From Bacillota bacterium (lineage in GTDB: Bacteria; Bacillota_I; Bacilli_A; Izemoplasmatales; Hujiaoplasmataceae), in the NCBI GenBank assembly GCA_003245625.1, contig QKCT01000079.1, forward strand, positions 1 to 35,536: a stretch of DNA of 35,536 bases. The letters are read 5' to 3'. The notes under the pieces were generated by a model that had not been told where the DNA came from, searched no databases, and saw nothing but the letters and a program-made list of their open reading frames with translations. The stretch's first letter is position 1; every line of letters starts with the position of its first letter. Below are positions 1 through 35,536 of the stretch, in pieces. Made by a program: the position numbers and the translations under genes.

Positions 1-32
1 TTATCCTGAGCCAGGATCAAACTCTCCATATA
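1..32 (-). rRNA. rrs: 16S ribosomal RNA, 5' end only
   Basis: The complement of the first 25 bases reads AGAGTTTGATCCTGGCTCAG followed by GATAA, the universal start of bacterial 16S rRNA (the classical 27F primer site). By analogy with E. coli the mature 5' end lies about 7 nt upstream of AGAGTTTG, near position 32. The gene runs off the left edge of the window, so only the first ~32 of ~1500 nt are visible. It is transcribed in the same direction as rpoBC and the GGDEF gene and has its own strong promoter at 162-190. The exact mature end is inferred. Confidence 0.93.
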
Positions 33-70
33 TCTCTATATTTTAGTTCTTATTAGCTCTTTTTTGTTCT

Positions 71-128
71 TTCTTATCTCTAAGAATTGCTTGGCTTGTT
101 GTTTTGCATATGTTTAGTTTTCAAAGAC
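71..128 (-). promoter_or_regulatory. rRNA leader with boxA antitermination element
   Basis: Reading minus, 128-111 is GTCTTTGAAAACTAAACA, which resembles the conserved boxA-type element (TCTTTGAAAACT) of Bacillota rRNA leaders. This element recruits NusB/S10 for processive antitermination. It is preceded by an imperfect hairpin around 141-155 (GCGTG...TGCGC), in the place where a boxB-like stem usually lies. It is followed by a perfect 6-bp stem with a GAGA tetraloop (TTCTTA-GAGA-TAAGAA, 86-71) that may be a processing signal. The boxA assignment is firm; the roles of the hairpins are inferred. Confidence 0.7.
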
Positions 129-161
129 CGCTTATTGTCGCGCACTTAGGCACGCTTAATT

Positions 162-190
162 ATTCTATCACAAGGACAAGACGGTGTCAA
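162..190 (-). promoter_or_regulatory. rRNA operon promoter (sigma-A type)
   Basis: On the minus strand, TTGACA (190-185) and TAGAAT (167-162) are separated by exactly 17 bp. The region just upstream (about 191-222) is rich in A tracts, as in an UP element. The base 7 nt downstream of the -10 is G (155); initiation with GTP is typical of growth-controlled Bacillota rrn promoters, so stringent control is plausible but inferred. Together with the adjacent transcription terminator and leader, this accounts for the gene-free stretch 33-330; nothing else is apparent there. Confidence 0.85.
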
Positions 191-285
191 CTATTTTTTA
201 CCGTAAATTTCAAGTTTTTTCCGATATTCTCAAACCAATCCCAATCATATCTATTTTTAGCCGTTTTTTGGATGAAAATAGGATG

Positions 286-316
286 AAAAAAAAGCCTTAT
301 TCAATGGCTTTTTTTA
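286..316 (-). terminator. terminator after the GGDEF gene
   Basis: On the minus strand a GGC/GCC hairpin flanked by an A-tract and a run of eight T's (AAAAAAAGCC, loop ATTGAATAA, GGC then T's) begins about 15 nt past the GGDEF stop codon. Because both arms are flanked by A/T runs it could also work on the plus strand. It insulates the GGDEF gene from the rrn promoter downstream. Confidence 0.75.
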
Positions 317-330
317 TCAATCAAAATAAA

Positions 331-1959
331 TTATGAATGAAGTCTTTCTCTCTTATCAATATACATTCGCTTATCAGATAATTTGATCAATTCGTTGATG
401 TCTTCGCCCTCAGTTGGATAAACTGCAATCCCAGCGGAAAACGATACTTCCTCACCATGACCATTTGGGATAAAGAAATGTTTTTTTAAATACTTACGAA
501 TATGTTCCACTTGAATTTCAGCTAGCAACCGATCCTTTCCAATAAAGATTAAAAGGAATTCATCTCCACCTACTCTTCCAAAAATGTGTTCGCTAAGATT
601 GACGTTACGAACAGCATCGGCAAAAAATCTCAAGTAACGATCTCCAACATCATGCCCATACATATCATTGATCTGCTTCAATTGATCAATATCGAGGGTT
701 GTAATAGCAATCTGTTTTCCTTTTCCTTTGGCAATCGTTTTCTTCAACAATTTCATACAATACGTTCTGGTATAAGCCTCTGTTAATTCATCGATCCTTG
801 TTGGGCGCAGAGCTTTTTCATACAATTTATGTATGGAAATGATAATCTCTAATTCCTTAGCCAACTGTTTCAATAAATACATATCTTTTTTCTCATAGAT
901 ATCTTCTCTATCAAAATTATCTATATTAATCGCACCATAAAACTCTCCATTATAACGGAAAGAACAAGTCATACAAGATTTTGCTATTTTTTGACTACCA
1001 CTCCATATTTCTTTGGTTTTTTCTTTACCAATATGTACTTCATCGAACACTTCAAGATTTTTGATGATAAACGGTTCAAAAGGATCTTTTAAAGAGGATT
1101 GATATAATTCACCATATTTTAGGTGTAAACTTTGAAGTTTTTCCAAGCGATATTCTCTTGCCGCCGCAAAAGCGAATGTATCTTCATCTTCTTTAATCAA
1201 GATACTACCGGCTTGTGAATTCGGTATCAAATTCATCGCTTCATCTAAAACCAACTGAAGAATCGCCTCGATATGCTCGTTTCGTAATACCTCCTCGGTA
1301 ATATTTAACATCGAAGCAGTAACGTTATGACTTTGCCTCAATTCTTTGTTTGTTTTTTCCAATCGATCAATGATTAGTTCTTTATGGCTGTAAATTTCAT
1401 ACAATATAGACGCTGTTACAAACCCTAAAATACTTCCCATTAAACCGACAGAAAAATAGTCAAAGAATCCAGAATTGTAGCCTTGGAAAACAAGATATCC
1501 TCCAAAATATAATAGGAATGATAAAGAATATATGATAGTACGTTTCTTAATACGGTATATTTGGGCCCAAGAAAGGACAATAAGACCGGCAAAAAAAGAT
1601 AGCTGTTGATTAACTACATTGCTGTAACTTAAGGCAATGGCTATCAGAATAATAACGATAACATAAGGGTATACATACATGATTATCTTCGAAATGGACG
1701 AATTGCGTTTGATGAGATCTATATGAATCAAAGAAACCAATAAAAACACCAGTCCAGATACAATGGTCAAAACCAAATATATCGAAGCACTGGCGAAAAT
1801 GGATGGATCACGGAATAGAATCGATATCAAAGTCTTTGCAAAAAGAAAGAAAGAACTGATCATTCCAAAGTTAATCGCATATTCATAATCGTTTTCTCCA
1901 ACTGTAAAACTTTGAATATGTTCAAAGAAGCGTTTGGATAAACTTTTTTCCTTACTCAT
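331..1959 (-). CDS. membrane-anchored GAF-GGDEF diguanylate cyclase
   Basis: 542 aa. About six hydrophobic segments occupy residues 31-188, followed by a short helical linker (195-225), a GAF-like sensor domain (about 220-375) and a C-terminal GGDEF domain (about 388-540). The catalytic signature is intact (RVGGDEFLL, GGDEF at 464-468), as is the nucleotide-binding stretch LDIDQLKQINDMYGHDVGD. GGDEF proteins condense two GTP to cyclic di-GMP. The RxxD inhibitory site normally found five residues before GGDEF is missing (LSEH occupies that place), so product feedback at the usual site is unlikely. Cys residues in the GAF region (SCMTC, 328-332) could be redox- or metal-sensitive, which is speculation. 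It is monocistronic, with its own promoter and terminator, between rpoC and an rrn operon. No EAL or PilZ partner is visible in the window. Confidence 0.9.
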   Translation of the reverse strand: MSKEKSLSKRFFEHIQSFTVGENDYEYAINFGMISSFFLFAKTLISILFRDPSIFASASIYLVLTIVSGLVFLLVSLIHIDLIKRNSSISKIIMYVYPYVIVIILIAIALSYSNVVNQQLSFFAGLIVLSWAQIYRIKKRTIIYSLSFLLYFGGYLVFQGYNSGFFDYFSVGLMGSILGFVTASILYEIYSHKELIIDRLEKTNKELRQSHNVTASMLNITEEVLRNEHIEAILQLVLDEAMNLIPNSQAGSILIKEDEDTFAFAAAREYRLEKLQSLHLKYGELYQSSLKDPFEPFIIKNLEVFDEVHIGKEKTKEIWSGSQKIAKSCMTCSFRYNGEFYGAINIDNFDREDIYEKKDMYLLKQLAKELEIIISIHKLYEKALRPTRIDELTEAYTRTYCMKLLKKTIAKGKGKQIAITTLDIDQLKQINDMYGHDVGDRYLRFFADAVRNVNLSEHIFGRVGGDEFLLIFIGKDRLLAEIQVEHIRKYLKKHFFIPNGHGEEVSFSAGIAVYPTEGEDINELIKLSDKRMYIDKRERLHS

Positions 1960-1994
1960 AATACAGTAATCCTACCTATCACCCTATAAAGAGC

Positions 1995-2023
1995 ATTATA
2001 CAAAAATAGCTATCATTTTTCAA
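1995..2023 (-). promoter_or_regulatory. promoter of the GGDEF gene
   Basis: On the minus strand TTGAAA (2023-2018), a 17-bp spacer, then a consensus TATAAT (2000-1995). The predicted transcript starts near 1988, giving an untranslated leader of ~28 nt that contains the ribosome-binding sequence AGGTAGGA. It lies just downstream of the rpoC terminator, so the GGDEF gene is a separate transcription unit. Confidence 0.8.
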
Positions 2024-2051
2024 CATGGTATAGAAAATTCAGCAAAAAGAT

Positions 2052-2075
2052 AAAAAAAGGCTCATAAAATGAGCC
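2052..2075 (-). terminator. terminator of the rpoBC operon
   Basis: Perfect 7-bp stem GGCTCAT/ATGAGCC with a 3-base loop followed by seven T's on the minus strand. It begins 11 nt after the rpoC stop codon. Confidence 0.88.
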
Positions 2076-2085
2076 TTCTAGTATA

Positions 2086-5000
2086 TTACTCTTCGAAATG
2101 GGCAAATAAATCTTCTTCCTCTTCCGGTTGTTCATAATTGAATTCAGTATCTCTAAGAATACCAGTACCTGCTGGAATCAATCCACCAATGATGACGTTT
2201 TCTTTCAATCCTAATAGCGGATCTTCTTTGCCTCGAATAGCCGCGTCTGTTAATACTCTCGTTGTTTCTTGGAAAGAAGCAGCGGATAGGAATGATTCCG
2301 ATCTTAAACTTGCCTTAGTGATACCAAGCAATACTGGTCTTGCAATCGCTGGCTTTAAGCCTGCGGCAAACACCTTTTTATTTGCTTCGATGAATTGACT
2401 GATAGAAACTTGACTACCAGGCAATAAATCCGTATCACCTTCCAAGATAACAGTTAAGCGTTTTGACATTTGGCGTACGATGATTTCGATATGTTTGTCG
2501 GAAATATCAACGGCTTGCGAACGATATACGCGTTGAACTTCATGCAGAATATATTTCTGTACAGTTTCCATATTGGTAACGCGTAATAGTTCTTTTGGAT
2601 CAATCGTTCCATCTGTTAATTGTTGTCCCGCACTAACACTGTCTCCTTTGACAACCAAAGGTTGTACATTAGAGTTTGTTTCGTATGCTTTTTCTTCGAT
2701 GTCATTCTTAATTGAAATGATAAAGCGTTCTTCGATTTGTTCGATTTCACTTACCACTCCAGAGATTTCAGAAATGATCGATCTTGATTTTGATCTTCGA
2801 GCTTCAAATAGTTCTTGAACACGAGGAAGCCCCTGTGTGATATCTTCTCCGGCAACCCCACCAGTATGGAAAGTTCTCATGGTTAACTGAGTACCAGGTT
2901 CTCCAATGGATTGAGCTGCAATCGTACCAACAGATTCTCCGACTTCCGCTTTTTCACCTGTAGCCAAGTTTTGACCGTAACATTTGCGGCAAATACCAAC
3001 ATCAGCATTACAAGTTAAACCTGTACGGATAGGAACTGATTGAACTCCGGAAGCAACAATTTTCTTTGCTAATGTTTCCGAAATGTATTCGTTACGTTCC
3101 GCTAATGCTTCTCCGGTTTCCGGATGAATAATGTTTGCAGATGCATAACGACCTGTGATACGTTCTTCCAGTGTTTCGATTTCTTTTCCATCGCGGTCTA
3201 CAATCGCTTCTACACGAATACCTTTATCGGTTCCGCAATCTTCGATCGAGATAACAACATCTTGACTTACGTCAACCAATCTTCTTGTCAAATATCCGGA
3301 TTCGGCTGTTTTTAATGCAGTATCGGTAGAACCTTTACGCGCACCATGAGTTGAGTTGAAGAACTCTGACATGGTCAAACCTTCACGGAAGGATGCTTTG
3401 ATTGGTAACTCGATGGTTTCCCCAGATGGATTGGACATCAATCCACGCATACCAGCTAACTGTGTAAAGTTGGAGGCATTCCCTCTGGCTCCTGAGTCAC
3501 TCATCATAAAGATTGGGTTGTCATTGTTTAATTCTTTGATAAGGCCATCTTGAATCTCATCCTTTGCATTTTTCCATTCTTCGATAACAAGATTACGACG
3601 TTCGCCATCAGTTAACATACCCATGTTATACAATTCGGTGATTTCATCGACTTTATCGTCATGTTTTGCAAGTACATCTTGTTTTTTTGTATATACTTCA
3701 ACGTCAGATGCTGCAACAGTAATCCCTGAAATCGTAGAATACTTGAATCCGATATTTTTCATCTTATCAAGCATTTTTGATGTTTCATTGATTTTGTATT
3801 GTGCAAAGATTTCCGCAATAATCAAACTCAAGAATTTTTTCTTAAAAGGAGATACAACTTCCAACTTTGCAATCTCTTCCGGAATATTCTTTCCTGGAGC
3901 GACAAAATATTGAGATGGAGTTTTCTCTTGCAAGTTATATTGAGTAGGTTCATTAATATATGGGAAACTCTTCGGTAAAATTTTGTTAAAGATTAATTTT
4001 CCCGGAGTCGTAACCAAGTAATGATTTTTGAACTCTTCTGGAATACGATTCGCCAAACTAAAGACTGCATCTTCATCAACAGGTTGAGCGTTGGAACCAA
4101 ATATCATCGATTCATCTTCCGAAGTAAATCCTTCTCCGATGGATGATTCAATGAAATTCAGTTTCATATTGCTATCATCTGCGATACGAATAGCGATTCT
4201 TGTATGTAAGGTAACAATTTTATTTTCGTATGCAAGCATTACTTCATCAAAGTTTCCGTAAACGGAACCCTCTCCGATAGCTCCTTCTTTTTCCAAAGTT
4301 AGGTAGTAGTTACCCAAAACCATATCTTGAGAAGGTGTAACAATCGGTTTTCCATCTTTTGGAGCCAAGATGTTGTTGGATGCGAGCATCAATACTCTTG
4401 CTTCCGCTTGCGCTTCTTCAGATAATGGAACGTGAACAGCCATTTGGTCCCCGTCAAAGTCGGCGTTGAACGCTGGCGTTACAAGTGGATGCAAACGAAT
4501 TGCTTTTCCTTCAACTAATTTAGGTTCGAATGCTTGGATACCAAGTCTATGCAATGTTGGAGCACGGTTCAGTAGAACAGGATGTTCCTGAATCACATCT
4601 TCCAATACCGCCCAAATTCTTCCATCCAATTTTTCGATTAGATTCTTTGCACTACGAATATTGTTTGAGATTCCTCTAGCAATCAATTCACGAATGACAA
4701 ATGGTTTGAACAACGTGATTGCCATTTCTTTTGGCAAACCGCATTGATACATTTCCAAATCCGGTCCTACAACGATAACAGAACGTCCGGAATAATCGAC
4801 ACGTTTTCCTAGTAAGTTTTGACGGAAACGACCCTGTTTCCCTCTCAACATGTCCGATAATGATTTCAAGGCACGATTGCGTTCTACAACCATTTTACGT
4901 CCACGTTTAGAGTTGTCAATTAAAGCATCAACCGCTTCTTGCAACATACGTTTTTCGTTCTTCGTTATCAAATGAGGTGCTTTTTGTGCAAATTGACGTT

Positions 5001-5802
5001 TCAAACGGTTATTACGGTTTAGAATTCTGCGATACAAATCGTTCAAATCAGTTGTCGCAAAACGGCCACCGTCAAGTTGAACCATCGGACGCAAATCAGG
5101 AGGAATAACCGGAAGAACATCCAGCACCATCCATTCAGGCTTGTTATCGCTATTTTTGAATGCTTCTACGACTGAAAGACGTTTTACAATCTTTTCACGG
5201 CGTTGTTTTGATGCACTCTTCAATTCGACGCGAAGACGTAATGTTTCTTCTTCCAAGTCCAATCTTTGTAATAGATATTTAATTGCTTCGGCACCAGTTA
5301 AAGCTTTGAATCTAGAACCGTATTCGAAGTATTTATTCGTATATTCATGTTCAGAAAGGATTTGTTTGAATTCCAAATCGGTATCTCCAGCTTCTACAAC
5401 GATGTAAGAAGCAAGATAAACGACTTCTTCCAAATCTCTTGCTTTTAAATCTAATAGGATCGCTAGTCTTGATGGAGAGTTTCTCAAGTACCATGCATGG
5501 ACAACAGGAGCTGCCAATTCGATGTGACCCATACGTTCTCTACGGACTTTGCTTTCCGTGTATTCAACACCACAAACAGGACATTTTTTACCCGGGTGAG
5601 AACTTCTCTTAGATTTATTGGAACATGCGCATTGATAATCTTTGGTTGGACCAAAAATTACTTCACAGAACAATCCACCTTTTTCCGGTTTCAATGTTCT
5701 ATAGTTAATCGTTTCGTGTTTTTCAACTTCTCCAAAGGACCAATTACGGATTTCTTCAGGAGAGGCTAATCTGATTTTTAAATGTGAAAATTTCTGACTC
5801 AT
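2086..5802 (-). CDS. rpoC: DNA-directed RNA polymerase subunit beta'
   Basis: 1238 aa, near the usual Bacillota length (~1200). The N-terminal zinc finger has four Cys (58, 60, 74, 77; CAC...CPVC). The catalytic Mg motif NADFDGD lies at 446-452, and the second zinc site is spread over the IEDCGTD and [12 protein letters not shown] segments. The trigger-loop/bridge region is recognisable ([20 protein letters not shown]). It forms the active centre of RNA polymerase with RpoB. It lies 18 bp after rpoB, with an AGGAGATG-like ribosome-binding site in the gap, and is followed directly by a strong terminator. The next minus-strand genes are not the usual rpsL-rpsG-fusA-tuf set. Confidence 0.99.
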
Positions 5803-5820
5803 TTATTCCATCTCCTCTTC

Positions 5821-8800
5821 TCATTGAAATCCAAATTTCGTGATATAGTCTTCACGATCATTGTCTACTAAACTCTTGTTGACTTCGTTTTGTCCAGTGT
5901 CTCTGTTGATTAGCTCAACATAGATTCCTAACGAACGCAACTCTCTTGTCAAGACGCGGAATGATTCCGGTAGACTTGGTGCTGGGATTGGATCCCCGTC
6001 AACAATTGCTTTAAAGACCTTGTTTCTACCGATAATATCATCGGATTTAACGGTCAACATTTCTTGCAATGTGTATGCTGCACCATAAGCTTCCAGTGCC
6101 CAAACTTCCATTTCTCCGAAACGTTGTCCACCATTTTGTGCTTTACCACCCATTGGTTGTTGTGTAACCAAAGTGTATGGTCCAACACTTCTTGCATGTA
6201 ATTTATCGTCAACCATGTGGTCGAGTTTGATCATATACATAACGCCAACGGAAACCTTATTGTCAAATTTACGACCGGTTCTTCCATCATAAAGAACATA
6301 TTTTCCGTCAGGACTCATGCCTGCTTCAGCCATGATTTCTTCCAAGTCGTTTTCTAAAACACCATCAAATACTGGTGTTGCGACATGGATTCCCAATTGT
6401 TTCGCTGCCATACCCAAATGGATTTCTAGTACCTGACCGATATTCATACGAGATGGTACACCAAGTGGATTCAACATGATATCAATTGGAGTTCCGTCTT
6501 CCATATATGGCATATCTTCTGGTGGTAAGATTTTTGAAATAACACCTTTGTTACCATGGCGTCCAGCCATCTTGTCACCTTCTGATATTTTACGTTTTTG
6601 AACGATGTACACACGAACAGACATATTTACACCAGGGTTCAATTCATCTTCTCCGCGTCTAAACACCTTAACAGAGTGAACGATACCGCCACCACCGTGA
6701 GGAACACGTAAAGAGGAATCGCGCACTTCGCGTGATTTTTCACCGAAGATTGCTAATAATAATTTTTCTTCCGGAGATGGATCCGTTTGGCCTTTTGGTG
6801 TAACCTTACCAACTAAAATATCTCCTTCTTTTACTTCTGTACCAGGAATGACAATACCCATTTCATCTAGATATTTACGTCCTTCATCACCAACATTTGG
6901 AATTTCTCTTGTGAATTCTTCTTTTCCAAGTTTTGTATCTCTGGCTTCAATTTCATATTTTTCAATATGAATCGAGGTGTACACGTCATCGCGAACCAAA
7001 CGTTCGTTCATGATAACAGCATCCTCATAGTTGTATCCGTTCCATGTCATGAAGGCAACTGTAACATTACGTCCAATCGCAAGTTCTCCTTGATCCATAG
7101 AAGGGCCGTCGGCGATAATATCGCCAGCTTTTACTTCTTCTCCAACTCTTACAATTGGAGTTTGGTTAATACAAGTTCCTTGATTAGAACGCATGAATTT
7201 CAACAATTCATAATATTCCAATTCACCATCTGTGTTGCGAACTTTGACTACTTTTCCATCAACATATTCGATTACACCATCGCTTTTAGTGATCAAGGCA
7301 GTACCGGAATCATGAGCGATTGTATATTCAATACCAGTTCCGACAAACGGTGCTTCTGGTTTCAATAGCGGAATTGCTTGACGTTGCATATTGGCACCCA
7401 TCAGTGCGCGGTTCGCATCATCATGTTCTAAGAATGGAATCGAAGCCGTGGATACAGAGACAATTTGTTTTGGAGATACGTCCATGTAATCACATTTTTC
7501 ACGATGGAAAATCTTAGTTTCTCCATTATGACGAGCAACAACTCTTTCTTCTTTGATAGTCATATCATCGTTCAAGACAACGTTCGCTTGAGCGATTACG
7601 TGATGACGTTCCTGATCCGCTGACAAGTATTCAATTTCATCAGTAACTTTTCTAGTATCAGGATTGATTTTCAAATATGGTGTTTCGATGAATCCATATT
7701 GATTAACCTTCACATAACATGCTAAGGAGTTGATCAAACCGATGTTTTGACCTTCTGGTGTTTCAATCGGACAAATTCTACCATAATGAGATTGGTGAAC
7801 GTCACGGACTTCAAATCCAGCACGGTCTCTGGTGAGACCACCAGGTCCTAGCGCTGAAATTCTTCTTTTATGAGTCAATTCATCCAATGGATTGGTTTGT
7901 TGCATGAATTGAGATAACTGCGAACTACCAAAGAATTCTTTGATAGAAGAAGTCAAAGGACGAATGTTAATTAGATTTTGAGGAGTAATTTCTCTTGGAT
8001 CTTTTGTTGACATTCTATCTTTAACGTTCTTTTCCATTTTAGCTAGTCCAATACGGAACTGGTTTTTCAATAATTCCCCAATTAAACGTAGTCTTCTGTT
8101 TCCTAAATGGTCGATATCATCCAATGATCCGACCCCATTGAATAGGTTCAAATAATAGGAAATACTAGCTAATATGTCAGATGTCGTAATATGTAATTGT
8201 GTTTCGCGAGAATTGTTTCCAAGGAGTCTCAAGTCTCTTGTAAAGTTTCTATCTTTGATTTTAACTTCCAAGATTTCTACATAAGTATCTGCAACAACAT
8301 TTTCAATAAAATCGATATTTAGGTTTTCACCTAATGTTTCATTGCGTTCTTGCTTGTCTCTTAATTGTTGTAATTCTTGCTCCAAGTCTGCATCAAAGCG
8401 TACTTTTTGGATAAATGCATCGCGATTCGCTTCTAATTGTTGTAATTTCTTTTCTGTCAATTTGGTACCTTTAGCAATTAGAATTTCTCCTGTTTCAGGA
8501 TCAATGATGTCCATGTTGAGAAGAACTTCCACATCGTTATTAATCAATTGGCGAATACGAGAAACAACATCCAATTTTTGATTTACTTTAAAACGTCCTA
8601 CAGAAGCAAGATCATAGCGCTTTTCATCAAATAAACGAGATACAAAGAAAGATCTAGCGCCTTCAATTGTTGCGGTTTCGCCTTGACGAATTTTTGCATA
8701 TACTTCTTTCATAGCTTCTTCGGAGTTTTGAGTTAAATCTTTTTCGAATGTATTATCCAAATATTCATGTTCACCAAACAAATCGACGATTTGAGCTCTC

Positions 8801-9444
8801 GTCGAAAGACCCAACGCCTTAATTAGGGTTGAGAGATAAATTTTCTTGGAACGGTCAACTTTGGCATAAAGAAGATCTTTCGATCCCATCTCAAATTCGA
8901 GCCAAGCTCCACGGGTAGGAATGACTTGTCCCAGATATTTTCTTTGTAGTGTTTTCTTGTCAACTTCTTCTGAAAAGAACACCCCAGAAGAGCGAACGAT
9001 TTGCGATACGATAACACGTTCAGAACCATTGATGATAAATGTTCCAACAGGAGTCATCATAGGGATATCTCCCATAAAAATCTTTTGCTCTTTAATGCTA
9101 TCGGCAGACAGGATTTCTCCAGTCTCGGGATCGACGACATCTTTGTTTTTCAAAAGAACGTTCACTTTTAAAGGACGAGCATATGTTACGTCTCTAATTT
9201 TACATTCCTGGACGGAGTATTTTGCAGGCTCTAATTCGAAATCACCAAAATACAACTCCACATTTCCATTGAAATTGGTAATTGGCGAGATGTCTTTGAA
9301 TAGTTCTTGTAAACCTTCTTTGACAAACCAGTCAAATGAAGAAGTCTGCACCTCGATCAAATCTGTTAATTCTACGTTTGATTTTACTCTCGAGTAATTT
9401 CTTCTCTCTCTTGTTTTCCCGTACTTTACGGATTTATAATTCAC
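5821..9444 (-). CDS. rpoB: DNA-directed RNA polymerase subunit beta
   Basis: 1207 aa. Start is GTG (9444-9442) preceded by GGGGTGA five bases upstream; stop is TGA. Conserved segments include the N-terminal VQTSSFDWF, the fork/rifampicin region ([14 protein letters not shown], then [13 protein letters not shown]), [13 protein letters not shown] and the C-terminal clamp segment ([20 protein letters not shown]). In the rifampicin cluster the residue equal to E. coli Asp516 is Gln (residue 515, codon 7900-7902); the positions of His526 and Ser531 are unchanged. It is co-transcribed with rpoC and has its own promoter and a leader hairpin just upstream, besides possible read-through from ybxB. Confidence 0.99.
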
Positions 9445-9487
9445 AAAATCACCCCATCAGTTTTGTTATTTGTTCGTTAAAGCATGC

Positions 9488-9513
9488 AAAAAATGCGCAT
9501 TCTATCGCATTTT
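9488..9513 (-). promoter_or_regulatory. hairpin with U-tract at the start of the rpoB leader
   Basis: On the minus strand AAAATGCG (9513-9506), loop ATAGAATG, CGCATTTT (9497-9490) with two more T's. This resembles an intrinsic terminator, but it lies immediately after the -10 of the putative rpoB promoter, so a transcript from that promoter would begin in its 5' arm. It could terminate ybxB read-through, attenuate rpoBC, or protect the rpoB mRNA 5' end. The structure is seen; the function is inferred. Confidence 0.5.
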
Positions 9514-9516
9514 AAT

Positions 9517-9545
9517 ATTTTAACACATTGTATCAACTTAGTCAA
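9517..9545 (-). promoter_or_regulatory. internal promoter for rpoB-rpoC
   Basis: TTGACT (9545-9540), a 17-bp spacer and TAAAAT (9522-9517) on the minus strand, starting immediately after the ybxB stop codon. The predicted start point is near 9510, leaving an rpoB leader of about 65 nt. It would allow RNA polymerase subunit synthesis to be uncoupled from the rplJL/ybxB transcript. Confidence 0.65.
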
Positions 9546-10133
9546 TTATTTTATGCATAGTATAATATAATATCCGGATTTGCGTTCCAAGACTTGTACA
9601 CCTTTGTAAATTTTCTCGCAAAAAGTGATAGAAGACTTCGCTCCGAGGTTTTTATGGATAACATATACAAGTTCTCCACCATCTTCAAGATGGTCATAAC
9701 TTTCGGTAAGAAAACGTTGTAGTAAAGTCTTTCCAGCTCTAATTGGAGGATTGGAAAGGATTAATTCATAAAGATTAACTATACCACCTAAACCATCTTT
9801 ATTTTCAACCGTAACATCCAAGTGCATACTTTTGGCATTTTTGGTTGCCAGTTCTGTTGCCCTTTTGTTGATGTCAATCATGTGCACATCTGAATCAGAG
9901 TGAAAGGTCTTATAAACAAGCCCAATTGGACCATACCCACAACCGAAATCCAGCATGCGTTTTGCTACCTTGTTCACAGATGTTTCCAATAGAAGCCTTG
10001 TCCCAAAGTCCAAACCAGACTTGGAAAAAACTCCATTATCCGTCAGGAAATGGAATTCTTTATCAAGAATCTTAAAATAGATGTCTTTTTCATTGGATTC
10101 TAAATCAGAATTATTCGTAAAATAATGACTCAA
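9546..10133 (-). CDS. ybxB: class I SAM-dependent rRNA methyltransferase, RsmC/YbxB family
   Basis: 195 aa. The fold shows motif I MLDFGCGYGPIGL (about 81-93), an acidic end of strand 2 (MIDINKRA) and the catalytic NPP motif LSNPPIRAGK typical of base N-methyltransferases of the RsmC group (16S rRNA guanine N2). The Bacillus equivalent, YbxB, sits at the same place between rplL and rpoB. The start is a TTG (10133-10131) with GGAG 9-10 bases upstream; this frame begins MSHYF, like the family. The rplL terminator lies just before it, so expression probably relies on read-through. The exact target base is not provable from sequence. Confidence 0.88.
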   Translation of the reverse strand: MSHYFTNNSDLESNEKDIYFKILDKEFHFLTDNGVFSKSGLDFGTRLLLETSVNKVAKRMLDFGCGYGPIGLVYKTFHSDSDVHMIDINKRATELATKNAKSMHLDVTVENKDGLGGIVNLYELILSNPPIRAGKTLLQRFLTESYDHLEDGGELVYVIHKNLGAKSSITFCEKIYKGVQVLERKSGYYIILCIK

Positions 10134-10157
10134 TCAGATACACTCCTATAAAACGTT

Positions 10158-10186
10158 AAAAACCTGAGACAGTCTCTCAGGTTTTT
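10158..10186 (-). terminator. terminator/attenuator after rplL
   Basis: Minus-strand stem AAAAACCTGAGA paired with TCTCAGGTTTTT around a 5-base loop, beginning about 16 nt after the rplL stop. It is a strong intrinsic terminator shape. Since ybxB follows without a visible promoter, it probably acts as a partial terminator that lowers ybxB-rpoB expression relative to the very abundant L7/L12. Confidence 0.8.
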
Positions 10187-10201
10187 GTTTCGTTTCGTAA
10201 A

Positions 10202-10576
10202 TTACTTCAGTTCTACTGTTGCGCCAGCTTCAGTCAATTTGTCCGCGATTTCTTTTCCAGCGTCCTCTTTGACTTTTTCTTTAATAGCGATTGGTGCAGA
10301 GTCAACTAATTTTTTCGCTTCGATTAAGCCTAAACCAGTTAATTCTCTTACGACTTTGATGACTGCAACTTTGGAAGCACCAACGTTAGTCAAGATTACG
10401 TCGACTTCTTTTGGACCTTCATCAACTACTTCAGCCGCTGCTGCTGCTGGAGCCGCTGCTACTGCAGATGGATCGATACCGAACTCTTCTTTCATAGCGT
10501 CGATTAGTTCTTTGATTTCCAAGATTGTCATTTCTTTCAATGATTCAATAAAGTCTTTTGCATTAAGTTTTGCCAT
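10202..10576 (-). CDS. rplL: 50S ribosomal protein L7/L12
   Basis: 124 aa. The N-terminal dimerisation helix ([20 protein letters not shown]) is followed by an Ala-rich flexible hinge (about 39-50). The C-terminal factor-binding domain has the conserved [16 protein letters not shown] segment and the LVDSAP loop. It forms the mobile stalk that recruits translation GTPases, bound to L10. It follows rplJ by 17 bp with a GGAGG ribosome-binding site, and a strong hairpin terminator follows it. Confidence 0.98.
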
Positions 10577-10593
10577 TTTGATTTTCCTCCTAA

Positions 10594-11109
10594 TTAGTTA
10601 GTTTCTTCCGAAGTTTCGGATTCTTCTTTTGTCAGCAAGTCCAAGCCGATCGCCAAGTCTCTTAATGGCGCATACAGTTGGGTAGCCAACATCGCAAGCA
10701 ATATTTCCTTACTAGGTAATGATGCGATTTCTTTGATTTGTGCCGGTTGATAATAATCTCCGTCCACGACTCCTGATTTCACGACAAGTTTTGGGTTCTT
10801 TTTCGCGAAACCGTGTAGAATTTTCGCTGCTGATACTGAATCTTCAAACGCGAAGATAACTCCGTTTGGTCCTTTCAGATCAGATGTCAAGTCACTATAT
10901 CCAACTTTCTCCGCTGCTCTACGAGAAATGTTGTTTTTAATGACCATAATTTCGCAACCTTGTTCACGCAATTGCTGACGCAATGCTTCGGTTTTTTCAA
11001 CCGTTAACCCACGATATTCCGCAATAACGATTGATTTTGCTTTTGACATTTTTTCAGCGATCTTTTCAACTTCTTGTGCTTTAAATTCAATAATACTTTG
11101 GTTAGCCAT
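10594..11109 (-). CDS. rplJ: 50S ribosomal protein L10
   Basis: 171 aa. N-terminal rRNA-binding domain with the conserved [11 protein letters not shown] and LRQQLR segments; the C-terminal helix (about 140-160) would bind L7/L12 dimers. It is the base of the ribosomal stalk. Ribosome-binding site AAAGGAGG 8 bases before ATG. Its leader carries the L10-binding structure and a terminator (11135-11237), so it is likely autoregulated by the L10(L12)4 complex. Confidence 0.98.
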
Positions 11110-11134
11110 GTAAAGACCTCCTTTATGTCTTGTT

Positions 11135-11237
11135 AAAAAATAGAAAACCTCTTTTTGCGAGAAAAAGAGGAATAAATAAGCTTTATTTATTATGCCTTTG
11201 TCTCGGTAGGATGATTAAGCAGCGCCCCTACTGTCTT
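11135..11237 (-). promoter_or_regulatory. L10 (rplJ) leader, autoregulatory attenuator
   Basis: On the minus strand the leader contains AGACAGTAGG (11236-11227), CTTAATCATCCTACCGAG and a downstream stem of CCTCTTTTT/AAAAAGAGG with loop CTCGC, followed by TTTTCTATTTTTT (down to 11135). The CAGTAGG/CCTACCGAG pairing with a kink-turn-like bulge is the L10-binding element known from Bacillota rplJ leaders. The final hairpin is an intrinsic terminator. Excess L10-L12 complex is expected to favour termination before rplJ. No separate promoter is visible, so it controls read-through from rplK-rplA. Confidence 0.85.
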
Positions 11238-11249
11238 GGATAAAGTTAT

Positions 11250-11939
11250 TTATTTTTTTTCAATCTCGACTTTTACGCCGGGTCCCATCGTCGATGCGAT
11301 GGCAATGTTTTTCATATAAACACCCTTAACTGTAGACGGTTTGATTCGTTTGATCACATCGATCACTGCGCTGATGTTTTCAACGAGTTTGTTTGTGTCA
11401 AATGAAACTTTTCCGACAACAGCTTGGATATTACCAAATTTGTCTACGCGGTAAGTGATCTTACCACCTTTTGATTCGGTTACTGTTTTAGCGACATCCA
11501 TTGTGACAGTTCCGGTTTTTGGGTTTGGCATTAAGCCTTTAGGACCTAATAAACGACCAATCTTACCGAGTGTAGCCATCATGTCTGGGGTTGCGATTAC
11601 GACATCGAAATCGAACCAACCGCCTTTGATTTTTTCAACCAAATCGTCGTCACCAACGAAATCAGCTCCAGCCTCTTCAGCTTCTTTGGCTTTTTCACCT
11701 TTTGCGAATACCAGAACACGTTTTGTTTTTCCGGTTCCGTGAGGTAATACCAATGCTCCTCTTAAGTTTTGTTCTGCCTTACGAGGATCTAAGTTGAGGT
11801 TGAATGCTAATTCAATCGATGCGTCAAATTTTTCGAACGAAATGGATTTAACTAAATCCACTGCTTCTGTCAAAGGATAGGCTTTTGAGTTGTCAATTTT
11901 TGATAACGCTTCAGTATATTTCTTTCCTTTTTTTGCCAT
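11250..11939 (-). CDS. rplA: 50S ribosomal protein L1
   Basis: 229 aa, the normal length. Conserved L1 segments: [52 protein letters not shown] and [16 protein letters not shown]1 forms the mobile L1 stalk at the E site and is the translational repressor of its own operon. ATG with GGAGG 7 bases upstream. It follows rplK after a 76-bp spacer that holds an L1-site-like hairpin (11959-11982). Confidence 0.98.
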
Positions 11940-11958
11940 TGTGTTTTCCTCCTATACT

Positions 11959-11982
11959 TGGTTTTAGCGGAATGTCCTCCCA
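11959..11982 (-). promoter_or_regulatory. second L1-site-like hairpin, between rplK and rplA
   Basis: Minus strand: TGG, GA, GGA, loop CAT, TCC, GCTAAAA, CCA. This has the same layout as the structure in front of rplK: outer stem, GA on the 5' side, short inner stem, A-rich 3' internal loop, outer stem closing. L1 is known to repress its operon by binding a 23S-like mRNA element. A copy here would let L1 act directly on rplA translation, because it ends about 20 nt before the start codon. Seen by structural similarity only. Confidence 0.5.
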
Positions 11983-12015
11983 TTATATAGTTGTATATAT
12001 AAACAACCAATACAC

Positions 12016-12441
12016 TTAGTCTTTTACGACAATTCCCATGTTTCTAGCTGTACCAGCAATGATGCGAGCAGCTGCTTCGATATCATTAGCGTTCAAATCA
12101 GGCATTTTAACTTCTGCAATTTCAAGCAGTTGAGCCCAAGTGATTGTCGCTACAGGTTCGGAATTTGGTTTTCCGGATCCTTTTTGAATCTTGCATGCTT
12201 TCTTCAACAAGTCGCTTGCTGGTGGTGTTTTTGTAATGAATGAGAATGAACGGTCTTCATAAACAGTCAGTACAACTGGTATAATACTACCAACTTTGTC
12301 TCTTGTTTCATCGTTGAACTGTACACAAAATTGTTGAATGTTAACTCCAGCTTGTCCAAGGATTGGACCGATTGGTGGTGCAGGTGTTGCTTTTCCACCA
12401 GGAACTTGAAGTTTAATCACATTTTTGATTTCTTTAGCCAC
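12016..12441 (-). CDS. rplK: 50S ribosomal protein L11
   Basis: 141 aa from the GTG at 12441-12439. An in-frame upstream GTG at 12450 is rejected because it overlaps the ribosome-binding site AAGGAGG, whereas 12441 gives proper spacing and the standard L11 N-terminus ([16 protein letters not shown]). Conserved: [27 protein letters not shown] and the C-terminal rRNA-binding domain (GTARNMGI). It forms the GTPase-associated centre with 23S rRNA and is needed for RelA-type stringent sensing where such enzymes exist. First gene of rplK-rplA. Confidence 0.97.
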
Positions 12442-12467
12442 GAAAGACACCTCCTTATTTTCGTGAT

Positions 12468-12497
12468 GTGGTTAATGGATTCTTTGAATCCTCCCAC
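12468..12497 (-). promoter_or_regulatory. L1-binding leader element of rplK-rplA
   Basis: Minus strand: GTGG (12497-12494), GA, GGATTC, loop AAA, GAATCC, ATTAA, CCAC (12471-12468). An outer 4-bp and an inner 6-bp stem flank an asymmetric internal loop, matching the arrangement of L1-binding mRNA sites in L11 operon leaders. It sits in the ~75-nt leader between the promoter and the rplK ribosome-binding site, so L1 probably represses translation of both genes. The stems are plain; the L1 assignment rests on known family regulation. Confidence 0.7.
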
Positions 12498-12524
12498 TCA
12501 TTGTACCGTTTTACACGCTGAATT

Positions 12525-12554
12525 ATTATACAATATATATCTTATTAATGTCAA
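12525..12554 (-). promoter_or_regulatory. promoter of rplK-rplA
   Basis: Consensus TTGACA (12554-12549) and consensus TATAAT (12530-12525) with an 18-bp spacer on the minus strand. It starts 27 bp after the stop codon of the upstream ABC gene. This restores independent transcription of the L11 operon, which in many Bacillota can be read through from nusG. Confidence 0.85.
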
Positions 12555-12581
12555 GGTTTTTTTATTGAAAGACGCAATATT

Positions 12582-15053
12582 TTAGATATCATACTTCGCA
12601 TTGATTTGTGCCGGTGTTTTTCGCAACAAACCAAAGATCGGCATCATACCAAACAGGATGTTTATCACATAGATGAAAATGATGCCTGCAAGGAAGTAAT
12701 GAAGCGGTAAATAGAAGACATCTATCAACGTTCCAAGCGAGTTTTGAACGCGATTGATTAACAGTGACATCACCAAATAACCCGTCAATGACCCCAGTGT
12801 AGTTAGCGCAATAATCTCACCTAAGAAGATCTTGAAGATATCTTTTTTTGTCGCCCCAATAGAGCGATAAATACCAATTTCACGTATTCTACTTAACATC
12901 GATGAGCGCATCATAAAGAAGATGTAAACAATAATACCCACCACAATAACAAGAATCGAGGTAATGCGTTGTTGAACTTCCTGAAGTTGATTTGCCATCT
13001 GTGTTGCTTTTTGAACTTCGTATGCATTGAAAGCAACATAAGTCGGATCAAATTCCGTAATATCCAAAACAGATTGATCAATATCATCTGAGTAGAAATA
13101 GATTCCGGATGAGTTATCATAATACCAGTAATAATCAGTGGCAAAATAGGATTTCGCTATCGACTCCACTTCAGAGTTGCTGGCAATCATTTCATAGGAA
13201 CTGATTGAATAAGCATAGTCGGAATACGCAATATTATCGATATCCGCTTCTTCTATGTCAAAGAAACCAACAACAGTATATGTGTTGCCCCAAATTTCAA
13301 TTTCATCATTTAAATCAGAACTTGAAAACATGGTAGAATTCATTAATATTTCATCATCGTCTTGGATATCTCTGCCAATCGTAATCGTGAGTCGATCCGC
13401 CACGCTGCCATAAGGAACAAACGGAGTGTCATCAACGAAACTATAGTACGCATCATCAAATACGATTGCAGTTGGAGAACTTGTGTTTGAAATTCCTACG
13501 ATAGTAAATGGAAGCGCAAATTGATTATTGCTTGTAATGGTATTCCCCAATAATTCTTCTGCTGATGTTACACCCAAATCATTAAGATTCTTGAGTTCCA
13601 ACAGATAATCTGCAATCCACTTATCAATCACAATTTCAGAAGCATTCGTCGGCATTGTACCGTATAGAAGTTCGGTATCATCCGCCCAAGATAGTTTAAT
13701 TGGATACACATGCACCCATGTATCTACATTACCTTGATAGTAATCACTGTATAAGAACCTGACATAAGTGTATTGATCATATAAAGACCATTCCAATCCG
13801 TTTACGTTTTGCAAAATGCGGTCGATATCGGCGCCTGTTAATGTTTCATCCGCAGTCACATTAACCAGATCTTTTGAAGTGTAAAGGAATTCAGTTTCAT
13901 CCAATTTAGTTAGACTACCAAATGTAGCGATTTGATATACGACCAAAGCGGAAATCACAAAATAGGCGATAAGGAACATCCATCCAACAAACTTGCGTCT
14001 GCTAGTCGCTTTACGAAAACCTGATTTAAGAGTGTCTCTAAAACGAATGAAGGAATGCTTGTTTCCGGTGGTGCGTATCCTTCCGTATTGCTCCATGTCA
14101 TAATCATATGCAAGAGCTTCACTCGTTTGTCTCGCTTTATAGTGATCATCGATTAAACGGACTTCAGTATCATCTGATAAATATTTAATCTTTTTACGAC
14201 TGTTTGCTTTGATATAGATAGCATCTTTTACTTCAACGATCTGGAACGAAAGATTTTCGTCCATGTCCTTTTCATAGTAACGATCTATTCCACTTTCCAG
14301 CAATGACTCGTCGTGATTTAAATCTTTCAAGTAAATATTTCTTTCATCTTTGTGTTCGAAAGAATCGTTCCCTTGATTCTCGTATTGTTCGACCACTTTA
14401 CCATCGGATAACTCAATGATATGGTCGGCATAAAAGTCGACAAGATTTCGTTCATGAGACACTAAAATAACCAAACATGTTTGGGAAATTTTCTTGATGA
14501 TTGTCATGATCTCGAAGGTGTTATTTGCATCTAGATTACCTGTTGGTTCATCTGCCAATACCACTTTCGGATTCTTTGAAATAGCCCTAGCAATTGCAAC
14601 ACGCTGTTGCTGTCCGCCTGACAATGCTCGAACATTTCTTCTGCGGTAGTTGTACATTCCGACCGCTTTCAGAACGTAGTTAATGCGTTCTTCTATTTCT
14701 TTTTTATCATTCAATCCAGCCATCTGTAAAGATAATTCAATATTTTCATAAACTGTTTTATCTTCAACCAGATTATAGTTTTGAAAGATATATCCAACAT
14801 AATGGTTCCGTAGAATATCTAAGGACTCTGGAGTATATTTTTTGATGATATGCCCATCAAAATCAATTTCACCGGAGTCGAATTTATCCAAGCCACCGAT
14901 TACATTCAATAAGGTTGTTTTTCCGCAACCAGAAGGACCCGTTAACGCAAACAAACCTTTTTCAGGAAATTCCAAAGAGGTCTCGTTAATAACATGGATT
15001 TCATTCATTCGTCCTTTGTTAAAGAACTTATTTACATGATTTAATCGAATCAT
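12582..15053 (-). CDS. ABC transporter, fused ATPase and FtsX-type permease (second of pair)
   Basis: 823 aa from ATG 15053, which has GGGGTGA five bases upstream; a GTG at 15062 would overlap that site. Residues 1-230 form an ABC ATPase of the LolD/MacB class: Walker A GPSGCGKT (39-46), Q-loop, signature LSGGQ (144-148), Walker B VVLADEP (164-170), H-loop near 200. A ~120-residue charged linker follows, then a first membrane span (355-376), a large external domain of ~300 aa rich in Asp, Tyr and Ser, and three C-terminal spans in an FtsX-like domain ([23 protein letters not shown] motif region). Such proteins act as mechanotransmitters or extruders of lipoproteins or peptides rather than importers. 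Its stop is only 27 bp from the rplK promoter, with no terminator seen. Substrate unknown. Confidence 0.85.
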
Positions 15054-15058
15054 TTTTA

Positions 15059-17287
15059 TCACCCCATATCCGTCTTCAACGTTGTTTGAACTGTTTCTCG
15101 GAAGATACGATTATTATACTTTCTCGAGATAAACAGTGACATTAAAGTTAACAACACGAAGAATACAAGATAATTACCAAAACTATATACCTTGAGAGCT
15201 TCTAAAGCAGTATCTTCGACAAGGGTTCTAGGTAATGCTAGAGAGCCAATAACGAGAAAGGCATAGGATAGGAAAACAATAAATAGATTCTCCAAGTAGA
15301 TAAAACTACGAATGACTTTTTTATTCGCACCGATTGTTCTAAAAATTGCATAATCATGTAATTTCGTATTTATTATCGCTCGGAAAATGATATACGTGAT
15401 TAACGTGGAGCCAATCAATGTAACGGCAATTAAAACGATGAATCCAATGTTCATCATCAGCAATACTAAACCTTCAAAATCATTGCTAGTAGTAGAATCA
15501 TAGGGGTAAAGGATTTTATACTTCAAGCCCAGTGTATCATCTGTTTCTCTTTGTAATGAACGTATTAAATTGGATACACCAACGTTGGTATCTGTCAAAA
15601 GAGAGACTTGATATATCTCGCTATAAAAAATTTCATCAAATGTTGTCTGATTCATGTGATACCCTTCATAGTAGTATAGGCTAGAATCATATTCGATTGT
15701 GAAATCGCTATATTCATTATTCACATAATAATCCACTTGATACAGTGATCCTTCTTGTGTACAAATCCCCGTGCAGCTGCCATCATAATAAGAGGAAGAA
15801 ACACGAATCGTATCATCACCTATCGTATTATCTATTGTAATCATCATATAGGTACTAAAATACAAATACTTTATTTCACTATTTGAAACAAATCGAAGAG
15901 TATCTGAGAAACTGCTATAATATTTTACTCTTAGATTTTCCCAAGCTTCTTCGTTCACAAGAAAAAAGTTATCAAAATAGCTATCTGGAGAAACAACTAA
16001 TTTATCTAGATCAACCAAACCGACGATTTTATAATTGTACAAATCAGTATAATCTCTTAACCCATCATTTGTTTCGTAAATGATATTTAGCAGGTCTTCC
16101 GAATGATTTGCTAAAACACTGGAATTCATAGCGACCACGATTTCATTCTCTGTTAGTGGCATACGTCCATATGAAAGGTCATCTTCGGTAATCAAATCCA
16201 ATGGTAAGAATAAGCCGTCCAATTCCATATTGAAATTAACGGAGGATTGCAATGTTGCATCATGATCCAAAACATAATCAAACGAAACCACATCTGCGAC
16301 TAAAGTTTCGTCAGCCAGTGCATCCAGCTCATCTTGAGTAAAAGCCGAATTATCGGTTTTACGCACGACAATACGATTTGGATTTGTATTTGTAAATTGA
16401 TAGTTATAATTGTAATTAACTTCTTCCATGGACAACTGGTATGCGCCATAAGCCATGGCAATGAAGAAACTGAAAAATGTAAATACAAGAAGCATTAACA
16501 TGGTCTTTTTTGGTACAGCTAAAAGATTCCGCAAGGAAATCAATAAGTAATCGCGGAATTTGATTTGATGATCTTCGTCTGGTATCGTCGGTAAATCAAG
16601 TTTCTCAACTTTTTTCAATTGTAAATCTTCGACGATTTCCCCGTCGTAAATACGAATTTTCCTAGTTGCATATTCCGCCACTTGACTAAAGTCATGAGTC
16701 ACTATAATAACTAGTTTTTCTTTGGAAATTTCTCGCAATAATTCAATAATTTGTTGCGCAGATTTAGAATCTAAGTTTCCTGTTGGTTCATCTGCCGCAA
16801 TAATCGGACAATCTTTTGCTAATGCTCTTGCGATAACAACACGTTGTTTCTGCCCTCCAGAAAGTTTGGTTGCTTTATGATTGATATGATCTTTTAAACC
16901 AACTTTTGTAATAATTTCCGTTGCACGTTTGCGGATTTGATCTTTTGGATATCCGGAAAGAATTAACGGTGCTTCTACGTTTTGTAACACGGTATAAGAA
17001 TCAATCAAATTATAGTTTTGAAAAACAAAAGCAACATATTTCTTTCGATAATTCTCCATATCGGAAACAGAAAAATACGATGTTTCTTCACCGTTGATAT
17101 ACATTTCTCCATCTTCATAAGAATCAATTCCACTGATGACATTAAGCAGCGTGGTTTTTCCGGAACCTGATTCCCCTACAATGGCAACAAATTCATTTCG
17201 ATGTAACTCTAAGTTGACTTTTCTCAGTCCTAGAGCTATTACATTGTTGCTACTATAGTACTTTGATACATTCTGTAATTTAATCAT
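15059..17287 (-). CDS. ABC transporter, fused ATPase and FtsX-type permease (first of pair)
   Basis: 742 aa from ATG 17287, preceded by GAGGAGAG; an upstream in-frame start at 17344 lacks this and would fall in the promoter. ATPase motifs: GESGSGKT (38-45), LSGGQ (142-146), IIAADEP (162-168), His198. First membrane span about 262-283, external domain ~300 aa rich in Asp/Tyr/Ser (with a local CTGIC pair), then three C-terminal spans with an FtsX-like turn (LHDYAIFRTIGANKKVI). It is the same architecture as its downstream neighbour, but the two are clearly diverged, which suggests an old duplication and a heterodimer. The TGA stop lies inside the ribosome-binding region of the next gene (translational coupling). 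No two-component system or accessory lipoprotein is adjacent. Role unknown: peptide or lipid export, resistance, or envelope stress are possibilities. Confidence 0.85.
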   Translation of the reverse strand: MIKLQNVSKYYSSNNVIALGLRKVNLELHRNEFVAIVGESGSGKTTLLNVISGIDSYEDGEMYINGEETSYFSVSDMENYRKKYVAFVFQNYNLIDSYTVLQNVEAPLILSGYPKDQIRKRATEIITKVGLKDHINHKATKLSGGQKQRVVIARALAKDCPIIAADEPTGNLDSKSAQQIIELLREISKEKLVIIVTHDFSQVAEYATRKIRIYDGEIVEDLQLKKVEKLDLPTIPDEDHQIKFRDYLLISLRNLLAVPKKTMLMLLVFTFFSFFIAMAYGAYQLSMEEVNYNYNYQFTNTNPNRIVVRKTDNSAFTQDELDALADETLVADVVSFDYVLDHDATLQSSVNFNMELDGLFLPLDLITEDDLSYGRMPLTENEIVVAMNSSVLANHSEDLLNIIYETNDGLRDYTDLYNYKIVGLVDLDKLVVSPDSYFDNFFLVNEEAWENLRVKYYSSFSDTLRFVSNSEIKYLYFSTYMMITIDNTIGDDTIRVSSSYYDGSCTGICTQEGSLYQVDYYVNNEYSDFTIEYDSSLYYYEGYHMNQTTFDEIFYSEIYQVSLLTDTNVGVSNLIRSLQRETDDTLGLKYKILYPYDSTTSNDFEGLVLLMMNIGFIVLIAVTLIGSTLITYIIFRAIINTKLHDYAIFRTIGANKKVIRSFIYLENLFIVFLSYAFLVIGSLALPRTLVEDTALEALKVYSFGNYLVFFVLLTLMSLFISRKYNNRIFRETVQTTLKTDMG

Positions 17288-17323
17288 ACGCTTCTCTCCT
17301 CGAGTCAAGTATATTTCATACAT

Positions 17324-17332
17324 ATTATAACA
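17324..17332 (-). promoter_or_regulatory. extended -10 promoter of the ABC pair
   Basis: TGTTATAAT on the minus strand (17332-17324), a consensus -10 with the TGn extension. No good -35 lies 17 bp upstream, which is usual for extended -10 promoters. It is placed between the nusG terminator and the first ABC gene, giving a leader of ~30 nt. Confidence 0.6.
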
Positions 17333-17419
17333 TACATATAACAAACGATACTCTTGTTTTATTGGTGAAACAATAGAAACAGCATATCTTGTTCATGTGA
17401 CAAAAGATTGACAAAACAG

Positions 17420-17447
17420 AAAAAAAAGTCAGACTATTGTCTGACTT
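17420..17447 (-). terminator. terminator of rpmG-secE-nusG
   Basis: Perfect 9-bp stem AAGTCAGAC/GTCTGACTT with a 4-base loop followed by eight T's on the minus strand; its 5' arm overlaps the nusG stop codon. It closes the rpmG-secE-nusG unit before the ABC pair. Confidence 0.9.
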
Positions 17448-17988
17448 AAATAACTTCTACTTCTGTAAAATCAAGTTCCATCGCTGTTTGTCTACCAAAC
17501 ATTTCGATAAGAACGTGTACTTTACCTCTTTCTTCATCGATGCTTTCAACGGTAACCATTTGACCTTGAAGGGTACCTGCAGCTACTCTAACTTTTTGTC
17601 CCGGTTGAACATTCAGTCTTTGAACAGCCAACATTCCACACTTCTTCAAAATCGGATTGATTTCATCTGGTTTCAATGGGATTGGTTTTGTCCCACCACC
17701 ACTAGAACCTAAGAATCCAGTGACGCCTGGTGTGTTACGAACAACGAACCAAGAATCGTCGGTTACGATCATTTCGATAAATACATATCCAGGGAAGATT
17801 TTAACCATCTTCTCTTTGATTGTTCCATCTTGTTTCTTTTCTGTTTTTAATTCTTCTGGGATCATGACTTGGAAGATTAAATTCTCCATATTCATGCTTT
17901 CAATTCTTCGTTCCAAATTCACTTTTACTGAATTTTCAAAACCAGAATAGGTTTGAACGATATACCACAAACGTTTAGATGTATCCAT
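17446..17988 (-). CDS. nusG: transcription termination/antitermination protein NusG
   Basis: 180 aa. The NGN domain begins RLWYIVQTYSGFENSVK and includes KIFPGYVFIEM and VRNTPGVTGFLG. The C-terminal KOW domain holds GQKVRVAAGTLQGQMVTV and the conserved ending MELDFTEVEVI. It binds the RNA polymerase clamp to modulate pausing, Rho termination and coupling to ribosomes. Located 13 bp after secE, as in most bacteria; the following gene is normally rplK, but here two ABC transporter genes intervene. Confidence 0.98.
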   Translation of the reverse strand: MDTSKRLWYIVQTYSGFENSVKVNLERRIESMNMENLIFQVMIPEELKTEKKQDGTIKEKMVKIFPGYVFIEMIVTDDSWFVVRNTPGVTGFLGSSGGGTKPIPLKPDEINPILKKCGMLAVQRLNVQPGQKVRVAAGTLQGQMVTVESIDEERGKVHVLIEMFGRQTAMELDFTEVEVI

Positions 17989-18001
17989 GTATCATCACTT
18001 C

Positions 18002-18493
18002 TTACAAGTTAAATAGCCATTGGAATAATGGATCAAACGCTAAGCCCATTAAGACGAACACAACAGAAAGGAAAATCAAGAAAGAAAATACTCTTGCGGA
18101 ATTGCTCGCTAGTGTTTTTCCTGTTGGCCAGGTCACTTTCTTTAACTCGGAAAGACTCGGTCTCATATAAGGAATCATCAAATATACCAAAACCAATGCT
18201 CCAATAACAATCAAGAATATTCCTGTTAAGATTCTTCTTAAATCGGTCGCAAAAAAGAAATCGATAAATCCGATATTCGAGTTTCCTAAAATGTTCGCTA
18301 AATTGGTCGTTCCAAATGTTCCCATGACGATATATACACCATACAAAATCAAGATTGGTGATAGAATCGCTAACAACCAGTTTTCAAATGCGTATTCTTT
18401 TTTCAGAATCGCCATTACTCTTGATTCATCTTGGTTTGTTTTTAGTTTGGGTTCTGAAGGTGTTTTCACTTTCTTATTCGGATCTTTTGCCAC
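18002..18493 (-). CDS. secE: protein translocase subunit SecE, three-span form
   Basis: 163 aa, much longer than the ~60-75 aa single-span SecE common in Bacillota. The C-terminal part is canonical SecE: amphipathic helix RPSLSELKKVTWPTGKT (111-127) and the essential membrane span (about 135-157). Two additional hydrophobic spans lie at about 38-58 and 86-107 after a charged cytoplasmic N-terminus. This topology resembles E. coli SecE, where the first two spans are dispensable. GTG start with AGGAGG 7 bases upstream. It clamps SecY in the translocon. Placed between rpmG and nusG as usual. Confidence 0.93.
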   Translation of the reverse strand: MAKDPNKKVKTPSEPKLKTNQDESRVMAILKKEYAFENWLLAILSPILILYGVYIVMGTFGTTNLANILGNSNIGFIDFFFATDLRRILTGIFLIVIGALVLVYLMIPYMRPSLSELKKVTWPTGKTLASNSARVFSFLIFLSVVFVLMGLAFDPLFQWLFNL

Positions 18494-18502
18494 AATAACC
18501 TC

Positions 18503-18646
18503 CTACTTACCTTCTTTATGAATGGTATGTTTCTTGCATTTTTTACAATATTTGTTTACTTCGAATCGAGTTGATTTATCCGTTTTCGTTATTTCATAAT
18601 TTCTAGATAAGCATTCTTGACAAATCAATACGGTTTTCTTCTTCAT
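18503..18646 (-). CDS. rpmG: 50S ribosomal protein L33, zinc-ribbon type
   Basis: 47 aa from ATG 18646, the start matching the family ([12 protein letters not shown]); a longer in-frame start at 18709 would run back through the promoter into the sigma factor gene. Four Cys (9, 12, 34, 37) in two CxxC pairs show the zinc-binding C+ version of L33. In Bacillota, C- copies replace it under zinc limitation; none is in the window. The Shine-Dalgarno sequence (AAGTGAG) is weak. First gene of rpmG-secE-nusG. Confidence 0.95.
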
Positions 18647-18671
18647 ATATATCAACTCACTTGCTTTATTA

Positions 18672-18700
18672 AATGTATCAAAAAATGCATTAAAAGTCAA
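18672..18700 (-). promoter_or_regulatory. promoter of rpmG-secE-nusG
   Basis: TTGACT (18700-18695), 17-bp spacer, TACATT (18677-18672) on the minus strand, in the gap between the sigma factor stop codon and rpmG. It gives a short leader of ~20 nt. Confidence 0.65.
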
Positions 18701-18705
18701 GAAAA

Positions 18706-19248
18706 TCATTGCATTAATTGCATTTTTATCTTTTTTTTGATCCGATCCAAGGCGTTGTAGATTTTCTTCTCGGGAAAATTTAAAATTTCCGCCGTTTCTC
18801 GTACGCTTCTTTTTTCAATTACTTTCATCTGAAATACTCGTTTTTCTAGACCTGATAAGCATTCCAAAGCTTCTTTTATCTCTGTTTCAGAGAAATAATA
18901 CTGGGGAGCTTCATGGATTGTATCTTGATATAAAACAGGCATTTTTTCAGCTAAAAACTGACCATATCTATTCCGTTTACCCTTTATTGTGATGTAACGA
19001 TTGTTAAGATTCCCTTCAAAATAACGAGTAAATGTTTTTTGGTATGTAGCATCAAATTTGAGAACGGATTTATATAGAATCATCAATGCTTCCTGAAACA
19101 TATCGTCATATTCACTTTGAAGATCAAATTTTTTTATCATTTTCGCAACTAAGAATCGATATTTATCAACCATGAACTGAAATGCTTCCTCATTTCCCTG
19201 CTTAATCATGGTGATGATTTCGAAATCATTATAGTTGCGAAAAATCAT
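18706..19248 (-). CDS. sigH: SigH-like RNA polymerase sigma factor
   Basis: 180 aa, shorter than Bacillus SigH (~218). Region 2 is recognisable at about 10-70 ([17 protein letters not shown]..., [19 protein letters not shown], compare DIVQEGMIGLYKAIRDF of SigH). Region 4 has a helix-turn-helix at about 125-175 ([26 protein letters not shown]). Position between rlmB and rpmG is the canonical sigH location, which supports the name. In Bacillus SigH drives entry to sporulation and competence; no sporulation genes are visible here, so a competence or stress role is possible. ATG has GGAG 8 bases upstream, overlapping the rlmB stop. An ECF-type sigma is the alternative. Confidence 0.75.
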
Positions 19249-19251
19249 AGG

Positions 19252-19968
19252 CTAGCTCCGCTTTTTACGTAAAATATCAAAAATCAAAATCCCCGCACTA
19301 ACAGATGCATTTAAGCTATTAATCGTTCCAGCCATTTCAATTTTTACGTTATAATCAACTGTTTCCTTTAGCAACCTAGACATTCCCTTCCCTTCGCTTC
19401 CAATGACCAAAACCAATGGAACCGTAACATCAATTTCATGATGGCTCTTTGTTGCTTGCAAATCAGTTCCTACAGTCCAGAACCCTTGTTTTTTCATCTT
19501 TTCTATTGTATTTCTCAAGTTTGTCACTTCTACAATTTTCATGTATTCAATGGCTCCCGAAGAAACTTTCACAACGGTTGCGTTAATAGAAGCGGAACGG
19601 TTTTTAGGAATGATGACTCCTGCTACTCCTCCCGCTTCTGCACTTCTTATAATAGCGCCTAAATTATGCGGATCCGTAATTCCATCCAATAGTAAAACCA
19701 ATGGATTTTTGGATAAATCCAAAGTTGGAAGAAACTCCTCTAAAGAGATAGTCTGATAATCTTCCACTTCTAAAACGATTCCTTGGTGGTTGCCTTGGAA
19801 TCTTTTTTTAAACTCTTGTTTATCCAACAATGTAAAGGAAATGTGTTTCCCTTTCAATTCGCTGATTAAATCAGGATTTGTTCCCTGTTCCACAAAAGCT
19901 TGAAGAATCTGTTTTTCTGTATTTAATAGTTCTTTGGCAGGATTTCTGCCATAAATGCTCATACTCAT
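19252..19968 (-). CDS. rlmB: 23S rRNA 2'-O-methyltransferase, RlmB/TrmH (SPOUT) family
   Basis: 238 aa. N-terminal substrate-binding domain (about 1-75) then a SPOUT fold with the three family motifs: LDGITDPHNLGAIIRSAEA (motif 1, about 94-112), LVIGSEGKGMSRLL (motif 2) and NSLNASVSAGILIFDIL (motif 3). It methylates the 2'-OH of a 23S rRNA guanosine (Gm2251 in E. coli). The start ATG has GGTGA 5 bases upstream. Bacillus carries the NYN-domain gene yacP between rlmB and sigH; it is missing here, and the sigma factor follows immediately. Confidence 0.92.
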   Translation of the reverse strand: MSMSIYGRNPAKELLNTEKQILQAFVEQGTNPDLISELKGKHISFTLLDKQEFKKRFQGNHQGIVLEVEDYQTISLEEFLPTLDLSKNPLVLLLDGITDPHNLGAIIRSAEAGGVAGVIIPKNRSASINATVVKVSSGAIEYMKIVEVTNLRNTIEKMKKQGFWTVGTDLQATKSHHEIDVTVPLVLVIGSEGKGMSRLLKETVDYNVKIEMAGTINSLNASVSAGILIFDILRKKRS

Positions 19969-19983
19969 AGAATCACCACATTC

Positions 19984-19992
19984 ATTGTATCA
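19984..19992 (-). promoter_or_regulatory. extended -10 promoter of rlmB-sigH
   Basis: TGATACAAT on the minus strand, an extended -10 about 15 bp before the rlmB start. No convincing -35. It lies after the cysS-mrnC terminator. Confidence 0.5.
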
Positions 19993-20036
19993 TATTTTGA
20001 ACAGATTATTTTTGAAAAATGTGTACACTGCAAAAG

Positions 20037-20068
20037 AAAAGAACCTTAAGAGTATCCTCAAAGTTCTT
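20037..20068 (-). terminator. terminator of cysS-mrnC
   Basis: Imperfect stem AAGAAC...GTTCTT extended by a bulged TTTGAG/CTCTTAA region, followed on the minus strand by a T-rich tail (TTCTTTTC). The 5' arm overlaps the last codons of mrnC. Confidence 0.55.
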
Positions 20069-20435
20069 CAATAATATGATACGCTTGCTTTAACAGTTCA
20101 TCTAAACGTTCTAATTGTTGATCAAGGTACAAATACCCAATCACAGCTTCAAACCCCGTAGCTGCGTTATATGTTTGAATATCGGCGTTTTTTGGTTTGT
20201 GAGTCGAAGTGGCGTTTCTCCCTCTTTTAAAGACGGATAATTCCAACTCATTATAAAACGATTCACATAACGATTTCGCTGCTTTTGCTTGTGAAATGGC
20301 ATTCGTATAGCGGATTGCATTGTCATGCAATTCTCCCACTTTGGTAAATTGCTTTTCTAACAAATAATTACGAACCCTCAGTTCATAATATGCATCACCA
20401 ATATATGCCAATGTCAATCCATTGTATTGAATCAT
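20058..20435 (-). CDS. mrnC: Mini-ribonuclease III
   Basis: 125 aa, the normal size. It is an RNase III-type catalytic domain without a double-stranded RNA-binding domain. Conserved acidic/signature segments: LAYIGDAYYELRVR (8-21), FKRGRNATSTHK and NAATGFEAVIGYLYL. It matures 23S rRNA ends in Bacillota, probably with help from ribosomal protein L3. It overlaps the cysS stop by 4 bp, so the pair is co-translated; the same order occurs in Bacillus. Confidence 0.93.
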   Translation of the reverse strand: MIQYNGLTLAYIGDAYYELRVRNYLLEKQFTKVGELHDNAIRYTNAISQAKAAKSLCESFYNELELSVFKRGRNATSTHKPKNADIQTYNAATGFEAVIGYLYLDQQLERLDELLKQAYHIIEEL

Positions 20436-21766
20436 AAAATACCTTTTTCCATTAGTTCTTTTCGATATTGATCTGCTAAATCATAGTCTTTGTCAGTTCG
20501 TGCTTGAAGCCATTTTTGGTAAACAGCACGATCCTCTTGGCTAATTCGAGATACATCGATTCTTAAGCCAAGTACATTTGTCATCAACTCTAATGCGACA
20601 ATGATCTGGTTCATCAAATCGTCATTGTTTGTTTTTCGTAGATTTACATTCGCAATTTTTAAAACGGATTGTAATGCGGTAATCGCATTTGCAGTATTGA
20701 AATCATTATCCATTGCTTCTTCAAAATTCTGAATTTCTGCTAATACAGCGGAGTCAGTGATTTGAATGTCTTCATTTAACGTATCTGCTAAATCCAATTT
20801 ATAGAAAACAGAACGATATGCGCTTTCCAATTTCTCCCATTCTTTCACATACATTGAGAATACATCGTCCGTGAAAACAAGAGGAGAACGGTAATGGGTC
20901 GATAACAAATAATAACGTAACGGCATTTTTTCATTTACATCTTTCACGAAAATAACATTGCCTAAGCTCTTGCTCATCTTCGTATCTTTAAAATTCAGCA
21001 AGCCATTGTGCATCCAATATCTTGCAACATGATGATGATGTGTTGCTTCTGCTTGGGCGATTTCGTTTTCATGGTGTGGGAATTTCAGACCCATGCCACC
21101 ACCGTGTATATCGATTTCTTCTCCAAAAATATCATCAATCATCACAACACATTCCGTATGCCATCCAGGTCTTCCTAAGGAAAATGGAGCGTCGAATTTA
21201 ATACCATCTTCGGTTTTTTTCCAAAGTGTAAAATCTAGTGGATTTTCCTTTTGATCGTTGACTTCAATTCTGCTTCCAGCAATCATTTCATCGACATCTC
21301 GATTGGCTAAAACGCCATAGTCTTTGATTTTGGACACTCGAAAATAGACATCCCCATCCACTTGATAAGCGAATCCGGTTTGAATCAAATGATCAATATA
21401 CTCGATGATTGGAGCCATGTAATCAGTGACTTTTGGTTTTTTATAATCGGTTATGCAATTTAAATCTTCAACATCCTGCATGAATGCGCGTATAAAGAAA
21501 GAGCTTAATTCCAATTCTGGAATCTTATCTTCCATTGCTTTCTGAATGATTTTATCATCAACATCAGTAAAATTCGACACGAATTGAACTGTGTACCCCT
21601 TGTATTCAAAATATCTTCGAACCGTATCAAAAAAAACGACTGGTCGTGCATTTCCAATATGAATATAGTTGTAGACAGTTGGTCCACAAACATACATATT
21701 TACCTTTTCAGGATGAATGCTTTGAAATTCTTCCAAAGAATCCGTATAGGAATTGTATATTTTCAT
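20432..21766 (-). CDS. cysS: cysteinyl-tRNA synthetase
   Basis: 444 aa, slightly short for the family (~460). The class I Rossmann fold carries the HIGH box as HIGN (YIHIGNARPVV, about 36-46), the zinc-ligand region MYVCGPTVYNY and H-rich HGGGMGLKFPHHENE, and the KMSKS loop TKMSKSLGNV. It charges tRNA-Cys with cysteine. ATG with AAAGGA upstream. It has its own sigma-A promoter; no T-box leader is present in the short 5' region. First gene of cysS-mrnC. Confidence 0.97.
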   Translation of the reverse strand: MKIYNSYTDSLEEFQSIHPEKVNMYVCGPTVYNYIHIGNARPVVFFDTVRRYFEYKGYTVQFVSNFTDVDDKIIQKAMEDKIPELELSSFFIRAFMQDVEDLNCITDYKKPKVTDYMAPIIEYIDHLIQTGFAYQVDGDVYFRVSKIKDYGVLANRDVDEMIAGSRIEVNDQKENPLDFTLWKKTEDGIKFDAPFSLGRPGWHTECVVMIDDIFGEEIDIHGGGMGLKFPHHENEIAQAEATHHHHVARYWMHNGLLNFKDTKMSKSLGNVIFVKDVNEKMPLRYYLLSTHYRSPLVFTDDVFSMYVKEWEKLESAYRSVFYKLDLADTLNEDIQITDSAVLAEIQNFEEAMDNDFNTANAITALQSVLKIANVNLRKTNNDDLMNQIIVALELMTNVLGLRIDVSRISQEDRAVYQKWLQARTDKDYDLADQYRKELMEKGIL

Positions 21767-21795
21767 CGAATCAAATCCTTTCTTTGACAGGTATC

Positions 21796-21824
21796 ATTAT
21801 AGAGTAATCTCATCTGTTTTTCAA
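21796..21824 (-). promoter_or_regulatory. promoter of cysS-mrnC
   Basis: TTGAAA (21824-21819), 17-bp spacer, consensus TATAAT (21801-21796) on the minus strand, about 30 bp before cysS. Confidence 0.8.
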
Positions 21825-21854
21825 GCAATATCGGTGACTTTAAAGCAAATGAAA

Positions 21855-21871
21855 GGGATGCAATGCATCCC
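21855..21871 (-). terminator. hairpin after the cold-shock gene
   Basis: Perfect 7-bp GC-containing stem GGGATGC/GCATCCC with 3-base loop, ~28 nt after the csp stop on the minus strand. The trailing T-tract (TTTCATTTGC) is weak, so it may be a modest terminator or an mRNA 3' stabiliser. Confidence 0.5.
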
Positions 21872-21898
21872 AGTTTCGTTTAACTTACAGTTTATTTC

Positions 21899-22096
21899 TT
21901 ACAACTTTACTATATTAGCAGCTTGAGGGCCTCTGTCACCTTCTACAACTGTGAAGCTTACAGCTTGACCATCTTCCAATGAGCGATATCCATCGCCTTC
22001 GATTGCTGAGTAATGTGCAAAAATATCGTTGCCTTCTTCATCCGTGATGAATCCGTACCCTTTTTCTGCGTTAAACCATTTCACTGTGCCGTTCAT
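21899..22096 (-). CDS. csp: cold-shock protein, CspA family
   Basis: 65 aa, the full cold-shock domain. RNP1 KGYGFIT (12-18) and RNP2 DIFAHYS (24-30) are intact; begins [13 protein letters not shown]. It binds single-stranded RNA/DNA and acts as an RNA chaperone. Monocistronic with a strong promoter. The predicted 5' leader is only ~20 nt, unlike the long structured leader of E. coli cspA, so cold induction through an RNA thermoswitch is not supported. Confidence 0.96.
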
Positions 22097-22126
22097 TTAA
22101 TTCTCCTTTGCTTGATACTATTTGAC

Positions 22127-22155
22127 ATTATACAGGAAATGGTTTTAAAAATCAA
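22127..22155 (-). promoter_or_regulatory. promoter of the cold-shock gene
   Basis: TTGATT (22155-22150), 17-bp spacer, consensus TATAAT (22132-22127) on the minus strand, followed by an AAAGGAGA ribosome-binding site and ATG. Confidence 0.75.
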
Positions 22156-22192
22156 CTTCTATGCCAAAGTTTGCGGTTATTTCCAATATTTT

Positions 22193-23437
22193 TTACGAAT
22201 TTTCGAGTGAATCATCGCTAGATTCTTCGATAAATTCTACCTTATCAATATCCTTGAATTTGTCTGAGAGTCGTTCAACACGAGTATTTACTTTATCGCC
22301 ATCTTTCCGCAAAGTATCGATGGTTCGATTAAGTTTTCCCCACTCTTCTCCAAAGATACGGAAATCTTTCTTTAATTTTTTCAACTGGTCAATAATCTCT
22401 TTTGTGTGTTTATTATATTCAAAATCGATGATGATCGCTTGGAAGGATGAAAGCAGCGGAACAAGAGTGGTCGGTGAAACAATAGTCACGTTTTTATCTC
22501 TAGCATACTCCACAACAGAAAGTAATTTCGAATGTAATAACGCTAATATCCCATCACTTGGAACAAACATGATTGCGTATTCGGTGGTGATACCCGGAAT
22601 GATATATTTCTTAGCGATATCGGTAATATGTTTTTTGACTTCTCGACCGAAATCACTGATAAGAATTTCCTCATCTGTTTTGGAAAGTTCTTTGTTATCA
22701 AACAATTTAGAATAAGAGGAGTATGGGAATTTTGAGTCAATCGCAATCAAACCTTTTGGCTCAGGAAGGAAGATGACTGCATCTGCGCGCACCGGACCAT
22801 CTTTTGTTTCCTTGAATGTATATTGAGTATCGTATAGTCTGCGATTATCGCCAAAAACACTCAGTAATAATTGATTTAATTGGTATTCTCCAAAAGATCC
22901 TCTTGCTTGATTGTTAGAAAGGATTGTTTGTAGACTAACCATTTCTTCTGATAGTGTTTGGATTTTCTTTTGAGCATCATCGATTACTTGAACTCGTTCG
23001 GCAATCTTAGTGAATGTATCGTTGGTATCTTTGAAGCCTTTTGACAAACGATCTTCTACCTTATTGTTTATGTCGAACATTTTCTTTTCAACACTTTCGT
23101 TTAATAAGCTGAAATCTTTGTTCAAAGTTTCTTTGATTTTTTCTTGGAATCCCGAAAGTTCTTCTTTGACTTTTAAACGAAATTCCGTGATATTATCACC
23201 TGAGGTTTCCGATTGTTTTTGTAATTGTTCACTAACCCCTTTATTAAAATCTAACATGGATTGATAAATGCTTTTTGTTAGTGAATTTTCCATATTCCTG
23301 ACTTTATCTGTGATCGACTCTTCTAATCCATCAATCTCAGAATTGTTACTGCGATTCAACAACATCAATCCTACAAAAATCAATGTCAACAATGATAATA
23401 TTGCCGCAACTAATGCCAATATTTCTGCTAAACCCAT
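22193..23437 (-). CDS. rmuC: DNA recombination protein RmuC homologue
   Basis: 414 aa. One N-terminal membrane span (about 4-27), a long coiled coil (about 30-170) and the RmuC nuclease-like domain (about 175-395), with ARGSFGEYQLNQLL, DAVIFLP...IAIDSKFPYSSY and TEYAIMFVPSDGILALL. RmuC limits inversions at short inverted repeats in E. coli; the fold is related to restriction-endonuclease-like nucleases. ATG with GAGGAGGG upstream, 12 bp after the cardiolipin-synthase-like gene, so probably one operon. No clear terminator before csp. Confidence 0.92.
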   Translation of the reverse strand: MGLAEILALVAAILSLLTLIFVGLMLLNRSNNSEIDGLEESITDKVRNMENSLTKSIYQSMLDFNKGVSEQLQKQSETSGDNITEFRLKVKEELSGFQEKIKETLNKDFSLLNESVEKKMFDINNKVEDRLSKGFKDTNDTFTKIAERVQVIDDAQKKIQTLSEEMVSLQTILSNNQARGSFGEYQLNQLLLSVFGDNRRLYDTQYTFKETKDGPVRADAVIFLPEPKGLIAIDSKFPYSSYSKLFDNKELSKTDEEILISDFGREVKKHITDIAKKYIIPGITTEYAIMFVPSDGILALLHSKLLSVVEYARDKNVTIVSPTTLVPLLSSFQAIIIDFEYNKHTKEIIDQLKKLKKDFRIFGEEWGKLNRTIDTLRKDGDKVNTRVERLSDKFKDIDKVEFIEESSDDSLENS

Positions 23438-23449
23438 GATATCCCTCCT

Positions 23450-24970
23450 CTAGAATATTGGACTGAAAAGATTAAACAGTCCTTGTATCAAACGTGATAC
23501 GATACCGCGTTTGTTCCATTCATCCAAGGTAATCTCGGTTGAATGAATTAAATCTTCTTTAAAACTCTCAACCAATCTTTGAATTGATTGGTTGGCAAAA
23601 ACAGTAGTTACTTCAAAATTAAGATGGAAACTTCTTGGGTCGAAATTGACAGACCCAACGGATGCAATTCCATCATCGATTATTAGAATTTTGGAATGAA
23701 CAAAATGATCCGTATACTCATATATTTTCACCCCTAGTTTGAGCAATTGTTCATAATAGGATTCCGTAGCGTATCCTACCGCTTTATAGTCGTGTTTCCC
23801 GGGTACTAACAGTTCAACTTCCACCCCTGATTTTCTGGCAATTTGAATTGCCAGCATCAATTCCGATTCTATAATCAAATAGGGAGTGACAATCTTTATG
23901 CTTTTTTTAGCACTATGAAGCATTTTATAATACACATCGCGAATCAAACCATTTTCAAAATCTGGCCCTGATTCTATGACCGAAATCATTCCTGGGAAGT
24001 GTTCATTTGTCTTATCCATTGGTTTGTCGATTACATCATCCGTAATATAATACCAATCCTTGACAAAGACATTTTGAATACTAGAAACTCCGTTTCCTTT
24101 TAAGATAACATGAGTGTCTCTCCAAAAACCAAACTTTGGGTCTTTATGGTTATATTCATCACCAAGATTCATCCCGCCGACAAACCCAATTGATCCATCG
24201 ATTACAATTGCTTTTCGATGATTTCTAAAGTTAAGATTGGAATTAAAAATAGATAAAGATTGCGGATCGAATACTCCTATTTGAACTCCGGATTTCTCGA
24301 GACGCTTCATATAACGAAAATCAAGATGTTTGTTGGACCCCATATGATCATAAATCAAATAGACATCCACGCCCTGTTCTGACTTTTCCTTTAGGATATC
24401 CAAAACAGTGCGGCCGATTTCATCTGTTTTGAGGATATAGAATTCCATAAAAATGTAATCTTTTGCTTTTTTTAGTTCTTCAATTAACCGAGGGAAGAAT
24501 TCATCCCCATTGTTAAGTATTTCTAGATAGGTGTCATCTTGATATACTGCTCGACCAGTCGTTTTAAAGATGAATCGGAATATTTCTCCAAAAGAGTGAT
24601 TTTCAAAATCAGGACAGGTAGCTTCTTCTAATCCTAAAAAAGCCTTTGAAGCAATAAGTGGTCTAAATTTCGATAGTCGCATAATTTGGTAATCCCTAGC
24701 AAAGATGTAATAAAGGATAATACCAATAAAAGGATTCAATAGCAAGATTAGAATCCAATGGCTTTTGTTGTATGCATATTCTGGTTTTAACAATACTCGA
24801 ACAATCAAACCTAAAGAGGTCAACCAAATAATTGTAAGAATAATGTAAATTGCAGTATTGTTCTTAATGACGATTGACAAAGATGAGACATGCAATCCAA
24901 CGATTAAAAAGAACGAATACACAAACTCGGCTAAGATCATTAGTCCGAACAACATATATCCACGTTTCAT
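23450..24970 (-). CDS. cls: cardiolipin synthase-like phospholipase D protein
   Basis: 506 aa, typical length. Three N-terminal membrane spans (7-33, 38-60, 72-91) are followed by two PLD domains, each with an intact HKD motif: NHRKAIVIDG (His251) and HSKILIIDDG (His425), both trailed by the usual G-S-x-N type segments (GGMNLGDEYN; GSVNFDPRS). Such enzymes join two phosphatidylglycerols to cardiolipin at the membrane; other transphosphatidylations are possible. ATG with CGGAGG 6-7 bases upstream. Operon with rmuC. Confidence 0.93.
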   Translation of the reverse strand: MKRGYMLFGLMILAEFVYSFFLIVGLHVSSLSIVIKNNTAIYIILTIIWLTSLGLIVRVLLKPEYAYNKSHWILILLLNPFIGIILYYIFARDYQIMRLSKFRPLIASKAFLGLEEATCPDFENHSFGEIFRFIFKTTGRAVYQDDTYLEILNNGDEFFPRLIEELKKAKDYIFMEFYILKTDEIGRTVLDILKEKSEQGVDVYLIYDHMGSNKHLDFRYMKRLEKSGVQIGVFDPQSLSIFNSNLNFRNHRKAIVIDGSIGFVGGMNLGDEYNHKDPKFGFWRDTHVILKGNGVSSIQNVFVKDWYYITDDVIDKPMDKTNEHFPGMISVIESGPDFENGLIRDVYYKMLHSAKKSIKIVTPYLIIESELMLAIQIARKSGVEVELLVPGKHDYKAVGYATESYYEQLLKLGVKIYEYTDHFVHSKILIIDDGIASVGSVNFDPRSFHLNFEVTTVFANQSIQRLVESFKEDLIHSTEITLDEWNKRGIVSRLIQGLFNLFSPIF

Positions 24971-24988
24971 ATATTCCTCCGCTGTATC

Positions 24989-25017
24989 ATTCTACCATAA
25001 TTTCATCGTTTTGTTAA
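24989..25017 (-). promoter_or_regulatory. promoter of cls-rmuC
   Basis: TTAACA (25017-25012), 17-bp spacer and TAGAAT (24994-24989), with TGG directly before the -10, on the minus strand. About 18 bp before cls. Confidence 0.7.
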
Positions 25018-25056
25018 TCATTCCAAATGATTTCGAACTTAGAATAAAAAGCTTAT

Positions 25057-25083
25057 GAAAAAAGGCTAAAAACATTCTTTGCC
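25057..25083 (-). terminator. terminator after the DUF1508 gene
   Basis: Minus strand: GGC, A, AAGAA, short loop, TTTTT, A, GCC, then TTTTTT: a hairpin with one mismatch and a six-T tail. It lies 72 nt after the annotated DUF1508 stop, but only 4 nt after the stop of the alternative +1-shifted tail frame (25088-25090). The remaining gap 25091-25155 holds only that tail. Confidence 0.65.
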
Positions 25084-25155
25084 TAAATCAAAAATCGCAT
25101 GGCATCTTTTCCCTGTTCCTAGCCTCTTGATAATATTGTTGTTTTTGCAGTTGCT

Positions 25156-26088
25156 CTACAAAGTTTTTGCCTTTGCGGCAAATCTTAATACGGATTGAAT
25201 AGCGGATAAACAACTTTGTTTCGTTGGATATGTTTCTCCTGAAACAATTAACTGCATATTCGCAGAATACAAGTTATATTGAAATCGACCTTGTTTGTCT
25301 TTGTAAGTGGTGAAATACTGTTGCTCAATCGCATTTTTAATGGTTTCCAGTCCCTTAACTGCAGTTTGTTTGGATGCATAAGGTTGAGATACCAATAATA
25401 CTTGTCCATTGGAAGCAGCGAGTTTAACAAAGAAAACTTTTTCGCTTTCCTTGACAATTTCAAATCTTCCATTATCTTTGGCTTCAATTTTTTGTCTAGG
25501 AACAACTTCTTCGCGAATCTCAGTTGTAGGAATTTCATCCAAATCAATGACTTTTTCGGTTTGATAGAATTTACGCACTGATTCCACTGCAGACTCCGCC
25601 TTTTTTAGAGTGCTATAAAACTCACCCACAATAATAACTCTTGCTTTTCTGGCGTCAAATAAATCAAAGTGAGAGAAATCAGATTTATCTGTTGAAATTT
25701 CAAAATTATTCTGTTCTACTGCGTTTTTAAATGTTTCTATTCCTGACTTTGCACCTTTTCTAGTAGAATATCCAAATGAAACAGCCAGTATTTCACCATT
25801 AGAAGCTTTCAGTCGATACTTAAACATTCCAGCTTCTGGATATACTTCGTATTTCCCTGATGGGGATTTTTTCTCTTCTACTATGGCTTTAGAAACAGGT
25901 TTCGGAGTAGTTTTTGGTTTGGGTGTTGCAAGTGGTTTTGGTTCTTGCTTTTCCACTACTTCTACTGGTGCAGGCTTCGGTTCAGCAACTGGTTTTGGTG
26001 TCGCTTTTATTTGTTCTTGCTTTGCGATTTCTTGTTGTCTTGCAAGTTCTTCTTGGCGTTTCTTTTTCTTTTTTCCAAAAAATAACAT
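25156..26088 (-). CDS. four-repeat DUF1508 (YegP-like) protein with basic N-terminus
   Basis: 310 aa from ATG 26088 (AGAGGTGA upstream; an earlier in-frame start at 26136 would lie upstream of the promoter). Order: short hydrophobic start MLFFG, a KKKKKR cluster, a helical Gln/Glu-rich stretch to ~28, a Pro/Lys linker (29-75) with repeated PKP units, then four DUF1508 units as two tandem pairs: about 78-126, 129-175, 206-256 and 265-303. Odd-numbered units share ASNGxxLxVSxxYxxxxxAxxGxExxxNAxEQ; even-numbered units are shorter. DUF1508/YegP is a small alpha-beta fold of unknown function, usually one or two copies. No signal peptide or membrane span. A coding-like tail (ending CDF) continues in the -1 frame after the stop, suggesting a frameshift at the A5 run 25164-25168. 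Confidence 0.75.
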   Translation of the reverse strand: MLFFGKKKKKRQEELARQQEIAKQEQIKATPKPVAEPKPAPVEVVEKQEPKPLATPKPKTTPKPVSKAIVEEKKSPSGKYEVYPEAGMFKYRLKASNGEILAVSFGYSTRKGAKSGIETFKNAVEQNNFEISTDKSDFSHFDLFDARKARVIIVGEFYSTLKKAESAVESVRKFYQTEKVIDLDEIPTTEIREEVVPRQKIEAKDNGRFEIVKESEKVFFVKLAASNGQVLLVSQPYASKQTAVKGLETIKNAIEQQYFTTYKDKQGRFQYNLYSANMQLIVSGETYPTKQSCLSAIQSVLRFAAKAKTL

Positions 26089-26109
26089 GTTATCACCTCT
26101 TCGTGTTTT

Positions 26110-26118
26110 ATTATACCA
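26110..26118 (-). promoter_or_regulatory. extended -10 promoter of the DUF1508 gene
   Basis: TGGTATAAT on the minus strand (26118-26110), with a weak TTTTGT 17 bp further upstream. It leaves a ~15-20 nt leader that contains the AGAGGTGA ribosome-binding site. Confidence 0.65.
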
Positions 26119-26182
26119 AAAAAGAATACTAGACAAAAGTGATTCGGCGTATGTTCATGAATTTATCACAGTTGCATCTAAA

Positions 26183-26211
26183 TTGCTTTCTCCACGATGT
26201 TGGTCTATAAT
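26183..26211 (+). promoter_or_regulatory. promoter of the VOC gene
   Basis: Plus-strand TTGCTT (26183-26188), 17-bp spacer, consensus TATAAT (26206-26211), divergent from the DUF1508 promoter; AGAGGTGA and ATG follow within 24 bp. Confidence 0.65.
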
Positions 26212-26234
26212 GGAAGAAACAAGAGGTGAACAAT

Positions 26235-26639
26235 ATGATTAAAGGTATCGCGCATAACGCCTATGTCGTAAACGACACGGAGGCATCTTTAGATTTCTAT
26301 GTCAATAAGCTTGGTTTTCAACAAAAGTTTACATTAGATGATGAGGAAGGCAATCCATGGATCATCTATATCCAAATTGCTCCCAATCAATTCATCGAAC
26401 TGTTTCCAACCAAAGAACCAGTTCCAAATGATTTTTCTCAATCATCGTACCGGCATCTTTGTCTCGAAGTAACGAATATTAGAGAGTTAGTACAAAAATT
26501 AAAAGACTCCGGTGTAGCAATTGATCAGGATGTGATGATGGGTCTTGATAATAATTATCAAGCATGGATCCATGATCCCGATAACAATCCAATTGAACTG
26601 ATGGAATACGGCAAGAACTCTCTACAATTACAAGAATAG
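26235..26639 (+). CDS. VOC superfamily (glyoxalase/dioxygenase fold) protein
   Basis: 134 aa from ATG 26235; a GTG at 26226 would overlap the AGAGGTGA site. Two beta-alpha-beta-beta-beta modules are visible: N-terminal IAHNAYVVNDTEASLDFYVNKLGF and C-terminal YRHLCLEVTNIRELVQKL...WIHDPDNNPIELMEYG. Candidate metal ligands are His10, Glu59 (FIELFPTK), His77 (YRHLCLEV) and Glu124 (IELMEYG), the pattern of lactoylglutathione lyase-like enzymes; substrate cannot be set from sequence. It is the only plus-strand gene in the middle of the window, a single-gene unit ended by a bidirectional terminator. Confidence 0.85.
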   Translation: MIKGIAHNAYVVNDTEASLDFYVNKLGFQQKFTLDDEEGNPWIIYIQIAPNQFIELFPTKEPVPNDFSQSSYRHLCLEVTNIRELVQKLKDSGVAIDQDVMMGLDNNYQAWIHDPDNNPIELMEYGKNSLQLQE

Positions 26640-26651
26640 TCCTTATTCAAT

Positions 26652-26687
26652 AAAAAAACACAGGGTGTGGAGTCCTGTGTTCTTTTT
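26652..26687. terminator. bidirectional terminator between the VOC gene and rpsI
   Basis: 7-bp stem ACACAGG/CCTGTGT with a 9-base loop, flanked by A7 on the left and TCTTTTT on the right. It works for the plus-strand VOC gene and the minus-strand rplM-rpsI operon, which converge here. Confidence 0.88.
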
Positions 26688-26700
26688 ATTTGGCATTGTA

Positions 26701-27096
26701 TTAACGTTTACTGAATTGTGGTGCTCTACGTGCTTTTTTGAGACCGTATTTCTTACGTTCTTTCGCACGAGGATCTCTTGTGATCAAGCCAGCTGGTTTT
26801 AGGATTTTTCTGTACTCAGGGTTGACTTCCAACAAAGCTCTCGTAATACCTAAACGGATTGCTCCAGCTTGTCCGATGATTCCACCACCGCGTACGTTTA
26901 CGGAAATATCAAATGTGTTTTCGTTTGCAGTAAGAACCAAAGGTTGGGATACGTCTAATCTTGCTAGTGATGACGGAACATAATCTTCGAACGAACGTCC
27001 GTTAACTGTGATCACACCATTACCTGGGCGAAGAATGACGCGTGCAACTGAAGATTTTCTTCTACCGGTTCCACGATACATTACAGTGTTAGCCAT
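26701..27096 (-). CDS. rpsI: 30S ribosomal protein S9
   Basis: 131 aa. Conserved [14 protein letters not shown] start, [17 protein letters not shown] and the basic C-terminal tail ending QFSKR, which reaches the P-site tRNA. It follows rplM by 9 bp with a GGAGG site. The L13-S9 pair is a near-universal bacterial operon. Confidence 0.98.
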
Positions 27097-27105
27097 AATA
27101 TCCTC

Positions 27106-27540
27106 CTATCCTTTCAATTCCATTACGACAGGTTGTTGAGCCTGATGTTTGTGGTTTTCTCCTGCGTAAACAAAGAGTTTCTTATACATTTGATTTCCTA
27201 ATTTACCTTTCGGTAACATTCCCTTGATTGCAAGTTCAACCATTCTAGTCGGTTTCTCTTGCATTAAGACTTTTGCTGTTTTTTCTTTCAAACCACCAGG
27301 ATAATTGGAATGAGTGTAGTATTTCTTATCGTCCCATTTATTTCCAGTTAATTCGATTTGTTCTGCATTGATTACGATAACATAATCTCCACAATCCACA
27401 TGTGGTGTATATGTAGGTTTATGTTTTCCTCTCAACACAGTAGCTACTTCCGTAGCCAAACGGCCAAGTCTTTTTCCAGCAGCGTCCACAACAAACCATT
27501 CACGTTTGATTGTGTTCTCATTTGCCATAAAAGTTTTCAT
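27106..27540 (-). CDS. rplM: 50S ribosomal protein L13
   Basis: 144 aa. Conserved [58 protein letters not shown] and [19 protein letters not shown]. Early-assembly protein of the large subunit. Start ATG 27540 with AGGAGGTATAAA upstream; it matches the Bacillota family start (a short extension before MAN). The ~50-nt leader contains AACCCACAAG, which may belong to an L13-type leader, weakly supported. Confidence 0.98.
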
Positions 27541-27600
27541 TTTATACCTCCTAATTAGTTAAAAGGCTTGTGGGTTATAAAATAAAAATGTACCTTAATT

Positions 27601-27629
27601 ATCATATCATTTTCGACTTTTTATGTCAA
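27601..27629 (-). promoter_or_regulatory. promoter of rplM-rpsI
   Basis: Consensus TTGACA (27629-27624), 17-bp spacer, TATGAT (27606-27601) on the minus strand. It lies 30 bp after the metG stop codon. Confidence 0.75.
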
Positions 27630-27658
27630 CAAATTTCGATTGACAGGTTGAAATATTT

Positions 27659-29605
27659 TTATGAGATTTTAGAACCCGGATTTAACTTAGATGAACCCTC
27701 TACAATAAAGAGTTCTCCTGCGGCATTCTCAGCCGCCAAAATCATACCTTCAGATAGCTCTCCACGAAGCTTTACTGGTTTTAGGTTTGCGATGACAAGA
27801 ACGGTTTTCCCAACCATGTCTTCTGGTTTATAATACTTCGCTATTCCAGAAACGATATTTCGTACTTTATCACCGGTATCAACCTTCATTACCAACAGTT
27901 TATCCGCATTTGGATGTTGTATTGCTTCCAACACTTTCCCAGAACGAATATCGATTTTTGCAAAATCATCAATTGTAATCTCAGGAAGGATTGGATCAAT
28001 CTTTGGTTCTTCTTTTTTCGGTTCGTTCATCCAACTACGAATCACTTCCGATTCACTTTCTTCCTCTAAACGTGGGAATAGATGAGCGGCTTTAGAGACA
28101 ACTTCATAGTTCTCTTTTACACCAAATTTCAAACTTTCAAAATCGGTGTTATTTTCTTCAACATTAAGATAACCAAAAACTTTAGGGCATGTTTCCATGA
28201 GGAAAGGTTGATATAGAACAGTAATTAAACGGATACTTTCCAATAAATGATACATCACCGACTGCAATGGTGCGTGGGTTTCTTCGTTTTTCGCTAAATC
28301 CCAAGGAGAAGTATCGTCTATCAATTTATTTGTTCTTCCGACTAAAGTAGATAATGCTTTTAAGGCATCGGCAATTTTAAATTCATCCATCAATGTTTGA
28401 TATTGTTTGATGGATTCGGTTGCCACTTCCTCCAAATTTTGTTCGAAAGATAAAAGAGAATGGTTATGTACGGTTTTCTGTACTGTTCCGCCAAAGTATT
28501 TATTAACCATGGAAATCGTTCTGGAAACCAAGTTTCCATAATCATTTACCAAATCCGTATTGATACGTTTGATATAATCCTCAGGCGTGAATAATCCATC
28601 GTTTCCATATTGGATTTCACGGACGATGTAATAGCGGAAGGCATCTAACCCATAACGTTCAACCAATTGTTCCGGATAAATGACATTTCCTTTTGACTTC
28701 GCCATTTTGCCGTCTTTCATTAAGTACCAGCCATGAGCATACAATCGGAATTTGATTGGAATATCCAAAGCCATTAGCATAATTGGCCAATAAATGGCAT
28801 GGAATCGAAGAATATCTTTTCCAACAACATGTATGACTTCATCCCCATTGATCCAGAATTTTTGATATAAAGAATCATCCTTGGAATCATATCCCAATGC
28901 TGTAATATAGTTGCTGAGTGCATCGATCCATACGTAGACGACATGTTTTGGATTCGATTTTACTTTGATTCCCCAAGAAAACGCTGTTCTCGAAACAGAT
29001 AAATCTTGGAGACCGGATTTTATAAAAGAAACTACTTCATTTTTTCTTGTTTCAGGAAAGATAAAATCCGGATGACTATCGATGAATGCCAATAAACGAT
29101 CTGCATATTTTGATAGTCGAAGAAAATAGGTTTCCTCTTTTAGTAATTTTGTAGGTCGACCGCAATCTGGACATTTGTCTCCGTCCACTAGTTGAGTCGG
29201 TGTGAAATAGGATTCACAGCTTACACAATAGTTTCCAACATATTCTCCCAAATAAATATCATCATTTGCGAGCAAACGTTCAAAGATGTCTTCGACTACG
29301 ACTTCATGACGTTTTTGGGTTGTTCGAATAAAATCATCGTTTTCGATGGAAAGTTGCTTCCAAAGATCTTGTGCCAATCCAGAAATATAATCCACATGCT
29401 CTTGCGGTGTCTTTCCGTTTGCTTTTGCGGCTTCTTCAATCTTTTGTCCATGTTCGTCAGTCCCGGTTAAGAATCTAGTATCATACCCTTGTAATTTCTT
29501 ATAACGAGTCACGCTGTCGCAAAGACAGGTGGTATATGCAGATCCGATATGGAACTTTGCGCTTGGATAATAGATTGGTGTAGTTATATAAAATGTTTTT
29601 TTCAT
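27659..29605 (-). CDS. metG: methionyl-tRNA synthetase with C-terminal tRNA-binding domain
   Basis: 648 aa. HIGH box as HIGS (FHIGSAYTT, about 19-27); four-Cys zinc knuckle CVSC...CPDC (about 126-148); anticodon-binding helices; C-terminal OB-fold EMAP-like domain (about 545-648; IDIRSGKVLEAIQHPNADKLLVMKV), as in dimeric bacterial MetRS. The KMSKS loop reads KMAKSKGN, with Ala for the usual first Ser. It charges initiator and elongator tRNA-Met. Last gene of the tmk-to-metG operon. B. subtilis metS also lies near this cluster. ATG with GGAGTG upstream. Confidence 0.97.
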   Translation of the reverse strand: MKKTFYITTPIYYPSAKFHIGSAYTTCLCDSVTRYKKLQGYDTRFLTGTDEHGQKIEEAAKANGKTPQEHVDYISGLAQDLWKQLSIENDDFIRTTQKRHEVVVEDIFERLLANDDIYLGEYVGNYCVSCESYFTPTQLVDGDKCPDCGRPTKLLKEETYFLRLSKYADRLLAFIDSHPDFIFPETRKNEVVSFIKSGLQDLSVSRTAFSWGIKVKSNPKHVVYVWIDALSNYITALGYDSKDDSLYQKFWINGDEVIHVVGKDILRFHAIYWPIMLMALDIPIKFRLYAHGWYLMKDGKMAKSKGNVIYPEQLVERYGLDAFRYYIVREIQYGNDGLFTPEDYIKRINTDLVNDYGNLVSRTISMVNKYFGGTVQKTVHNHSLLSFEQNLEEVATESIKQYQTLMDEFKIADALKALSTLVGRTNKLIDDTSPWDLAKNEETHAPLQSVMYHLLESIRLITVLYQPFLMETCPKVFGYLNVEENNTDFESLKFGVKENYEVVSKAAHLFPRLEEESESEVIRSWMNEPKKEEPKIDPILPEITIDDFAKIDIRSGKVLEAIQHPNADKLLVMKVDTGDKVRNIVSGIAKYYKPEDMVGKTVLVIANLKPVKLRGELSEGMILAAENAAGELFIVEGSSKLNPGSKIS

Positions 29606-29617
29606 GTTTTCACTCCA

Positions 29618-30157
29618 TTAATATACGATTTGTTTTTGTAATTTTTCCAGTGCTTTTTTTGTCAAAACCGTTTCAACGATTTTGAACACAAATTCGTAAA
29701 CGACTCCTACGGATCTTCCTGTGATGAATAATCCGTCGCGAACAACTTTTTCATCAACGCGAATTGCGTTTTGCATTTCGCTCTGGGTTCCAGGGAAAGA
29801 AATATATTTTCGTCCGTCCATGATGCCTAACGCACCAAAAACAGTCGGAGCCGCACAGATGGCCATCAACCATTTCTTGTGTTCATAGAATTCCATAACC
29901 AGTTGTAATACTGATTGTGTCTTTCTCAGAACAGAAGAATGACCACCCCCAGGGATGAATAGACCGTCATAGTCCGATTCTTTGATTTTCTTCATCATTT
30001 TGTCAGCGATGACTGTGGTTCCTTTTGAACCGGTGACTGTTTTTTTGTTAAAGACAGAAATCAAATCGATTTCGATTTCGGTACGCCGTAACAAATTCAC
30101 CGTTGCCAACGCTTCGGTATCTTCGAATCCGTCTGAAAGCAAGCAAGCGAATTTCAT
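29618..30157 (-). CDS. DJ-1/PfpI family protein
   Basis: 179 aa. DJ-1/ThiJ fold: FACLLSDGFEDTEALATVNLLRR start with the conserved Glu (SDGFEDTE), FIPGGG, and the nucleophile elbow AICAAPTVFG with the reactive Cys (about 101). Family members act in oxidative stress or as glyoxalase/deglycase or chaperone-like enzymes; which applies is unknown. It is set in the operon between rsmI (4-bp gap) and metG (12-bp gap), where B. subtilis has abrB instead. Confidence 0.88.
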   Translation of the reverse strand: MKFACLLSDGFEDTEALATVNLLRRTEIEIDLISVFNKKTVTGSKGTTVIADKMMKKIKESDYDGLFIPGGGHSSVLRKTQSVLQLVMEFYEHKKWLMAICAAPTVFGALGIMDGRKYISFPGTQSEMQNAIRVDEKVVRDGLFITGRSVGVVYEFVFKIVETVLTKKALEKLQKQIVY

Positions 30158-30161
30158 AAGA

Positions 30162-31016
30162 TCACCCTTTCTTTATTGTTTGACTTAGGTACTCCTGATA
30201 GATTTTATTTTTTGGTATTCCCGTCATTTCCGAAACACGTTTCATCGCCTCGGTTTTTTTCATTCCAGATTCCAAGAAGTAATCCACCTGTTCCACAATC
30301 GTCAGATTAGATGCTTCTTTTTCATCTTGATATCCTTCAATAACGATGACGAGTTCGCCTTTTAAATCTTTGACTTGTTCGTATTCTCCCAGTGTTCCTC
30401 GAATCACTTCTTCGAACGTTTTTGAAATCTCACGAGCAATCACGAAGTTTCTGTCACCTAGTATATCATACATATCGTGTAAGGTGTCTTCGATTCGATG
30501 GATTGCTTCATAAAAAATCATAGTTTCAGTGCGAAATTGATACTCCTCGAGGGCAGCTCTCCTTTTGTTTGATTTTGAATCTAAAAATCCATAAAACAAA
30601 AAAGGGTGAGTTTGAATTCCGGACATGATTAGCGCCGGTAATAATGCATTCGCTCCAGGCAACGCAACAACATTGTATCCTGCATTTAGCACTTCTTTTA
30701 CAACGATAGCTCCGGGATCACTGACAAGTGGCATTCCTGCATCTGAAACCAAACCGATATTGAATCCTTGCGCAAGCTCATTCAATATCATTTCGACTTT
30801 CAATGACTCATTGTGTTCGTGCAAACTGATGACGGTTTGTTTAATATCGAAATGTCGCAATAACTTCAGCGTTACACGAGTGTCTTCGGCGTATAGTTTA
30901 TCAACGAGTTTTAACGTTTCGATAGCCCGAAAAGTCATATCATCCAAATTGCCAATTGGAGTTGGAATCAAATATAATGTTTTGGATTCATTTTGATAGT
31001 TCAGGTTGCGGATCAT
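30162..31016 (-). CDS. rsmI: 16S rRNA (cytidine-1402) 2'-O-methyltransferase
   Basis: 284 aa from ATG 31016, chosen because GGGAG lies nine bases upstream and the protein then starts just before the family start LYLIPTPIGNLDDMTFRA. The frame is open further upstream to 31124, but that part lies within the preceding gene. Tetrapyrrole-methylase fold with GLVSDAGMPLVSDPG, ALPGANALLPALIMSG and YGFLDSKSNKR. It makes 2'-O-methyl on C1402 of 16S rRNA in the decoding centre. Its start overlaps the 3' end of the preceding methyltransferase gene by 29 bp. Confidence 0.94.
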   Translation of the reverse strand: MIRNLNYQNESKTLYLIPTPIGNLDDMTFRAIETLKLVDKLYAEDTRVTLKLLRHFDIKQTVISLHEHNESLKVEMILNELAQGFNIGLVSDAGMPLVSDPGAIVVKEVLNAGYNVVALPGANALLPALIMSGIQTHPFLFYGFLDSKSNKRRAALEEYQFRTETMIFYEAIHRIEDTLHDMYDILGDRNFVIAREISKTFEEVIRGTLGEYEQVKDLKGELVIVIEGYQDEKEASNLTIVEQVDYFLESGMKKTEAMKRVSEMTGIPKNKIYQEYLSQTIKKG

Positions 31017-31758
31017 ATTGCTCATCTCCCAAATGAAAGATCCGTAATACTTCTCTCGTATATTCATTGGATCGATCATAGATGTATAACGGTTCTTCGA
31101 CAATAAGACTACCGTGACTTCCATTGAAGTTTGCTTCGACCATAACCATCGTAGCTGGTTTCCCAGGTTTGGTATGAACGAAGCGCAACCGTTTCACGAA
31201 GAAACGATTCTTATCAAACAAAAACAGAATTTCATCAATACGATTTGCACGATGAATCATGAAGAGACTTCCTCCTGTGGAAATCACTTGTTTTGTCGAT
31301 TGAATCACGCCTTCCAAATCGATAGCCACTTCGTGTCTGGCAACCGTTTTACTGTCGTATTTATTCACAAATGAAGATTCTTGATATTTGAAAAATGGCG
31401 GATTGACTGTTACGATGTCGATGCTATTTCCCAAGAATAGATTTCTCATATCCTTCATATCGCATTTTTCAATTGTGATTTGGTGTTCCAAATGATTCAT
31501 TTGGACGCTTTTTCTTGCCAATTCGATCATTTCGTCTTGAATATCGATTCCAACGATCGGTTTCTTTGTCTTCAAAGATAAGTATAAGGGAATCGGTCCT
31601 AAACCGGTTCCCAAGTCAAGAATTCGATTGGCACCGGATTTGATTCGAACGAAATCTCCAAGTAAAAGAGAGTCCAATGAAAACCGAAATAAATCCTTGC
31701 GTTGAATAATCTTTGGCCCATCATATGCCAATAAATCGTGGATTTCCTCTAAAGGCAT
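30988..31758 (-). CDS. yabB: tRNA1(Val) adenine-37 N6-methyltransferase-like protein (YabB family)
   Basis: 256 aa. Class I methyltransferase with SAM motif ILDLGTGLGPIPLYLSL (about 46-62), acidic VGIDIQDEMIELA and the amino-methyltransferase motif VNPPFFK (about 118-124). B. subtilis YabB occupies the same place, before rsmI. It starts 1 bp after yaaT, with AGAGGAAT in the yaaT coding end. The tRNA target is inferred from the TrmN6 family. Confidence 0.88.
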   Translation of the reverse strand: MPLEEIHDLLAYDGPKIIQRKDLFRFSLDSLLLGDFVRIKSGANRILDLGTGLGPIPLYLSLKTKKPIVGIDIQDEMIELARKSVQMNHLEHQITIEKCDMKDMRNLFLGNSIDIVTVNPPFFKYQESSFVNKYDSKTVARHEVAIDLEGVIQSTKQVISTGGSLFMIHRANRIDEILFLFDKNRFFVKRLRFVHTKPGKPATMVMVEANFNGSHGSLIVEEPLYIYDRSNEYTREVLRIFHLGDEQYDPQPELSK

Positions 31759-31759
31759 T

Positions 31760-32620
31760 TTATTCCTCTAAGTTTAATAGTTCTTTATCATCAATGATGT
31801 TATCATCTTGTGTATTATCCGCTTCAAATCCTGCTAATTCGGATACATTAAAATTATGGAAGGAACCTTCAATATTAACGGTCACTTGTTCCATAATATA
31901 ATTAACTTGAGTAACAGTTCCATTTCCTTCTGGTGTTTGAACTCTGGAATTGAGTTTTGGCATTCTCTTACGCATTTCTTTGTAGTTGTCATCTTCATAC
32001 TTGATGCAACAAAGAAGTTTTCCGCAGATTCCGGAAATGTTATTTGGATTTAGGGACAGGTTTTGGTTCTTTGCCATTTTGATGGAAACCGGTTGAAATT
32101 CCGTTAAGAACTTTGTACAACAGGTTTCTCTTCCACACGGTCCAAGACCACCAAGTACTTTTGCTCCATCTCTGGTTCCTACTTGGCGCAATTCGATGCG
32201 TACATGGAATTCATTTGCCAAATCTTTGACCAATTCACGGAAGTCAACTCTGCCTTCCGCATTAAAGTAAATAATTAACTTTGCCCTGTCGAGAGTATAT
32301 TCACAATTCAACAGTTTCATATCAAGGCGATTTTTTTTGACAAAATCGTCAGTTTTCTTGAGCACATGAATTTCTCGTTCAATGTTCTCTTCATAATCAT
32401 CTAAATCGCGTTGCGTCGCAATTCTAACAATTGGTTTCAATGGAGAAACGAGTTCCTCATTCTTTATTTTCATTCTGTCGCTTACGACAGTTCCTAATTC
32501 AATGCCTCGCGCTGTTTCTACGACAACTTTATCTTGATTTTTGACATCAATATTCGCTGTGTCAAAATAATATTTTTTACCGAGGCGATTAAATTGTATC
32601 GCTACTACAGTGTGTTCCAT
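31760..32620 (-). CDS. ricT: PSP1/YaaT (RicT) protein
   Basis: 286 aa. Typical order: N-terminal IQFNRLGKKYYFDT, a central PSP1 domain with VDFRELVKDLANEFHVRIELRQVGTRD and the Cys-rich signature CGRETCCTKFL...GICGKLLCCIKYED. In Bacillus, YaaT (RicT) works with YlbF and YmcA in an iron-sulfur complex that affects RNase Y mRNA processing, competence, biofilm and sporulation. The partners are not in this window. It overlaps holB by 32 bp; AGAGG precedes ATG. The Cys-rich region is fully conserved, so cluster binding is likely retained. Confidence 0.93.
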   Translation of the reverse strand: MEHTVVAIQFNRLGKKYYFDTANIDVKNQDKVVVETARGIELGTVVSDRMKIKNEELVSPLKPIVRIATQRDLDDYEENIEREIHVLKKTDDFVKKNRLDMKLLNCEYTLDRAKLIIYFNAEGRVDFRELVKDLANEFHVRIELRQVGTRDGAKVLGGLGPCGRETCCTKFLTEFQPVSIKMAKNQNLSLNPNNISGICGKLLCCIKYEDDNYKEMRKRMPKLNSRVQTPEGNGTVTQVNYIMEQVTVNIEGSFHNFNVSELAGFEADNTQDDNIIDDKELLNLEE

Positions 32621-33620
32621 ATTTATAACCTCTTTCTAAGCAAGTCAGCATTTTATCAAATGCCAGTTTGGTGTTGATATTGAATTTCAGTCTTGATTTT
32701 AGACTTAACATGTCGGATAGATTTTGTTCAATGTATTTTTGAGACATCTTTTCAGATAATTGTTTGATGGTCTCTGATTCGCCAATAAAGCAGATTTCAT
32801 CTAAATGTCTTAATTGAAAGTTCAAGATGTCTTTTCCATAAATAATCATTAAAGTCAAAAAGAAATCGGTAAAATCTAGATCATTTAGGATAGTATTACT
32901 TTGTTCCTTAAACTGTAAAAGAGCAGATTCTGTTTTTGACAAAAATGCTTTATGAATGCTTGTCACCAAATCAATGATTCCTGTCATATTCTTGTCATGT
33001 GCAATTTTGATTGCAGTACCCATGTCTACTGTGTACTCACTAATAGCTGCGGCTATATTTTGATCAATATCATTTTCCATCAATTGACGTCGAATGATAC
33101 TACGATCAATCGGTTTGAAATGTAAGATTTCCGCACGAGAAACAATCGTTTTAAGTAAAGCATCATAGTTTTCCGTGATCAGAATTTGATAAATTTCAGA
33201 ACCTGGTTCTTCCATCGTTTTTAGCAAAGTATTCGCCGATGTGAGATTCAGTTTATCCGCCTCTTCAATGACATAAACGCGGGCTCCTCGTTCAATGGAT
33301 GCCTTTGAAAATTCATTGATCAATTCTTGGATTTGTTCTTTCTTAATCACTTTTCCTTGTGGCCGTACATAGAATAGATTGGGATGTATTCCGGAATCGA
33401 TTCTTCGACAGTTATGACAAGTATTGCAAGGATTGAATCCGTCTGGATTTGTGCATAACAAAGACTTCGCAAACAACAGAGCTGTACTTCTCTTCTTGGT
33501 TCCATTAGGGCCTTCGAAGATATAGGAATGCGAAATTCGGTCCATTTTATGACTGTTCTCCATGATCGTAGCGATTTCGTTTTGAAATCCCTTCACATCA
33601 TTCCAGGATTGTAATACCAT
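32589..33620 (-). CDS. holB: DNA polymerase III delta' subunit
   Basis: 343 aa. AAA+ clamp-loader domain with SHSYIFEGPNGTKK; the P-loop is degenerate (GPNGTKKRS rather than GxxGxGKT), as expected for the non-hydrolysing delta' subunit. Four-Cys zinc module CTNPDGFNPCNTCHNC (about 53-68), the EEADKLNLTSANTLLKTMEEP stretch and an SRAE (SRC-like) sensor. It helps load the beta clamp. It lies 12 bp after tmk. Bacillus has yaaQ and yaaR between these genes; both are absent. Confidence 0.93.
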   Translation of the reverse strand: MVLQSWNDVKGFQNEIATIMENSHKMDRISHSYIFEGPNGTKKRSTALLFAKSLLCTNPDGFNPCNTCHNCRRIDSGIHPNLFYVRPQGKVIKKEQIQELINEFSKASIERGARVYVIEEADKLNLTSANTLLKTMEEPGSEIYQILITENYDALLKTIVSRAEILHFKPIDRSIIRRQLMENDIDQNIAAAISEYTVDMGTAIKIAHDKNMTGIIDLVTSIHKAFLSKTESALLQFKEQSNTILNDLDFTDFFLTLMIIYGKDILNFQLRHLDEICFIGESETIKQLSEKMSQKYIEQNLSDMLSLKSRLKFNINTKLAFDKMLTCLERGYKYGTHCSSDTI

Positions 33621-33632
33621 GCGTGATCCTTT

Positions 33633-34256
33633 CTAAAGAATGGATTCGATCAGATCAATGGCATCCTTTGCGACACTATCCTTATCTTGTTCGCCATTGA
33701 TGCGTTTGATACGTTCTGGGTATCGTTTGACCAATTCCAAGTATCCTTGGTAAATTTCTTTATGAAAATCGAGAGGTTCTAAGTCCAATCTATTTTTTTC
33801 ACGATCGTCGTGTGAGAAAACCCGATTTAACCCTATTTCCGGTCTTACATCCACAAAAATCGTTAGATCTGGGAAGAAGGAATCGATCGCAAACATATTG
33901 ATTGCGAGAACATTCTCAAGCCCTAAATGTCTTCCGATTCCTTGGTACGCCAAGGAACTGTCGACATAACGATCGCACAAAACAACTTTACCAAGTGCCA
34001 AAGCAGGTTTGATCTTTTGATTTAAATGTTGACTTCTAGAAGCTGCATATAACAATGCTTCCGTTCGAGCATCCATATCTTGATGATTCACATCATGGAT
34101 AATATCACGAATCTTCTCGGAAATTGCGATGCCTCCAGGTTCTCTCGTAACCATGACATCATACCCTTTTTCTGTTAAATATTTCTCCACAATCTTAATG
34201 ATCGATGTTTTCCCGGACCCATCAGGGCCTTCAAAAGTGATAAATTTGCCTTCCAT
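33633..34256 (-). CDS. tmk: thymidylate kinase
   Basis: 207 aa. P-loop FEGPDGSGKTS (9-19), DRx motif LCDRYVDSSLAYQG, TREPGGIAISEKIR and a C-terminal LID region (HDDREKNRLDLEP). It phosphorylates dTMP to dTDP for DNA synthesis. ATG 34256 with AGGTGAAGGT close upstream. First gene of a seven-gene unit (tmk-holB-ricT-yabB-rsmI-DJ1-metG) with gaps of at most 12 bp or overlaps, and divergent from znuC. Confidence 0.96.
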   Translation of the reverse strand: MEGKFITFEGPDGSGKTSIIKIVEKYLTEKGYDVMVTREPGGIAISEKIRDIIHDVNHQDMDARTEALLYAASRSQHLNQKIKPALALGKVVLCDRYVDSSLAYQGIGRHLGLENVLAINMFAIDSFFPDLTIFVDVRPEIGLNRVFSHDDREKNRLDLEPLDFHKEIYQGYLELVKRYPERIKRINGEQDKDSVAKDAIDLIESIL

Positions 34257-34279
34257 ACCTTCACCTGCTTTACCTTTCT

Positions 34280-34308
34280 ATTATCTCATAATTGCAATAA
34301 TTTTTAAA
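34280..34308 (-). promoter_or_regulatory. promoter of the tmk operon
   Basis: TTTAAA (34308-34303), 17-bp spacer, GATAAT (34285-34280) on the minus strand, ~24 bp before tmk. It is the only plausible promoter for the seven-gene unit. Confidence 0.55.
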
Positions 34309-34337
34309 CAAAATTATTTTATTATAACATATTGGTA

Positions 34338-34346
34338 TGATACAAT
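34338..34346 (+). promoter_or_regulatory. extended -10 promoter of znuC-znuB
   Basis: TGATACAAT on plus, the same extended -10 as used before rlmB; no clear -35. About 20 bp before znuC, with AAGGAAG as the ribosome-binding site. I see no convincing Zur or MntR palindrome around it. Confidence 0.5.
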
Positions 34347-34367
34347 AGACAAGAAGGAAGTTGAAAT

Positions 34368-35036
34368 ATGAGAATCGAAATTCGCAACCTATCCTTTGCT
34401 TACGGTCATAAGACAGTGATCAATGGATTATCTCACACAATCAATCCCGGAGATTACCTTGTAATTCAAGGCAAGAATGGTACGGGGAAAACAACCTTAA
34501 TTAAATGTTTATTGGGAATCAATTCTGTGAAGAACGGAATGATTTTTTTCGATGGAGAAGATATCAATTCATTTGGAAACTGGACAAAGTTTGGTTATGT
34601 AAGCCAAAACCTCGATGATTTTAACTATGAATTCCCTTTGACAGTAGAAGAATTGCTGAAATTTTCTACCATCACCAAAAGTCAACAAAGCAATTATCTC
34701 AAGCATTTGGACCAAATGGGCATTTTGGATATTTTTAATCAAAACATTAATTCATTGTCTGGAGGACAACTCCAAAGAGTATTTATTGTTCGGGCGATGT
34801 TAAACAATCCACAAATCCTTATTTTGGATGAGCCTACCGCTTCCATTGATAAACAAAATACTGAATTCTTTTATAAAACCGTAGAAGAACTAAACCGACA
34901 AGGAATCACCATCATTCTAATTACACATACAGAATCTTTGGAACATATCAATTATTCTCACCTGTTGAATATGTCACTAGACTTAACGACGGAAGTTACT
35001 CAAAAAACACCTCAAAAGGCGGTGGATCGCATATGA
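34368..35036 (+). CDS. znuC: zinc/manganese-type ABC transporter ATPase
   Basis: 222 aa. Single ABC ATPase domain: Walker A GKNGTGKT (about 36-43), Q-loop YVSQNLDD, signature LSGGQ (about 129-133), Walker B ILILDEPTAS, H-loop ILITHTE. The class is that of metal importers (ZnuC/MntB/TroB), supported by the ZnuB-like permease start that overlaps its stop codon (ATGATG at 35033). Zn versus Mn cannot be told from sequence. The solute-binding protein gene is not present upstream; it may lie past the right edge or elsewhere. Confidence 0.88.
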   Translation: MRIEIRNLSFAYGHKTVINGLSHTINPGDYLVIQGKNGTGKTTLIKCLLGINSVKNGMIFFDGEDINSFGNWTKFGYVSQNLDDFNYEFPLTVEELLKFSTITKSQQSNYLKHLDQMGILDIFNQNINSLSGGQLQRVFIVRAMLNNPQILILDEPTASIDKQNTEFFYKTVEELNRQGITIILITHTESLEHINYSHLLNMSLDLTTEVTQKTPQKAVDRI

Positions 35037-35536
35037 TGACACTATCCTTTTTCCAAGATTTATTCTTGGAAGACTTCATGTTACGGGCTCTTCTAACAGG
35101 AATCATCTTAGGTGCTTTGGCTCCTTTAATCGGCTCCATTGTCGTCGTTAGACGTCTATCATTCATTGCTGAAGACGTCTATCATTCATTGCTGACACAT
35201 TGGGTCATTTCTCGTTGGTTGGGATATCTGTCAGTTTATACATCTCTACCTTTGGAATCACGTTTTTCTTGGAAAAACCGCTCTATTTAGGATTGTTATT
35301 CTCTGTAATCGGAGGGCTTCTGATTGAATTGTTCCGAAGGTCGTATAAGAACTACAAAGAGATTTCGATGGTTATTGTAATCAGTTTAGGTTCTGCTCTT
35401 AGTGCGATATTCTTCTCTCTCGCAAAAAAAACAGGGTCCCTGTTTACCTATCTCTTTGGTTCTATCCTTACGGTAACCAATTACTATCTAGTATTAATTT
35501 TCATCACTGCGATTATTGTTCTAGTGTTGTTTATTC
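35033..35536 (+). pseudogene. znuB: metal ABC transporter permease (ZnuB family), frameshifted and cut by the window end
   Basis: The frame opens as a typical ZnuB permease (membrane span RALLTGIILGALAPLIGSI, then VVVRRLSFIAE) but shifts in the 23-bp tandem duplication 35150-35195 and stops at 35287-35289 after 85 residues. With one copy removed, the frame reads on as RRLSFIADTLGHFSLVGISVSL, the conserved SFIADxLxH motif, and stays open with further membrane spans (LYLGLLFSVIGGLLIELF; ISMVIVISLGSALSAIFFSL) to the window edge. As written, the permease cannot be made without frameshifting, so ZnuC would be an orphan. Assembly error is the main alternative; a reversible slippage switch is also possible. 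Confidence 0.85.
35150..35195. repeat. exact 23-bp tandem duplication in znuB
   Basis: Copy 1 is 35150-35172 and copy 2 is 35173-35195; both begin AGACGTCTATC and end TTGCTGA, with no mismatch. The repeat does not extend beyond 23 bp on either side. Since 23 is not a multiple of three, it moves the downstream reading frame. Confidence 0.97.

Follow-up and report, generated by a model that had tools for sequence, protein, structure and literature searches.

The exact 23-bp tandem duplication that interrupts a metal permease gene close to the end of the analyzed contig is, with good confidence, an assembly artefact in which two strain haplotypes were misjoined at a contig end. This reading is preferred because an overlapping contig of the same assembly, C95, holds only one copy together with an intact gene. 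Most likely, the actual gene carries a single copy and its product is an intact ABC-3 permease of 291 aa, like that of C95, and the 23-bp duplication is most likely not a real feature.

The window, i.e., the whole stretch of DNA that was analyzed, is the complete contig C54 (35,536 bp) of a 1.85-Mb genome that is split into 118 contigs, with 90% completeness and 3% contamination. The genome is taken as metagenome-assembled, because it is fragmented and its contig ends are strain-divergent. The following features were located at the 3′ end of the window:

34368 to 35036, + strand: intact gene for the ATP-binding protein of an ABC transporter (ZnuC/AztA-like), sharing 4 bp with the start of the permease frame.

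35029 to 35536, + strand: contig-end region overlapping C95:1-485, with 14 SNPs, all synonymous and all 3′ of 35195.

35033 to 35290, + strand: truncated ABC-3 metal permease frame of 85 aa, read from the two-copy sequence.

35150 to 35172, + strand: copy 1 of the 23-bp repeat, ending on the last base of a 144-bp stretch identical with the start of C95.

35173 to 35195, + strand: copy 2 of the 23-bp repeat, not present in C95 and followed directly on its 3′ side by the first haplotype SNP (35196).

The repeat unit is AGACGTCTATCATTCATTGCTGA, present in two head-to-tail copies without a mismatch and ending 341 bp before the end of C54. Analysis with TRF returned a period of 23, 2.0 copies, a 100% match and a score of 92, while the next-best tandem array of the whole window scored 43, less than half of this value. 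In 20 Markov simulations matched to the window in length and dinucleotide content, no exact tandem pair exceeded 11 bp, and ∼3e-9 exact 23-bp tandem pairs are expected by chance. A chance origin of the repeat was therefore rejected. The exact head-to-tail duplication described in an earlier, sequence-only reading of this DNA was thus confirmed. That reading had also taken the lack of mismatches as the sign of a very recent event; the exactness holds, but recency does not follow from it, since a join artefact yields the same exactness. No microhomology was present at the edges of the duplication (flanks GTT/AGA...TGA/CAC).

The permease frame that opens at 35033 ends after 85 aa with a stop at 35290, in agreement with what had been read from the sequence alone; the conserved motif SFIADxLxH had also been recognized correctly, and C95 carries SFIADTLGHFSLVG. 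The Pfam family ABC-3 (PF00950) covers residues 14-64 of the truncated product (only positions 3-53 of the profile) vs. residues 14-275 of the intact copy, which is encoded at C95 5-880 (291 aa) and matches positions 3-257 of the 258 in the profile with 173.4 bits against a cut-off of 20.1. The C95 protein thus resembles the ABC-3 family metal permeases (ZnuB/AztB/SloB) in matching the family over nearly its whole profile, and differs from them in staying below the cut-off of every named NCBIfam model, including the ZnuB equivalog NF007089 (82.1 bits vs. 284). Since no equivalog cut-off was reached, “znuB” is used as a family-level name only. A second ABC-3 metal transporter locus was found at C113:2181-4458, where a ZnuA-like binding protein adjoins an intact, complete permease.

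SNPs apart, the last 508 bp of C54 (35029-35536) are identical to the first 485 bp of C95 plus one extra 23-bp copy. After its single copy, C95 continues into the complete permease gene. When the extra copy is set aside, all of the 14 SNPs between both contigs are synonymous, which indicates that both haplotypes descend from functional genes and were kept functional by selection. The SNPs are not evenly spread: 14 of 14 lie 3′ of the duplication (p ∼0.007 if SNPs were uniform), and the first one follows immediately after copy 2, where a random duplication would abut any SNP with p ∼0.03. C95 itself begins exactly 144 bp upstream of its divergence from C54, a length that recurs in six other exact overlaps of contig ends. 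The possibility that C95 carries a paralogue and not the same locus was rejected on the basis of the 144 bp identity, the synonymous-only differences and the geometry of the contig ends.

The starts of all 118 contigs and the ends of 55 were considered. Exactly 144 bp are shared by six pairs of these termini. Overlaps of up to 682 bp, most at 1-6% divergence, join around 33 further pairs, which indicates that strains are mixed and that the assembly is broken at many places where co-existing strains differ. The ends of C82 and C94 overlap by 549 bp with 43 SNPs, and here an 18-bp indel is found exactly at the point where the haplotypes part, ∼144 bp from the C94 terminus.

The assembly was made from a metagenome with co-existing strains. 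The overlap with C95, its intact one-copy version, the SNP pattern and the 144-bp signature of the contig ends are observed, while the joining step itself is inferred. One contig piece would have ended on the last base common to both haplotypes, at the divergence point in the permease gene, and sequence from the other haplotype, beginning 23 bp upstream, would then have been attached without merging of the overlap. Such an unmerged join would duplicate the 23 bp exactly and in tandem, shift the frame and leave a contig that breaks off 341 bp further on. What is expected of an artefact at a strain junction is present here: a one-copy version in the same assembly, a junction at the haplotype divergence and a contig end nearby. 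There is a counterpoint, as the exact 144-bp lead implies that the two-copy path is a branch in the final graph, and real reads could also make one.

In eukaryotic assemblies, false (heterotype) duplications that arise where haplotypes diverge are a well-documented problem (Ko et al., 2022; PMC9516828). As in those cases, divergent haplotypes would here make the assembler keep sequence twice, by which genes are broken or multiplied; however, the published duplications concern large segments of eukaryotic diploids, whereas here a 23-bp unmerged strain overlap in a metagenome assembly is proposed.

Other perfect duplications were sought in ∼670 kb of contig bodies and in contig-end sequence totalling 258 kb, two overlapping sets that cover part of the genome, scoring exact two-copy repeats of at least 20 bp. 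Besides the 23-bp repeat, only two were found in the scanned stretches:

C105:17972-18045: exact 2 × 37-bp tandem duplication that splits the frame of a GdpP-like c-di-AMP phosphodiesterase, 244 bp from the contig end.

C109:753-820: exact 2 × 34-bp tandem duplication that splits the frame of an MscS-type channel (mscS), 753 bp from the contig start.

Neither length is divisible by three, and both repeats are frame-breaking. When 400 kb were sampled from the finished genome of a relative in the same family, no exact two-copy repeat of at least 20 bp was detected. That three frame-breaking exact duplications occur in unrelated conserved genes, all of them near contig ends, points to assembly and not to regulation. 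By analogy with the permease, the gdpP and mscS duplications may be artefacts as well; no second allele of either was found elsewhere in the assembly. One fixed k-mer overlap length behind all three was considered and rejected, as lengths of 23, 34, and 37 bp fit no single k-mer size, which is a further counterpoint to an artefact.

The nearest homologue of the permease shows 77% identity at the DNA level and 92% at the protein level, and the 875-bp alignment contains no gaps. None of the permease loci fetched from relatives carries a second copy of the 23-bp repeat, and the exact two-copy string had no match in the GTDB contigs searched, a scan that may leave out the source genome itself. No homologue that holds the duplication in frame was seen among the fetched loci. 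The records encoding relatives of the permease are labelled as Izemoplasmatales, Mycoplasmatota or Bacilli MAGs.

The sequence-only reading had left two explanations side by side, slipped-strand switching of a metal importer or an assembly artefact. The artefact is now favored by the one-copy C95, by a repeat that ends at the haplotype divergence and by the sister cases at contig ends, while the switch finds no edge microhomology and no two-copy allele in relatives. Known contingency loci that vary by slipped-strand mispairing consist of many short units or of conserved repeats. The permease resembles them in that gain or loss of a tandem copy shifts the frame, and both the one- and the two-copy form are indeed found in one assembly, as would be seen if cells toggled between both states to turn the importer on and off. 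It differs from them in having only two copies, no microhomology and relatives without the repeat: the one-copy state offers neither a repeat nor edge microhomology to slip on, and neither a repeat conserved in relatives nor slippage microhomology, either of which would mark such a locus, was found. The two forms moreover differ by 14 linked SNPs, and therefore stem from separate strains rather than being two phases of a single clone. Taken together, a switch is hardly credible.

A real and very recent duplication in one of the co-existing strains, either an ordinary loss of function or a minor variant that happened to be sequenced, would involve no switching and is a more serious, though still unlikely, alternative. 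The two-copy path has its own linked SNP haplotype, and loss of the gene could be tolerated, as C113 encodes a second, complete ABC-3 permease together with a ZnuA-like protein. Such a duplication must, however, have ended by chance exactly at the first strain SNP and 341 bp from a contig end, it is carried by none of the relatives fetched, and the gdpP and mscS duplications, likewise close to contig ends, disrupt conserved genes that are unrelated. A broader form of this idea, in which the lineage would often carry genuine, small and blunt frame-breaking duplications (23, 34, and 37 bp) that reversibly inactivate the metal permease, MscS and the GdpP-like c-di-AMP phosphodiesterase in sub-populations, is considered very improbable, and a literature search on reversible microhomology-mediated duplications in bacteria yielded nothing useful.

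A misjoin of strain haplotypes thus remains the preferred explanation, and it calls for caution, as short tandem duplications that are exact and lie close to the ends of contigs in strain-mixed MAGs can mimic pseudogenes or phase-variable loci. A simple test can be reused for such cases: an overlapping one-copy contig is sought, and the end of the duplication is compared with the position of the first SNP between the strains. Independently of the repeat, the overlapping contig termini show that this assembly could be joined further, and strain duplicates at the termini may slightly inflate its total length and contamination.
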